A stretch of 63,021 nt of DNA from assembly GCA_947623955.1 (NCBI GenBank), contig CANQIP010000008.1, positions 1 through 63,021 of the forward strand, given 5' to 3'. Under the pieces are notes generated by a model, which ran no database searches, was not told where the DNA came from, and was given only the letters and a program-made list of their open reading frames with translations. A program made the translations under genes and the position numbers. Shown here piece after piece: positions 1-63,021 of the stretch (positions are counted from its first letter, which is position 1; every line of letters starts with the position of its first letter). The stretch is from an uncultured Clostridia bacterium. Its GTDB lineage: Bacteria; Bacillota; Clostridia; UBA1381.

Positions 1-62
1 GCGAAACAAAAACCTTTAACACGACGGTTTTAATAAATCATCGTAATATGAATGATTAAAAT

Positions 63-95
63 TGACCAATCCTGCGTCAGAATGACCAATCCTGC
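63..95. repeat. Two 13-bp direct repeats upstream of the SLH gene
   Basis: The 13-mer TGACCAATCCTGC occurs at 63-75 and again at 83-95, start to start 20 bp, which is close to two helical turns. It lies about 85 bp upstream of the SLH-protein start codon. Spacing and position suggest an activator or repressor site, but no regulator can be named. The rest of 1-179 holds no gene that I can see. Confidence 0.55.
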
Positions 96-179
96 ACAAA
101 GTATTGATTTTTTACCCCTGAGATTTATAATTTTATTGAAAGGTCTTTCAAGATATTATATATTTCGGAGGTAAATTAT

Positions 180-875
180 ATGAAATCTAAAAAAATCATA
201 TCAATGCTCGCCGCTTTTGCGATAACGGCATCGGCGGCGGTTTCCGCGTATGCGTATACGGATTACAATACCGACGCGACAGAAACACTTTCAGAATTGA
301 AAATCATGCTCGGATATGAGGACGGCACCTTTAGACCCGATAATAAAATTACGAGGGCTGAAATGGCAGCTATCAGCGTAAGAGCGGAATATCCGTTTTA
401 TGCCGCTGACGGAGAGATTGAGAAAACCATAGACGGCGATACTGTAACATTTAAGGATATTACCCCGTCAGATTGGTTTTACAACCAGGTTAAAGAAGGT
501 ACGATACTGGGTATATTCAATGGCTATGACCAAGACACCTTCGGTCCAAATGACACAGTGACGGCTGCGCAGCTTATAAAAGTGTGTCTGAATATACCTG
601 ACTATAATTTCTTAGTTGAGTCCTCGGAGCCGTGGTATGAATCATGGATGGATGCAGCGGTAAAATACGGGCTTATCAAAGAGGGCGAGTTTACAGCTGA
701 TCAGGAGGTTACGCGCGCCGACGTTGCGGAGCTGATGTATCGAGCGTTAAATATGCCGATGGTGAGGGTCGTTCAAGGTGGTCATGACTACCCTCCCCCT
801 CATAAGGTCAGCACCGCCGATGATACGCCGTATCAGTGGCTTCTTGGGAATAATATCATAGAATGGGTTCATTAA
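180..875 (+). CDS. S-layer-homology (SLH) domain surface protein
   Basis: A secreted cell-surface protein of 231 residues. Residues 1-25 form a signal peptide (Lys-rich start, Ala-rich core, cleavage after AYA). The mature part is almost entirely SLH repeats: one with the GYEDGTFRPDNKITRAEMAA signature at about residues 40-62, a second around 92-140 (GYDQDTFGPNDTVT), a third around 145-192 (TRADVAELMYRA), and a short partial unit at the end. SLH domains anchor proteins to pyruvylated secondary cell-wall polymers; that is family knowledge. No enzymatic domain is attached, so it may be a small S-layer or adaptor protein. The start is supported by a GGAGG box at 167-171. The gene is monocistronic, with a terminator at 903. 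Confidence 0.88.
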   Translation: MKSKKIISMLAAFAITASAAVSAYAYTDYNTDATETLSELKIMLGYEDGTFRPDNKITRAEMAAISVRAEYPFYAADGEIEKTIDGDTVTFKDITPSDWFYNQVKEGTILGIFNGYDQDTFGPNDTVTAAQLIKVCLNIPDYNFLVESSEPWYESWMDAAVKYGLIKEGEFTADQEVTRADVAELMYRALNMPMVRVVQGGHDYPPPHKVSTADDTPYQWLLGNNIIEWVH

Positions 876-902
876 AATTGTATAGGATAAAGGGTAGATT
901 GC

Positions 903-938
903 AACAGGCGGAAACTGTCGTTTCTGCCTGTTCTTTTT
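903..938 (+). terminator. Rho-independent terminator after the SLH gene
   Basis: Arms at 903-914 (AACAGGCGGAAA) and 921-932 (TTTCTGCCTGTT) pair with one mismatch around a 6-base loop, followed by CTTTTTC. Confidence 0.85.
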
Positions 939-1032
939 CTGCAGCCTGTCATAAAATTATTGATTGTACTGCCCACGTTATGCCGCGCAACGGGTATTTT
1001 TTGTATTACAACAGGAAAGTATCGCCAATTTC

Positions 1033-1061
1033 TTGACTTAGGGAGAAGTTTGTGATACAAT
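1033..1061 (+). promoter_or_regulatory. Sigma-A-type promoter of the gdpP-dnaB-ftsH operon
   Basis: TTGACT at 1033-1038, a 17-bp spacer, and TACAAT at 1056-1061 preceded by an extended -10 TG. It lies 52 bp upstream of the first gene. Confidence 0.75.
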
Positions 1062-1112
1062 TTATACTTGGATATGAATACACAAATGTAAGACATCACA
1101 GGAGGCATCATT

Positions 1113-1415
1113 ATGAACATTTCAACAAATCTACGCGCAATCGACACAATTAAGAGCGAAATACTCTCGGAGGTTGCGAAACTTTACAGAACTCTTGCGG
1201 ACTACGACGAGGTAGGCGGTTATGACAGCGTATCAAACGAGATAGCCACCATAATAGCCATGAACTACATACTCGCAAGAAGGCTCGGTCTGACGTTTTC
1301 AAACATCGACAATAAAATTTCCGAGCTTTTGACCATCGGCGAAGAAAACGGACACGAGCTTGAACTGGAGTTTGCGGACATGTCCGATTTAAAGAAATTT
1401 CTTAAAAGCCGCTGA
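1113..1415 (+). CDS. MazG-like family small protein
   Basis: A 100-residue helical protein that starts MNISTNLRAIDTIKSEILSE and has alternating acidic and hydrophobic helices. It resembles the clostridial 'MazG-like' family often found just upstream of gdpP/rplI. True MazG is a nucleoside-triphosphate pyrophosphohydrolase using EExxE...ExxD residues; I see no complete catalytic set, so activity is uncertain. The start has a strong RBS (AGGAGG at 1100-1105). It is first in an operon with gdpP 34 bp downstream. The family call is from memory of the sequence pattern, not a search. Confidence 0.68.
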   Translation: MNISTNLRAIDTIKSEILSEVAKLYRTLADYDEVGGYDSVSNEIATIIAMNYILARRLGLTFSNIDNKISELLTIGEENGHELELEFADMSDLKKFLKSR

Positions 1416-1449
1416 TACAGCGCGGGAGGGCCGCGCACGGAGGAGCATT

Positions 1450-3465
1450 ATGGGCAATAATTACGGAAAACTGACGACGACATACGCGAGCGCTGCTTTT
1501 ATATCGGCAGCGTTGCTTATCGCGGGCGGAATTTCCGTTGTTTTCATGCCGAACGCGTATGTGGGCGCAGCCGAAATGGCAGCGGGCGTTGTAATATTCT
1601 TGTTGGCGTTTATATTAAGAATGTACAGGCAAAAGGCAATAAACAACTATTTGAGCCTTTTGGAGAAAAATGCCGGCTCGGTCGCGTCCAACCCTATGAA
1701 CACAATGCCTGTTCCGGCTGCCATATGTCATATAGACGGCACGATAAAGTGGTACAATGATATGTTTTCCGATGTGTTCGGCAGCGACGATTTGTTTGAA
1801 ACGGGGATTGAGAACATTATACCGGCGGTAAAATGGGGTACGATCCTCAAAACGCCGTCTATATACCAAAAGCAGATAACCGTTGACGGCAAATCGTTCC
1901 TGTTCGCGGCGTCGGCGGTCAGAAACAAACCGCAAAGCGCGTCACGCGACGAGGATAAGACGTCTGTTTACATCTATCTCATAGACAAAACAGCAGAGAA
2001 CGAAATACGCGAAAAGTATGATAACGAGCGCACCGACGTCGCCATAATCAACATTGACAACTACGACGACGTGCTCCAGCGTGTAAACGACAGCGAGAGA
2101 CAGCAGATACTGTCGCATATACGCCAGTGTGTGAGCGAGTGGGCAGCCGAATCGAACGCGATTGTAAAATCCACCGACCGCGACAGATACTACGTTCTGT
2201 TTGAGCATCGCTATCTTCAGATGTACGAGGATAAGAAGTTTGACATATTGAATAAAGTAAGGAATATAGGCGAGGAAATTAAGCTGCCGGTCAGCATCAG
2301 CATAGGCATAGGCATAAGCGGCACGCTTACCGAAAACGACACATATGCGAGAAACGCGCTCGATATTGCGCTCGGACGAGGCGGCGACCAGGTAAGCATA
2401 AAGAACGACGTTCAGTATCGCTTTTACGGCAGCACAGCGCGTGATTATGAAAAGAGTACGCGTGTAAAAACGAGAGCCTTCGCCGTCGCGCTGAAGGATT
2501 TTATAAAAAAGAGCGACAAGGTTATACTTATGGGACATTCATCCGCCGATTACGACTGTTTTGGCGCGGCGATAGGACTGCAGCGGGCTGTGCGCGCGCT
2601 CGGAAAGACGCCGTATATCGTGATTGACAACAACTCTCCGGCAATTAAGACGCTGTACAACGACCTTAGGGAAAACGAGGAATATCAGGGCATGTTCGTT
2701 GACGGCGACAGAGCGCTTGAACTGTTAACGCCCGACACGCTCATTATCGTTCTCGACACACACAGACCGACCATGCTGCCGTGTCAAGCGCTTATACGCA
2801 GAGCGTCAAAGGTCGTGCTTATAGACCACCACAGACGCTCAACCGATTTTATAAGCCCGTGCTCGCTCATATATCACGAGCCTTACGCGTCGTCCACGTG
2901 CGAAATGGCGACGGAACTGCTCGAATATATGGATCTCGGCAGCGCGCTTACAAATATCGAGGCGGAGAGCCTTTACACGGGCATACTGATTGACACAAAG
3001 AACTTTATGGTAAAAACCGGCGTGAGAACGTTCGAGGCCGCGTCTTATCTGCGCAGGCTCGGGCTGAATACGGTCGGAATAAAGCGTCTTTTTAACGTCA
3101 GCAAGGAAGATTATATCTACCGCAGCGACATCGTTAAAACGGCTGAGGTTATCGCTCCGCATATAGCGGTTGCGCGGTGTTACGGAAAAATACCGAATGT
3201 GCGCGTCATAGCGTCGCAGGCGAGTGATGAAATGCTCAATATCGCCGATATACACGCGTCGATCGTCGTTTATCCGCTTGAAGGCGCGGTAAGCGTAAGC
3301 GCGAGGTCGCTTGGCGATATTAACGTGCAGCTTATTATGGAAAAACTCGGCGGCGGCGGTCACAGTACCGTCGCGGGAGCGCAGATAAAGGACAAGACCG
3401 TGGATATGGTTGTCGAGGACGTCAAGGACGCCGTTTACAGCTATATTGCGGATCAAGAAAATTAA
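1450..3465 (+). CDS. gdpP: Cyclic-di-AMP phosphodiesterase GdpP (YybT family, DHH/DHHA1)
   Basis: Membrane-bound phosphodiesterase (671 aa) that hydrolyses c-di-AMP to pApA and so sets turgor and wall homeostasis. Two N-terminal transmembrane helices lie at about residues 14-33 and 37-58, followed by a PAS-like region (about 75-155) and a degenerate GGDEF domain (about 185-320) with no GGDEF signature. The DHH phosphoesterase domain has GHSSADYDCFGAAIG at about 361-375 and LIDHHRRS at about 457-464. The DHHA1 domain has GGGGHS at about 634. Order and length match GdpP. It sits between a MazG-like gene and rplI, the standard Firmicutes arrangement. RBS GGAGGAG precedes ATG 1450. Confidence 0.96.
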   Translation: MGNNYGKLTTTYASAAFISAALLIAGGISVVFMPNAYVGAAEMAAGVVIFLLAFILRMYRQKAINNYLSLLEKNAGSVASNPMNTMPVPAAICHIDGTIKWYNDMFSDVFGSDDLFETGIENIIPAVKWGTILKTPSIYQKQITVDGKSFLFAASAVRNKPQSASRDEDKTSVYIYLIDKTAENEIREKYDNERTDVAIINIDNYDDVLQRVNDSERQQILSHIRQCVSEWAAESNAIVKSTDRDRYYVLFEHRYLQMYEDKKFDILNKVRNIGEEIKLPVSISIGIGISGTLTENDTYARNALDIALGRGGDQVSIKNDVQYRFYGSTARDYEKSTRVKTRAFAVALKDFIKKSDKVILMGHSSADYDCFGAAIGLQRAVRALGKTPYIVIDNNSPAIKTLYNDLRENEEYQGMFVDGDRALELLTPDTLIIVLDTHRPTMLPCQALIRRASKVVLIDHHRRSTDFISPCSLIYHEPYASSTCEMATELLEYMDLGSALTNIEAESLYTGILIDTKNFMVKTGVRTFEAASYLRRLGLNTVGIKRLFNVSKEDYIYRSDIVKTAEVIAPHIAVARCYGKIPNVRVIASQASDEMLNIADIHASIVVYPLEGAVSVSARSLGDINVQLIMEKLGGGGHSTVAGAQIKDKTVDMVVEDVKDAVYSYIADQEN

Positions 3466-3484
3466 AAGGCGGAGGGACAGAAAA

Positions 3485-3931
3485 ATGCAGGTTATTTTAA
3501 CAAAGGACGTGAAGGGTCAGGGCAAAAAGGGTCAGATGGTAAACGTATCGGACGGATATGCGAGAAACTACCTGCTGCCGAAAGGATTGGCTCAGCCCGC
3601 GACAAAATCAAATATAAACGTAATGAAGGGCAAGCAGGAGTCCGCGGAGTACAGAAAGCAGAAAGAAATAGAAGAGGCGAACGAAATTGCCGAAAAGATG
3701 AAGGATATGACCGTTACGCTTAAAGCAAAGGCGGGCGAAAACGGTAAGCTGTTCGGCTCGATAACGTCAAAGGACGTTGCCGAGGCACTTAAAATGCAGC
3801 ACCATATCAAGCTTGACAAAAAGAAGTTCGTTATGCCGGACGGAATAAAGACGCTCGGTACATCAAACGTAAGCGTAAAGCTGTACAGCGGCATAACGGG
3901 CAGTCTTACGGTTACTGTGGAAAAGATATGA
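3485..3931 (+). CDS. rplI: 50S ribosomal protein L9
   Basis: 148 residues beginning MQVILTKDVKGQGKKGQMV, the canonical L9 N-terminus with SDGYARNYLLPKGLA following; this part binds 23S rRNA. The C-terminal half carries the expected GKLFGSITSKDVAEAL motif. An upstream in-frame start at 3410 lies inside gdpP; ATG 3485 is chosen because homology begins there and an RBS (GGCGGAGGG) ends 8 bp before it. Lies 19 bp after gdpP and 19 bp before dnaB. Confidence 0.97.
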   Translation: MQVILTKDVKGQGKKGQMVNVSDGYARNYLLPKGLAQPATKSNINVMKGKQESAEYRKQKEIEEANEIAEKMKDMTVTLKAKAGENGKLFGSITSKDVAEALKMQHHIKLDKKKFVMPDGIKTLGTSNVSVKLYSGITGSLTVTVEKI

Positions 3932-3950
3932 CCTTAGAGGAGGAAATATA

Positions 3951-5312
3951 ATGCCGGAGTCAGTAACGCCCGTAGATGTTATGGGCAGAGAGCTGCCTCA
4001 CAGTCGGGAGGCAGAACTTGCGGTCATAGGCAGCGCGCTCACAAACGCGCACAGCGTTGCCGAATCCGCGGAAATAGTAGCCCCCGGGGATTTCTATTTT
4101 CCGCAGAACAAAGAAATATACGCGTCAATTCTCGATTTGTTCAATGAAAATCTTGCGATTGACTTTATAACCGTCAGCGAAGACCTCGCGAGGAAGGACA
4201 AGCTTGAGGCGGTGGGAGGAATAGAATATCTCCGAAACGCCGCGACAAATGTTCCGACCACGCGTCACGTCACGTACTATTCGCGGATTATTAAGGACAA
4301 ATCCACACTCCGATCTCTTATACAGCGTTCAAACTCGATTTCGGATATGGCTTACGGCGAGGAGGACAGAGTGGGGCGCATTGTGGACAGAGCCGAGCAA
4401 CTCATTTTCGACGTGTCCGCATCGCGTGAGAACGGCAAGATATTGCCGATAAGCCAGATATTCGGCGGTACGTATCAGCAGCTTGTGGAAAATTCGGTAA
4501 ACGGCGGAGGAATAACGGGGCTTGCGACCGGTTTTACCGAGCTTGACCGCCGTACAGGCGGACTTCACGGCGGCGAGCTTGTGCTTATCGCCGGACGCCC
4601 CGGTATGGGCAAGTCGTGTCTTGCGGTTAATATCGCGGAAAATGCCGCCATGGACGGTCATAAAACGGTCGCACTGTTCAATCTCGAAATGCCGCGCGAG
4701 CAGATAGTAAACAGAATTATCAGTTCGCAGTCGCTTGTAAACGCGACAAAGATAAAAACCGGCGATTTGAACGGCGATGACTGGGAAAAGATAGGAGCGA
4801 TCGTAGACCGCGTCGCGACGGCTCCCATTCATATAGACGACACCGCGTCCGTCACGGTCGCGGAAATACGCGCGAAGTGCAGACGGCTTAAGCAAACGAA
4901 TAATCTTGCGCTTGTGGTAATAGACTACCTTCAGCTTATGCAGTCTAGTGGACGCGCCGATAACCGTCAGCAGGAAATATCGGAAATTTCGCGCTCGCTT
5001 AAAATTCTCGCAAAGGAACTCAATATCCCCGTGATAGCGTTGTCGCAGTTGTCGCGTGCGAACGAGTCGCGCGGCGACAAGCGTCCGCTGCTTTCGGACT
5101 TGCGCGAATCGGGCGCGATAGAGCAGGACGCCGATATTGTGCTTTTTCTTTACCGAGAGGGATATTACAACAAGGGCAGCGACAAGAAAAACCTCGCCGA
5201 ATGTATCATAGCGAAAAACAGGAGTGGCGAAACCGGCACGATAAACCTCGGCTGGAAGGGTGAATATACGAAATTCCAAAATTTGGAGTATATATTGGCA
5301 GACGAAACATGA
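3951..5312 (+). CDS. dnaB: Replicative DNA helicase DnaB (DnaC in Bacillus nomenclature)
   Basis: Hexameric 5'-3' helicase of the replication fork, 453 residues. The N-terminal DnaB domain spans about residues 10-115 (LPHSREAELAVIGSAL). The RecA-like domain has Walker A AGRPGMGKS at about 213-221, Walker B LVVIDYLQLM at about 324-333, the arginine-finger region SRSLKILAKELNIPVIALSQ and DLRESGAIEQDADIVLFLYR. No intein is present. RBS GAGGAGGA precedes ATG 3951. Its stop overlaps the tilS start by 4 bp (ATGA), indicating translational coupling. Confidence 0.97.
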   Translation: MPESVTPVDVMGRELPHSREAELAVIGSALTNAHSVAESAEIVAPGDFYFPQNKEIYASILDLFNENLAIDFITVSEDLARKDKLEAVGGIEYLRNAATNVPTTRHVTYYSRIIKDKSTLRSLIQRSNSISDMAYGEEDRVGRIVDRAEQLIFDVSASRENGKILPISQIFGGTYQQLVENSVNGGGITGLATGFTELDRRTGGLHGGELVLIAGRPGMGKSCLAVNIAENAAMDGHKTVALFNLEMPREQIVNRIISSQSLVNATKIKTGDLNGDDWEKIGAIVDRVATAPIHIDDTASVTVAEIRAKCRRLKQTNNLALVVIDYLQLMQSSGRADNRQQEISEISRSLKILAKELNIPVIALSQLSRANESRGDKRPLLSDLRESGAIEQDADIVLFLYREGYYNKGSDKKNLAECIIAKNRSGETGTINLGWKGEYTKFQNLEYILADET

Positions 5313-6655
5313 TTTTAAATACGATAAAAAAAACGATAGCAGATTACGGTCTTTTGCACGGCGGTGAAAGCGTGCTTGTCGGACTGTCGGGCGGCGCGGA
5401 CAGCGTGTGCCTTACTCACGCGCTTTGCGCACTTCGGGATGAATTGGATATAACGGTATCGGCTGCGCACATTAACCACGGTATAAGAGGCGTGGAGGCT
5501 GACCGTGACGAGGAATTCGCGAGACAATTCGCAATGTCGCTCGGCATAGAATTTTATTCCGTAAGGCTCGACATTCCCGCCAAAGCCAAGGAAAACGGCG
5601 TCAGCGAGGAAACGGCGGGCAGAAACGCGCGCTATGCTTTTTTTAATGAAATATGCCGAAAATACGGCATAGATAAAATTGCAACGGCGCACAATAAAAA
5701 CGATAACGCCGAAACAGTCGTTATGAATTTTATGCGCGGCGGAACGATAAAAGGGCTTGGCGGCATACCGCGCATGCGGGATAATATAATAAGACCTCTA
5801 CTCGGCGTGAGCCGCACCGAAATAGAACGCTACTGCGCTCTGAATAATCTCAAATACATTACCGACAGCACAAACCTGTCGTGCGACTACACGCGCAACA
5901 AGGTGCGCAATAGACTGATACCGCTTATCGAGCGCGAGTTTAACGCGTCGTTTACCGAAACGGTTACGGAAAATGCCGTTCTTACGGCTGAAGACAGCGC
6001 ATATATTGATAAAACAGCGCGCGCGGAGTATAAAAGAATTGTCACAAACGGACGCGCGGAGATCAAGGAGCTTATAAGCCTTGACGCGGCAATAAGGCGA
6101 AGAGTTGTGTATTATATGCTGTCCGAAACATCGGGAACGCGGAGCGATATAGGCTCGGCGTATGTGAAAAGCGTACTTTCTCTTTTGCAAAAGGCAAGCG
6201 GCGCATCCATGGATTTGCCGTATGGTATACGCGCGAGGAACGAGTACGGATTTCTGGTTACAGAGAAACGCACGGACGAAACCGAGCCTTTTGAATATAC
6301 TCTCACAGCAGGGGAAAATTATATTCGGGAGCTTTCGATGACCGTAACGGTCTCGCCCGCGGATAAGCGTGAACGCGATGGCGCGGTTTATCTGTCCGCG
6401 AATGAGGACGATAAAATAGTAATACGCAGCAGACGCGCGGGAGACGTGTTTTACCCGTGCGGCATGACAGGCTCAAAAAAGGTCAAGGAATATTTTATAA
6501 ACGAAAAAATACCGCGTCATATGCGTCCGCTTGTTCCGATAATCGAGATAAACGGCGTTATCGCAGCCGTGGGGGAAAGGGTCGACCGCCGTTTCCTCTT
6601 TGCGGACAAGGGTATTAAAATAGAATTTTCTGATATTCGGGAGGTAGAATTTTGA
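5309..6655 (+). CDS. tilS: tRNA(Ile)-lysidine synthase
   Basis: Modifies C34 of tRNA-Ile(CAU) to lysidine so that it reads AUA codons; essential in bacteria. 448 residues. The PP-loop ATPase motif VGLSGGADS is at about residues 23-31, followed by [14 protein letters not shown] and [20 protein letters not shown], typical of the N-type PP-loop family. The C-terminal TilS domain (about 370-445) contains [12 protein letters not shown] and the conserved [11 protein letters not shown] segment. It overlaps dnaB upstream and ftsH downstream by 4 bp each, so the three are coupled. Confidence 0.95.
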
Positions 6656-8433
6656 ATAAAAAGAAATTGCCGGGAATAGGTATGTGGTTGGTTCTGATCA
6701 TATCAATATATCTTATATATTCGATAGTTGTGAACATGTTCGCGTCACTTCCGGAGATGGAATATTCCGACTTTGTAAGGAATATTAAAGCAGAGAACAT
6801 ATCCTCTATGAGTTTGGAGGGCAATACTGTCACCGTCACGGGCAAGGACGGCGGTAAGGCGAAGGTGACAATACCGTCGCTCGATACGATGCAGTCTGAC
6901 GTGGGCGAGGAAATAAACGCGCAGATGTCGGCGGGTACGCTCACGCAGAAGGCGCACGAATCGGGTATTTCGTGGGTGGCGATAAGCAACATACTCTCCA
7001 CGGTTATAATTATAGCGTTTATGATATTCTTCCTCGGCAAACGCGGCGGAGGTAACTTCACAAAAAGCTCCGCCAAGCTTGTCGAGGGCAAAACGGGCGT
7101 GACCTTTAAGGATATGGCGGGTGCGGACGAGGCGAAGAAGGAGCTTGAAGAAGTGGTCGAGTTTCTTAAAAACCCCGACAAGTTTACACGTCTCGGAGCG
7201 CGTATACCGAAGGGTGTGCTGCTTGTAGGCTCGCCCGGTACGGGTAAAACGCTGCTCGCAAAAGCTGTCGCGGGGGAGGCGAACGTGCCGTTCTTCCAGA
7301 TGAGTGGCTCAAACTTTGTCGAGCTGTACGTCGGCGTGGGCGCGTCGAGAGTGAGGAACCTGTTCCAGCAGGCGGAAAAGTCAAAGCCGTGTATTATATT
7401 CATAGACGAGATTGACGCGGTCGGCAGACAGCGCGGCGCAGGTATGGGCGGCGGCAACGACGAGCGCGAACAGACGTTGAACCAGCTCCTTGTCGAAATG
7501 GACGGTTTCAGCGATAACGAGGGAATAATCATAATCGCGGCGACGAACCGTCCCGATGTTCTTGACCCCGCGCTTTTAAGACCCGGACGCTTTGACAGGC
7601 AGGTAGTCGTCGGTATGCCCGATTTAAAGGGCAGAGAGGATATTCTGCGCGTACATTCCCGCAACAAGCCCCTTGCCGACAATGTTGACCTTAAAGAAAT
7701 CGCCCGCGCGACAACGGGCTACAGCGGCGCGAACCTTGAAAATCTGATGAACGAGGCAGCAATAATAGCCGCAGCGAGAAATCATCCAAAAATAACGCGC
7801 CACGATATAGAGGACGCGAATTTGAAGGTCATGATGGGCAACGAGAGCAAGTCGAGGAAGATAAACGACGAGGAAAAGAAACTCACCGCGTTCCACGAGG
7901 CGGGTCACGCCGTTATCACAAAGCTTATATCTACCGATACGCACGTGCATAAGGTGTCCATTATGCCGCGCGGCAGGGCGGGCGGCTTTACAATGTCCGT
8001 GCCGGAGGAGGATAAGAATTACCATTCCAAAAACGGTATGCTTGAAGATATAATGGTTATGCTCGGCGGACGTGCGGCTGAGGAGCTTACGATGGACGAC
8101 ATAAGCACCGGCGCGTCGAACGATTTGCAGCGCGCAACGTCTATAGCGAGACAAATGGTCGTGAAATACGGAATGTCGGAGACGGTCGGACTTGTCTCGT
8201 ATGACAGCGGCAACGAGGTGTTCCTAGGACGCGACCTCGCGCAGACAAAGCCGTATTCCGAAAAGACGGCTGCCGACATTGACGGCGAGATAAAGAAAAT
8301 CCTTATGTCGCAGTACGACAAGACAAAGCAGATACTCACGGATAATATGGCGGTTCTCGAAAAGGTGGCAAACAAGCTTATCGAGAAGGAAACCATCGAC
8401 GGCGACGAGTTTAACGCTTGCTTTGACAATTAA
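6652..8433 (+). CDS. ftsH: ATP-dependent zinc metalloprotease FtsH
   Basis: Membrane-anchored AAA+ protease (593 aa) that degrades misfolded and regulatory membrane or cytosolic proteins. Two membrane helices lie at about residues 8-27 and 104-127. Walker A GSPGTGKT is near 193, Walker B IIFIDEID near 246, and the second region of homology ([20 protein letters not shown]) near 301. The zinc site HEAGH is near 414, with further peptidase motifs up to about 500. The start is TTG: the tilS stop (TGA, 6653-6655) overlaps TTG 6652 as TTGA, with GGGAGGT at 6639-6645. tilS-ftsH adjacency is normal for Firmicutes; hpt is absent between them. Confidence 0.96.
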
Positions 8434-8436
8434 GGC

Positions 8437-8470
8437 AAAAAAACGGGTGAAGATTCACTCGTTTTTTTTA
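8437..8470 (+). terminator. Rho-independent terminator after ftsH
   Basis: AAAAAACGGGTGA pairs with TCACTCGTTTTTT around a 4-base loop, followed by a T run. Ends the gdpP-to-ftsH operon. Confidence 0.92.
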
Positions 8471-8474
8471 TGTG

Positions 8475-8503
8475 TAGACAAAACGAAAAAAATGTGATAA
8501 AAT
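8475..8503 (+). promoter_or_regulatory. Promoter of the rex-uvrB-uvrA operon
   Basis: TAGACA at 8475-8480, a 17-bp spacer and TAAAAT at 8498-8503 with an extended -10 TG at 8495-8496. I could not find a convincing Rex operator (TTGTTAA-type palindrome) around it. Confidence 0.75.
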
Positions 8504-8544
8504 AGATATGTATTGTATATTAAAAATACGAAAGGGTAATGTTG

Positions 8545-9195
8545 ATGAAGGACAGTGAAAAAAATGTACCGTCCGTGGTTGTAAAGCGTTTGCCGAGATA
8601 CTACCGTTATCTTTCGGAGCTTTTAAACCAGGGAGTAAAGCGCATATCATCAAACGCTTTGAGCGACAAGATGAATGTCACAGCCTCACAGATCAGACAG
8701 GATTTTAATTATTTCGGCGGTTTCGGACAGCAGGGATACGGATATAATGTTGAATATTTGCACGGAGCGATAGGGGATATACTCGGGCTTAACGACGGCG
8801 ACACCATGGTTATCGTTGGCGCGGGCAATCTCGGAAAGGCTCTCGCGAGCCACGACACGTTTGAAAAGCGCGGTTTTAAGCTTGTCGGCATTTTTGACAA
8901 TAACCCCGACGTAATAGGCACGGTAATAAACGGCAGAGAGGTAATGGACGTAAGCGGTCTTGAGGATTTTATAGAGCGCGAAAGGGTCGATATAGGCGTA
9001 ATCACGGTGCCGCACGGCGCGGTGGAAGAAACGGTTGAAAAACTTGTAAAAAGCGGCGTAAAAGGGCTTTTAAACTTCTCGTACATGGAGTTAAAGCTTG
9101 GCAAGGATGTGGCGGTCGAAAACGTCCACCTGTCCGACCCGCTTATGACGCTTTCGTATAAAATCAAGGAGAATAAGCAGGAGAGTAAGAGATGA
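8545..9195 (+). CDS. rex: Redox-sensing transcriptional repressor Rex
   Basis: Dimeric repressor that senses NADH/NAD+ and controls fermentation and anaerobic genes. 216 residues from the chosen start. The N-terminal winged helix (about residues 10-75) contains RLPRYYRYLSELL and SDKMNVTASQIRQDFNYFG, both diagnostic. The C-terminal Rossmann domain has VGAGNLGKALASH near 91. An in-frame ATG at 8539 also exists, but AAAGGG at 8531-8536 is 2 bp from it and 8 bp from ATG 8545, so the latter is preferred. First gene of the operon; overlaps the next start by 4 bp. Confidence 0.95.
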   Translation: MKDSEKNVPSVVVKRLPRYYRYLSELLNQGVKRISSNALSDKMNVTASQIRQDFNYFGGFGQQGYGYNVEYLHGAIGDILGLNDGDTMVIVGAGNLGKALASHDTFEKRGFKLVGIFDNNPDVIGTVINGREVMDVSGLEDFIERERVDIGVITVPHGAVEETVEKLVKSGVKGLLNFSYMELKLGKDVAVENVHLSDPLMTLSYKIKENKQESKR

Positions 9196-10010
9196 AGGTT
9201 ATAGCGTTTGTCGGTCCTAGCGGTACGGGGAAAAGCTACCGTTCCATAACCGTATCGCGTGAACACGGCGCGGACGCGATTATCGACGACGGTCTTTTAA
9301 TATCGCACGGCAGAGTGATTGCCGGCACGTCGGCAAAAAAAGAGGCGACAAAAATCGCCTCGGTAAAGCACGCGCTGTTTATGAACGCCGACAGGGCGCG
9401 GGAGATAAAGGACGCGCTCACGGCAAGCGGCGTAAAATGCCTTATGATTCTCGGCACGTCGGACGCTATGGCTGAAAAAATCGCAAGAAATCTCGGCGTC
9501 GGCGAAATAAGCGAAACAATACGTATTGAGGACGTCGCGACAAAAAGCGAAATGGATATGGCGATACGTATGAGACGCGTCGAGGGCAAGCACGTGATAC
9601 CCGTTCCGACGTTTGAGATAAAGCAGGACTTTTCTGGATATTTTTTGCATCCGTTAAGGCGGTTTTTGAAACGCAGCAACGTTGAGGCTAACACGGGCGC
9701 GGCGGACAAATCCATTGTACGTCCGACGTTCAGCTATATGGGCGACTACACCATTTCGGACAACGTAATAAATTCAATAGCCGTGCATGAGGCGGAGAAA
9801 ACCGAAGGTGTTGCGAAGGTGTTAAGCATAAACCTTCGTAAAACGCAGCACGGCGTACATATCGACATGACGCTTTCAATGCGCTACGGCTTTAACGTGA
9901 CAGCCGTGTCTAAGGAAATACAGCAGGCGGTGCGCAGAAACATTGAGGAATACACGTCGATAAATGCGAGACGCGTAAACGTGCTTGTAAGAAATCTTGT
10001 GAGAGAGTAA
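9192..10010 (+). CDS. P-loop NTPase fused to an Asp23/Gls24-type domain
   Basis: 272 residues with two visible parts. The first begins with strand-loop-helix VIAFVGPSGTGKS (Walker A, residues 3-15) and continues in a small NTPase-like fold to about residue 160, with DDGLLISHG as a possible Walker B-like turn. The second, from about 175 to the end, looks like the Asp23/Gls24 (alkaline-shock) domain: FSYMGDYTISDNVINSIAVHEA opening, a GVHIDMTLSMRYGFN strand pair and INARRVNVLVRNL ending. Gls24 proteins are linked to envelope stress; the fused ATPase has no assigned function that I know. It overlaps rex by 4 bp and lies 18 bp before uvrB. The C-terminal call is firmer than any role. Confidence 0.72.
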   Translation: MKVIAFVGPSGTGKSYRSITVSREHGADAIIDDGLLISHGRVIAGTSAKKEATKIASVKHALFMNADRAREIKDALTASGVKCLMILGTSDAMAEKIARNLGVGEISETIRIEDVATKSEMDMAIRMRRVEGKHVIPVPTFEIKQDFSGYFLHPLRRFLKRSNVEANTGAADKSIVRPTFSYMGDYTISDNVINSIAVHEAEKTEGVAKVLSINLRKTQHGVHIDMTLSMRYGFNVTAVSKEIQQAVRRNIEEYTSINARRVNVLVRNLVRE

Positions 10011-10028
10011 AGAGGGAAGGGGAGCCGT

Positions 10029-11993
10029 ATGGATAAATTTGAACTTGTTTCGGAATTTGAGCCGCGCGGCGACCAGCCGCAGGCTATTGAAACGCTCGTA
10101 AACGGCGTTAAAAACGGTGAGAAATTCCAGACCCTTCTCGGCGTCACCGGCTCGGGCAAGACGTTTACAATGGCGAACGTAATAGCAAGGGTGAACAAGC
10201 CCACGATCGTGCTCGCGCACAACAAAACGCTTGCGGCGCAGCTTTGCAGCGAGTTTAAGGAGTTTTTTCCGAACAACTGCGTTGAATTTTTTGTGTCGTA
10301 CTACGACTATTACCAGCCGGAGGCGTATATCCCGCAGTCGGACATATATATCGAGAAAAACGCGATGACGAACGAGGAAATAGACAAGCTCCGTCACAGC
10401 GCGACATTTGCGCTGTTAGAGCGCAAGGACGTTATAATAGTGGCGAGCGTTTCGTGTATATACGGTCTCGGCGACCCCGACGACTATAAAAACATGATGC
10501 TGTCGCTGCGCGTCGGTATGGAGCGCGACAGAGACGAAATTTTAAAAAAGCTCGTCACAATGCAGTACGAGCGAAACGATTTGAATTTTGTCCGCAACAA
10601 GTTCCGCGTGCGCGGCGACGTGCTGGAAATATTCCCGTCGAACAACGGCGATAATGCTATACGCGTCGAGTTTTTCGGCGACGAGATAGAGCGCATATGT
10701 GAGATAAATGTAATAACGGGCGAAATAATCGGCGTAAGACAGCACGCGGTAATATACCCCGCGTCGCACTACGTTACGACCGACGATAAAATGAAACACG
10801 CCATGCAGACGATAGAGGATGAAATGTGGGAGCAGGTAAAGTATTTTAAGGAGCATGACATGCTTATCGAGGCGCAGCGCATACAGCAGCGCACACTGTA
10901 CGACCTCGAAATGATGCAGGAGATAGGCTTTTGTCAGGGTATAGAGAACTACTCGCGCCACATCAGCGGACGTGCTCCCGGCAGCGCACCGTTTACCCTG
11001 CTCGACTATTTCCCGAAGGATTACCTAATGATTATCGACGAGAGCCACGCGACCGTGCCGCAGGTGCGCGCTATGTACAACGGTGACCGCGCGAGAAAGG
11101 AAACGCTTATCCGTTACGGTTTTCGTCTGCCGAGCGCGGCTGATAACAGACCGCTTAAATTTCCGGAGTTTGAGGAACGCTTAAATCAGGTAATCTTTAC
11201 AAGCGCAACGCCGTCCGATTATGAGCATGAACATTCGACCGTTACGGCTGAGCAGATCATACGTCCGACCGGTCTGTTAGACCCCGAGATTGAAATCAAA
11301 CCGACGGAGCATCAGATAGACGACCTTATAGGCGAGATAAACAAGCGTACGGAAAAGGGTTTCCGCACGCTTGTGACGACGCTTACAAAGAAAATGGCGG
11401 AGGATCTTACGGACTACCTCGGCGGCGTCGGTATGCGCGTGAGATATATGCACTCCGATATTTCCACGATTGAGCGCACGGAGATTATAAAGGACTTGCG
11501 TACGGGTGAGTTTGACGTTCTCGTCGGAATAAATCTGCTACGGGAGGGTCTCGACATTCCCGAGGTCGCGCTTGTGGCTATACTGGACGCTGATAAGGAA
11601 GGCTTTTTGCGAAGTGAGATGTCGCTCATACAGACGATAGGCAGAGCCGCGCGTAACAGTGAGGGTCACGTTATAATGTACGCAGACACAGTGACGGGGT
11701 CGATGAAACGCGCGATAGACGAAACGAACCGCAGAAGAAAGCTGCAGGACGAATTTAACAAGGCGCACGGCATTGTGCCGAAAACGATAAAGAAGGATAT
11801 AAGAGATATTATAGAGTCGATGAAACCGCTTGACAAGGGCGATACGCCGCGCGAGCAACTCACGATAAATTACGATAAGGAAATTGCCGAGCTTGAGGCT
11901 AAAATGCTCAGAGCCGCCGAGAACCTCGAATTTGAGGAGGCGGCTGTTTTGAGAGACAGAATAAAGAGACTAAAAAAGGAGGCGGGATTATGA
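10029..11993 (+). CDS. uvrB: Excinuclease ABC subunit B
   Basis: Damage-verifying helicase-like subunit of nucleotide excision repair, 654 residues. Walker A GVTGSGKT is near residue 38, the beta-hairpin region [15 protein letters not shown] near 92, the DESH box (IIDESHA) near 335, and helicase motifs V-VI ([10 protein letters not shown] and QTIGRAARN) near 500-540. The C-terminal UVR motif (about 615-650, [17 protein letters not shown]) binds UvrC. Full family length. Its last 4 bases overlap the next gene. Confidence 0.97.
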
Positions 11994-12370
11994 CGCAGGA
12001 AATGCTTGACAAGGTAAAGGCGATAATAACAGCCAATATTTTGACGCCCGTTGTTTATTTTATAGAAAACGAGGACACGCTCGAATTTATATGTTTCTGC
12101 GACAGGCACATAACAATGCAGGAAATATACAACGTTGAACAGATGATAAAAACGGTGACGGGTCAAATTGCCGAAATAATAGACATACGCGAATTTTCCG
12201 AGTCGGAACGGCTCGAAGTTATACATAACGCGGAACTCATACACAGCGAGCATCCGATAATAGAGTACGTGTTCGCGCAGTCAATGGTTGAGGATTACAG
12301 AGCTGCCATGGAGCAGCGCAGGTCTATGCTCGACCGTCAGCGCGAAACGGGAACATTTTATTTGCAGTAA
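11990..12370 (+). CDS. Unknown small protein between uvrB and uvrA
   Basis: 126 residues, acidic, no signal peptide or membrane segment. I do not recognise the family. The stretch [20 protein letters not shown] followed by [11 protein letters not shown] resembles the C-terminal half of small Pol-beta-type (MNT) nucleotidyltransferase domains, where a DLVDLR-like strand precedes an '(R)LEV...G.LLY' segment. The catalytic GS...DxD motif is absent, so if related it is inactive. It is translationally coupled to uvrB (4-bp overlap) and 11 bp upstream of uvrA, so it is probably co-expressed with the excinuclease. Function is not inferred beyond that. Confidence 0.7.
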
Positions 12371-12381
12371 AGGGTAAGACA

Positions 12382-15204
12382 ATGGAAAAGGATATTATTA
12401 TAAAAGGCGCGAAAGAGCATAATCTCAAAAACATAGACGTAACGATCCCGCGTGACAAGCTTGTGGTGCTTACGGGTCTTTCCGGCTCGGGCAAGTCGTC
12501 GCTCGCGTTCGACACGATTTACGCGGAGGGTCAGCGCAGGTACGTCGAGTCGCTGTCGTCGTACGCGAGAATGTTTCTCGGTCAAATGGACAAGCCTAAC
12601 GTCGATTACATCGAGGGACTTTCTCCCGCGATAAGCATCGACCAGAAGACAACGTCAAAAAATCCGCGTTCGACGGTCGGAACGGTGACGGAGATTTATG
12701 ACTATCTTCGTCTTATGTTCGCGCGCATCGGCATACCGCACTGCCCAAACTGCGGCAGGGAAGTAAAGCGTCAGAGCATAGACCAGATTGTGGACGCGGT
12801 TATGGCTCTCGACGAGGGTACGAGAATACAGATACTCGCACCGGTAGTCAGAATGAAAAAAGGCGAGCATAAAAAGGTGTTCGAGAACGCGAAAAAAAGC
12901 GGTTATGTGCGCGTCAAAGCCGACGGCGTGATGTATGACCTCGGCGAAGAAATCGAGCTTAAAAAGACGCAGAAACACAATATAGAAATTGTTATCGACC
13001 GCCTTATCATACGCGACAACATAACGCAGCGCCTTACCGACTCGCTCGAAACGGCAATATCCCTTACGGGCGATTTGGTACTCGTGGAGGTCATAGGCGG
13101 CGACACAATGTCGTTTTCGCAGAATTTCGCGTGTCCCGACTGCGGTGTGAGCCTTCCCGAGCTTGCGCCGAGACTGTTTTCGTTTAACAACCCCTACGGC
13201 GCGTGTCCGAACTGTGACGGCTTAGGCTCGCTGCCTAAGATCGACCCCGAACTTGTCGTGAGCGACGAGAATTTGAGCCTTCTGGAAGGCGCGATAACGG
13301 CTACCGGCTGGTCGAACGCGGGCAAGAGCGACACAATGGCGCACACGTATTATACCTCGCTCGCAAAGCATTACAAGTTTGACATAACAAAGCCGTACAA
13401 GGATTTGCCGGAAAACATAAAGCACATAATTCTCTACGGCACGGACGGCGAACAGATTAAAATGCAGTACAGCCGCGACGGAAGAAGCGGCACATTTACC
13501 GCGCCGTTCGAGGGCGTAATAACAAACCTCGAACGCCGCTACAACGGCAACACGTTCGACTATGTGAGAAACGATATCGAGAAGTATATAAACGACGTTA
13601 CGTGTCCGAAATGTAAGGGTGCGCGTCTCTCCGACGCGGTTCTCGGCGTGACTGTCGGCGGCGTGAACATATACGAGTTTACGTGTATGCCGATAAAGCA
13701 GGCTATGGAGTTTATGGAAAATCTTAAACTTACCGACCGCGAGCTTATGATAGCGGAGCAGGTTATAAAGGAGATAAAATCGAGACTTAAATTCCTTTTG
13801 GACGTCGGTCTTGAATACCTCACGCTTTCACGCTCATCCGGCACGCTGTCGGGCGGTGAGGCGCAGCGTATACGTCTCGCGACGCAGATAGGCTCGGGAC
13901 TTATGGGCGTACTGTACATTCTCGACGAGCCGAGTATCGGACTTCACCAGCGCGACAACAACCGTCTCATAGAAACGTTAAAGCATCTGCGCGACCTCGG
14001 AAACACAGTCATAGTCGTAGAGCATGACACCGACACAATGCTTGCCGCGGACTGTATCGTGGACATAGGTCCGGGCGCGGGTGCGCAGGGCGGCAGACTC
14101 GTGGGTTACGGCAGCGTGGAGGATATTATCGCGTCGCCCGAGTCCGTAACGGGCAAATATCTCAGCGGCGAATGTAAGATCGATGTTCCGAAAATGCGCC
14201 GTATACCGATTGGCTGGATCGAGATTAAAGGCGCGAGGGAAAACAATCTCAAAAATATAAACGTCAAAATTCCGACGGGCGTTTTAACGTGCGTCACGGG
14301 CGTGTCGGGCAGCGGCAAGTCGTCGCTCATAAACGAGATACTGTATAAAAAGCTTGCGCACGTCCTGAACCGCGCAAGAACGCACGCCGGAGCGCACAAG
14401 GAAATTACGGGCGTCGAGCAGCTTGACAAGATTATCGACATTAACCAGTCGCCCATTGGCAGAACGCCGCGCTCAAACCCCGCGACGTACACGAACCTCT
14501 TTAACGATATACGCAACGTGTTTGCACAGACGAATGAGGCGAAGGTTCGCGGCTACAAGTCGGGAAGGTTCAGCTTTAACGTGAAGGGCGGACGGTGCGA
14601 GGCTTGCTCCGGCGACGGTATAAGAAAGATTGAAATGCACTTCCTCGCCGATATATACGTTCCGTGCGAGGTGTGCAAGGGTAAGAGATATAACCGCGAG
14701 ACGCTCGAAGTTAAATACAAGGGCAAGAACATTTACGAGGTTCTCGAAATGACCGTTGACGAGGCGTACGAGTTTTTCGGCAATATCACAAAGATAAAGC
14801 AAAAGCTCCAAACGCTCAAAGAAGTCGGTCTCGGATATATCAAGCTCGGTCAAAGCTCCACAACGCTCTCCGGCGGCGAGGCGCAGAGAGTAAAGCTTGC
14901 CACGGAGCTTTCGAGGACAAGCACCGGCAGAACGATATACGTTCTCGACGAGCCGACTACCGGACTGCACACAGCCGACGTGCATAAGCTTACGGAAGTG
15001 CTTGACAAACTCGTTGAGGGCGGCAATACCGTTGTTGTAATCGAGCATAATCTCGACGTTGTAAAAACTGCCGATTACATCATCGACATGGGACCCGAGG
15101 GCGGCGACAACGGCGGCAGGGTCGTCGCGCACGGCACGCCGGAAGAGGTCGCAAAGGTGAAAGGCTCATACACGGGGCAGTTTCTTAAAAAAATGCTGAA
15201 GTAA
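12382..15204 (+). CDS. uvrA: Excinuclease ABC subunit A
   Basis: DNA-damage sensor ATPase of nucleotide excision repair, 940 residues, full length. Two ABC-type ATPase modules: Walker [10 protein letters not shown] near residue 32 and GVSGSGKSS near 640; signature [12 protein letters not shown] near 491 and [12 protein letters not shown] near 830; Walker [10 protein letters not shown] and VLDEPTTGL. Zinc motifs CPNCGRE, CPDCG...CPNCDG and CEACSGDG...CEVCKG are intact. Last gene of the rex operon; the next promoter begins 13 bp downstream and no separate terminator is visible. Confidence 0.98.
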
Positions 15205-15216
15205 AGTCTGCGGGTA

Positions 15217-15244
15217 TTGACAAAAGATAAAACGGTGTTATAAT
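15217..15244 (+). promoter_or_regulatory. Promoter of the riboflavin operon
   Basis: TTGACA at 15217-15222, 16-bp spacer, TATAAT at 15239-15244 with a TG extension. It lies immediately upstream of the FMN aptamer. Confidence 0.85.
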
Positions 15245-15261
15245 AAATACAGATAATATAT

Positions 15262-15369
15262 TCTTCGGGGTGCGGTGAAATTCCCTACCGGCGGTTACAG
15301 CCCGCGAGCCATTTTGGCATGATTTGGTGAAATTCCAAAGCCGACGGTATAGTCCGGATGCGAGAAGGT
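15262..15369 (+). ncRNA. FMN riboswitch (RFN element)
   Basis: Sequence landmarks of the RFN aptamer are present in order: GGGGTGCGGTGAAATTCC, CTACCGGCGGTTACAG, CCCGCGAGCC, a variable stem with TTTGG...CCAAAG, CCGACGGTATAGTCCGGATG and closing GAGAAGG. The P1 stem pairs CTTC (15263-15266) with GAAG (15364-15367). It precedes ribD and is followed by a terminator, so FMN binding should cause premature termination of the rib operon. Confidence 0.96.
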
Positions 15370-15376
15370 TTGTTTG

Positions 15377-15413
15377 TAACGACTCTGATGTATTTCGGGG
15401 TCGTTATTTTTTT
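15377..15413 (+). terminator. Terminator of the FMN riboswitch expression platform
   Basis: TAACGAC (15377-15383) pairs with GTCGTTA (15400-15406), extended by a few more pairs, and is followed by seven T residues. The ribD RBS (AGGAG) begins directly after the T run. Confidence 0.9.
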
Positions 15414-15426
15414 AGGAGAATGCAAA

Positions 15427-16515
15427 ATGGACGAACAATTTATGCGCCGAGCAATCGCGCTTGCCGAAAAGGGCGTTGGACGCGTCAATCCAAATCCGCT
15501 TGTCGGTGCGGTTATCGTGAAAAACGGCGTTATAATCGGCAAGGGGTATCACGAAAAATACGGCGGACTGCACGCGGAGAGGAACGCATTTAAGAACTGT
15601 ACATCGTCTCCCGAGGGCGCGGATATGTACGTCACGCTCGAACCGTGCTGCCACCACGGCAAACAGCCGCCCTGCGTCGACGCTATAATTGAAAATAAAA
15701 TAAAACGCGTGTTTATTGGCTCGGACGACCCAAATCCGCTTGTAGCGGGAGGCGGTATAGCAAAACTTCGAGAGAACGACATAGAGGTATATACCGGCGT
15801 TCTAAAGGACGAGTGCGACGCGCTGAACGAGATATTTTTCCACTATATAGGCACGAAAACGCCGTATGTAATGATGAAATACGCGATGACCGCCGATGGA
15901 AAAATCGCCTCGCGCACGGGCGACAGCAGATGGATTTCAAACGAAAAATCGCGCCGTATCACGCATGAGGACAGGAACAGGTACGCGGCTATCATGGTCG
16001 GTATCGGCACGGTTTTAGCTGACAATCCGAGCCTTACCTGCCGTATCGAGAACGGAAATGACCCTATCAGAATAATCTGCGACAGCAAAATGCGTCTGCC
16101 GCTTGACAGTGAAATTGCTAAAACCGCAAAGGATGTGCGAACCGTAGTTGCCGCTGCTGTAAAGGACGCGGAAAGAGAAAAGGCGTTAAACGAAAAGGGA
16201 ATAGAGGTACTTTACGTCCCCGACGCAAACGGACGCGTCGATTTGACAGAACTTATGCGAAAGCTCGGCGAAATGCAAATAGACAGCGTTATTCTCGAAG
16301 GCGGCGGAGAGTTGAATTTCGCGGTACTGCAAAGCGGTATAGTAAATAAAGTAAAGGTATTCACCGCCCCAAAAATAATCGGCGGCACCGGCGCAAAAAC
16401 GCCTGTGGGCGGCGCGGGAATTGATCTTATGAAAAACGCCGTAAAGCTAAAATTAAGAGCCGTATCGCCTGTTGACGGCGATATAATGGCTGAATATGAC
16501 GTTGTAAAGGAGTGA
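15427..16515 (+). CDS. ribD: Riboflavin biosynthesis deaminase/reductase RibD
   Basis: Bifunctional enzyme converting the GTP-derived pyrimidine to 5-amino-6-ribitylamino-uracil phosphate. 362 residues from MDEQFMRRAIALAEKG. The N-terminal deaminase (about 1-145) has zinc ligands HAERNAF near 49 and PCCHHGKQPPC near 73. The C-terminal NADPH-dependent reductase (about 150-360) has MKYAMTADGKIASRTGDSRW and LEGGGELNF. The frame opens upstream at 15358 inside the riboswitch; ATG 15427 is chosen because family homology starts there and AGGAG sits 8 bp upstream. It overlaps the ribE RBS. Confidence 0.96.
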   Translation: MDEQFMRRAIALAEKGVGRVNPNPLVGAVIVKNGVIIGKGYHEKYGGLHAERNAFKNCTSSPEGADMYVTLEPCCHHGKQPPCVDAIIENKIKRVFIGSDDPNPLVAGGGIAKLRENDIEVYTGVLKDECDALNEIFFHYIGTKTPYVMMKYAMTADGKIASRTGDSRWISNEKSRRITHEDRNRYAAIMVGIGTVLADNPSLTCRIENGNDPIRIICDSKMRLPLDSEIAKTAKDVRTVVAAAVKDAEREKALNEKGIEVLYVPDANGRVDLTELMRKLGEMQIDSVILEGGGELNFAVLQSGIVNKVKVFTAPKIIGGTGAKTPVGGAGIDLMKNAVKLKLRAVSPVDGDIMAEYDVVKE

Positions 16516-16520
16516 TGTGC

Positions 16521-17156
16521 ATGTTTACGGGTTTGATTGAAACCGTCGGAATGGTGACTGCGATAAACAAACAGCGCGGCACTGTGACAATAAAATGCGG
16601 CATTACCGACGGTATTAAAATCGGCGACAGTGTTGCGGTAAACGGTGCTTGCCTGACCGCGGTTGAGGTCGGGAACGGCATTTTCACCGCGGACGTAATG
16701 AACGAGACATTCAGCCGTACCGCGCTCGGCACGCTTTCGGTCAGCAACCGTGTTAATTTGGAGCGCGCGATGAAAGCCGACGGACGTTTCGGAGGGCATA
16801 TAGTTTCCGGTCACATTGACGGCACAGGAACCGTAACCGGCACTCGAAACGACGGCAACGCGGTATGGGTAACCGTCGCGGCTGACAGGGAAATTCTGCG
16901 GTATATCGTCGAAAAAGGGTCGATTGCGATTGACGGCATAAGCCTGACGGTCGCGTACGTTGACAATAAATGCTTTAGGGTTTCGATAATTCCGCATACA
17001 GGCGGCGAAACGACGCTTTTGGAAAAACGCGTCGGCGACGCGGTAAATCTCGAATGTGATATAATCGCGAAGTATGTGGAAAAGCTGATGCAGCCGTCGG
17101 AAAACATTCCGAAAAAAGGCATCACATATGAGTTTTTAGCTGAAAATGGATTTTAA
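16521..17156 (+). CDS. ribE: Riboflavin synthase, alpha subunit
   Basis: Final enzyme of riboflavin synthesis, dismutating 6,7-dimethyl-8-ribityllumazine. 211 residues from the canonical MFTGLIE start, with two tandem lumazine-binding barrels: GACLTAVEV near 40 and GHIVSGHIDGTG near 93, the second repeat carrying IAIDGISLTVA near 135. Earlier in-frame GTG/ATG codons (16512, 16515) are too close to the AAGGAG box at 16507; ATG 16521 has proper spacing. The gene is also called ribC in some nomenclatures. Confidence 0.95.
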   Translation: MFTGLIETVGMVTAINKQRGTVTIKCGITDGIKIGDSVAVNGACLTAVEVGNGIFTADVMNETFSRTALGTLSVSNRVNLERAMKADGRFGGHIVSGHIDGTGTVTGTRNDGNAVWVTVAADREILRYIVEKGSIAIDGISLTVAYVDNKCFRVSIIPHTGGETTLLEKRVGDAVNLECDIIAKYVEKLMQPSENIPKKGITYEFLAENGF

Positions 17157-17171
17157 GGAGGTTAACATAAA

Positions 17172-18377
17172 ATGCAGTTTAACACGATCCCCGAGGCTAT
17201 AGAGGATTTGAAACAGGGTAAAATGATAATGGTGGTTGACGACGAGAACCGCGAAAACGAGGGCGATTTGATCGCCGCATGCGAGTTTGCCACAGGTGAA
17301 ATGCTCAATTTTATGGCAAGCTACGCGAAGGGGCTTATCTGTATGCCGATGTCGGGCGAATGGGCGGCGAGACTTCACCTTTTGCCTATGGTCGCCGACA
17401 ACACCGACAACCACGAAACGGCGTTCACCGTGTCGGTTGACGCGGTCGGCACGACTACGGGCATATCCGCTTACGAGCGCGCCGACACGGCTCGCAAAAT
17501 TGCCGACGAAAACGCGCTGCCGTCCGACTTCCGCCGTCCGGGGCATATGTTCCCGCTTATAGCTAAAAACGGCGGAGTGTTCGAGCGTAAGGGGCATACC
17601 GAGGCTACGGTCGATTTGCTCAAATACGCGGGGCTTAAACCGTGCGGACTATGCTGTGAAATTATGGCTGACGACGGTCATATGATGCGGTTGACGCAGC
17701 TTACGGAGTTTGCGCAAAAGCACGGCTTTACGCTTATATCGGTCGCGGATTTGGAAAAGTACCGCCGCGAGCATGAGGTGATAGTCGAATGTGTGGCGAA
17801 GGCAAAATTCCCGACGCGTTACGGTAAATTCACAATTCACGGTTTTGTGAACAAGCTTAACGGCGAGCATCATGTCGCGCTCACGATGGGCGAAATGAAC
17901 CCCGACGAGCCGATTTTATGCCGCGTACATTCGGAGTGCCTCACCGGCGACGCGCTCGGCAGCGCACGCTGCGACTGCGGTCAGCAGTACGACGCGGCGA
18001 TGAAACGAATTGCGAAAGAGGGCAGGGGAGTGCTGCTCTATTTAAGACAGGAGGGACGCGGAATAGGTCTTATAAACAAAATCCGCGCGTACGCCTTGCA
18101 GGACGAGGGTATGGACACCGTGGAGGCAAACCTCGCGCTCGGTTTCCCCGAGGATATGCGCGATTACAGCGTCGGCGCGCAGATTTTAGCGGAACTCGGC
18201 GTGGGTAAAATGCGGCTAATGACAAACAATCCGCTGAAAATAGACGGATTGGAAAAATTCGGGCTGGAAATTGTCGAGCGCGTTCCGATACAAATCGAGG
18301 CAGGTAAGGACGACGAGTTTTACCTGCTCACAAAACAACATAAAATGGGACATTATTTGAATTACGATAAGGAATAA
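17172..18377 (+). CDS. ribBA: Bifunctional DHBP synthase/GTP cyclohydrolase II
   Basis: Supplies both precursors of riboflavin. 401 residues. The N-terminal 3,4-dihydroxy-2-butanone-4-phosphate synthase (about 1-200) has [11 protein letters not shown] near 18 and RPGHMFPL. The C-terminal GTP cyclohydrolase II has the zinc site [15 protein letters not shown] near 256-270 and [26 protein letters not shown] precedes ATG 17172. The stop codon TAA (18375-18377) is also the left target-site copy of a MITE-like insertion that separates this gene from ribH. Confidence 0.97.
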
Positions 18378-18753
18378 ATTATGATTTAGCGGCGAAATAC
18401 GGGCGACCGCAAGGGGTCGCCCCTACGTATGGCTCCCCTTGAGGGGAGCTGTCGCCGTAGGCGACTGAGAGGTGGTTCACAAAAACACATTGCCACCTCT
18501 CCGTCATCGCTCCGCGATGCCACCTCTCCTCAAGGAGAGGCTCACGATATGCGCCGCACGCCGTATGGCTCCCCTACTAGGGGAGCTGTCACACGTAGTG
18601 TGACTGAGGGGTTTATGCGGGCGAACACGGTTCGCCCCTACGAAAACGGGCTGTCGAGGGCGCCAGCCCCTACGGCGCACGATTTTTAAAATTACGGGTG
18701 TAGGGGACGGCGCCCTCGACGTCCCGCATCACATTACACCGCTAAATCATAAT
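18378..18753. mobile_element. MITE-like element with 15-bp terminal inverted repeats
   Basis: The ends ATTATGATTTAGCGG (18378-18392) and CCGCTAAATCATAAT (18739-18753) are perfect inverted repeats, each flanked by TAA (18375-18377 and 18754-18756), which looks like a 3-bp target duplication. The 376-bp interior codes for nothing convincing. It is built of palindromic modules: GGGCGACC...GGTCGCCC at 18401-18422, two copies of a GGCTCCCCT...AGGGGAGCTGTC unit with a second hairpin (18431-18465 and 18567-18604), a diverged inverted copy (about 18491-18543), GGGCGAAC...GTTCGCCC near 18619-18638, and GGCGCC-containing GC-rich arms near 18650-18725. Modules often end in CCCTACG. Probably mobilised in trans; no transposase is in the window. 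Confidence 0.82.
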
Positions 18754-18782
18754 TAAACACATAAATAAAAGGAGGAATAACA

Positions 18783-19244
18783 ATGAAAATCTTAGAAGGA
18801 AAATTGGTAGCGAAGGACATCAAAATCGGCATTGTCGCGTCGCGTTTCAACGAGTTTATCGTATCGAAACTCATAAGCGGCGCGGAGGACGGACTTTTGC
18901 GTCACGACGTAAGCGGCGATAACATCACTCTCGCGTGGGTGCCGGGCGCGTTCGAGATACCGCTTATGGCTAAGAAAATGGCTGAAAGCGGCAAATACGA
19001 CGCGGTGATTTGTTTAGGTGCGGTAATACGCGGCGCGACGTCGCATTACGATTACGTCTGCAACGAGGTATCAAAGGGCATAGCACAGGTATCGCTTGCC
19101 ACGGGCGTACCCGTAATGTTCGGCATACTCACGACCGACAACATCGAGCAGGCGATAGAACGCGCCGGAACTAAGGCGGGCAATAAGGGCTACGACTGCG
19201 CTCTCGGCGCGATTGAAATGATAAATCTCGCGAAACAGATATAA
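18783..19244 (+). CDS. ribH: 6,7-Dimethyl-8-ribityllumazine synthase
   Basis: Forms the lumazine that riboflavin synthase uses; usually assembles a 60-mer shell. 153 residues, normal length, with [15 protein letters not shown] near 20, [15 protein letters not shown] near 53, [17 protein letters not shown] near 78 and [17 protein letters not shown] near 112. RBS AGGAGG at 18771-18776. It is the last rib gene but lies 405 bp after ribBA because of the MITE-like insertion, so its expression depends on read-through of that structured DNA or on a promoter I do not see. Confidence 0.97.
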
Positions 19245-19323
19245 AAAATTTCTATAACCTTCAACATTTTTGCCTTTTTAAACGTTATATAAATGAACGC
19301 GGATAAAAGGAACGGTGAGGTAT

Positions 19324-19789
19324 ATGACGATTGATGAGTTATACGGTGAGTTTTTCGACGAGCTTGTTTCGTGGTGCGCGGGTATGTGCGGCGACGAAAC
19401 GACGGCGGAGGACATGGTTCAGGAGGCATTTGCGCGCGCACTGACCAAATCCGAAACACTTGAAAAACTCCATCCCCATGCAGTCACGCGCGTGGCTCTA
19501 TACCACAATCAAAAACATGTACCTCGACCGTGTGCGTCATTCCGCTTTCGAGAGCGTTTCTGATGACTTGCCCGACACCGCCGCCGACGGTGACGATTAC
19601 GCCGATGCGGAAACGGACGAACTTATAAACACACTCCCGTACCCCAACGGGTTAATGTTCCGTATGCGGTACTTGGAGGGTTACAACTCGAAGGAAATCG
19701 GCGAAATGTTTAATATACCGTCCGGCACGGTGCGGTCAAGGCTAAGTGAAACGCGAAGGAAACTGCGTAAAATGCTGAAGGAGGAATAA
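19324..19789 (+). pseudogene. ECF-type RNA polymerase sigma factor, interrupted by a +1 frameshift
   Basis: The first part starts at ATG 19324 and reads region 2 (MTIDELYGEFFDELVSWCAG, then EDMVQEAFARALTKSETLEK). At the CCCC run 19474-19477 the reading continues one base later: MQSRAWLYTTIKNMYLDRVR, then region 4 with MRYLEGYNSKEIGEMFNIPSG. Removing one C gives an uninterrupted 154-residue ECF sigma factor ending at 19789. This is either a true frameshift mutation, an assembly or homopolymer error, or +1 recoding at CCC-C. No start with a good RBS exists for the second half alone (TTG 19460 is possible). The partner gene begins 2 bp later, so the two are one unit. Confidence 0.82.
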
Positions 19790-19791
19790 TC

Positions 19792-20985
19792 ATGAAAAAG
19801 CAAAAACTGGAAATAAACTGCGCCAAATGCGACGCGAGAAACATCAACGAGGAATTGTACGAGAAGTATGATACAATTGAAATCAACGCGGCGGTAATGC
19901 TTATCGACGACCGCAGCCGCGAGGCACTAAGCCGTCTGGGTGCGGAAATCCACGCGGCGAAAACGTTGTCTGCAAAAGACGATGTGCCGGTGGTAGAAAT
20001 AAATGGTCCACACAAAATAACGGCGGCGGCACTGCCGAAAAAAGGCACGGTGCTTATCGTGAACGGCGGCGTGGAGATTGAAAAGGGCGCGAACAGGGCG
20101 GTTGAAATGTATTCGTACATTGATGTAAACGGCAATCTGGAATGTCCCGAAAGCGTTGTCGGTTCGCTTGCGAACGTGAGAGTAAACGGCTGCATTGGCA
20201 CGTATCCCGACGACTATATAAAGCTCCACTCGAAACTCACGATTGACGATATGTTTATCGCCCGCGCGGCGCGTGACGGCAAATATTACGTCGGCGGCAC
20301 GGTCAGCCTTACTGACAGGTCGGTTGACGTTTCGAGGCTTACACAAAAGAACGTTAAATTCAAAACAAAGCGGTTTATCACGCATGAGGACAGAGTGGAT
20401 GAGTGTCACGCAATGTTCGATTATGACACGGAAATTATTCCTGCACCGTCCGACTGCGCGATCGTGGGCGGCAGTGCAAAGCTGAACGCGGATCTCTTGG
20501 ACGAATACGGAACAAGACTTTTTGTTTTCGGCAATCTTGACGCGCGGGGGAATATCGCGGATGTACTGCCACAGCTCGAAAAACTTGTTGTGACGGGAAA
20601 AATCACCGCTACGCGCAAAAACACCGCCGCGATAAGAAATTTGGGCGCAAAATATAAAAAGCTTGAAATCGTAAGAGAAATGACATTTACAAATGTCGGA
20701 AACGTCCGCGTGACGAATGAAATGCTCCACGCGTCAGACGGCGTTGCCGTGCAGAATTGCGCAGTATTGACGATTGACGAGGACATTAGTACAGAGGACA
20801 TAAAAAATCTGCTCGAAGGCGCGAATGTGGGATATATTGTCGGTTCAAAAGAGCAGACGGCTGCCGCTCAAAGCGTATGTAAAAACGTCGGCTCGGTTAT
20901 GGCGCCGGAGGAATACGAGGAATATAGAAATTCAAAAAAGGACGACAACACTGTCGAAATCGACACGGCGGAATACGTAATGTGA
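19792..20985 (+). CDS. Unrecognised 397-residue protein paired with the ECF sigma factor
   Basis: I do not recognise this family. It opens with a CxxC (INCAKCDARN, residues 8-17), has no signal peptide or clear membrane helix, and then alternates short beta-rich segments with recurring Val/Asn/Gly patterns (VLIVNGGVEIEKGA, YIDVNGNLEC, ANVRVNGCIG, LFVFGNLDARGNI, KLVVTGKITAT), which suggests a beta-solenoid like that of bactofilins or leucine-rich proteins. The C-terminal 30 residues are charged. RBS GGAGGA at 19780-19785, within the end of the sigma gene. Adjacency suggests that it modulates or is a target of the sigma factor; this is inference only. It does not look like a standard anti-sigma. 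Confidence 0.78.
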   Translation: MKKQKLEINCAKCDARNINEELYEKYDTIEINAAVMLIDDRSREALSRLGAEIHAAKTLSAKDDVPVVEINGPHKITAAALPKKGTVLIVNGGVEIEKGANRAVEMYSYIDVNGNLECPESVVGSLANVRVNGCIGTYPDDYIKLHSKLTIDDMFIARAARDGKYYVGGTVSLTDRSVDVSRLTQKNVKFKTKRFITHEDRVDECHAMFDYDTEIIPAPSDCAIVGGSAKLNADLLDEYGTRLFVFGNLDARGNIADVLPQLEKLVVTGKITATRKNTAAIRNLGAKYKKLEIVREMTFTNVGNVRVTNEMLHASDGVAVQNCAVLTIDEDISTEDIKNLLEGANVGYIVGSKEQTAAAQSVCKNVGSVMAPEEYEEYRNSKKDDNTVEIDTAEYVM

Positions 20986-21005
20986 AGAAAATCCGAAAAA
21001 TCCCC

Positions 21006-21035
21006 TTGACAAAACGGCTCCGTCGTGTGTATAAT
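21006..21035 (+). promoter_or_regulatory. Promoter of the thrS operon
   Basis: TTGACA at 21006-21011, 18-bp spacer, TATAAT at 21030-21035. It starts the T-box leader. Confidence 0.85.
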
Positions 21036-21044
21036 ACAATAAAG

Positions 21045-21276
21045 CGATGAAAAAGACAGTAATCCGTGGCAAAAACCACAAGAGAGAGAACCTCGCGGCT
21101 GGAAGGGTTCTTTGGCGGGTCATGGGCGAACACCACTTTGGAGCAGTACAGCGAACTGTACCGTATGTCTGCGATAAAGACCTAACCGAGTGACAGCCCG
21201 AAAGGGTTGTAATTAGGGTGGAACCGTGTAATTTTTTGCACCCCTAAGGCTATAATAGCTTTAGGGGTCTTTTTAT
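21045..21276 (+). ncRNA. T-box leader, threonyl specific
   Basis: Contains the AGAGAG bulge sequence of stem I (about 21080), a GAACACCACTTTGGAGC specifier-loop signature in which ACC (Thr) at 21132-21134 is the likely specifier codon, and the T-box AGGGTGGAACCGTG at 21215-21228. It ends in a terminator hairpin (ACCCCTAA...TTAGGGGT, then TCTTTTT, 21240-21276). Uncharged tRNA-Thr should favour the antiterminator and raise thrS expression. Confidence 0.95.
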
Positions 21277-21296
21277 TCAAGAAAGGATGTATAAAC

Positions 21297-23045
21297 ATGG
21301 AACTTAACGAACTTCAAACACTTCGCCACAGCGCGTCGCACGTGCTTGCGCAGGCGGTGAAAAGGCTTTTCCCCGACACAAAGCTTGCGATAGGCCCTGC
21401 TATCGACACAGGCTTTTACTATGACTTCGACACGGAACACGCGTTTACTCCGGAGGATTTGGAAAATCTCGAAAAGGAAATGAAGAAAATCGCGAAGGAG
21501 AACCTTAAAATCGAGCGATTTGAACTCCCCAGAGCCGAGGCGCTGGAGCTTATGAAGGACGAGCCATACAAGGTCGAACTTATAAACGATTTGCCCGAGG
21601 ACGCGACAATATCGTTCTACAAGCAGGGCGATTTTACCGACCTTTGCGCGGGCCCGCACGTAAACTACACGTCGAAGGTAAAAGCGTTCAAGCTTTTGAG
21701 CGCGACAGGCGCGTACTGGCGCGGCGACGAACACAATAAAATGCTGCAGCGTATTTATGGCACGGCGTTTACGAACAAGGCTGACCTTGAGGCGCATTTG
21801 GAGCAGCTTGAAGAGGCGAAGAAACGCGACCATAATAAGCTTGGACGCGACCTTGAACTGTTTACGACAGTTGACTATATCGGTCAGGGCTTGCCGATAA
21901 TGCTCCCAAAGGGTGCGAGGATAATCCAAACGCTCCAGCGCTGGGTTGAGGACGAAGAACAAAAGCGCGGCTGGCAGCTTACGAAAACGCCGTTTATGGC
22001 AAAGAGCGACCTTTACAAAATCTCCGGTCACTGGGATCACTATCAGGACGGTATGTTTGTTCTGGGCGACCCCGAAAAGGACAAGGAGGTTTACGCGCTG
22101 CGCCCGATGACATGTCCGTTCCAGTACCAGGCGTTCTTGAACCGCGGACGCTCGTACCGCGATTTGCCGATGCGACTTAATGAGACGTCCACGCTTTTCC
22201 GTAACGAGGCGTCTGGCGAAATGCACGGTCTTATCCGCGTAAGACAGTTTACGATTTCCGAAGGACACCTTATGTGTACGCCGGAGCAGCTTGCGGGCGA
22301 GTTTAAACATTGTCTCGAACTTGCGAACTATATGCTCGACGTTCTCGGACTTAAAGAGGATATAAGCTACCGTTTCTCGCAGTGGGATCCCGACGACAGA
22401 GAAAAGTATATCGGCACAAAGGAGCAGTGGGACGAGGCGCAGGGCGTCATGAAGGATATACTCGACGAGATCGGTCTTGACTACAAGATAGGCATTGGCG
22501 AGGCGGCGTTCTACGGTCCTAAACTTGACCTTCAGATTAAAAATGTTCACGGCAAGGAGGACACGCTCATAACAATCCAAATCGACCAGATGCTCGCCGA
22601 AAAATTCGGTATGGAGTACACCGACAAGGACGGCACAAAAAAGAACCCGTACATCATTCACAGGACGAGTATCGGCTGCTATGAAAGAACGCTCGCGCTC
22701 CTTATCGAAAAGTACGCCGGCGCGTTCCCGACGTGGCTTGCGCCCGTGCAGGTGAAGATTTTGCCGATAGCGGACAGACATCTCGATTACGCTTACGAGG
22801 TCAAAAAGAAGTTTGAGGAAAGCAATATCCGGCGCGTGGAGATTGACGACAGGAGTGAAAAACTCGGCTATAAGCTACGTGAGGCGCAGCTTGAAAAAGT
22901 GCCGTATATGCTCGTTGTAGGCGACAAGGACGCCCAAGCGGGTACGGTATCTGTGCGCTCCAGAAAAGAAGGCGACAAGGGCGCTATGGAAATCAGCGAA
23001 TTTATAGCGCAGATTAAGGAAGAGATTGACAATAAGGTGAGATAA
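21297..23045 (+). CDS. thrS: Threonine-tRNA ligase lacking the N-terminal TGS domain
   Basis: Charges tRNA-Thr. 582 residues, roughly 55-60 shorter than full-length bacterial ThrS. The protein begins directly at the editing domain (LRHSASHVLAQAVKRLFPDT, with HxxxH at 11-15); the usual TGS domain is missing. The class II catalytic core has GPHVNYTSKVKAFKLL, NETSTLFRNEASGEMHGLIR (motif 2) and IHRTSIGCYERTLALL (motif 3). The anticodon-binding domain is the last 95 residues. The start is fixed by AAAGGATG at 21282-21289 and by the T-box terminator just upstream, so no room exists for a TGS domain. Confidence 0.96.
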   Translation: MELNELQTLRHSASHVLAQAVKRLFPDTKLAIGPAIDTGFYYDFDTEHAFTPEDLENLEKEMKKIAKENLKIERFELPRAEALELMKDEPYKVELINDLPEDATISFYKQGDFTDLCAGPHVNYTSKVKAFKLLSATGAYWRGDEHNKMLQRIYGTAFTNKADLEAHLEQLEEAKKRDHNKLGRDLELFTTVDYIGQGLPIMLPKGARIIQTLQRWVEDEEQKRGWQLTKTPFMAKSDLYKISGHWDHYQDGMFVLGDPEKDKEVYALRPMTCPFQYQAFLNRGRSYRDLPMRLNETSTLFRNEASGEMHGLIRVRQFTISEGHLMCTPEQLAGEFKHCLELANYMLDVLGLKEDISYRFSQWDPDDREKYIGTKEQWDEAQGVMKDILDEIGLDYKIGIGEAAFYGPKLDLQIKNVHGKEDTLITIQIDQMLAEKFGMEYTDKDGTKKNPYIIHRTSIGCYERTLALLIEKYAGAFPTWLAPVQVKILPIADRHLDYAYEVKKKFEESNIRRVEIDDRSEKLGYKLREAQLEKVPYMLVVGDKDAQAGTVSVRSRKEGDKGAMEISEFIAQIKEEIDNKVR

Positions 23046-23106
23046 GTAACCGTTCACCCCTTGTCGGCATAATATAACTTATGCGGCAAGGGGAGGGGTG
23101 GTTGTT

Positions 23107-23748
23107 ATGAGACTCGGTATATCGCGTTCGTCAAGGCGAGGAACAAGGCACGGCGGCAGGCTCGGTCTTATATTGTTTGCGGCTATGGTTTTCGTGGGCA
23201 TAACAATAACCGTTCTCATACGCCTTCAGCCGGTCGTTATCGACTACGCTGAAAAGTACGCGTCATCCGTCGCCGACAGCGTTGTCAACAAGGCGATACA
23301 AGAGGTTTACTCGGACGGTAACTATTCCTGCACCACCGAAATAAGCGGTAAAAACGTTAAAACCGTCGAAACCGACACGGCGAAAATAAACCGCCTTAAA
23401 TCCGCGTTAAATCAGGCGTTACACGACGGCATGAGCGAGTGTGAGACGGTGTATATACCGCTCGGCAGTGCGCTTAACTGGTATTTTTTGTCGGGTATGG
23501 GACCGAAGATACCGATAAGAATATGCCCCATCGGCGTTATAAATATGGATTTACGCGACGATTTCTCGTCGGAGGGCATAAATCAGGTGTACCATAAAAT
23601 TTACCTTGACGTGACGCTTGAAATGTCGTATATAGGTCTTATGTCCTCGCGCTCGCAGACGGTACGCACAACGGCGCTTGTGAGCGAGACGGTGATTGTC
23701 GGCGACACGCCGGAGTATTACGGCACGGGAGAAATTGCCGTAGAATAA
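23107..23748 (+). CDS. yunB: Sporulation protein YunB
   Basis: 213 residues. Arg-rich N-terminus, one membrane helix (about 19-40, LILFAAMVFVGITITVLI), then an extracytoplasmic domain with LQPVVIDYAEKYASSVADSV, a GSALNWYFLSGMGPKIPI-type segment and the conserved QVYHKIYLDVTLEMSYIGL. YunB is a mother-cell (sigma-E) spore protein in Bacillus needed for proper spore formation; its mechanism is not settled. GTG 23098 is in frame but ATG 23107 has better spacing from AGGGG at 23094. It lies between thrS and ligA. Confidence 0.88.
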   Translation: MRLGISRSSRRGTRHGGRLGLILFAAMVFVGITITVLIRLQPVVIDYAEKYASSVADSVVNKAIQEVYSDGNYSCTTEISGKNVKTVETDTAKINRLKSALNQALHDGMSECETVYIPLGSALNWYFLSGMGPKIPIRICPIGVINMDLRDDFSSEGINQVYHKIYLDVTLEMSYIGLMSSRSQTVRTTALVSETVIVGDTPEYYGTGEIAVE

Positions 23749-26908
<3,160 letters not shown>

Positions 26909-26909
<1 letters not shown>

Positions 26910-26935
26910 GTTTACATAATAATATTATGTAAACC
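26909..26935. promoter_or_regulatory. Perfect 27-bp palindrome between the M20 and DUF6873 genes
   Basis: Arms GGTTTACATAATA (26909-26921) and TATTATGTAAACC (26923-26935) are perfect inverted repeats around one A. No T run follows, so it is a poor terminator. It lies 23 bp upstream of the next start codon, where an operator for a dimeric repressor would sit. Confidence 0.65.
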
Positions 26936-26958
26936 AAATTAACATTATATGGAAAAAT

Positions 26959-27672
26959 ATGGATAGAATTATAATAGTTGACTGCAGAGCAGACAACGAA
27001 ACAATAAAAGAATTACAAAAAACAGGTTCTACGGTTATTACGACGGTAAAACTTGACTGTCTGTACGACGCTGTCGCGTCGCACGCGGATATGCAGATAC
27101 ATTATCTCGGCGATGACCGTTTTGTTTGCGCGCCCGAAACGTACTCGCATTACAAAAAACTGCTGCCGCACGGTTTTACGCTTATAAAAGGCAGCGCACG
27201 TTTAAGCTCGAAATATCCCGATGATATTGCATACAACGCCGCGGCACTCAAAGACTGTGTGATTTGTAAATCGCGCTGTACGGCTACAGAAATTCTCGAA
27301 ACGTATGGAAGTAAGGGTACGGACATTCTGAACGCCGCACAGGGGTATACAAAATGCAGTACGTGCGTCGTAAACGGTCACGCAATCATAACTGCTGACA
27401 GCAGTATAGCGAGCGCAGCGGAAAAGCACAATGTAGACGTGCTTGGAATACGCGAGGGTCATATAGAACTTAGAGGAATGAACTACGGATTTATAGGCGG
27501 CGCGTCGGGATTGATTGAGAGGAATGTGCTGGCGTTTAACGGCGAGCTGTCGACGCATTCGGACGGAGATAATATAAGAAGTTTCTGCAAAAACCACGGC
27601 ACGGAGGTCGTAGAACTGAAAAAAGGTATACTGACGGATATAGGCTCGATTATAACCAATATAGATTTATAA
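26959..27672 (+). CDS. DUF6873-type (GME-fold) protein
   Basis: 237 residues, cytosolic. The pattern CKSRCTATEILETYG, GYTKCSTCVVNGHAIITADSSIASAA, LGIREGHIELRGMNYGFIGGASGLI matches my memory of clostridial proteins labelled DUF6873/GME fold, a branch of the guanidine-modifying (arginine deiminase-like) superfamily. In such enzymes a late Cys is the nucleophile and a GGxxH motif supplies the base; here GGAS replaces GGxxH, so it may lack that chemistry. The role is unknown. It may be a separate transcription unit because a palindrome lies just upstream. No good Shine-Dalgarno is visible (ATGGAAAA at 26949). Confidence 0.62.
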   Translation: MDRIIIVDCRADNETIKELQKTGSTVITTVKLDCLYDAVASHADMQIHYLGDDRFVCAPETYSHYKKLLPHGFTLIKGSARLSSKYPDDIAYNAAALKDCVICKSRCTATEILETYGSKGTDILNAAQGYTKCSTCVVNGHAIITADSSIASAAEKHNVDVLGIREGHIELRGMNYGFIGGASGLIERNVLAFNGELSTHSDGDNIRSFCKNHGTEVVELKKGILTDIGSIITNIDL

Positions 27673-27762
27673 CGTACAAACCCTTAAAAACACACTTCCA
27701 AGTAAAATAAAGAGTGATTTATCCGACTTGGATTTATACTTAATTATATCCCCTATAAAAAT

Positions 27763-27797
27763 AAAACCGACACTCCTTAAAGAAGTATCGGTTTTTG
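27763..27797. terminator. Bidirectional terminator between convergent genes
   Basis: AAAACCGA (27763-27770) pairs with TCGGTTTT (27788-27795), with additional interior pairs; T-rich on the plus side and, read in reverse, also followed by TTTTATTTTT. It serves the GME-fold gene and the DUF5107 gene. Confidence 0.8.
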
Positions 27798-27811
27798 TGT
27801 TATGTCAATTT

Positions 27812-31015
<3,204 letters not shown>

Positions 31016-31141
31016 TTCCCTGACCTCCGTAAATTATATTTATTAAGATAATTATACACCTTAAAACGCGGTGGGTCATTAAGAATAATTGCTAAAAAAT
31101 ATAAAATTATTGCTTATGGGCGTGGCATAGGCGGAACGGAC

Positions 31142-33247
31142 TTACAAATTTTCCTCAAATATAAAATCAATCTGCCTTGAAAGAACGTCACTTCTCACAA
31201 GCGTTACCCTCGCACTGTCGCCGACGCGGTACTTGCGCCCCGTGCGGCTGCCTTTCGCTGTTCCCGACTGCTCGTCATACAAATAAAAGTCGCCCCTCAT
31301 GCTGTCATACCTTACAAGCCCTTCGACAGTGTTTTCAAGTTCAACAAATATACCGAAACCGGTCACGCCCGACACAACCGCGTCGAAACTTTTTCCCACG
31401 AACCTGCGCATATACGCGGCTTTCATCAAATCGTCCGCGTCACGCTCAACGTTCTCGGCAGTCATCTCCGTTTCGCTCGAATGCAAAGCGGTTTCGCCCA
31501 TGCCGTGCGCGGATATACGTCTGCCTTCCGCAAGACCTGTCAGCATACGGTGCGCGACAAGGTCGGGATAGCGGCGTATCGGCGATGTGAAATGACAGTA
31601 GTATTTGGCTGCCAATCCGAAGTGACCGAGATTATCGGGAGAGTATCTCGCTTTCATCATCGAGCGCAGCATTTCGCCAGACACGGTTCTTTCACCCGCG
31701 CTGTCCTTCACCTCGTCAAGCACGCGCTGAAATTCTTTCGGGCTTACCGCTTTATCTCCCGAATTTATATCAATCTGTAAGCCGTATTTCAATATAAGCT
31801 TGTTAAAATCACGTATTTTATCGACAGACGGCGGCTCGTGTATGCGGTATATGAACGGTATGCCCGCTTTTTGAGCCGTTTCGGCAACCGTTTCATTTGC
31901 CGCGAGCATAAATTCCTCTATCATTCTGTTCGACACGCCTCGCTCGGCTGCCGTTATATCCTCCACCTCACCGTCGGCGTTCATTATAATATGACATTCG
32001 GGAAAATCAAAGTCAATCGCTCCGCGCCGCATACGTTTATTTCGTAATATTTCCGCCAAACGCTCCATATCGCGCAGAATCGGCAGCATATAGCCGTACC
32101 TTGCGTTAAGCGCAGCGTCCGAGCCTTCAAGGAGCGCGTTGACGTTATTATATGTCATACGCTCTTTGGAACGTATAACCGTTTTCACGAGACGGCTGTT
32201 TACAATGTTTCCTCTCCCGTCGATTTCCATTGAACAGGTAAAAGCGAGCCTGTCCTCGTTTGGACGCAGCGAGCATATACCGTTTGACAGTTTTTCGGGC
32301 AGCATCGGTATCACCCTGTCCGGCAGATACACGCTCGTACCGCGCTCATACGCCTCTTTGTCAACGGCGCCACCTTCCCTGACGTAATGCGAAACGTCGG
32401 CTATATGCACATTCAGAAGATAATTGCCGTTTTTAAGACGTTCCAGAGACACGGCGTCGTCAAAATCCTTCGCGTCGTCGCCGTCTATCGTAAATATCAG
32501 TTCCGACCGTCTGTCTTCCCTGCCCTTTATTTCCTCATCTGTAACGGTTTCACTCATGCGTGCGGTCTCGGCAAGCGTTTCCGCGTCAAATTCACGTTTA
32601 ATACCGCTGCATATGATTATCCCGTCCATAATACCCTTGACGGAGTTCTCATCTCCGAGAATTTCGCTTACCGAGGCATATATTCTTCCTGTCGCGGTAT
32701 AATCAAGCTCAGACACCGTTACCCTATCCCCTATCGACGCTCCGAGACTGTCCTCGGGCGCAATATATATTTTGGAATATATTCGCTTGCTGTCGGGGCG
32801 CAGGCAAAGAAAACCGTCTTTTTCACGGTATATAACGCCGACGATGGTCTTGTTTGCGCGTTCGAGAACGCGTATTATTCTGCCTTCCTTTCTGCCGCGT
32901 GCGGATATGCCGGTTATTTTGAACATAACCCTGTCTCCGCTGAGCGCGTTTGCCATATCCGCGCCGGGTATGAACACGTCGCCGTCCTCGCACAAAACAA
33001 ACCCGAACCGTCCCGTGGGATTACATACGAGCGTTCCTGCCGCGCAGCCTTCGGTACTTATCGGCGCGTACCGCCCGCGCTTGCTTTTCGTTATCCTTCC
33101 CTCGCTTATCAATACGGAAAGAATATTGTTAAGCTTATCCGTATCGTCCTTCGGCACGTCGAGAACAGCCGCAAGTTCGCCGAATTTAAGAGGCACATAC
33201 CCTTCGGAATTTATATATGACGCTACTTTTTCTTTTCTGTTCATCAT
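31142..33247 (-). CDS. rnr: Ribonuclease R
   Basis: Processive 3'-5' exoribonuclease of the RNB family that can unwind structured RNA. 701 residues (or 700 from the second of two adjacent ATGs, which has better spacing from GGGGG). An N-terminal winged helix (about 1-60) precedes cold-shock domains (CNPTGRFGFVLCEDGDVFIPGADM). The RNB catalytic core has TIDGDDAKDFDDAVSLE near 240 with the four Asp residues, HIADVSHYV, and PNLGHFGLA-type FGLAAKYYCHFTSPIRRYPD near 552. The C-terminal S1 domain is at about 620-700. smpB/ssrA and secG, its usual neighbours, are not here. Confidence 0.96.
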   Translation of the reverse strand: MMNRKEKVASYINSEGYVPLKFGELAAVLDVPKDDTDKLNNILSVLISEGRITKSKRGRYAPISTEGCAAGTLVCNPTGRFGFVLCEDGDVFIPGADMANALSGDRVMFKITGISARGRKEGRIIRVLERANKTIVGVIYREKDGFLCLRPDSKRIYSKIYIAPEDSLGASIGDRVTVSELDYTATGRIYASVSEILGDENSVKGIMDGIIICSGIKREFDAETLAETARMSETVTDEEIKGREDRRSELIFTIDGDDAKDFDDAVSLERLKNGNYLLNVHIADVSHYVREGGAVDKEAYERGTSVYLPDRVIPMLPEKLSNGICSLRPNEDRLAFTCSMEIDGRGNIVNSRLVKTVIRSKERMTYNNVNALLEGSDAALNARYGYMLPILRDMERLAEILRNKRMRRGAIDFDFPECHIIMNADGEVEDITAAERGVSNRMIEEFMLAANETVAETAQKAGIPFIYRIHEPPSVDKIRDFNKLILKYGLQIDINSGDKAVSPKEFQRVLDEVKDSAGERTVSGEMLRSMMKARYSPDNLGHFGLAAKYYCHFTSPIRRYPDLVAHRMLTGLAEGRRISAHGMGETALHSSETEMTAENVERDADDLMKAAYMRRFVGKSFDAVVSGVTGFGIFVELENTVEGLVRYDSMRGDFYLYDEQSGTAKGSRTGRKYRVGDSARVTLVRSDVLSRQIDFIFEENL

Positions 33248-33271
33248 TATCCCCCGTTTTCTTACTTTTCT

Positions 33272-33299
33272 ATTTTACAATAAATTCTGAATATGTCAA
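33272..33299 (-). promoter_or_regulatory. Promoter of rnr
   Basis: On the minus strand TTGACA (33299-33294), 16-bp spacer, TAAAAT (33277-33272), 25 bp upstream of the gene. Confidence 0.7.
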
Positions 33300-33366
33300 T
33301 ACATATTTTAGTGCAGAATGTATTATATTGTAACATTTTTGTCACACTATAGTAACATAATTACTA

Positions 33367-33395
33367 TTGACGAAATATGCGGTTAGTTGTATAAT
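33367..33395 (+). promoter_or_regulatory. Promoter of secDF
   Basis: TTGACG at 33367-33372, 17-bp spacer, TATAAT at 33390-33395. Confidence 0.8.
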
Positions 33396-33445
33396 AACCT
33401 CGTGCGATTTTTTAAATACGCTTTATTTTTAGCGAAAAGAAAGGA

Positions 33446-34789
33446 ATGAAAACGCAAATGAAAAATAAGAGCATAGCAACTCTTACCATTGTCGTGCTTG
33501 CTGCCATTCTTCTCAACTACGTTGCATTTTTCGGAATTAACGTAGGCAACTTTGAATACGGCGGTATGTTCGGCAATAACGGCATCAAGAAAGGTATAGA
33601 CCTTGCCGGCGGTTCGGTTATAACCTTCCAGGCTGTCGAAAAAGATGCCAACGGCAACAAAATCGGAGATATTGTTCCGTCAACCGAGGATATGACGTCC
33701 TTGAAGGGAATTTTCGACTTACGTATGCAGGCTGAGGGCTACACCGAGGCGCGTATATCAAGCAGCGACGACGGTAAAATCACCGTTGAAATTCCCGAAA
33801 TGCAGGACACGGACGCGGCGGCTGAACTTCTCGGCACTACCGCAAAGCTCACGTTTAACGACGCGGACGGCAACGTAATTCTCGACGCTGGTACAGACCT
33901 TAAGAGCGCGTCGTACGAGTTCGGCGCGACCGAGCAGGGTACGGCTGCAACGCATCACGTAAAGGTTGAGTTTAACCCCGACGCGAGACAGAAGTTCGCG
34001 GACGCAACAAGAGCCGCGGCAGCACGCGTAAGCGAAGGCAAGAATTACATCGCGATAGTCAAGGACGGCGAGATCGTTTCTCAGCCGAGCGTATCGAAGG
34101 AAATCAACGAATCCTCATGCGTAATCACAGGTCAGTTTACGGCTGACTCGGCAAGACAGCTTGCGAACCAAATTCAGTCGGGAAGTCTTCCGGTTGACCT
34201 CGAAATCGCGGGCGCGAACAAGGTAGGCGCGGAGCTCGGTCCGGACGCACTCAAAAACAGCATTATCGCTGCGGCAATCGGTCTTTTGCTTATCATGATA
34301 TTCATGGTTGCAATGTACAGACTGCCCGGTCTTATCGCCGATATATCACTTCTTATATATATCGGACTTATGGGACTTATTATGGGTCTGTTCCACTTCA
34401 ACCTCTCCCTCTCGGGTATCGCGGGTATCGTCCTTTCGATAGGTATGGCGGTCGACGCGGACTGTATCATATTTGAGAGAGTAAAGGAAGAAATGAGGCT
34501 CGGCAAGACAATAAGAGCATCCGTTATGTCGGGCTTTGACAAGGCATTCTCGGCTATCTTCGACTCGAACGTAACAACCATTATCACGTGTATCGTTCTT
34601 ATTCTGTCAAAGATAAGCACAATCACCGGCTTTGCATGGACGCTCGGTATCGGCGTAATACTCAGTATGTTTACGGCGATTGTAATTACCAAGTTCCTTA
34701 TGAAACAGCTTTTAGGTATCGGTATTGAGAACAGAAACTTGTTCTGCTCCGCAAAAGCGAAAAAAGGAGGTGCGGAAGTCAATGCTTAA
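33446..34789 (+). CDS. secD: Protein translocase subunit SecD
   Basis: Proton-motive-force-driven subunit that aids Sec export from the outside of the membrane. 447 residues: one N-terminal helix (about 9-29), the large extracytoplasmic P1 domain (GIDLAGGSVITFQA near 48, the signature D1-like motif), then five helices between about 270 and 435 with GIAGIVLSIGMAVDADCIIFERVKEE. ATG 33446 follows AAAGGA with almost no spacing; ATG 33458 is an alternative start four codons later. It ends inside the start of secF (8-bp overlap). Confidence 0.95.
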   Translation: MKTQMKNKSIATLTIVVLAAILLNYVAFFGINVGNFEYGGMFGNNGIKKGIDLAGGSVITFQAVEKDANGNKIGDIVPSTEDMTSLKGIFDLRMQAEGYTEARISSSDDGKITVEIPEMQDTDAAAELLGTTAKLTFNDADGNVILDAGTDLKSASYEFGATEQGTAATHHVKVEFNPDARQKFADATRAAAARVSEGKNYIAIVKDGEIVSQPSVSKEINESSCVITGQFTADSARQLANQIQSGSLPVDLEIAGANKVGAELGPDALKNSIIAAAIGLLLIMIFMVAMYRLPGLIADISLLIYIGLMGLIMGLFHFNLSLSGIAGIVLSIGMAVDADCIIFERVKEEMRLGKTIRASVMSGFDKAFSAIFDSNVTTIITCIVLILSKISTITGFAWTLGIGVILSMFTAIVITKFLMKQLLGIGIENRNLFCSAKAKKGGAEVNA

Positions 34790-35801
34790 GAATTTAACAA
34801 AGAACAGATGGAAATTCGCCATTATTCCCGCACTTATAATAGTTGTAGGAGCAATATTCGGATTTATACACAAAGCAAACGATGGTTTCTTCAATTTTGA
34901 CGTCGAGTTTATCGGCGGTACAAGAATGGAAATTGATTTAAAGCAGGAGTTCAGCAACGATGAAGTCGCTCAGCTTGTACAGGAGTCAACTCCCGAAAAC
35001 GTAAACGCTGTTGTGCAGAAGGGCAATAACGATACGACGGTTATTATTAAGGTTCCCTCGCTCGGCAACGCGCCCGCTGCGGCTGAAAACACCGCTGCCG
35101 AAGGTACGGAGGATGCGGCAAGCGAGACGAGCCAGATAAGAACCGTTGACGACGAAATGAGAACGAATATTATTAACGCTCTCAAAGAGAAGTATCAGAT
35201 TACGGACGACAACATCATATCCGTAAACTCCGCGTCGGCAAGTTTCGGTAAAGAGGTTCAGACGAAGGCTATTCTCTTCACGCTTATCGCCATAGCTTGT
35301 ATTCTTATATACATCGCTATCAGATTTGAGTGGAGGAGCGCCGTTATGGCTGTTATCGCGCTTGCGATAAACGTGCTTATCATGGCGTCGGTTTACACCA
35401 TTACGTATATTCCGCTTAACACAACCTTTATCGCGGCGATGCTTACGGTTATAGGTTACTCGATCAACAATACGATCGTTATTTTTGACAGAATTCGTGA
35501 GAACATGAAGATGCGCAAGAAGAACGAGACTATTTCGGAAATGACCGACCGCAGCATATTGGAGACCATGGGCAGAACAATCAACTCCACAATCACAACT
35601 CTTATTACGATTGTTCTTATCTATATTCTCGGCGCGTCCACGATTAAGGATTTCGCTCTTCCACTTATCGTAGGTATAATCGCCGGTGCGTATACGTCAA
35701 TCTTCCTTGCAAGCACATTCTGGGCTGTTTGGAAGGAGTCGGATATTCAGGCTAAGGCGCTTGCCGCCCAGGACAGAAGAAACGCGAAAAAGAATAAGTA
35801 A
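34782..35801 (+). CDS. secF: Protein translocase subunit SecF
   Basis: 339 residues from MLKNLTKNRWKFAIIPALII. Six predicted membrane helices (one N-terminal, five between about 170 and 320) and an extracytoplasmic domain with FNFDVEFIGGTRMEIDL. It carries TVIGYSINNTIVIFDRIREN, the SecF counterpart of the SecD motif. A short Ala/Glu-rich insert (about 90-115) is low-complexity. ATG 34782 has AGGAGGT at 34766-34772 upstream; a longer frame back to 34725 lies inside secD. Confidence 0.95.
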   Translation: MLKNLTKNRWKFAIIPALIIVVGAIFGFIHKANDGFFNFDVEFIGGTRMEIDLKQEFSNDEVAQLVQESTPENVNAVVQKGNNDTTVIIKVPSLGNAPAAAENTAAEGTEDAASETSQIRTVDDEMRTNIINALKEKYQITDDNIISVNSASASFGKEVQTKAILFTLIAIACILIYIAIRFEWRSAVMAVIALAINVLIMASVYTITYIPLNTTFIAAMLTVIGYSINNTIVIFDRIRENMKMRKKNETISEMTDRSILETMGRTINSTITTLITIVLIYILGASTIKDFALPLIVGIIAGAYTSIFLASTFWAVWKESDIQAKALAAQDRRNAKKNK

Positions 35802-35812
35802 CTTCTAAAAGG

Positions 35813-35844
35813 ACAAGCGGTTCAATCAGAACCGCTTGTTTTTT
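35813..35844 (+). terminator. Rho-independent terminator after secF
   Basis: ACAAGCGGTT pairs with AACCGCTTGT around a 7-base loop, followed by a run of T. Confidence 0.93.
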
Positions 35845-35896
35845 GCTTTTTTATGTTGACTTTTCAACTGCGGTATGGTATAATAACTTTCGTTGC

Positions 35897-35986
35897 GGAG
35901 AGGTGGCCGAGTGGTCGAAGGCGCAGCATTGGAAATGCTGTAACGGGGTAACTCGTTCGAGGGTTCGACTCCCTTCCTCTCCTCCA
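35897..35986 (+). tRNA. tRNA-Ser (anticodon GGA)
   Basis: 90-nt class II tRNA. Acceptor GGAGAGG/CCTCTCC, D-arm with GGCCGAGTGGTCGAAGGC, anticodon stem CAGCA/TGCTG with loop TTGGAAA (anticodon GGA), long variable arm AACGGGGTAACTCGTT, T-arm AGGGTTCGACTCCCT and encoded CCA. The discriminator base 73 reads T, whereas bacterial tRNA-Ser usually has G73. Confidence 0.94.
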
Positions 35987-35990
35987 CGTC

Positions 35991-36020
35991 AAACCCTTTG
36001 CGTAAGCAAAGGGTTTTTAT
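35991..36020 (+). terminator. Terminator after tRNA-Ser
   Basis: AAACCCTTTGC (35991-36001) and GCAAAGGGTTT (36006-36016) pair perfectly around GTAA, followed by TTTAT. Confidence 0.92.
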
Positions 36021-36046
36021 ACTTAAAATAAAAGGGAGATGAAGTC

Positions 36047-36697
36047 ATGGCTAAAAGACTTACCGAAGAGGAAGAGACTGCCCGCGTTATGGGTATGTAT
36101 GAGATAGAAAACCGTCTGCGTCAAATCGGTTACACGCTTATAGCCGGCGTTGACGAGGCGGGACGCGGACCGCTGGCGGGGCCCGTGTACGCGGCTGCGG
36201 TTATACTGCCGGAAAACGCGGTCATACGCGGGATAAACGACTCAAAAAAGCTAAGCGAGAAAAGGCGCGAGGAGCTGTATGACGAAATAACGGAAAAGGC
36301 TGTTGCATGGTGTGTCGCGGGCGTGAACGAAAAGCGGATAGATGAAATCAACATTCTAAACGCCACATTTGATGCCATGAACACTGCGGTAAACAATCTT
36401 AAAATCGCGCCGGACTACGTAATTATAGACGGCAACCGCATATCAGGCATGACCATTCTCCATGAAACGGTCGTAAAGGGCGACAGCAAAAGCGCGTCGA
36501 TCGCTGCCGCGTCCATTCTCGCAAAGGTGAGCCGTGACCGTTTCATTCGCAATATTGCCGAAAAATACCCCGAATACGGCTTTGCAAAACACAAGGGGTA
36601 CGGCACAAAGGAGCATATTGATGCGCTTAAAAAATACGGCGCGTGCGAGATACACCGCAAAAGCTTTTTGACTAAGATATTGGGTGAAAACATATGA
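36047..36697 (+). CDS. rnhB: Ribonuclease HII
   Basis: Removes ribonucleotides and RNA primers from RNA/DNA hybrids. 216 residues. The active-site motif GVDEAGRGPLAGPVYAAAV (about 29-47) carries the DE pair; the third acidic residue is in YVIIDGNRI near 129 and the fourth in KGDSKSASIAAASILAKVSRD. GKxxGYGT-like KHKGYGTKEHIDALKKYG follows. RBS GGGAG at 36034-36038. Overlaps yraN by 4 bp. Confidence 0.96.
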   Translation: MAKRLTEEEETARVMGMYEIENRLRQIGYTLIAGVDEAGRGPLAGPVYAAAVILPENAVIRGINDSKKLSEKRREELYDEITEKAVAWCVAGVNEKRIDEINILNATFDAMNTAVNNLKIAPDYVIIDGNRISGMTILHETVVKGDSKSASIAAASILAKVSRDRFIRNIAEKYPEYGFAKHKGYGTKEHIDALKKYGACEIHRKSFLTKILGENI

Positions 36698-37050
36698 AAA
36701 CACAGACAATAGGCGGTTTCGGCGAGAACGCCGCGGCAGAGTTCCTCGAGGACGCCGATTACGAAATTTTAAAGCGCAACTTTCGCCTTAAAATGGGCGA
36801 GGTCGATATTATAGCCGAAAAGGACGGCTGTATTGTTTTCGTCGAGGTTAAAACGCGCAAATCCACGGCGTTCGGCGAGCCTGCCGAATACGTTGACAAC
36901 CGCAAGCAAATGCGTATACGCCGCGCCGCCGCGTGTTACACGGACGTTGTAAACAACGATGTGCGTTTTGACGTTATAGAAGTGCTGTACGAGGGTGACG
37001 GCGAGCGTATGAGAGTGACGCGGATAAACCACATTGAAAACGCGTTTTAA
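36694..37050 (+). CDS. YraN family (UPF0102) endonuclease-like protein
   Basis: 118 residues with the PD-(D/E)xK-type restriction-endonuclease fold of UPF0102: GENAAAEFLEDADYEILKRN, then MGEVDIIAEKDGCIVFVEVKTR with the D, E and K of the site at about 44-59. The biochemical role of the family is poorly settled. The rnhB-yraN pair is very common. It overlaps rnhB by 4 bp and ends 12 bp before rsmE. Confidence 0.92.
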   Translation: MKTQTIGGFGENAAAEFLEDADYEILKRNFRLKMGEVDIIAEKDGCIVFVEVKTRKSTAFGEPAEYVDNRKQMRIRRAAACYTDVVNNDVRFDVIEVLYEGDGERMRVTRINHIENAF

Positions 37051-37062
37051 GGAGGATTTTAC

Positions 37063-37806
37063 ATGCCTAAATTTTTTGTGCCGAGCGAAAATGTTCAGGG
37101 CGAACACATTATTATAGATGGCGGAGACGTCGCGCATATAACGCATGTGCTGCGTCTCGGTGTCGGCGATACCGTTACCGTCTGCGACAGCAGCGGCAGC
37201 GATTATGAGGCGCGTATCGCGTCTGCGGAGCCAAACAGGCTGACGTGCGATATAATTTCCACGCAGAAATGCGTGTCCGAGCCGGAAATAAAGGTGACGC
37301 TTTTTCAAGGCTTGCCGAAGGGGTCAAAGATGGAGTACATTATCCAAAAGACAACGGAACTCGGCATACACGAGATTGTGCCGGTAAAGCTTGCGAGGTG
37401 CGTGTCGCGTGTTGAATGTAAAAAGGACGAGACTAAAAAACTCGACCGCTGGCAAAAGATTTCCGAGGCTGCAGCCAAGCAGTCCGGCAGAGGTATAATA
37501 CCCGAAATCAAGCCGTTTATGACGCTTGACGAGGTAATAAACGCATCAAAGGATTTTGACCTGTTTTTTGCGCCATACGAGTGCGAGGACAAGCGCACGC
37601 TGCGAGAGACGCTGCTGTCAAAATCTGACATTAAATCCGTAGGATTTCTGATAGGCCCGGAGGGCGGTTTTGACATTACGGAAACGGAGAAAATAAAAAA
37701 TGCGCTCCTCCCCACCGTTACGCTCGGCAAACGTATTCTACGAACCGAAACGGCTGGCGAGGCGGTGCTTGCGATGATTATGTATGAGTTGGGCGACGTC
37801 AATTAA
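37063..37806 (+). CDS. rsmE: 16S rRNA (uracil-1498-N3)-methyltransferase
   Basis: SPOUT-class methyltransferase, 247 residues. An N-terminal PUA-like domain (about 1-70, HITHVLRLGVGDTVTVCDSSG) precedes the knotted domain with LFQGLPKGSKMEYIIQKTTE near 86, KLDRWQKISEAAAKQSGR near 126, and the SAM-binding knot IGPEGGFDITE near 203 and LGKRILRTETA near 223. RBS AAGGAGG. Ends 5 bp before a strong palindrome. Confidence 0.95.
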   Translation: MPKFFVPSENVQGEHIIIDGGDVAHITHVLRLGVGDTVTVCDSSGSDYEARIASAEPNRLTCDIISTQKCVSEPEIKVTLFQGLPKGSKMEYIIQKTTELGIHEIVPVKLARCVSRVECKKDETKKLDRWQKISEAAAKQSGRGIIPEIKPFMTLDEVINASKDFDLFFAPYECEDKRTLRETLLSKSDIKSVGFLIGPEGGFDITETEKIKNALLPTVTLGKRILRTETAGEAVLAMIMYELGDVN

Positions 37807-37811
37807 AATAT

Positions 37812-37851
37812 GGGGACACTAAAATTTTAGTGTCCCCGTTTTAGTGTCCCC
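37812..37851. terminator. Perfect 26-bp palindrome at convergent gene ends
   Basis: GGGGACACTAAAA (37812-37824) and TTTTAGTGTCCCC (37825-37837) pair without a loop, and a third copy of TTTAGTGTCCCC follows at 37840-37851. It lies between rsmE and the convergent LRR gene and could terminate both, though it lacks a T run. The same 12-mer occurs twice in the M20 gene. Confidence 0.55.
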
Positions 37852-37853
37852 CA

Positions 37854-39641
37854 CTATTTCCACTCGACCGCGAGACCGAGCGTTTCGGCAACAAATCGGA
37901 CGGGAATGTATGCTCTGTCGTCCTTGATGATTACCGAAGTGTCCATTTTAACGTCTTTTCCGTTGACGGTCATAACGTCGCTGCCGTACCTAAGGGTTAT
38001 CACGTCGCCGCCTTCACGCGTAACGGTCGCGGTTTTAGTGTCTCCGTTCCAGTCAACACTGCAGTTGAGCATTTCCGCTACGGCGCGTATCGGCACTTGT
38101 GTGCGGTCGTTATCGTCAACGAACGGCTTTGCGTCGGGAAAATCAACAGCCCTGCCGTCAACACTTATCGACATGTCCGCGCCGTTTACTTCGAGAGTTC
38201 TCGGTTCGGGCGTGGGTGTTGTCTGCGGCTTTGTGTTAATGTCCGAATTTTTATCGAGAGGCGTGTCGGTAAACGCCGCGGGTGATACAGTCACACCCTT
38301 GGCAACATTTACATTTTCCTCGGACAGTTTCGTACACAGTTGAAACGCGTTGCCCGCTATACTTTTCACGCCATCCTCAACGGTTATTTTTTCAAGTTCC
38401 TCGCATGAGTAGAAGGCTCTTTCCTCAACCTTCTCAATCGTTTTCGGAACGGTCAGCTCCTTTATATGCGAACCGGCGAAACACATGGCGGGAATTACCT
38501 TTATATTCGGCGAAAACGTCACCGTGTCTATATCCGAGTTGCGAAATGCGCGGTCGCCCAAAACCGTTACATTGTCGGGAATGACGGGGTTTTTGTCGGT
38601 GCCGTTGTACGCGGCGAGATAGTTCCCGTCAAAAATAACAAACTCGTCCTCAACCGTTTTTTGATATTCCTGCCCCCACGCGGTGCCCGCAAGCTGGTCG
38701 TAAAGTTCCTTTGTGATTTCACCGTCAAATGTCACCTCGGACAAAGCGGGACAGTCATAGAACGCGTTGTTGGGCTTATTCATCACACTTTTCGGTATGT
38801 ACGCCTTTGTGAGCGACTTGCATCCCTTAAATGTTTCATAACCTATGATTTCCAGCGAATCGGGCAATTTTATCTCCTTTAGCGGAGTATAGCCGAACGC
38901 CTGTTCGCTTATTTCCTTCAATTTTGACGGGAGATTTATTTGCTCGATACCTGTCTTGTAAAAGGCGTATTCACCTATATATTCCAGATTTTTCGGCAAG
39001 TTGACGTTTTTAAGATTTTCGCATGATTTAAATGCGGAATTTTTTATGTACAAAACACTGTCCGGCAATTCGACATCGGTTAGATTTTTACAATCCCCGA
39101 ACGCCGACACTCCGACCGCCTGCACGCCGTCTTCTATATGAACCTCTTTAAGGCTTGTGCAGTTAAAAAAGCACATTTCGGGTATTTCTTTAAGCGTTGA
39201 GGGTATATTTACACTTTCCAATGACGGGCATTCACGGAAAATGAATTCGCCTTCCTTTAAGGTACTCGGCAAACGGAGCGAGGTAAGATTTTCCGCAAAA
39301 TCAAAACCGCATTGGTCGATTTTTTCTATGCCGTCCTCAAAGGTTATGCTTTTTATTTTGGCGCGGACTTTCTCGTCCTTGTTCGTGAAATATATCCCGC
39401 TTACGGCTTTAACGGGATAGCCGTCGATTTCGGCGGGAAACACAAGCGCATCGGTCTGTATCGCGTTTACGTCCGTGATTACGGCGTACCCGTCAACTAT
39501 GTCATAATCGAATTTCGCCAACGTCTCGCCGTTTTCGTCGGTCATTGTGTATCTTTCCGCATATATGCCAACCGGCAACGCGATGTTAATACAGGCTGTC
39601 AGAAAAATGCTTGTAAGTGTAATTGCAAAAAACTTTTTCAT
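37854..39641 (-). CDS. BspA-type leucine-rich-repeat surface protein with C-terminal stalk domain
   Basis: 595 residues, secreted (signal peptide about 1-24, from MKKFFAITL). About 30-440 is a ladder of LRR_5 (BspA/Treponema type) units such as LPDSVLYIKNSAFKSCENLK and AFYKTGIEQINLPSKLKEI. After a short Pro/Thr spacer (TTPTPEPRT) comes the copper-amine-oxidase N-terminal-like 'stalk' domain (about 485-595: FVDDNDRTQVPIRAVAEML, YIPVRFVAETLGL). LRR_5 arrays usually bind host or matrix proteins. The start at 39641 is preferred over a longer frame because of the signal peptide and GGGAG. It is a neighbour and partial duplicate of the next gene. Confidence 0.87.
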   Translation of the reverse strand: MKKFFAITLTSIFLTACINIALPVGIYAERYTMTDENGETLAKFDYDIVDGYAVITDVNAIQTDALVFPAEIDGYPVKAVSGIYFTNKDEKVRAKIKSITFEDGIEKIDQCGFDFAENLTSLRLPSTLKEGEFIFRECPSLESVNIPSTLKEIPEMCFFNCTSLKEVHIEDGVQAVGVSAFGDCKNLTDVELPDSVLYIKNSAFKSCENLKNVNLPKNLEYIGEYAFYKTGIEQINLPSKLKEISEQAFGYTPLKEIKLPDSLEIIGYETFKGCKSLTKAYIPKSVMNKPNNAFYDCPALSEVTFDGEITKELYDQLAGTAWGQEYQKTVEDEFVIFDGNYLAAYNGTDKNPVIPDNVTVLGDRAFRNSDIDTVTFSPNIKVIPAMCFAGSHIKELTVPKTIEKVEERAFYSCEELEKITVEDGVKSIAGNAFQLCTKLSEENVNVAKGVTVSPAAFTDTPLDKNSDINTKPQTTPTPEPRTLEVNGADMSISVDGRAVDFPDAKPFVDDNDRTQVPIRAVAEMLNCSVDWNGDTKTATVTREGGDVITLRYGSDVMTVNGKDVKMDTSVIIKDDRAYIPVRFVAETLGLAVEWK

Positions 39642-39683
39642 TTCAAAACTCCCTTTCCCATGAACTTTCAATATATTCACATT

Positions 39684-39717
39684 ATAATACCTCTCCCAAA
39701 ATAATACCTCTCCCAAA
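39684..39717. repeat. 17-bp tandem duplication in a leader region
   Basis: ATAATACCTCTCCCAAA occurs twice head to tail (39684-39700, 39701-39717) upstream of the first LRR gene. It may be a small slippage duplication; it duplicates a possible RBS-like GGGAGAGG on the minus strand. Confidence 0.7.
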
Positions 39718-39769
39718 ATTTTTCAACAACCTTGTCAAATTCGGCAGGGGTTATTATAACGATACTCTG

Positions 39770-41476
39770 TCATTTCCACTCGACCGCAAGTCCCAGTGTT
39801 TCTGCAACAAAACGGACGGGAATGTATGTTCTGTCGTTCTTGATGATTACCGAGGTGTCCATTTTAACGTCTTTTCCGTTGACGGTCATAACGTCGCTGC
39901 CGTACTTCAGTGTTATCACGTCGCCGCCTTCACGCGTAACGGTCGCGGTTTTAGTGTCACCGTTCCAGTCAACGTCGCAGTCGAGCATTTCGGCGACGGC
40001 GCGTATCGGCACCTGCGTGCGGTCGTTATCGTCAACGAACGGCTTTGCGTCGGGGAATTCAACAGCCTTGCCGTCAACGCTTATCGACATATCCGCACCG
40101 TTTACTTCGAGTGTTTTCGGTTCGGACGCGGGTGTGGGTGACGGCGTGGGTGTTTCCGGCTTTTCCGTGGGCTCGGGTGTTGCTGTCGGAGCGGGTGTCG
40201 GTTCCGGCGCGGGCGATTTGTCCGCGTTTACACCGTTATTAGCAAGCATTTTATAGAAATAATCCAAGTTGTTTTCCACATCCTCAAAGGAGTAAAAATC
40301 CTTTGACAGCTTTATGGCATTGTCCTTGATTATAACGTTTTCCCTTGTCAGAAAACCACTCTCGGGAAATGCCGAACCAACCTCCGACGCGCCCTCAAAG
40401 GTTACTTTTTCAATCAATTCACATTCCCTGAACGCGCCGTCGCTTACCGTTTTCACATTTTCGGGTATTGTGACCTCTTTGAGCGTCGTATAAGCGAACG
40501 CGCTTGTTTCTATACTTTCAAGCGATTTCGGAAGTGTGACCGTATCCATATCGCGGTACGCGAAGGCATATTCGGTAATTGATTTTATACCTTCCGGCAC
40601 GACAGGATTTTTATCGTCGCCGAGATATTTTAATACGGTGTCCTCCGCAATTGCGAAATCCTTATAGCCGCCCGGACTTTTATCGGTTTTGCCCTTTAAA
40701 TACTTCTCCCTGCACCATACCGAATCTCTGACGGCTTTATAGATTTTAACGGTCATATCGGAGTTAAATGTAATCTCATCCGCTCTTAACACGGGCGGCT
40801 CGTCAAGCATTGCGTCGGGAATATTGATTTCCTTTACTTCCGTTCCCGCAAACCAGCCGCGCCCGTCATCGGTTTTGTTTGACAAACTGTCCGACAGGTG
40901 TACCTTGTCAAGCCGACCGCAGTCGGAAAATACGCTGTTACCCATGTATGTAACGGTGTTGGGGATAATCAAATCGCCCGAAAGAGCCGTATCACGACAG
41001 AAGGCGTAATCGCCGATTGACTGCAAGCCGTCCTTAAGCTCTATTGATTTCAGTTTGGGACAATCCCTAAACGCGTAATCATCAATCTTTACAATCGTGG
41101 ACGGAAGTGACACGCGTTCAAGGTTTGCGCAGCCGTCCAGAAAATGGTACGGTATTTCCGTTACGCCTTCCCTGATTTCGACTTCCTTTAAGCTATTTAA
41201 CTTTGCCGATTCGCCGGTAAGGCTTAAATCGAGTTCCACATCCTTATTTATAATTAGCTTTGTAATGGACGCGCCCGTAGTTCCGGCAGGGGTCAAAGCG
41301 TTTAAAACGCTGCCCTCGGGTATTTCACATATACCGGTCGTGCCTATGTAATCGACAATTATATTCGTACCGTTGACATATATAAAATCGTTTTTTTGCT
41401 CTTCCGTGTCGGCGGCAGCTGCGCTCACCGTTGCAAGTATTGTAATTATAATCATCAGTGATAATATTTTTTTCAT
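39770..41476 (-). CDS. BspA-type leucine-rich-repeat surface protein with C-terminal stalk domain
   Basis: 568 residues from MKKILSLMI; signal peptide about 1-22. LRR_5 units span about 45-380 (LPSTIVKIDDYAFRDCPKL, LPKSLESIETSAFAYTTLKE). A Pro/Thr/Glu linker rich in 'TPEPT' steps (about 420-455) joins the C-terminal stalk domain (about 456-568). That domain differs from its neighbour's at only about seven positions, while the LRR parts have diverged widely. Start chosen by signal peptide; GGGGAGG lies upstream on the minus strand. Probably co-transcribed with 41910-41509. Confidence 0.87.
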   Translation of the reverse strand: MKKILSLMIIITILATVSAAAADTEEQKNDFIYVNGTNIIVDYIGTTGICEIPEGSVLNALTPAGTTGASITKLIINKDVELDLSLTGESAKLNSLKEVEIREGVTEIPYHFLDGCANLERVSLPSTIVKIDDYAFRDCPKLKSIELKDGLQSIGDYAFCRDTALSGDLIIPNTVTYMGNSVFSDCGRLDKVHLSDSLSNKTDDGRGWFAGTEVKEINIPDAMLDEPPVLRADEITFNSDMTVKIYKAVRDSVWCREKYLKGKTDKSPGGYKDFAIAEDTVLKYLGDDKNPVVPEGIKSITEYAFAYRDMDTVTLPKSLESIETSAFAYTTLKEVTIPENVKTVSDGAFRECELIEKVTFEGASEVGSAFPESGFLTRENVIIKDNAIKLSKDFYSFEDVENNLDYFYKMLANNGVNADKSPAPEPTPAPTATPEPTEKPETPTPSPTPASEPKTLEVNGADMSISVDGKAVEFPDAKPFVDDNDRTQVPIRAVAEMLDCDVDWNGDTKTATVTREGGDVITLKYGSDVMTVNGKDVKMDTSVIIKNDRTYIPVRFVAETLGLAVEWK

Positions 41477-41508
41477 TATATACCGTCCTCCCCTTCTATA
41501 GCACACAT

Positions 41509-41910
41509 TTATTGTACGCTTTCCAATATGCCCGTAACAAATCTTTTTGGTACATACGTAAAGTCGTCAATCAGTTTCGCGGCAGTATTTAGCTGTATAA
41601 TATCGTCGTTCTTCTTGACAACATCATCTCCTATTTTTATTTCAATATGAGTGCCGTCCTTGTCAAGCTTTGCGGTTTGATTTGTGCCGTCCCACTCAAT
41701 ATTAAAGTCGAGTTTTTCCGCTATTGCTCTAATCGGAACGCAGCTTATACCGTCCTCATCCGTTACTGCCTTTAAATTTTCAACAGATATGCTCGTCTCA
41801 TCAATCCAGAAAAAGTGTACGCTGCCTAAAGATTGTTCCGGTGCAGCCATCGTATTTATTGCAGTGAAGATTACCGCAAGCGCAACAACCATCGAAATAA
41901 ATTTTTTCAT
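41509..41910 (-). CDS. Small secreted stalk-domain (copper amine oxidase N-like) protein
   Basis: 133 residues. Signal peptide about 1-22 (MKKFISMVVALAVIF, cut after AAP region). The remainder is one stalk domain: ISCVPIRAIAEKLDFNIEWD near 56, then TYVPKRFVTGILESVQ at the end. It lacks LRRs and enzymes. The domain is more diverged than the two downstream copies. It is first in the presumed three-gene surface operon; promoter at 41943-41971. Confidence 0.82.
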   Translation of the reverse strand: MKKFISMVVALAVIFTAINTMAAPEQSLGSVHFFWIDETSISVENLKAVTDEDGISCVPIRAIAEKLDFNIEWDGTNQTAKLDKDGTHIEIKIGDDVVKKNDDIIQLNTAAKLIDDFTYVPKRFVTGILESVQ

Positions 41911-41942
41911 GTTCCGTCTCTCCTTTTATTACATTTGGTTAT

Positions 41943-41971
41943 ATTATAACACAAAATATAATTTGTGTCAA
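41943..41971 (-). promoter_or_regulatory. Promoter of the surface-protein genes with inverted repeat in spacer
   Basis: Minus-strand TTGACA (41971-41966), 17-bp spacer, TATAAT (41948-41943). The spacer holds a 7-bp inverted repeat ACACAAA...TTTGTGT (41949-41968), a likely operator that a bound protein would use to block the promoter. Confidence 0.7.
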
Positions 41972-42043
41972 TATACATTACATATAAAGACGTGTATGTT
42001 GACATATTATTTATGTATAATTAAAAAAAGGAGGGGCTATGCC

Positions 42044-42325
42044 ATGATACATGAAAGAATAAAAATGCTGCGTGAACAGTACAATTACAGTCAGGCGGAT
42101 TTGGCTAAGCATTTGGGTATCGCGAGAACAAGTGTACTCGCATGGGAAAATCAAACGTCGGTGCCTTCGATGAAACACATAATTGAAATGGCGAAATTGT
42201 TTCGTGTAACCACCGACTATCTTTTGGAAGTCGAGAATAAAAGATTATTGTCCCTTGAAGGACTTACGGACGAAGAAATCAATATTATATGCGGATTGCT
42301 CAATTATTTCGATAAATCCGAATAA
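42044..42325 (+). CDS. XRE-family transcriptional regulator
   Basis: 93 residues, start MIHERIKMLREQYNYSQADL. A helix-turn-helix lies at about 6-60 (SQADLAKHLGIARTSVLAWE) of the Cro/CI type; the C-terminal 30 residues (LSLEGLTDEEINIICGLLN) may form a dimer or sensing helix. ATG 42044 has AAGGAGGGG upstream at 42028-42035; the frame extends to 41684 only through non-coding DNA. It is divergent from the stalk/LRR genes, suggesting that it controls them and itself. Confidence 0.85.
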   Translation: MIHERIKMLREQYNYSQADLAKHLGIARTSVLAWENQTSVPSMKHIIEMAKLFRVTTDYLLEVENKRLLSLEGLTDEEINIICGLLNYFDKSE

Positions 42326-42347
42326 TACGTTTCCCCGTCCGTAGATG

Positions 42348-42818
42348 TCAGGCTTTGTTGACTTGTTCGTAATCGAGTATGGTTGTGAGTGGCTCTATTG
42401 CGCCGAGATATTCACGGCACGCGTTTTGTGCTTTTTCGAGGTTGAGCGACTTGTAATTTCCGCATTCAATTTCACTCGCGCCGAATACCTCTCCCCTATG
42501 TTCTATGGTCTTTTTGAGTATGTCCTTGACCGTTTCAAGCGTCTTTTCGGGCGTTACCGTGTCGCGGACGAGCAGGTAAAAACCTGTCTGGCAGCCCATT
42601 GGTCCGAAGTATACCACCTCGTCCTTTATATCGCTGTTTCGCGCAAACGTGGCGAGCATATGCTCTATTGTGTGCATCGTTTCGTTGTCGAGGTAGCCGC
42701 CTTGGTTCGGCTTTACAAAGCGCAGGTCATACGTTACAACGTCGCCGTCGGTGCGCGAAATGTATATTCCTTTATTGAGCTTTCTGTGATCCACCTGAAA
42801 GCTTTTAATTTTTTCCAT
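42348..42818 (-). CDS. luxS: S-ribosylhomocysteine lyase LuxS
   Basis: Cleaves S-ribosylhomocysteine to homocysteine and the AI-2 precursor DPD. 156 residues. The metal site HTIEH (49-53) and the distal Cys in the IECGNYK segment (about 118) are intact, plus MGCQTGFYLL with the catalytic Cys near 84. It follows mtnN by one base on the minus strand, so the two form a methyl-cycle detoxification unit. Confidence 0.96.
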   Translation of the reverse strand: MEKIKSFQVDHRKLNKGIYISRTDGDVVTYDLRFVKPNQGGYLDNETMHTIEHMLATFARNSDIKDEVVYFGPMGCQTGFYLLVRDTVTPEKTLETVKDILKKTIEHRGEVFGASEIECGNYKSLNLEKAQNACREYLGAIEPLTTILDYEQVNKA

Positions 42819-42819
42819 T

Positions 42820-43512
42820 TTATTGTACTTCCTCCAAAAATTTCGTTATAATCGCGACGCTGTTAGCAGCGGCTTTTTTTGCGAAAGTCGGGTAGTCGTC
42901 GACGCTTTCCTCGTTCGCACCGTCCGACAGTGCGCGTATTACCGCGAAAGGTACGCCGTTCATAGCGGCTGCGTGACCTATTGCCGCGCCTTCCATTTCG
43001 GCGGCTATGGCGTTAAACTCCGATTTTATCACGGTGCGCTGCTCCTGCGTGCTTATAAATTGGTCGCCCGACGCTATAACGCCGCGCTCATAATTTAACC
43101 CGAGCGCCTTCGCCGCGGCGCATATCATGTCAGTTACGCGCGGATCGGTTTTAATGTAAACCTCGTTAAGACCCGATATAAAGCCCTTAGGATCGCCTAT
43201 AGGCGTTGTGTCCATGTCGTGCTCGCACACCGCGTCCGCGACGGCAATGTCGCCTATACCGAGTTTGTCCGACAGTCCGCCTGCAACGCCGACGTTTATA
43301 ATACAGTCGGGAGAATAGCGCAGTATCATCGTCTGCGCGCACACGGCGGCGTTTACCTTGCCCACACCCGCGACGGCTACAACGGTGTCCGCGCCGTTAA
43401 TGCGTCCTTTGTAAAATTCCATACTGCTCACCTTATCGGTAACGGCGTTATCCATCATGTCTTTAAGCGCCCTGACCTCAATATCCATCGCGCCTATTAT
43501 TCCTATCCTCAT
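42820..43512 (-). CDS. mtnN: 5'-Methylthioadenosine/S-adenosylhomocysteine nucleosidase
   Basis: 230 residues. Hydrolyses SAH (and MTA) to S-ribosylhomocysteine, the LuxS substrate. MRIGIIGAMDIEV start, VVAVAGVGKVNAAVCAQ near 48, VGVAGGLSDKLGIGDIAVA near 77, and the catalytic region AAEMEGAAIGHAAAMNGVPF near 170 with RALSDGANE near 193 (catalytic Asp) are all present. Minus-strand promoter at 43534-43563 (TTGACA-18-TATAAT). Confidence 0.96.
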   Translation of the reverse strand: MRIGIIGAMDIEVRALKDMMDNAVTDKVSSMEFYKGRINGADTVVAVAGVGKVNAAVCAQTMILRYSPDCIINVGVAGGLSDKLGIGDIAVADAVCEHDMDTTPIGDPKGFISGLNEVYIKTDPRVTDMICAAAKALGLNYERGVIASGDQFISTQEQRTVIKSEFNAIAAEMEGAAIGHAAAMNGVPFAVIRALSDGANEESVDDYPTFAKKAAANSVAIITKFLEEVQ

Positions 43513-43533
43513 TATATCAGCTCCTTTACCTTA

Positions 43534-43563
43534 ATTATACTATGACGTTTCGCCGTGTGTCAA
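43534..43563 (-). promoter_or_regulatory. Promoter of mtnN-luxS
   Basis: Minus-strand TTGACA (43563-43558), 18-bp spacer, TATAAT (43539-43534). Confidence 0.8.
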
Positions 43564-43592
43564 CGGTCTGTTTGCCCAAAATTCGCCGACCT

Positions 43593-43621
43593 TTGACAAG
43601 ACGGCAATAATAGTGTATAAT
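43593..43621 (+). promoter_or_regulatory. Promoter of the DnaQ-like exonuclease gene
   Basis: TTGACA at 43593-43598, 17-bp spacer, TATAAT at 43616-43621; 24 bp upstream of the start codon. Confidence 0.85.
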
Positions 43622-43644
43622 AATTGGCGTTAGGAGAGAGTAAC

Positions 43645-44265
43645 ATGGATTTTGTGGCAATAGACTTTGAAACCGCTATGTCGAACTTCACGAGCGTGTG
43701 CAGTCTCGGCATATGCGTTGTGGAGAACAATATTATAACGGACAGGAAGGAAATACTTATAAGACCCGAGCCGTTTGAGTTTAACGAGTACAATATAAAA
43801 ATACATGGCATCACGCCCGATATGGTCGCGGACAAGCCTACGTTCGATATGTACTGGGACGAGATCAAGCCGTATCTCGACGGCAAGACGGTCATAGCGC
43901 ATAACGCGGATTTCGACGTCGGCGTACTGTGCGCGACGCTGGAATATTTCGGCATACCGCGTCCGACCTTTACATATTTATGTACCGTCAAGCTGTCGCA
44001 AAAGGCGTACCCGGAGCTTGAAAGCCACAAGCTTAACAACCTGTGCGACGCGCTCGGCATAAAATTTCACCACCACAGGGCGTACGACGACGCTTACGCC
44101 TGCGCGTGCGTTATGCTGAGGATTTTGGAGGACTACAGCCTGTTAAATCTCGCCGAGGTCGAGGAGTGCTTTGACATCGGTATAGGACATCTTACGCCCG
44201 ATTCGCACCGTAAATTCACCAAAAATAAGCATAAGCGCAAGCGTGAGGATAACGCGGCAAATTGA
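43645..44265 (+). CDS. DnaQ-like (DEDDh) 3'-5' exonuclease
   Basis: 206 residues starting MDFVAIDFETAMSNFTSVCS. ExoI motif DFETA (7-11), ExoII AHNADFDVGVL near 89, ExoIII HHHRAYDDAYACACV near 146: the D-E-D-Dh set is complete. This is the stand-alone epsilon-like group rather than PolC. A basic C-terminal tail (about 190-206) is KNKHKRKRE. Start at ATG 43645 with AGGAGAGA; an upstream frame start at 43624 lacks RBS support. Confidence 0.9.
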   Translation: MDFVAIDFETAMSNFTSVCSLGICVVENNIITDRKEILIRPEPFEFNEYNIKIHGITPDMVADKPTFDMYWDEIKPYLDGKTVIAHNADFDVGVLCATLEYFGIPRPTFTYLCTVKLSQKAYPELESHKLNNLCDALGIKFHHHRAYDDAYACACVMLRILEDYSLLNLAEVEECFDIGIGHLTPDSHRKFTKNKHKRKREDNAAN

Positions 44266-44329
44266 CCTTGCGGTGACAATTTGCATAATTATTTGAGATA
44301 AAAACAATCTAAATCTTGCAACTTGCATA

Positions 44330-44358
44330 TTGACAAACGATTTTTTTAAGATTATAAT
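44330..44358 (+). promoter_or_regulatory. Promoter of glutamine synthetase III
   Basis: TTGACA at 44330-44335, 17-bp spacer, TATAAT at 44353-44358; leader of about 140 nt follows. Confidence 0.85.
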
Positions 44359-44391
44359 TATAACATAATTCGGATTAGAAAAAATTCAATA

Positions 44392-44472
44392 GCAGGTTTT
44401 TGATAGAACAAAGGTGTTTTATATTGAAATAGATATAATTCACCTTTTTTTCTTAGATACGCAAAAGCCTGC
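44392..44472 (+). ncRNA. Structured attenuator-like leader of glutamine synthetase III
   Basis: An inner hairpin pairs AAAGGTG (44410-44416) with CACCTTT (44441-44447) with an AU stem inside, followed directly by a T run (44445-44451), forming a terminator. An outer stem of 11 pairs, GCAGGTTTTTG (44392-44402) with CAAAAGCCTGC (44462-44472), encloses it. The layout suggests regulated termination, for example by nitrogen status through a protein such as ANTAR/NIT; the regulator is inference. Confidence 0.6.
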
Positions 44473-44506
44473 CGTTGTAAATTAAAAATCAGGAGGTATG
44501 GTAAAA

Positions 44507-46582
44507 ATGAGTAAAGTTGATGAAATGTTCGGTAGCAAGGTGTTTAACCTGCCCACGATGAAGGAGCGTCTGCCCAAGGATATTTACAAGTCGCTCGTAA
44601 AGACGATCAACGACGGTACAAGGCTCGATATAAACGTTGCCAACGCCGTTGCGCACGCAATGAAGGAGTGGGCTATAGAAAACGGCTGCACGCATTACAC
44701 GCACTGGTTCCAGCCGATGACGGGTCTTACAGCCGAAAAGCATGACGCGTTCATTCAGCCGACCGAGGACAGAACGGTATTTATGGAGTTTTCGGGTAAA
44801 GAGCTTGTTATGGGTGAGCCTGATGCTTCGTCCTTCCCTTCGGGCGGTCTGAGAGCAACGTTCGAGGCGAGAGGCTATACCGCATGGGATCCGACGTCAT
44901 TCGCGTTTATAAAGGGTCATTCGTTGTACATACCGACCTCATTCGTTTCGTACACGGGCGAGGTTCTCGATAAAAAGACTCCGCTGCTCCGTTCCGAGGC
45001 GGCTATCGACAGGGCGGCAAAGAGAGTTCTCGCGCTGTTCGGCAAGCACCCGAAACGAGTTGTTGCCTATGTGGGCCCCGAGCAGGAGTACTTCCTTGTT
45101 GACAAAAAGCTAAGAAATCAGCGTAAAGACCTTCTTCTTACCGGCAGAACGCTGTTCGGCGCAAAGCCGGCGAAGGGTCAGGAAATGGACGACCACTATT
45201 TCGGTCAGATCAAGGAACGTGTCGCAAACTTCATGCGCGAGGTTGACGAGGAGCTTTGGAAACTCGGCGTACTGGCTAAGACAAAGCATAACGAGGTCGC
45301 TCCCGCGCAGCACGAGATCGCGCCCGTATTTGCGACCACAAACATTTCAAACGACCATAACCAGCTTACTATGGAAATATTAAAGACCGTCGCGGATCAT
45401 CACGGTCTGTACTGCCTGCTCCACGAAAAGCCCTATGAGGGTATCAACGGTTCGGGTAAGCACAACAACTGGTCAATCGGTACGTCCGACGGCGAGCTTT
45501 TGTTTAAGCCGGGCAAGAACCCGCAGGACAACGCGCAGTTCCTTCTGTTCCTCGCGGCTGTTATAAAGGCTGTTGACGATTACGCTGATATTTTGAGAGC
45601 ATCCGTCGCAACGGCGGGTAACGACCACAGACTCGGCGCGAACGAAGCTCCTCCGGCTATTATCTCGATTTACCTCGGCGACCAGCTTGCGGCTGTTGTT
45701 GATAAGCTCGTTAAGCACAAGGGTATTAAGTCCGACGAGGGTTCGGTTATCGCCACTGGCGTCGACTCGCTCCCCGACATCGAGAGAGACACGACCGACA
45801 GAAACAGAACGTCGCCGTTCGCGTTTACGGGTAACCGTTTCGAGTTCCGCGCACCGGGTTCAAGACAGTCGATCGCAGGTATCAACATTGTAATAAACAC
45901 CATCGTTGCGCAGACGCTTACTGAAATTGCGGACGCTCTCGAGGGCAGCAAGGATATCAAGAAGGACGCGTTCGACCTTGCCGTTAAGATTTTCTCCGAC
46001 CACAACAGAATTATCTTCAACGGTAACGGTTACAGTGACGAATGGGTTAAAGAGGCTGAAAAGCGCGGTCTCGACAACCTTAAAACAACGCCGGACGCTC
46101 TTCCCCACTTCGTATCGCAGAAGTCTATCGACCTGTTCACAAAGCAGGAGGTATTTACCGAGGTTGAGGTTAAGACGCGCGGTGAGATTATGATGGAGGA
46201 GTACGACAACACGCTCCACTTCGAGATGCTCACAATGCTTGAAATGGCTAAGCAGGAAATTCTCCCCGCTTGCCTGAAATATACAAAGTTCGTAACCGAC
46301 GATCTCGCGTCGAAGAAGGCGCTCGGTCTTGACGCTCCCAACGAAACTGAACGGGCTCAGAAACTTACATCTCTTACCGAGTCGCTTATGGAGAAAATCG
46401 ACGCGCTCGACGCGGCGACGGCAGTTCCCGACGAGGACGCTTACGCAATCGGTATGTATTACAAGAACACCGTTATCCCCGCCATGGACGCGCTGCGTAA
46501 GGTTGCCGACGAACTTGAAACGATTGTTTCAAAGGAATACTGGCCCTTCCCCACTTATACGGAGCTTTTGTATCACGTATAA
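44507..46582 (+). CDS. glnN: Glutamine synthetase, type III
   Basis: ATP-dependent assimilation of ammonia into glutamine. 691 residues from [10 protein letters not shown], the long dodecameric GSIII class. Motifs: [19 protein letters not shown] near 63, [20 protein letters not shown] near 88, [14 protein letters not shown] near 188, [15 protein letters not shown] near 259, [13 protein letters not shown] near 308, and [20 protein letters not shown] near 450. ATG 44507 is favoured because AGGAGG at 44491 touches the earlier ATG 44498. Monocistronic, terminator at 46595. Often annotated glnA; glnN is the GSIII name. Confidence 0.95.
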
Positions 46583-46594
46583 TAGATAACACAA

Positions 46595-46626
46595 AAAGAG
46601 GATTGCCGAGGCAATCCTCTTTTTTA
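46595..46626 (+). terminator. Terminator after glutamine synthetase III
   Basis: AAAGAGGATTGCC pairs with GCAATCCTCTTT around a short GAG loop and is followed by T residues; being near-symmetric it may also stop the pyr operon. Confidence 0.93.
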
Positions 46627-46630
46627 GTTC

Positions 46631-47542
46631 CTACCACATCTGTGCCGCGCCGATTATTGTGTTTATATCATCGATGTTGTGGCGTTCCATATAGCTTTGC
46701 ATATCTCTTTTTACGTCATATATAAGGTCGGGTTTCGCGAAAAGCGATGTGCCGAGCGCGACAAGCGACGCTCCCGCGAGCATCAGCTCTATTACGTCGC
46801 TGCCGGTCATAACGCCGCCCATGCCGATAAGCGGCAGTTTTACGGCGTTATGCACCTCGTGTATCATGCGCACAGCCACAGGCTTTATCGCGGGCCCCGA
46901 CAGTCCGCCTGTATTGTTCTTTAAAATCGGTCGTTTCGTCTCAATATCAATCTTCATGCCTAGCAGCGTGTTTATAAGCGACAGCCCGTCCGCACCGCCG
47001 TCCTCGGCAGCTTTCGCAATCTCCGTAATCGACGTTACGTTCGACGACAGTTTTACGACAAGCGGTTTTGCGCAGCGTTTTCTGACCTCTTTAGTGAGTG
47101 AGTTTACAACGTTCGCGTCCGTGCCGAACGCAAGACCGCCGTGCTTTACGTTCGGGCAGGAAATGTTAAGCTCGACTATTGCCGCGTCGGTCGCCGAAAT
47201 TATTTCAGCCATTTCGCAGTATTCCTCGACGGTATTGCCGGATATGTTGACTATGACGTTCGTGTCGTACTCCGCGAGTATAGGCATGATATGCTCCGCA
47301 AAATATTCCACACCGGGATTTTGAAGTCCTATGCTGTTTAAAATTCCCGACGGTGTTTCGGCTATTCTCGGAGGCGGGTTGCCCGCGCGCGGAACTCTTG
47401 TAAGCCCCTTCGCGCCTATGCCGCCGTACTCCGCAAGCGGCGCAAATTCGTTGTATTCCATACCGAAACCGAACGTTCCCGAGGCGGTTACTATCGGGTT
47501 TTTAAACTCCACGCCGCAGAAATTTACCTTCATATCAGTCAT
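46631..47542 (-). CDS. pyrD: Dihydroorotate dehydrogenase B, catalytic subunit
   Basis: Oxidises dihydroorotate to orotate. 303 residues, class 1B. FMN barrel with TASGTFGFGMEYNEF near 20, NSIGLQNPGVEYFAE near 69, the catalytic Cys in VELNISCPNVKHGG near 128, and GMGGVMTGSDVIELMLAGAS near 240. It works with PyrK, whose gene precedes it and overlaps by 8 bp on the minus strand. Last gene of the pyr operon. Confidence 0.97.
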   Translation of the reverse strand: MTDMKVNFCGVEFKNPIVTASGTFGFGMEYNEFAPLAEYGGIGAKGLTRVPRAGNPPPRIAETPSGILNSIGLQNPGVEYFAEHIMPILAEYDTNVIVNISGNTVEEYCEMAEIISATDAAIVELNISCPNVKHGGLAFGTDANVVNSLTKEVRKRCAKPLVVKLSSNVTSITEIAKAAEDGGADGLSLINTLLGMKIDIETKRPILKNNTGGLSGPAIKPVAVRMIHEVHNAVKLPLIGMGGVMTGSDVIELMLAGASLVALGTSLFAKPDLIYDVKRDMQSYMERHNIDDINTIIGAAQMW

Positions 47543-48302
47543 TGAGCGTTACCTCCTCGCTGTAAAATACGGGGCCGTTGGCGCACACCTTCGCGTAACG
47601 CTCCGTGCCGTCCTTCTTTGTTTCGCACGCGCAGGCGAGACACGCGCCTATGCCGCAGCCCATGCGCTGTTCAAGCGAAATCTGACAGGGTATGCCGCGT
47701 TCCTCGGCTATTTTCTTAACGGCTCGCAGCATCGGCATGGGACCGCACGAGTATATCATATCACATTCGTTCAGGTTCAAATACCCCTCCATAGCCGAGG
47801 CAATGTAACCGTTGTAGCCGTAGCTGCCGTCGTCCGTGCCGACGATGGTCATTGACGATACCGCGTCAAACTCATCTTCCATCACAACACGCGATTTGTT
47901 CCTGAAACCCAAAAACACCGTTGCGTTTGTAAGCTGCTTTGTGAGCTTGTATAAAGGAAATACGCCGATACCGCCGCCGATTACGATTGGCTTTCTGACG
48001 GTCTGCTTTATTTCAAAGCCGTGTCCCAAGGGACCCACAATGTCTATTTCATCGCCGATTTCCTTTTTCGCGAGCAGCTTTGTACCTTCGCCTTTTACTT
48101 CAAATATAAAGCGAACCTCGCCGTTTGACGCGTCGCATATGCTTATCGGTCGGCGCAGAAACGTATCTCCGCCGCACGCGATATGCAGAAATTGTCCGCA
48201 CTGCGCTGCCGCGGCTATATCCGCGCTCTCTATCGTAAAGTCAAATATACCGTCCGCGATTTCGCGTTTTTTTATAAGTTTGCAAATCTCTTGTTTTTTC
48301 AT
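47535..48302 (-). CDS. pyrK: Dihydroorotate dehydrogenase B, electron-transfer subunit
   Basis: 255 residues. FAD/NAD module: RRPISICDA near 51, GTKLLAKKEIGDEIDIVGPLG near 75, VIGGGIGVFPLYKL near 106. The [2Fe-2S] cluster is bound by RMGCGIGACLACACETKKDG near 214 and VCANGPVF near 239. It passes electrons from PyrD to NAD+. Typical PyrK length and motif order. Confidence 0.96.
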   Translation of the reverse strand: MKKQEICKLIKKREIADGIFDFTIESADIAAAAQCGQFLHIACGGDTFLRRPISICDASNGEVRFIFEVKGEGTKLLAKKEIGDEIDIVGPLGHGFEIKQTVRKPIVIGGGIGVFPLYKLTKQLTNATVFLGFRNKSRVVMEDEFDAVSSMTIVGTDDGSYGYNGYIASAMEGYLNLNECDMIYSCGPMPMLRAVKKIAEERGIPCQISLEQRMGCGIGACLACACETKKDGTERYAKVCANGPVFYSEEVTLND

Positions 48303-48314
48303 AACGCTGTCTCC

Positions 48315-49232
48315 TTATTTGATTACGGACGTGAGCTCGTCTCTCATGCGTATTGCCTCCGTTCTCGCTGCCTCGGCGAATTGTTCCTCTTTCCAATCGC
48401 CCTTTTTGTACGCGCACATAATACCGCGCGACGAGTTTACTATCGCGCCGAGACCGTCGCCGTTAAAGCACGGCACAACGTCCTTCGCACCGCCGCCCTG
48501 TGCGCCGTAGCCCGGCACGAGGAAGTACGACTGTTTCATTATTTTGCGCAGCGCCGCCGCCTGCTCGGGGTATGTCGCGCCGACTACCGCGCCGACCGCG
48601 CCGTAACCGCTTTCGCCTATGGTGTCCGCGTTCCACTTGTTTACGCATTCCGCGACCTTTTCGTATATATGCGCGTCGCCGACTATCAAATCCTGAAGTT
48701 CTCCCGACGAGGGATTTGATGTCTTTACAAGCGCAAAAATCGCCTTATCGTATGCCTTGCAGTCGTTTACAAACGGCATTACGCCGTCCGTGCCGAGGTA
48801 CGGGTTAACCGTCACGCAGTCAACGCCGAACGACTCTTCCTCAACGCCGTCAACGGCTGTTTTACCGAGGTACGCTTTCGAATACGCCTCGGCGGTCGAG
48901 CCTATGTCGTTGCGCTTAACGTCGAGAATTACGTACAGCCCCTTCTCTTTTGCGTATTGAATTGTTTGGTGAAGGACTGTTTCGCCGTAAAGCCCGTACA
49001 TCTCGTAAAACGCGCTCTGCGGCTTTACCGCCGATACTACGTCGTAAAGCGCGTCGATAAGACCTTTGTTGTACTCCCATATTGCAGCACACGCGCCTTT
49101 TAGGTTTTGACCGTACTCCGCGTATGCTTTTTTACGTATATATTCGGGTACGTAGTCGATTTTCGGGTCGAGACCCGCGACCGACGGATTGCCCTTTTCC
49201 TTTATCTTCTTTACAAGCAAATCTACCGACAT
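48315..49232 (-). CDS. pyrF: Orotidine 5'-phosphate decarboxylase
   Basis: 305 residues, the longer type 2 OMP decarboxylase. VAGLDPKIDYVPEYI near 21, YVILDVKRNDIGSTAEAYSK near 86 (catalytic Asp-Lys pair), VTVNPYLGTDGVMPFV near 126, and a late phosphate-binding loop LVPGYGAQGGGAKDV near 240. ATG 49232 is chosen because AAGGAGG lies 5 bases before it; the longer frame starts inside the pyrC end. Forms UMP, the last pyr step. Confidence 0.95.
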   Translation of the reverse strand: MSVDLLVKKIKEKGNPSVAGLDPKIDYVPEYIRKKAYAEYGQNLKGACAAIWEYNKGLIDALYDVVSAVKPQSAFYEMYGLYGETVLHQTIQYAKEKGLYVILDVKRNDIGSTAEAYSKAYLGKTAVDGVEEESFGVDCVTVNPYLGTDGVMPFVNDCKAYDKAIFALVKTSNPSSGELQDLIVGDAHIYEKVAECVNKWNADTIGESGYGAVGAVVGATYPEQAAALRKIMKQSYFLVPGYGAQGGGAKDVVPCFNGDGLGAIVNSSRGIMCAYKKGDWKEEQFAEAARTEAIRMRDELTSVIK

Positions 49233-49251
49233 GTTATTCCTCCTTATCCGT

Positions 49252-50544
49252 TTACACAAGTATGCCTCGGTTTACTTTTATTTTGCCGCCCACGATAACG
49301 TATTCCGGCTTGCCCAAAAGTTTAAAGCCATCGTAGGGCGAATTTTTGCTCTTTGAGTGCAGCTTTGTTATATCCACCGTCCACTCCTTGTTCGGGTCGA
49401 ATATCGTAATGTCAGCGGCGTTGCCGATTTTCATATTGCCCTTGTTAAGACCTAAAATGCGCGACGGGTTGACCGCCATTTTTTCAATGAGTTCGTTTAT
49501 CGTCAGCACGCCCGGTTCTACAAGGTATTTAAGTCCGAGTCCGAGCGACGTTTCAAAGCCGACTATGCCGTTTAACGCAAGCGCGAACTCGCAGTTTTTC
49601 TCATCTATGTGGTGCGGAGCGTGGTCGGTTACGATACAGTCTATCGTGCCGTCCTTAAGTCCTTCCTTGATTGCCGCAACGTCGTCGTCGGTGCGCAGCG
49701 GCGGGTTCATCTTCGCGAATGTGTTAAAGCCTTCGACAGCCTTTTCCGTAAGCGTAAAGTAGTGCGGACACGTTTCGCATGTGACGCGCACGCCGCGCTT
49801 TTTCGCCTGACGTACAAGGTCTACGGAAAGCCGCGTGCTTACATGCGCGATATGCACGGGCGTGCCTATCGCCTCTGCAATTATAATATCACGCGATACC
49901 ATTACTTCCTCAGCCGCGCGCGTTATGCCGCGAAGTCCCATAGCCGTGGCGACCGCGCCCTCGTTCATGTAGCCGCCGTCGGCAAGCCCCAAATCCTCGC
50001 AATGGGATATTACCTTCATGTCGAACATGTCGGCGTACTCCATAGCGCGGCGCATAAGTCCCGATTCGGTCACGGGGCGTCCGTCATCGGAAATCGCGAC
50101 CGCACCGGCAAACTTCATCTCGCCTATCTCGGCAAGCTCCTCTCCTTTAAGTCCTTTCGACACCGCGCCTATCGGGTACACGTTTACATATCCGACTTCC
50201 TTCGCCTTGTTTATAATGTACGAAATAACCGTCTCATTATCCGCGACGGGCTTGGTGTTCGGCATACACGCAATCGACGTTATACCGCCCATTACGGCGC
50301 TCCTCGTGCCTGTTTCTATATCCTCCTTGTACTCCTGACCCGGATCGCGGAGGTGACAGTGCATATCCACAAGACCGGGCGACACGATTTTTCCGGCGGC
50401 GTCGATAACTTCCATATCTATGCCTTCAAGCCCGAGGTTGTCGCCTATTTCGGAAATCACGCCCTTATCTATAAATACGTCCGTAACCTTGTCGATATTA
50501 TTCTCGGGGTCGATAACTCTGCCGCCTTTTATAAGTATTCTCAT
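49252..50544 (-). CDS. pyrC: Dihydroorotase
   Basis: 430 residues, class I type. Metal ligands in [20 protein letters not shown] near 57, [11 protein letters not shown] near 177, [14 protein letters not shown] near 228, and [11 protein letters not shown] near 302. Converts carbamoyl aspartate to dihydroorotate. It touches pyrB by a single shared base (50544). Confidence 0.96.
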
Positions 50545-51482
50545 TATCCGTCATCCTCCTCTGTGTCAAATCCGCCTCTGGAAAGAAGATACATTACAGC
50601 CATTCTGACAGCCACGCCGCTTGTCACCTGCTCGTTTATGACGCTCGCCTCGCCGTCTATGACGCTTGTGGAAAATTCCACGCCGCGGTTTACGGGTCCG
50701 GGGTGCATTACAAGCGCGTCGGGCTTGGCGTATTTGAGCCGCGCGTCGTCCACTCCGAAAAATCTGTAGTATTCCCGAAGGCTCGGGAACAGTCCGCTTT
50801 TTTGGCGTTCAAGCTGTATTCTAAGTCCCATTACAACATCGGCGTCTATAATAGCCTCCTGTATGCTCTTAAACACCTTACAGCCCATTTTCTCCATGCC
50901 TTGCGGTATCAGCGTGGCGGGGCCTCCGACGCTTACCTCCGCGCCGAGTTTGGTTAAGCCGTATATGTTGCTCCTTACGACCCTGCTGTGCTTTATATCG
51001 CCTATAATCGCGACCTTCAAGCCGCCAATATGACCCTTTTTCTCCTTTATCGTGAGCATGTCCAAAAGCGCCTGCGTCGGGTGTTCGTTCATGCCGTCGC
51101 CCGCGTTTACGACCGACGCGCTCACAAGCGGCGCGATTAGGTGCGGCGCGCCCGACATACTGTGGCGCATTACGAGTATATCCGTACCCATGGCGTTAAT
51201 GGTATTCGCGGTGTCGATGAGCGTCTCTCCCTTCTGAACCGACGAGCCGCTCGCTGTTATATTCGCCGCATTCGCGCTCATGTACTTCGCGGCGAGTTCA
51301 AATGAGAGACGCGTGCGCGTGCTGTTCTCGTAAAAGAGGTTTACTACCGTTCTTCCCTGCAAATGCGGCGTCTTTTTACTCGGCTGTTTTATTATAAGTT
51401 TCATGGTTTCAGCCGCACGCAGTATGTTTCTTATTTCCTCGGCGCTCAAATCCTTAAGCCCCAAAAGGTCTTTTCTCTTCAT
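50544..51482 (-). CDS. pyrB: Aspartate carbamoyltransferase, catalytic subunit
   Basis: 312 residues. Carbamoyl-phosphate loop [19 protein letters not shown] near 50, [13 protein letters not shown] near 101, [18 protein letters not shown] near 128, and [10 protein letters not shown] near 262. No regulatory subunit gene (pyrI) follows. It overlaps pyrR by 4 bp. Confidence 0.96.
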
Positions 51483-52033
51483 CTTCTTCCCTCTCTTTCA
51501 CACAGAGATACTTTGCTTATCTCCCCGTTCGTTACCTCGACGTTTATATATTCGTCCGCGGAGGTCAGTATGCTTTTGCCGATATATCCGGCGCTTATCG
51601 GGAGTTCGCGCCTGCCTCTGTCCACAAGCACCGCAAGTTCTATCCTCTCGGGTCTGCCCATGTCAAAAATCTCGTCCATGGCGCAGCGAACCGTTCTGCC
51701 GGAGAAAAGCACATCGTCCACAAGTATAATTTTCTTATCCTCTATGGTAAACGCAATATCGCTGCCCGCAACAATGGGATGCTTGCCGAGTCTCGTTAAG
51801 TCGTCGCGGTAAAAGGTGATGTCGAGACTGCCCAGCGGCAGACGTATATCCTCAATTTCCTTTATGCGCTCCAAAATAAGCTTAGCGAGCGTTACGCCCT
51901 TTGTCTGTATTCCGATAATGACAAGATTGTCCGTTCCTCTGTTACGCTCGACTATCTCATACGCCATACGGCTGACGGCGCGTTTTACCGCCATAGCGTC
52001 CATAAGCACCGTTTTTTCGATGTACTTTGCCAT
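51479..52033 (-). CDS. pyrR: PyrR bifunctional pyrimidine regulator/uracil phosphoribosyltransferase
   Basis: 184 residues. The PRPP loop [20 protein letters not shown] near 91 is intact, and the N-terminus has [20 protein letters not shown]. In other Firmicutes PyrR binds an attenuator in pyr mRNA when UMP is high. Here the leader from the promoter to the start is only about 35 nt and no anti-antiterminator is visible, so the regulatory role is unclear. First gene of the operon. Confidence 0.94.
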
Positions 52034-52074
52034 ACGCCTTCTTCCTCCCGTCTTAAAAGCATTTTATCCTTAAC

Positions 52075-52103
52075 ATTATACACCATTTTTACCGAATTGT
52101 CCA
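52075..52103 (-). promoter_or_regulatory. Promoter of the pyr operon
   Basis: Minus-strand TGGACA (52103-52098), 17-bp spacer, TATAAT (52080-52075). Confidence 0.72.
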
Positions 52104-52162
52104 TATCATAGTAAAAATATTCAAAAAAATATAGTTAATTATGATTTTTTTGTAAAATTCTC

Positions 52163-52191
52163 TTGAAAAAAATGTCATTTAGTGATAAAAT
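52163..52191 (+). promoter_or_regulatory. Promoter of walRK
   Basis: TTGAAA at 52163-52168, 17-bp spacer, TAAAAT at 52186-52191 with an extended -10 TG. Confidence 0.75.
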
Positions 52192-52252
52192 ATATGTAAC
52201 TATTTTGAGAGCATACATCTGAAAATACGGATTTTGAAAGGAATTGAGGTAA

Positions 52253-52954
52253 ATGGAACGTACGATACTTGTAATTGAGGACGAGCAGAACATCAACGAC
52301 ATACTTACATTCTCACTTGGTAAGGAAGGCTATAAGACGCTTTCCGCGCTTGACGGTGTTAAGGGTCTTGAAATGGCTCTCACGGAACACCCCGACCTTA
52401 TTCTGCTTGACGTTATGCTGCCCGGTCTCGACGGCTGGGAGGTTTGTAAAAAGGTGCGTGAGCAGTCGCAGGTTCCCATTATAATGCTTACAGCGAGAGA
52501 GGACGAAGTGGACAAGGTACTCGGTCTCGAGCTCGGTGCGGACGACTATATCACAAAGCCCTACTCCATGCGTGAACTCGCGGCAAGAGTTAAAGCAAAT
52601 CTCCGCAGAAGTACCGCTGCCGCTGCCGTACAGGATACTCCGTCCGACAATCAGGACACAATCGTATCCGGCGATTTGACGATTAACATAGACCGATACG
52701 AGGTATCGAAGAACGGTACGGTTATAGATATAACACTCCGCGAATTTGAGCTTTTGCGTTTCCTCGCCCAGCAGCCCGGAAAAATCTTTTCAAGAGAAAA
52801 ACTCCTCGAAAACGTATGGGGCTATGAATACTACGGCGACGTAAGAACCGTTGACGTAACGGTAAGGCGTCTGCGCGAAAAAATTGAGGACGACCCGAGT
52901 ATGCCGAAGTATATCATTACAAAGCGCGGAGTGGGCTACTACTTCAACAAATAA
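52253..52954 (+). CDS. walR: OmpR/PhoB-family response regulator, WalR-like
   Basis: 233 residues. Receiver domain 1-120 with LVIEDEQNIND, the phospho-acceptor in LILLDVMLPGLDGWEV near 53, and YITKPYSMRELAARVKANL near 101. The C-terminal winged helix (about 140-232) has TLREFELLRFLAQQPGKIFS and RTVDVTVRRLREKIEDDP. It resembles WalR (YycF), which controls wall hydrolases, but PhoB-type paralogues are similar, so the name is tentative. The kinase gene follows, separated by a hairpin. The WalRK partners yycH, yycI and yycJ are absent. Confidence 0.85.
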   Translation: MERTILVIEDEQNINDILTFSLGKEGYKTLSALDGVKGLEMALTEHPDLILLDVMLPGLDGWEVCKKVREQSQVPIIMLTAREDEVDKVLGLELGADDYITKPYSMRELAARVKANLRRSTAAAAVQDTPSDNQDTIVSGDLTINIDRYEVSKNGTVIDITLREFELLRFLAQQPGKIFSREKLLENVWGYEYYGDVRTVDVTVRRLREKIEDDPSMPKYIITKRGVGYYFNK

Positions 52955-52971
52955 CATAAAATAATCAGGAT

Positions 52972-53005
52972 AAAGCACCCGAAACGGCATTGTTTTGGGT
53001 GCTTT
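52972..53005 (+). other. Hairpin between walR and walK
   Basis: AAAGCACCC (52972-52980) pairs perfectly with GGGTGCTTT (52997-53005) around a 16-base loop. No long T run follows. It could attenuate or stabilise the mRNA so that regulator exceeds kinase. Confidence 0.6.
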
Positions 53006-53036
53006 ACCGTATCTTACCGAAAGGATTGCAGAATAT

Positions 53037-54854
53037 ATGTTTAAAAGCATACGATGGAAAATAACGCTGCTGTTTGTGCTGCTTGTGATAGCCACGGAAC
53101 TTTTAATAGGCAGTTTCAATATATTCGGAGTGGCAAATTACTATCATAAGGCGTTTTCCGACGATATAAACGAGGTGTTCGGCGCGGAGGTCAAAAACGA
53201 TTTGCTTGCCGCAGCAAACGAACTTCCCGTTCCGTCAGACGACACCGGCGACAATTCACTGACAATATCGAATAAGACGTTTAACAGCGTGAATATGATA
53301 AACGATGTGCTTTCATCACATTCGGGCAAACTCGGTATAACGTCTTCAAGGGTATATTATATCATTGAGACATCGTCGGGCGACGTCCTGAAAGCGTCCG
53401 ACGGTTCTTCGTCGGTAAGCACAACGCCGACGATAGAACAAGCCGCAGCGGGAACCGAGAAGAAAGAAACAAGCATCACAAAACCGTATATGGACTATGC
53501 TCTTCCCCTGTCAAACGGCGGAGACGTAAGCTTTATTGTATACGTGCGCGACGACTGTTCCACGCAAAGGGCTGTTACTCAAAATTTGATACGGATACTG
53601 TTGATTTCACTGCTGTTGTCGCTTGTTATTTCGGCTGTTGTGGGCATACTTATCGCACGTTCGATCACAATACCGATACAGCAGTTGTCGATTAAAGCGC
53701 GCAAGCTTGCGGACGGCAACATAAACGCGCTTGAAAGATCGGATTCAAACGATGAACTCGGCAACCTCACAAACTCGCTTTTATACCTTGCGCACACGAG
53801 AAAGCAGTCGTCCGACCAGGCTAAGGGCGAAAAAATCAAGGTTGAGACAATACTGCAAAACATGAACGACGGTATACTCGCCTTTGATATGAAGGGACGG
53901 CTCCTGCACTGCAATCCCGAGGCGAAAAAACTGTTAAAGCGTCGTTATCTTGACGATATAAATTTTGACAGATTTTTCAAGGAAATAAACGCGGATATAA
54001 AACTCGGAGACCTTTTGTATATGCAGACCGACGGCAGTGTGGAACGTGAAATTAAGGTGGATAACCACTATCTCCACCTCAACTTTGCGACCTTCAAAGC
54101 CGACAACAAGGCGGGCGGCATTATAGTTGTGATACACGACATTACAAAGCAGGAAAAGCTTGAACAGTCCCGGCGCGACTTTGTGGCGAACGTGTCGCAC
54201 GAACTTCGCACTCCGCTTACAACAATTAAATCCTATTCCGAAACGCTTGCCGACTCCCCCGACGTTGACAAGGAATTGCAGATACGTTTCCTCGACGTCA
54301 TAGCGTCCGAGTCGGACAGGATGGCGAGAATTATAAGCGACCTGCTTACTCTTAGCGAACTTGACGAAAATCAGACGTTATTAAAGCCGCCCGAGCAGAT
54401 AGACGTGCGCAAGATGCTTGAAACCATAGTTGACAGAATGGATTTGCAGGCGAAGAAAAAACGGCAGACGCTCACATACACGCCTATCAACGACGTACCC
54501 ATAATAACAGGCGACCGCGACGTTCTCGAAAGAGCGATTATAAACGTAATCTCAAACGCTCTTAAATACACGAGCGACGGCGGCACGATCGAGGTGTATT
54601 CGAGCAAGGTTTACACCGATATAAATATAAAGGTTCAGGACAACGGTATCGGTATCGCGGAGGATAAGCTGCCGCACATATTCGACCGTTTCTACCGCGT
54701 CGATAAGGCACGTTCGCGCGACACCGGAGGTACCGGTCTCGGTCTCGCAATCGCAAAGCAGTCAATCGAGTCAAGTTTCGGCGGCAAGATCAAGATTTCA
54801 AGCGAACTGCATAAGGGTACGGAGGTTACAATTTCCATTCCCGTAAATGAATAA
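53037..54854 (+). CDS. walK: Sensor histidine kinase, WalK-like
   Basis: 605 residues from MFKSIRWKITLLFV. TM1 (about 8-30), an extracytoplasmic domain of about 150 residues, TM2 (about 183-205), HAMP (about 206-260), PAS (about 280-375, ILAFDMKGRLLHCNPEAKKL), HisKA with the phospho-His in VSHELRTPLTTIKSYSE near 387, and an HATPase domain with ALKYTSDGG, DNGIGIAEDKLPHIFDRFYR and GGTGLGLAIAKQ. The layout matches WalK. The frame back to 52995 crosses the hairpin; AAAGGA at 53020 supports 53037. Confidence 0.88.
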   Translation: MFKSIRWKITLLFVLLVIATELLIGSFNIFGVANYYHKAFSDDINEVFGAEVKNDLLAAANELPVPSDDTGDNSLTISNKTFNSVNMINDVLSSHSGKLGITSSRVYYIIETSSGDVLKASDGSSSVSTTPTIEQAAAGTEKKETSITKPYMDYALPLSNGGDVSFIVYVRDDCSTQRAVTQNLIRILLISLLLSLVISAVVGILIARSITIPIQQLSIKARKLADGNINALERSDSNDELGNLTNSLLYLAHTRKQSSDQAKGEKIKVETILQNMNDGILAFDMKGRLLHCNPEAKKLLKRRYLDDINFDRFFKEINADIKLGDLLYMQTDGSVEREIKVDNHYLHLNFATFKADNKAGGIIVVIHDITKQEKLEQSRRDFVANVSHELRTPLTTIKSYSETLADSPDVDKELQIRFLDVIASESDRMARIISDLLTLSELDENQTLLKPPEQIDVRKMLETIVDRMDLQAKKKRQTLTYTPINDVPIITGDRDVLERAIINVISNALKYTSDGGTIEVYSSKVYTDINIKVQDNGIGIAEDKLPHIFDRFYRVDKARSRDTGGTGLGLAIAKQSIESSFGGKIKISSELHKGTEVTISIPVNE

Positions 54855-55308
54855 TGAACGCAAAAAAGACTTCCGAATGGCAGCCCCTAGTTCGGTTTGT
54901 TTGATTTGTTCTTCGATTCTGTTCATGTTTCATCCTTTATGACATAAAATTACCGCCTGCAGGGCAGACGGTGTTAAGCTATTGGAATAGCCCGTCAGGG
55001 GCTCGAGGCACTCCTTGATACAGAGTAATGCGACGAAAACCGCCTTGACGTATGTCAGACGGTTAGCCTCGCAGAGCGCACTTCGTGATTGTATTCACTT
55101 GTCACTTTTCAGATATTGTCTTAAAAAGAGCATATATTGTAAAAATCAAAAATAACACACTGCTTTCAGAGAGAAAACAGTGTGTATTTTATTTGATTGC
55201 TATAGGTATATATTTGCTCAAGTTTTTTATGTCTGTAGCAAGTCACAAGAAATATAAGTGACATGTTCAGCCAATGCATAAATTTTTAATAAACCTTTTC
55301 AACCGTAA
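54855..55308. mobile_element. Mobile-element remnant, no intact gene
   Basis: On the minus strand a 54-codon open frame (55094-54930) reads ...ANRLTYVKAVFVALLCIKEC then LEPLTGYSNSLTP, followed by AAAGGATG and a start codon at 54926 giving MNRIEEQIKQTE; this second frame runs into antisense walK and stops, so the gene is truncated. The two-part pattern looks familiar from conjugative-element DNA, but I cannot name the element. The stretch also has short palindromes (TGACGTATGTCA; ACCGCCTGC...GGCAGACGGT). 55193-55308 holds nothing I recognise. Confidence 0.45.
55155..55192. terminator. Terminator-like hairpin downstream of the TM2 gene
   Basis: ACACACTG pairs with CAGTGTGT around a 15-base loop, followed by ATTTTATTT; symmetric enough to act either way. 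Confidence 0.65.
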
Positions 55309-55737
55309 TTAATTAAGCCGTACATGGTGTTTAAGCTGGAAGTTTTCATCATTTGAGCATAGATATACTATGCCTTCGATAAGGCCGACAACTGCCGGTA
55401 TATAAGTCCAGCAAAAAACAAGATACAGTATTCCCATTCCGATTTTTCCCAAATAAAACTTATGTATGCCAAGCCCTCCTAAGAAAATTGCAAGAAGTCC
55501 CGCTGCAACTTTACTTTTTACAGGCCATGCAGGATTAATTCCCGAAGCATACACCTGCTGGGGTGCCGCCTGTTGAATCACCACCTGTGTCTGAGGCTGC
55601 TGAGGTTGAGCATAAACCTGCTGAGCCTGAACTTGTTGAGCAGCCTGCTGGACTGCCAATTTTTCGCCGCAGAATTTACATTCCGTTGCATTCGGATCAA
55701 TAGGTGCGCCGCACTGTGGACAAACTCTATCTGCCAT
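55309..55737 (-). CDS. Zinc-ribbon TM2-domain membrane protein
   Basis: 142 residues from MADRVCPQCGAPIDPNATEC. An N-terminal zinc ribbon (CPQCG...CKFCG) is followed by a Gln/Ala/Pro-rich low-complexity linker (about 29-70). The TM2 domain then has two helices with the family signature GLLAIFLGGLGIHKFYLGK and IGMGILYLVFCWTYIPAVVG. TTG 55752 is in frame but GGAGG lies 8 bases before ATG 55737. TM2 proteins have no single function. It is last of a three-gene unit with the SPFH protein, which carries the same kind of ribbon. Confidence 0.86.
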   Translation of the reverse strand: MADRVCPQCGAPIDPNATECKFCGEKLAVQQAAQQVQAQQVYAQPQQPQTQVVIQQAAPQQVYASGINPAWPVKSKVAAGLLAIFLGGLGIHKFYLGKIGMGILYLVFCWTYIPAVVGLIEGIVYLCSNDENFQLKHHVRLN

Positions 55738-55766
55738 ATTTTTTTCCTCCAATAATTTAATAATAT

Positions 55767-56141
55767 TTATCTTTTACCCATTATATACATAGGTATTGAT
55801 ATCACACAATATAAAAACAACAGCGTGAGATGAAGCAACACGAAAAAGATGTTAGGCATTATCATAACACAAGCAAAATTGATGACGTCAAGAAGCACCG
55901 TATAAATTACTGTAACTATAACAAGCGGAACAAAATATCCCGTTTTGATGGGATTTGACGACAGATTTACAATAATAAAATACGCAAGGAGCGCAAAGCC
56001 TATCAGTTCAAATAATACTGCGCTTCCGAAATTAGCAAGAGTCTGAATATGCAAAATCGCAAAGAAAGAATACAGTATAATCCCTATGTAAAATATCAAA
56101 GCACTTATTGACAGGCATATGCTAAGAAGTCCTCTTCTCAT
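55767..56141 (-). CDS. Small integral membrane protein (four helices)
   Basis: 124 residues from MRRGLLSICL, mostly hydrophobic with helices at about 6-30, 36-58, 68-92 and 96-118. No conserved motif that I recognise. Its start shares the A of the preceding stop (TAATG), so translation is coupled to the SPFH gene, suggesting a membrane partner for it. Confidence 0.78.
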   Translation of the reverse strand: MRRGLLSICLSISALIFYIGIILYSFFAILHIQTLANFGSAVLFELIGFALLAYFIIVNLSSNPIKTGYFVPLVIVTVIYTVLLDVINFACVMIMPNIFFVLLHLTLLFLYCVISIPMYIMGKR

Positions 56142-57187
56142 TATTCTACCTTCTTTCCGCACTCAGGGCAAAACTTTGTTCCGCGAGTCAATTTGTTTCC
56201 ACATTCACATATCAATTCGGAATTGTTGGCTCCGCATTCCGGGCAGAATTTGGATCCGATGGGAATACGAGCCTTGCATGAAATACATTCTTTTGTATCT
56301 TCCTTGTGAATCGGATTTCCAACGGTCTGATTCATCATAGTTCCCATTCCCATAGCTGCCCCAAAGCCGATACCGCCCGCTGCAAATGCTCCTGCTACAC
56401 CGTTTTGATTGTTAGCTGCGCCTTCATATACGTCAAACGATCTTTTGGTTGCATACCGTCCGTCGCCCATGATTTCAAATTCCGCTTTATTTTCGAGAAT
56501 CTTGTTGATTTTTTCAAAGTCCTCATCGGGAAAGTTAATGGACTGAATATAAAAGTTCGCTACAGTAAACCCGTACTTTTCAAATTCCGGTACGATTTTT
56601 TCTTTTACCTCATTAGACAAACTTTCGAGTTTCACGGAAATTTCAAGAGCCGAAATCCCGTTTGTAATGATTGCGTCCGCTATAGCTGATTTTACCTTAA
56701 TAACTAAAATACCGCGATAATATTCCTTTATCTTATCAAACTTTACAATGTCGTTTTTCTGCATACCGCCAATCAGTTCTTTAAATAAAGTAAATACATC
56801 CGAAACTCTCAGCCCCATCTGACCGAAGGCTCTTATACGCAGCTTTACATAATATTTAGGATCTATAAGCTGTATCGGGTCGATAGTACCCCACTTTATA
56901 TCGAGTTTCACCGCAGTATTAACAAAATAAACCTCCGCACTGAACGGAGTTTTCCCGCCAAACGGCAGGTTTACAAGAGAGTTCAGAATAGGCAGATTAT
57001 TAGTTGACAGAGTATATGTGCCGGGATAAAAGACATCAGCCACAGAGCCGCCCTTTACAAATATGGCAGCCTGCCCTTCCTGTACAATCAGTTGTGTGCC
57101 AAATACCAAATTTTCGGACGGATATTTATATATCAGCCAGTCACGGCTTCTTAGTCCATCAAATCGAACAACATCTAAAATTGCCAT
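56141..57187 (-). CDS. SPFH-domain protein with C-terminal double zinc ribbon (YdjI-like)
   Basis: 348 residues. The N-terminal ~230 form the SPFH/virion-core-like domain: RDWLIYKYPSENLVFGTQLI near 15, FVKGGSVADVFYPGTYTLST near 43, then a helical part ending ...INFPDEDFEKINKI. A Gly/Ala-rich linker (about 262-290) follows, then two Cys4 ribbons: CISCKARIPIGSKFCPECG and CECGNKLTRGTKFCPECG. It resembles Bacillus YdjI, which acts with the PspA-like YdjF and a TM2-ribbon YdjG in membrane protection. No PspA gene is present here. RBS GGAGAG upstream; promoter at 57265-57293. Confidence 0.88.
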   Translation of the reverse strand: MAILDVVRFDGLRSRDWLIYKYPSENLVFGTQLIVQEGQAAIFVKGGSVADVFYPGTYTLSTNNLPILNSLVNLPFGGKTPFSAEVYFVNTAVKLDIKWGTIDPIQLIDPKYYVKLRIRAFGQMGLRVSDVFTLFKELIGGMQKNDIVKFDKIKEYYRGILVIKVKSAIADAIITNGISALEISVKLESLSNEVKEKIVPEFEKYGFTVANFYIQSINFPDEDFEKINKILENKAEFEIMGDGRYATKRSFDVYEGAANNQNGVAGAFAAGGIGFGAAMGMGTMMNQTVGNPIHKEDTKECISCKARIPIGSKFCPECGANNSELICECGNKLTRGTKFCPECGKKVE

Positions 57188-57264
57188 TCTCTTTTCTCTC
57201 CTTTGACCGCAATTTATTGCCGATTTAGAAAAGTGTACTTTTTCAAATTCGCTTTAATACATAA

Positions 57265-57293
57265 ATTATAGTAGAAAAATGGGGAAAAGTCAA
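57265..57293 (-). promoter_or_regulatory. Promoter of the SPFH cassette
   Basis: Minus-strand TTGACT (57293-57288), 17-bp spacer, TATAAT (57270-57265). Confidence 0.8.
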
Positions 57294-57308
57294 GAGATTT
57301 TGTCAATT

Positions 57309-57520
57309 TTATATGAATTTTATTCCAGTTTTCAAATTTTCGTCGAGTTTGTTTAGTCGGCTTTTTTCAAATTCCCGCGCCTTATGGTAAAACGTTCCGA
57401 CCGGCAACCTGCACTCCTTCTGCCGCCTCCTGGAGAGTTATTTTGTGCCCCCGCCATGCCTTGTGTATCGCATGAAAGTTTTCGGGTAACAGTTTAATTT
57501 GCTACCCTGATTGGCATTTT
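57309..57520 (-). pseudogene. C-terminal fragment of a serine recombinase (resolvase family)
   Basis: On the minus strand the frame QIKLLPENFHAIHKAWRGHK then ITLQEAAEGV is followed, after a frameshift near 57417, by CRLPVGTFYHKAREFEKSRL then NKLDENLKTG and a stop at 57309. Together they match the hinge and C-terminal helix-turn-helix of small serine recombinases (the 'LP.NF...W..G.IT..EAA...gi...TFY.k..e.E' pattern). Only about 65 residues remain, the catalytic N-terminus is gone, and an in-frame stop precedes QIKLL. It is a decayed mobile-element gene. Confidence 0.68.
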
Positions 57521-57709
57521 GAAGAAGTTAACGATTTTAAAGAACAGGGCGAGCAGACGTGAAAAGACGCTCGAGAAAAAAATCACATAAACAAAAGCCA
57601 TATACGATTGCTCGGATATGGCTTTGTTAGCACCCTTTTGGCAGACCGCCGCACTAAAATTTTAATTTTGTTTTTTATGCGGGGCTATCGAAACGGAGGT
57701 CTTTTCAGT
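57521..57709. other. Intergenic stretch with a hairpin
   Basis: No gene is visible. A 12-pair hairpin with arms at 57591-57603 and 57616-57627 (AAAGCCATAT/ATATGGCTTT) is, on the minus strand, followed at some distance by a T run and may terminate the nrdD-nrdG-dut operon. Confidence 0.5.
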
Positions 57710-58216
57710 TTAATTTCCCGTGCTGCCGAAACCGCCGTTGCGGGCGGCGTCGGCGTCATCGTCGACGGTTATGCCGTACTCGACGAATATTCCCTGACAA
57801 AATCCCGCGCCCGCGTCGAGCGACACTGTTTTACCCTCGTTCGAGTCGTTCATTATCTTGCAGAAAATATGCCCCTCGTTGTCGCTCATATAATAGTCGC
57901 TGTCAATTATGCCGACTGTGTTGTTCATCTGCAGGCGGAACTTAAAGCCGAGACCGCTTCTGGGGTATATTTTTAGCACCCAGCCGTCGTCAATTTTTAC
58001 GCGTATACCTGTCGGTATCTTCATGCTCTCGCCCGGCGCGAGATTAACGGCGCACGGCGTGAAAAAATCATATCCCGCGCTGCCCGCGGTTGCGCGGGAC
58101 GGCAGCTTTATTGAGTTATATATTTCCTCTATATTCCCCGTCTCGCCGAAGGTGTCTGTCCAGTCAGCCTTAAACCGTTCCATACTCACCTTCTCAAATT
58201 TAGCTATTCTCCGCAT
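57710..58216 (-). CDS. dut: dUTP diphosphatase (dUTPase)
   Basis: 168 residues, trimeric all-beta dUTPase. Motif 1 AGSAGYDFFTP near 44, motif 2 YPRSGLGFKF near 84, motif 3 GIIDSDYYMSDNEGHIF near 102, motif 4 GAGFCQGIFVEY near 136, and motif 5 RNGGFGSTGN at the C-terminus. The N-terminus is about 20 residues longer than the minimal enzyme. It converts dUTP to dUMP and is last in an operon with the ribonucleotide reductase genes. Confidence 0.94.
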   Translation of the reverse strand: MRRIAKFEKVSMERFKADWTDTFGETGNIEEIYNSIKLPSRATAGSAGYDFFTPCAVNLAPGESMKIPTGIRVKIDDGWVLKIYPRSGLGFKFRLQMNNTVGIIDSDYYMSDNEGHIFCKIMNDSNEGKTVSLDAGAGFCQGIFVEYGITVDDDADAARNGGFGSTGN

Positions 58217-58230
58217 TTGTTTATTCTCCT

Positions 58231-58722
58231 TTATTTCATGACAAGTACTGTCTTGCCGATTTCGAGACTTTTCTTAACGTCTATGACCTTCTGATTTGAG
58301 CTGCCGCGCCACGGCAGATTTACGTCGCGCAGCGCGTCTATGTACTCGCCGTCCACAAGCACGTCCACCATGCTCATAAACGACAAATCCTTGATCTCAT
58401 GCCATTCGTAGCCCGTGTAGAGCCACACTGTTTTGTCGGGAAACCTCTTTTTAAACTCACATATAAGTGCGCCGACGTCACTTCGGTTACGCGGATGCAG
58501 CGGGTCGCCGCCGCTTACGGTCAGACCCGATATATACGGCTTGTTCGCTTTGGTAAAAAGTTCGTCCTTAGCCGCGTCGTCAAACTCCAGACCGCCGTCA
58601 ATATCCCACGTCACCGGATTTTGACATTTTTCGCACCGATGGTCGCACCCCGCTACCCACAAAACAACTCTCAGACCGTCGCCGTTAAGCATATCGTCCT
58701 TTGTTATATTGTGATAGCGCAT
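58231..58722 (-). CDS. nrdG: Anaerobic ribonucleoside-triphosphate reductase activating protein
   Basis: 163 residues. Radical-SAM cluster motif CDHRCEKC (CxxxCxxC) near 30, and GGDPLHPRNRSDV near 73. It installs the glycyl radical on NrdD. It starts immediately after the nrdD stop. Confidence 0.95.
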   Translation of the reverse strand: MRYHNITKDDMLNGDGLRVVLWVAGCDHRCEKCQNPVTWDIDGGLEFDDAAKDELFTKANKPYISGLTVSGGDPLHPRNRSDVGALICEFKKRFPDKTVWLYTGYEWHEIKDLSFMSMVDVLVDGEYIDALRDVNLPWRGSSNQKVIDVKKSLEIGKTVLVMK

Positions 58723-60840
58723 TTACATACTTTTCCTTTCCGCTATTTCCGCCATTTTTGCGCTGTTGAGGCGTGTGTCGCCCTTTACGCGCGAATATGA
58801 CAGATAGCCGTTCATTCTCTCGATTTTTGTGAGATTTCTGCTGCCGCATTTCGGACATACGTCCATTTCAAGCTCCTCGTAGCCGCAGTCGTCGCAGTAC
58901 GCCAAAGACATGTTTACGCCCTCGTAAAAGCCCATATCCATTGCGCGGCGCACAAGCGTCTTTACGGCGTCGCGATTATAGTTTACGGGATATTTCACGT
59001 ACTGAATTTTACCGCCGTTGCACAAATTCCAGAAACGTTTTTCAAGATCCTGCTTTTCAATCGGCGTAATGTCCTCGGTGACATGGCAGTGAAAACTGTT
59101 CGACACGTATTCCCTGTCGGACACGTTCTCGACTATGCCGTACTTTTTTCTGTACTGCGTGACCTGCAAGCCGCACAGCGACTCCGCGGGCGTGCCGTAA
59201 ATGGCGTAAAGTCTGCCGTCCTCCTTCTTAAATTTGTCAACCATATCGTTTATATGCTGCAAAGTTTTAAGCGCAAATTCGCCGTCCTCAACGAGCGACT
59301 TCTTGTTGTGGAGCTGCTGAAGTTCGTTAAGAGCAGTTATGCCGAACGAGGCTGTGGCTGACTTTAGCAGCGGCTTGATCTTGTCGTGTATTCCCAGCTT
59401 GCCGCCGTAGAAACCGCCCTCGCAGTACGCGAGCGGGTTCGTTGACGCGCGCATTTCACCGAGATAGTCGTATGTGCGGAGGTGCAGATTCCTGATAAGT
59501 TCAAGATAATAGTCGAGCACCTCGAAAAAGTCGCGGTTTTCCTGTTTCGCCTTTGAGTAAATCATCGGCAGGTGCAGCGAAACCACGCCTATGTTAAAGC
59601 GTCCGACAAACACGGGCTTATCGTTTTCGTCGGCGGGCTGCATACCGCCTCTCTCGTACCACGGCGACAGGAACGCGCGGCAGCCCATCGGTGAAATAAT
59701 CTCGCCGTACTTTTTATACATTGACGGCACATAGCCCTCGCCGGTAAGCGACAACCAGTCGGGGTACATGCTCCTCATCGAGCAGTCTATACCCGCCTCG
59801 AACACGTCCTCCAAAGGCTTGCCCTCGCCGTGGAGGTTCTCATCGTACAAAAATACCACCTTCGGGAACAGTACGGGCTTTTTGTGACCCTTTTTGCCCT
59901 GTCCGCCCTTTCTTACATTCAGCATGGTTATTGACGCCATTTTCGCAAACCTACCCGTACCCGTGCCGATTGTCACGGTTATAAAGGGATAATCGCCGCG
60001 GCTCGACGATACGGAGTTAAACTTGTACTCCCAGCCCTGAAAACCCTGTTCAAAGTCACGCTGAATGTCCGCCATTGCCACCTTCTCGGCTTGCTCCTCG
60101 CTAAGACCGAGTGACGTATACTTCTCCATATACAGCTTATACGACTTTTCGGCGTACGGTTCGAGAATTTTATCCGCGCTCGGCACGGTAAAGCCGCCGT
60201 ATTGCTGCGACGCTGCGGACAGAATGATGTCGCCTATAACGTCGAACGCAACGTCGAGCGTCTTGGGCTCGTTGTACCACAAATTACCCATTTCAAAACC
60301 GCCCGACAGCACGTTTTTAATGTCGAACAGGCAGCAGTTCATCGTGTCGCGGCGAGCCGACATGTCGTGAATGTAAAGATAGCCGTCGCGGCAAGCCTGC
60401 AGTTCCTCCGTGGTCAGGAAAAACTTCTTGTAAAGCTCCTTGTTAAGCTGGTTGAAAATCAGGCTGCGCTTTGTGGACACGAGCGCGGAGTCGGTATTCG
60501 AGTTCTCCTTGTCGCCGATGTACATGATTGACTGGCTCTTTTTGTAAACCTCGTCGAGCATCTGCACAAAGTCCTGCTTGTAGTTGCGGTAGTCGCGGTA
60601 GCTTTTCGCGACCTTCGGGTTGACCCTTTCAAGCGCGCCCTCGACTATGTTGTGCATCTCGGCAATCTGAATGTCCTCCTTGCCCATAGCCTCCGCCTGC
60701 TCCGTTACAAATTTGCATATAAACGCAATGTCCTCGTCCGTAAATTTCACAAGAGCGCGGTAAGCAGACTTATTGACCGCCGTAACAACCTTTTGTACAT
60801 TAAATTCTTCCTTAGTATTGTCCTTTTTTACAACTCTCAT
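58723..60840 (-). CDS. nrdD: Anaerobic ribonucleoside-triphosphate reductase
   Basis: 705 residues, class III enzyme making dNTPs without oxygen. An N-terminal ATP-cone (about 1-90) precedes the catalytic barrel with DMSARRDTMNCCLFDIKNVL near 164, YGGFTVPSADKIL near 220 and PFITVTIGTGTGRF near 287. A C-terminal zinc site (CDDCGYEELEMDVCPKCG) precedes the glycyl-radical loop ERMNGYLSYSR near 680. A GTG at 60849 is in frame, but ATG 60840 has AGAGGTG at proper spacing. Preceded by paired NrdR-like boxes. Confidence 0.96.
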   Translation of the reverse strand: MRVVKKDNTKEEFNVQKVVTAVNKSAYRALVKFTDEDIAFICKFVTEQAEAMGKEDIQIAEMHNIVEGALERVNPKVAKSYRDYRNYKQDFVQMLDEVYKKSQSIMYIGDKENSNTDSALVSTKRSLIFNQLNKELYKKFFLTTEELQACRDGYLYIHDMSARRDTMNCCLFDIKNVLSGGFEMGNLWYNEPKTLDVAFDVIGDIILSAASQQYGGFTVPSADKILEPYAEKSYKLYMEKYTSLGLSEEQAEKVAMADIQRDFEQGFQGWEYKFNSVSSSRGDYPFITVTIGTGTGRFAKMASITMLNVRKGGQGKKGHKKPVLFPKVVFLYDENLHGEGKPLEDVFEAGIDCSMRSMYPDWLSLTGEGYVPSMYKKYGEIISPMGCRAFLSPWYERGGMQPADENDKPVFVGRFNIGVVSLHLPMIYSKAKQENRDFFEVLDYYLELIRNLHLRTYDYLGEMRASTNPLAYCEGGFYGGKLGIHDKIKPLLKSATASFGITALNELQQLHNKKSLVEDGEFALKTLQHINDMVDKFKKEDGRLYAIYGTPAESLCGLQVTQYRKKYGIVENVSDREYVSNSFHCHVTEDITPIEKQDLEKRFWNLCNGGKIQYVKYPVNYNRDAVKTLVRRAMDMGFYEGVNMSLAYCDDCGYEELEMDVCPKCGSRNLTKIERMNGYLSYSRVKGDTRLNSAKMAEIAERKSM

Positions 60841-60874
60841 TTTTATCACCTCTGTATTTTACGCGAGTTTTTAT

Positions 60875-60921
60875 ATACAATATATTGTGTTTATATATTA
60901 TTATAGCACCAATATATAGAT
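60875..60921. promoter_or_regulatory. nrdR box: Paired NrdR boxes over the nrdD promoter
   Basis: Box 1 ATACAATATATTGTGT (60875-60890) differs from ACACAATATATTGTGT at one position. Box 2 GCACCAATATATAGAT (60906-60921) is weaker. The starts are 31 bp apart, the classical three-turn spacing. A minus-strand promoter (TTGTAA 60928-60923, TATAAT 60905-60900) overlaps box 2. nrdR itself is not in the window. Confidence 0.78.
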
Positions 60922-61091
60922 TTTACAATAGTTTTGTTAATAATATCCGATAAATTTTCCGACCCATTTTTTTCGCGTCTCTCTAAATATTACATGACTA
61001 CACGCACGTTTTACGCGGATAATAAAGGTTGGTTATTCAAAATCAGCCGAATTATGTCGGTAAATTATAGTATACCACACGGAGGTAAAAA

Positions 61092-61328
61092 ATGAAAGTT
61101 ATTTTTCAGAGTTTTTATTTATATATGCTCGGCGTTATGGCGGACGCGTACAGGGCGTTTTTTAACGGCGCGGTGAAAAAGGCGGCAAAACGTGGTGCGC
61201 TCACGTCCGCGCGTCTTGCGAGAATGTCCGACAGGAGCTATCTCTTGTATAAGCGGTTTTACGAGTTTGAAAACGTATTAAGCCGTGAAATAGAGGCTGT
61301 TTCACGTGCGCAGGCTATCCGTTTATAA
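61092..61328 (+). CDS. Unrecognised 78-residue protein
   Basis: A small basic protein, likely helical, with a hydrophobic N-terminus (FQSFYLYMLGVMADAYRAFF) that may sit on a membrane and two Arg/Lys-rich helices after it. No motif recognised. A good RBS (GGAGG, 61082-61086) precedes ATG 61092. Its last 14 bases overlap the end of spoIIP on the other strand, so the genes converge. Coding probability is reasonable but not certain. Confidence 0.55.
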   Translation: MKVIFQSFYLYMLGVMADAYRAFFNGAVKKAAKRGALTSARLARMSDRSYLLYKRFYEFENVLSREIEAVSRAQAIRL

Positions 61329-62460
61329 GCGCGGCGGCTATGGCGCGGGCAACGTCGCGTCCTCCCTCTTTCGCCTCGTCAAGAGTGTTGCCGTTGCTGC
61401 CGACCTCCAATATAAGGCTGCCGCGCGTTGTGTGACCGTTGAAACGCTCCGTGCGCAGGTTTACGGGACGCATAAGCCCGGGGTACATTATTTCCGCGCT
61501 GTTCTGTATCTTTGCGGCGAATGTCAGGTTGTCGCGCCAGTTGTCATGCCACAAGCCCATGCTGTTCGTTCCGACAACGAGCATTACCTGCGCCGTCGGC
61601 ACACCGTTTTGTTCGCATGTGACGCGCAGGCGCGAGCCGTCGCTGTACACGAACGCGTCGCGGTGTACGTCGAGCACTACTTGTATTGACGGATTTTCTT
61701 TAAGCACGCCCTCTATGGTCGACAGCGCGCGCGTGTACGAGCTTTGGTACGACGGATAATCGTGGTACGTCTTATCGTGTATTACGCCTATGCCGTAGCT
61801 TGTAAGCACATTTTCTATTTCGTTTCCGACGGCGATAACGTTCACGTTCTCGTCGGTGTTACGCTCCGTTTCACCACTCATCTCGTCGCCGCTGTAACAT
61901 TCCGTGGTATGCGTGTGCATAATAAGCACAAGCGGTTTGCCGTCCTCCGGCGTTATGGCAAGTTTATCGGCGCACATTGCGTCAAGATTAACGTCGTAGT
62001 CGGTGGCATTGTTGATTTTAAGCCCCACCGACGAGCAAACGGCATTATGGTCGGGCAACGCGGCAGGCTGCGTTTCTTCGGGCGCGGGCGTTTCCGTCGG
62101 GGGCGTCTCGGTCTCCGTTTCACCGTCGTAATCGCTTTCCGAAGGCTGTTCGTTCTGCGGGGTTGTCCCCTTTATCACGGCGCTGTACTCGCCTATTACC
62201 GACCCCGGGTCGGATATGTCTATACCGGTAAGCTTTTTTAAAATACTCCCCTCTCCCGCGTCAGCCATGGGAATACCCTCGTTTAAAATGTTCTCATAAT
62301 CATCGGCGGGTGAAAATGCATCCTCGACTTGCGCAATGCCGAAAAAATCCCTGTTTTGTATTAAATTGGGTACAACTATGCCTGCCGCGGCAATGCAGAG
62401 CGTTACTGCCGCGGCTGCGTATATCTTATTTTTGGTGACTACTATTGTTTTAAACTTCAT
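61315..62460 (-). CDS. spoIIP: Stage II sporulation protein P (peptidoglycan hydrolase)
   Basis: 381 residues. One N-terminal membrane helix (about 12-34), a Glu/Pro/Thr-rich linker (about 105-135), then the SpoIIP amidase/endopeptidase domain: LVLIMHTHTTECYSGDEMSG near 179 (zinc ligands), VVLDVHRDAFVYSDG near 250, NSMGLWHDNWRDNLTFA and LILEVGSNGNTLDEA near 350. SpoIIP cleaves peptidoglycan with SpoIID for engulfment, so it marks an endospore-forming lineage. Confidence 0.93.
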   Translation of the reverse strand: MKFKTIVVTKNKIYAAAAVTLCIAAAGIVVPNLIQNRDFFGIAQVEDAFSPADDYENILNEGIPMADAGEGSILKKLTGIDISDPGSVIGEYSAVIKGTTPQNEQPSESDYDGETETETPPTETPAPEETQPAALPDHNAVCSSVGLKINNATDYDVNLDAMCADKLAITPEDGKPLVLIMHTHTTECYSGDEMSGETERNTDENVNVIAVGNEIENVLTSYGIGVIHDKTYHDYPSYQSSYTRALSTIEGVLKENPSIQVVLDVHRDAFVYSDGSRLRVTCEQNGVPTAQVMLVVGTNSMGLWHDNWRDNLTFAAKIQNSAEIMYPGLMRPVNLRTERFNGHTTRGSLILEVGSNGNTLDEAKEGGRDVARAIAAALING

Positions 62461-62551
62461 TATGTAACCTCACGATTGCCTGTATAACTTCTTATTTCTA
62501 TTCATACGCCGCGTTTACATAAATATGTTGCTAATTTTTTGAAAAAAACTC

Positions 62552-62580
62552 TTGCATTTTTATATCGGTTGTGTTATAAT
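62552..62580 (+). promoter_or_regulatory. Promoter of rplS
   Basis: TTGCAT at 62552-62557, 17-bp spacer, TATAAT at 62575-62580 with an extended -10 (GTGT). Confidence 0.8.
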
Positions 62581-62587
62581 GTCAAAG

Positions 62588-62645
62588 TTATTACGGACAG
62601 TCCTCTGCCTCGGTCGGCACGAAAGTCTTGAAAATTAAGGAGGAA
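62588..62645 (+). ncRNA. Possible ribosomal protein L19 leader
   Basis: The short 5' untranslated region just downstream of the rplS promoter contains CTCTGCCTCGGTCGGCAC, able to form small stems before the AAGGAGG box. Firmicutes rplS genes often have an L19 leader here. Only position and weak structure support this; no covariance check was possible. Confidence 0.4.
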
Positions 62646-62647
62646 GA

Positions 62648-63001
62648 ATGATGAATACACAGGAAATCATCAACAACCTGACAAAAGACCAAATCAGAAC
62701 AGACCTTCCGGAGCTCGTTGTGGGCAACAACGTAAAGGTTTACCAGAGAATTGTCGAGGGTTCGAGAACGAGAACTCAGATGTTCGAGGGTACAATCATT
62801 AAGGTTCAGGGAGGCGGCATTGCCAAAACATTTACGGTAAGACGTGTTTCTTACGGCGTAGGCGTAGAAAAGACTTGGCCCGTTAATTCGCCCAACATCG
62901 AGAAGATTGAAGTATCGAGAAAGGGTAAGGTAAGACGCGCGAAGCTTTACTATCTGCGTGACAGAGTCGGCAAGGCGGCAAAGGTTAAGGAAAGAATATA
63001 A
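62648..63001 (+). CDS. rplS: 50S ribosomal protein L19
   Basis: 117 residues (116 from the second ATG). [20 protein letters not shown] near 25, [20 protein letters not shown] near 45, [20 protein letters not shown] near 73 and [20 protein letters not shown] near 96 are the L19 signature. RBS AAGGAGG lies just upstream. The gene is complete; the window ends 20 bp after it. Confidence 0.97.
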
Positions 63002-63021
63002 TGCTATCCTTAGCGGATATG

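What the first reader, a model, noticed from the sequence alone, without database searches (positions are those of the whole stretch)
18375..18756. MITE-like element inserted at the ribBA stop codon inside the rib operon
Perfect 15-bp terminal inverted repeats (ATTATGATTTAGCGG) flank 376 bp of modular palindromes, and a TAA triplet is duplicated at both ends; the left TAA is the ribBA stop. Insertion that duplicates the stop codon leaves ribBA intact while separating ribH by 405 bp of highly structured DNA. The interior reads as a mosaic of recurring units (GGCTCCCCT...AGGGGAGCTGTC and hairpins ending CCCTACG) rather than a simple deletion derivative of a transposon. A 3-bp TNA-type duplication is consistent with some IS5-group transposases, which is inference.
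Basis: partly seen in the sequence, partly recalled or inferred. Interest (0 to 1): 0.72.

Follow-up and report, generated by a model that had tools for sequence, protein, structure and literature searches.

The report
Fixed palindrome sites, swapped interiors
A small hairpin-rich DNA element sits between two vitamin B2 genes of a gut bacterium, and in related species elements with the same ends occupy the same spots while their contents have largely been exchanged.

Summary
The window element (18375-18756) belongs to a dispersed family with a 14-bp end core, TAAATTRTGATTTA, filled with GTAG-type REP hairpins and larger palindromes; the genome holds 96 matches to its DNA. It is MITE-like, but the 'duplicated TAA' is the element's own end (TAA left, TTA right; one substitution in the window copy), and an IS5 origin is not supported.

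The surprise came from relatives. At the ribBA stop, five of seven close genomes (own included) carry an element at the same base with different interiors; two are empty. Over 14 sites in seven relatives, 61 of 98 cells are filled, 15 empty or remnant, 22 unclear or without data. Flanks are orthologous up to the core; inside it, sharing a site predicts almost nothing, whereas interiors resemble other sites of the same genome. Best reading: old foldback insertions, mostly just 5' of ribosome-binding sites, whose contents are replaced in place by copying among dispersed copies. The trigger is unknown: SbcD was not found in this genome. All data are MAG assemblies.

The parts
18375..18388 (+). 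left end core TAAATTATGATTTA; its first three bases are the ribBA stop codon
   Evidence: exact core; boundary from the alignment of 114 ends and from loss of orthology at this point
18743..18756 (-). right end core TAAATCATAATTAA (1 mismatch to the inverted core, TTA changed to TAA)
   Evidence: same-site copies in G005, G010, G011 read ...AATTTA
18398..18427 (-). module A: GTAG-tagged REP hairpin (GGGCGACC...GGTCGCCCCTACG)
   Evidence: inverted repeat I6 and direct repeat D2; naming by comparison with the description in PMC3733652
18431..18546 (+). module C: compound palindrome GGCTCCCCTTGAGGGGAGCTGTC...GGAGAGGCTCACG
   Evidence: inverted repeats I3, I5 and direct repeats D1, D3, D4; many genomic matches over this part
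18567..18614 (+). half of module C4 (GGCTCCCCTACTAGGGGAGCTGTCACACGTAGTGTGACTGAGGGGTTT)
   Evidence: direct repeats D1 and D3; recurs in elements printed
18618..18642 (-). second module A, other stem type (GGGCGAACACGGTTCGCCCCTACG)
   Evidence: direct repeat D2
18647..18726 (.). module B: two GTAG hairpins with their GTAG tails facing each other
   Evidence: inverted repeat I1, 27-nt arms, 85% complementary
17172..18377 (+). ribBA, intact, stop TAA at 18375-18377
   Evidence: ORF of 401 aa; aligned full length in relatives
18783..19244 (+). ribH, intact; its Shine-Dalgarno AGGAGG starts about 12-14 nt outside the right core
   Evidence: ORF of 153 aa; relatives 97-100% identical in 6 genomes; distance

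Best explanation
The element is a non-coding foldback (MITE-like) insertion that entered the ancestor of a small clade of gut Clostridia at many intergenic places, often a few bases 5' of the Shine-Dalgarno sequence of the next gene. Since then the positions have mostly been kept, while the DNA between the end cores has been replaced repeatedly, in either orientation, with the interiors of other elements of the same genome. Shown here: conserved positions; loss of orthology at the core; interiors unrelated to site but related within a genome; occasional loss of whole elements. Inferred: that replacement is non-reciprocal copying between dispersed copies (ectopic gene conversion or template switching at hairpin-rich DNA) which ends where homology ends, at the core; that several losses are slippage deletions between short direct repeats. 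Not known: what starts it. The REP hairpins inside may in addition be moved by a REP-associated tyrosine transposase that this genome encodes.
For: Same site, different content: ribBA-ribH in five genomes; 16 orthologous sites printed; site 7 filled in 8 of 8 genomes with lengths 336, 177, 247, 430, 241, 447, 394, 160. Boundary: identity of same-site ends 0.699 over -40..-1 against 0.303 for shuffled site labels (0 of 300 reach it), but 0.355 over +14..+59 against 0.345 (24 of 300 reach it). Interiors: collinear coverage of same-site pairs mean 0.31 (144 pairs), the same as pairs from different sites and genomes (0.31, 3020 pairs); different sites of one genome 0.45 (491 pairs); only 12 of 144 same-site pairs reach 0.8, 5 in the same and 7 in the opposite orientation. 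80-nt windows match best another site of the same genome in 537 of 803, an equal number of other-genome other-site elements in 199; per element 60 of 73. Exchange does not need two intact ends: at site 46 G000, G008, G010 and G011 share the same damaged right core yet differ inside. No empty intermediate: at sites 0, 10, 11 and 12 the empty relatives lack some 5-14 flank bases that the filled relatives share.
Against: No replacement was watched, and donor and recipient were not identified for any single event. Patchy gene conversion should leave some orthology just inside the ends, and almost none is seen, which fits an exchange cut at the ends equally well. Same-site copies keep a slight edge over other-site copies of other genomes (43 against 30 of 73 elements; mean best bits 66 against 61). 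I first thought of SbcCD cleavage of hairpins as the trigger, but SbcD was found in only 5 of 16 genus genomes and not in G000, G005, G007, G008, G010 or G011. Identical empty joins in lineages that are not sisters (G007/G008 at site 0; G005/G015, and G008 with one base different, at site 11) are not well explained by independent deletions. Core conservation is partly built in, because elements were picked by their cores. 3 of the 61 filled cells have no recognisable core at either end (site 3 in G005 and G010, site 8 in G001).
Confidence: 0.55

Rival explanations
1. Cassette exchange by a dedicated enzyme: a transposase or recombinase that recognises the core cuts or swaps whole core-to-core segments between elements.
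For: Orthology stops at the core with almost no residue inside it, both orientations occur about equally, the core is sharply bounded and is itself nearly palindromic.
Against: Exchange also occurred at site 46 where the right core is damaged in four genomes; some pairs keep outer modules and differ in the middle (G000 and G001 at the ribBA site, coverage 0.49); no gene with these ends was found, though only some transposase families were searched.
Confidence: 0.2
2. Repeated independent insertion of a strongly site-selective mobile element, with loss and re-insertion at the same base.
For: Losses are real (G008 is empty or scarred at 7 of 13 sites with data); sites share a location just outside Shine-Dalgarno sequences (14 of 19 sites) and a weak G-rich outer flank.
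Against: The flank consensus is far too weak to fix a base; empty relatives lack flank bases that all filled relatives share, so the filled ones did not pass through such an empty state; the shared damaged end at site 46 shows common descent of that insertion.
Confidence: 0.12
3. Module-by-module gain through a REP-associated tyrosine transposase and loss by slippage, without exchange between elements.
For: Modules A and B are GTAG-type REP hairpins; Y1 transposase domains occur in 10 of 16 genus genomes; the G000 and G010 genes match the REP-associated transposase model at E 7e-19 and 1e-19, below its curated cut-off (68 and 71 of 80 bits).
Against: It should leave the sequence next to the ends in place; that sequence is replaced too. 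No Y1 match was found in G005, G011 or G015, which show the same turnover. Modules C and C4 are not of GTAG type.
Confidence: 0.08
4. Assembly artefact: short-read assemblers chose wrong paths through about 100 similar copies.
For: Every genome used is a MAG in 20 to several hundred contigs, and several contigs end inside elements.
Against: Left and right flanks always belong together, which wrong paths between copies would break; contigs stop at some elements instead of jumping; G000 and G008 keep the same interior at 2 of 6 shared sites (7 and 61).
Confidence: 0.05

Closest known systems
MITEs of prokaryotes (review PMC10969869, passages seen)
   Same: Short, non-coding, multicopy, inverted ends, intergenic; described there as hotspots for homologous recombination.
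   Different: No autonomous partner and no target duplication demonstrated; interiors at one site are unrelated between species. The review passages searched held no hit for 'internal', 'modular' or 'same site'.
GTAG-tagged REPs and RAYTs (Di Nocera et al. 2013, PMC3733652; abstract, passages and sections 16 and 17 part 1 seen)
   Same: Modules A and B have a GTAG tag followed by a stem, B as a tail-to-tail pair; a Y1 transposase of the RAYT kind is present in G000.
   Different: Here they are cassettes inside a larger inverted-end element; the paper's text lists Proteobacteria, Cyanobacteria, Chloroflexi and the PVC group for GTAG and has no hit for 'Firmicutes'.
Composite repeats: BIMEs, pneumococcal BOX, Correia elements (PMC3049150, passages seen)
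   Same: Modular repeats whose length varies between genomes at one site.
   Different: BOX varies in the number of one tandem module (boxB); here whole interiors of different modules replace one another in either orientation.

Membership tests
MITE | short non-coding element with terminal inverted repeats in many copies | tested here: met
   ends; 86 elements of 143-514 bp, median 280
MITE | target-site duplication | tested here: inconclusive
   no duplicated bases beyond the symmetric TAA/TTA end; empty joins at sites 0, 2, 11, 12 differ from a simple TA or TAA duplication
MITE | autonomous transposon with the same ends | tested here: not met
   none among pairs (capped list) or in G000 for DDE_3; other transposase families not searched, genome 87.6% complete
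IS5-group derivative | 3-bp TNA duplication | tested here: not met
   left TAA and right TTA in other copies
IS5-group derivative | ends shared with an IS5 transposase element | tested here: not met
   the IS5-family gene in L143 is bounded by other inverted repeats (AAACACTGATTAAT) inside two 41-bp core palindromes
GTAG REP (modules A and B only) | GTAG next to a stem-loop, paired or clustered | tested here: met
   sequence; repeats; criteria from PMC3733652 text, its figures not seen
GTAG REP (modules A and B only) | RAYT gene in the genome | tested here: inconclusive
   G000 C2:84565-84879 hits Y1_Tnp (26.3 bits, over cut-off) and NF047646 at E 7.1e-19 but 68.1 bits against a cut-off of 80

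The most novel reading that the evidence does not exclude
The cores act as permanent docking frames in the 5' leaders of genes, and a core-recognising system exchanges structured cassettes among about a hundred frames, so that each species deals its genes a new set of leader hairpins from a shared deck.
Probability: 0.2. Interest if true: 0.88.

Novelty: new variant of a known kind. Interest (0 to 1): 0.68.

Why it matters
Bacterial interspersed repeats are usually thought of as inserted, decaying or expanding where they are. Here position and content have come apart: insertions are kept across species that differ by 6-11% in ribBA and ribH, while the inserted DNA is dealt anew, faster than the flanks mutate. 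Of six sites filled in both sister species G000 and G008, only two keep the interior. Because most frames end 5-23 nt from a Shine-Dalgarno sequence, such exchange would keep rewriting leaders of conserved genes. It gives a natural assay for ectopic exchange in bacteria and a warning that repeats at the same place need not be orthologous.

Tried and rejected
An IS630-type partner (DDE_3): none in G000, control in 3 of 14 genomes. IS5 of L143: own ends, so not the partner; 0 of 61 genomes at E <= 1e-20. Long core pairs of 1.5-2.6 kb in L146, L155, L165 and L167 enclose ordinary genes, not transposases, and L165 and L167 are phage-like contigs, probably chance. SbcCD as trigger: SbcD in 5 of 16 genus genomes, not in the own one. 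Intrinsic terminator inside the element: 0 found; two weak promoter-like sites against 0.5 expected. Rfam: nothing at gathering threshold in the element; two sub-threshold whalefall-1 hits. Literature searches for exchange of interiors at conserved sites listed nothing that I recognised as describing it; only titles and abstract starts were seen for most hits, and subscription journals are not held.

Mistakes on the way: one search missed minus-strand loci (mended); one search merged unrelated sites by shared interior (mended); one search used 47 elements and compared same-site pairs in one orientation only, which one search replaces with 86 elements in both orientations.

Rows dropped before counts: one search left out the nine viral loci; one search dropped 8 of 65 candidate elements; searches used only elements of about 140 bp or more; one search kept only ends with at most 4 core mismatches (146 ends, 38 site-ends). 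The sites 21, 22, 35, 40 and 55 come from loci fetched for module or end matches; the 14 sites were found by flanks alone. The filled/empty tally (61, 15, 4, 18 of 98) was made by eye; the output was cut in the middle.

Full report
What is there. The window is contig C8 of a 2.13-Mb assembly in 56 contigs, 87.6% complete. The element lies between ribBA and ribH of a rib operon that begins with an FMN riboswitch. The finding's description holds: 15-bp perfect inverted ends, literal TAA on both sides, 405 bp between the genes, a mosaic interior. As RNA it folds with z -12.65.

A family. The 389-bp element has 96 matches in the own genome. The 15-bp end occurs 25 times with up to two mismatches against 1 for the reversed control. 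Aligning 114 ends gives a core TAAATTRTGATTTA with positions 94-99% conserved except position 6 (A 61%, G 37%) and position 13 (A 86%), and a steep drop on both sides; part of this conservation is selection, because elements were picked by their cores. The exact core occurs 152 times in eight close genomes of the genus, once in G009 (whose reversed control also has one hit) and not in the seven others. Outside, a 20-base end pattern hit 48 stretches in the GTDB genome set, 43 of them titled Clostridia bacterium, many from MAGs named Lapin, goat or sheep gut. The minimal form seen is a 41-bp palindrome of two cores, twice in L143.

The TAA. Left ends read TAA|ATT and right ends AAT|TTA in most copies, so the triplet belongs to the inverted end. 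The window's right end carries one substitution: G005 and G011 read AATTTAACAC at the same site, the window AATTAAACAC. Relatives without the element already have the ribBA stop. A TNA duplication is therefore not supported; no other duplication could be fixed.

Relatives at this site. Seven close genomes have ribBA-ribH at 88.7-94.1% nucleotide identity to one another. G000, G001, G005, G010 and G011 are filled (382, 260, 226, 224 and 173 bp), G007 and G008 are empty with the same join, and more distant G006, G012, G013 and G002 have short spacers without it. G008 is sister to G000 (bootstrap 90); the other branches of this two-gene tree are weak (24-52). The interiors differ: G000 and G001 share outer modules and differ in the middle (coverage 0.49), G000 and G010 share 0.32, and most other pairs share nothing.

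Many sites. I took the flanks of 14 sites in G000 and found them in seven relatives. Of 98 cells, 61 are filled, 15 are empty or carry a remnant, 4 are unclear, and 18 have no data (tally by eye). Three filled cells have no recognisable core. Site 7 is filled in all eight genomes. G008 is filled at 6 and empty or scarred at 7 of 13 sites. By inspection, G008's joins at sites 3, 10 and 12 look like deletions between 4-5 bp repeats that leave scraps of the end, with one further substitution at sites 10 and 12; this is inference. The same empty joins in non-sister genomes (sites 0 and 11) remain unexplained.

Where orthology stops. Anchoring 146 ends on the core, same-site ends of different genomes are 0.699 identical over -40..-1 (ungapped) against 0.303 with site labels shuffled within genomes (0 of 300). 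Over +14..+59 they are 0.355 identical against 0.345 (24 of 300). The core itself is too conserved to be informative.

What interiors resemble. For 86 elements, same-site pairs cover each other collinearly by 0.31 on average, exactly as pairs from different sites and genomes; different sites of one genome reach 0.45. Twelve of 144 same-site pairs reach 0.8, seven of them inverted. Per element, other sites of the same genome beat other sites of other genomes in 60 of 73 and beat the same site in other genomes in 48 of 73; the same site beats other sites of other genomes in 43 of 73, a weak remaining signal. Some interiors have spread whole within G000: sites 3, 5 and 6 carry the same one in both orientations.

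Why not re-insertion. Four genomes share one damaged right end at site 46 and differ inside. At sites 0, 10, 11 and 12 the empty genomes lack flank bases that the filled ones share, so the filled ones did not pass through that empty state. Among the exact cores listed, no inverted pair of transposon length was seen other than two pairs formed by neighbouring elements (G011 C14, G010 C99).

Mechanism. I commit to in-place replacement by copying from dispersed copies, ending where homology ends. It explains fixed positions, random content and orientation, similarity within genomes, and exchange at a damaged end. It does not explain why almost nothing next to the ends is left in place, which a core-recognising exchange would explain better. 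Hairpin cleavage by SbcCD is unlikely as a general trigger: SbcD is found in 5 of 16 genus genomes, G001 and G015 among the carriers, and not in G000 (controls ring in 13 of 14). Fork stalling, gap repair or RAYT nicking are untested.

Modules. A (GGGCGACC...GGTCGCCCCTACG and variants) and B (two such hairpins, GTAG tails inward) meet the GTAG-REP description of PMC3733652 (text only). C, C2, C3 and C4 are larger compound palindromes (my labels). Another two-hairpin unit has inserted inside arms of others. RAYT-like genes in G000 and G010 lie at the same place and carry two GTAG hairpins within the reading frame, of different stem types in the two genomes.

Setting. At 14 of 19 sites one end lies 5-23 nt from a Shine-Dalgarno-like sequence reading outward; over all ends the rate is 0.37 against 0.06 in shuffled flanks. 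The elements are thus mostly leader-proximal. No intrinsic terminator is predicted in the window copy.

Limits. All genomes are MAGs, one per species; strains within a species could not be compared. Pairs within a site are not independent. Ends were matched without gaps. The literature searches cover open-access papers only.

Noticed in passing
L291:1459-2034 (G000 C2) and L292:1462-1977 (G010 C49): RAYT-like transposase genes at the same place downstream of a formyltransferase-like gene hold two GTAG REP hairpins inside the reading frame; the stem types differ between the two genomes at the same two places, so the exchange of hairpin type may also happen within a gene.
   Followed up: partly
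16 genomes of the genus: SbcD is patchy: found in G001, G002, G013, G014 and G015, not in the other 11, including 6 of the 8 genomes that carry the end core.
   Followed up: partly
window 18503-18543 (-) and 18429-18476 (+): Module C resembles Rfam whalefall-1 RNA (RF01762) below the gathering score: 24.0 and 15.9 of 37 bits, E 6.4e-4 and 0.27. PMC2864571 passages describe it from whale-fall metagenomes only.
   Followed up: no
L143:3194-4693: An IS5-family element with its own ends lies between two 41-bp perfect or near-perfect core palindromes in a Ruminococcaceae MAG.
   Followed up: partly
L137, L139, L142 (JAFQKN): In a goat-caecum MAG the core elements lie inside a second, outer inverted repeat (CACGGAAAGTTGGGGGAT).
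   Followed up: no
sites 7 (G005), 8 and 21 (G015), 55 (G005, G011): A unit of about 55-60 nt (GCTACGGC...GCCTAC plus a hairpin and GTTCAC) is inserted inside hairpin arms of other modules.
   Followed up: no
window 15257-15373 and 21038-21248: FMN riboswitch before the rib operon and a T-box leader before the threonyl-tRNA synthetase-like gene (gene naming by recall from its sequence).
   Followed up: no
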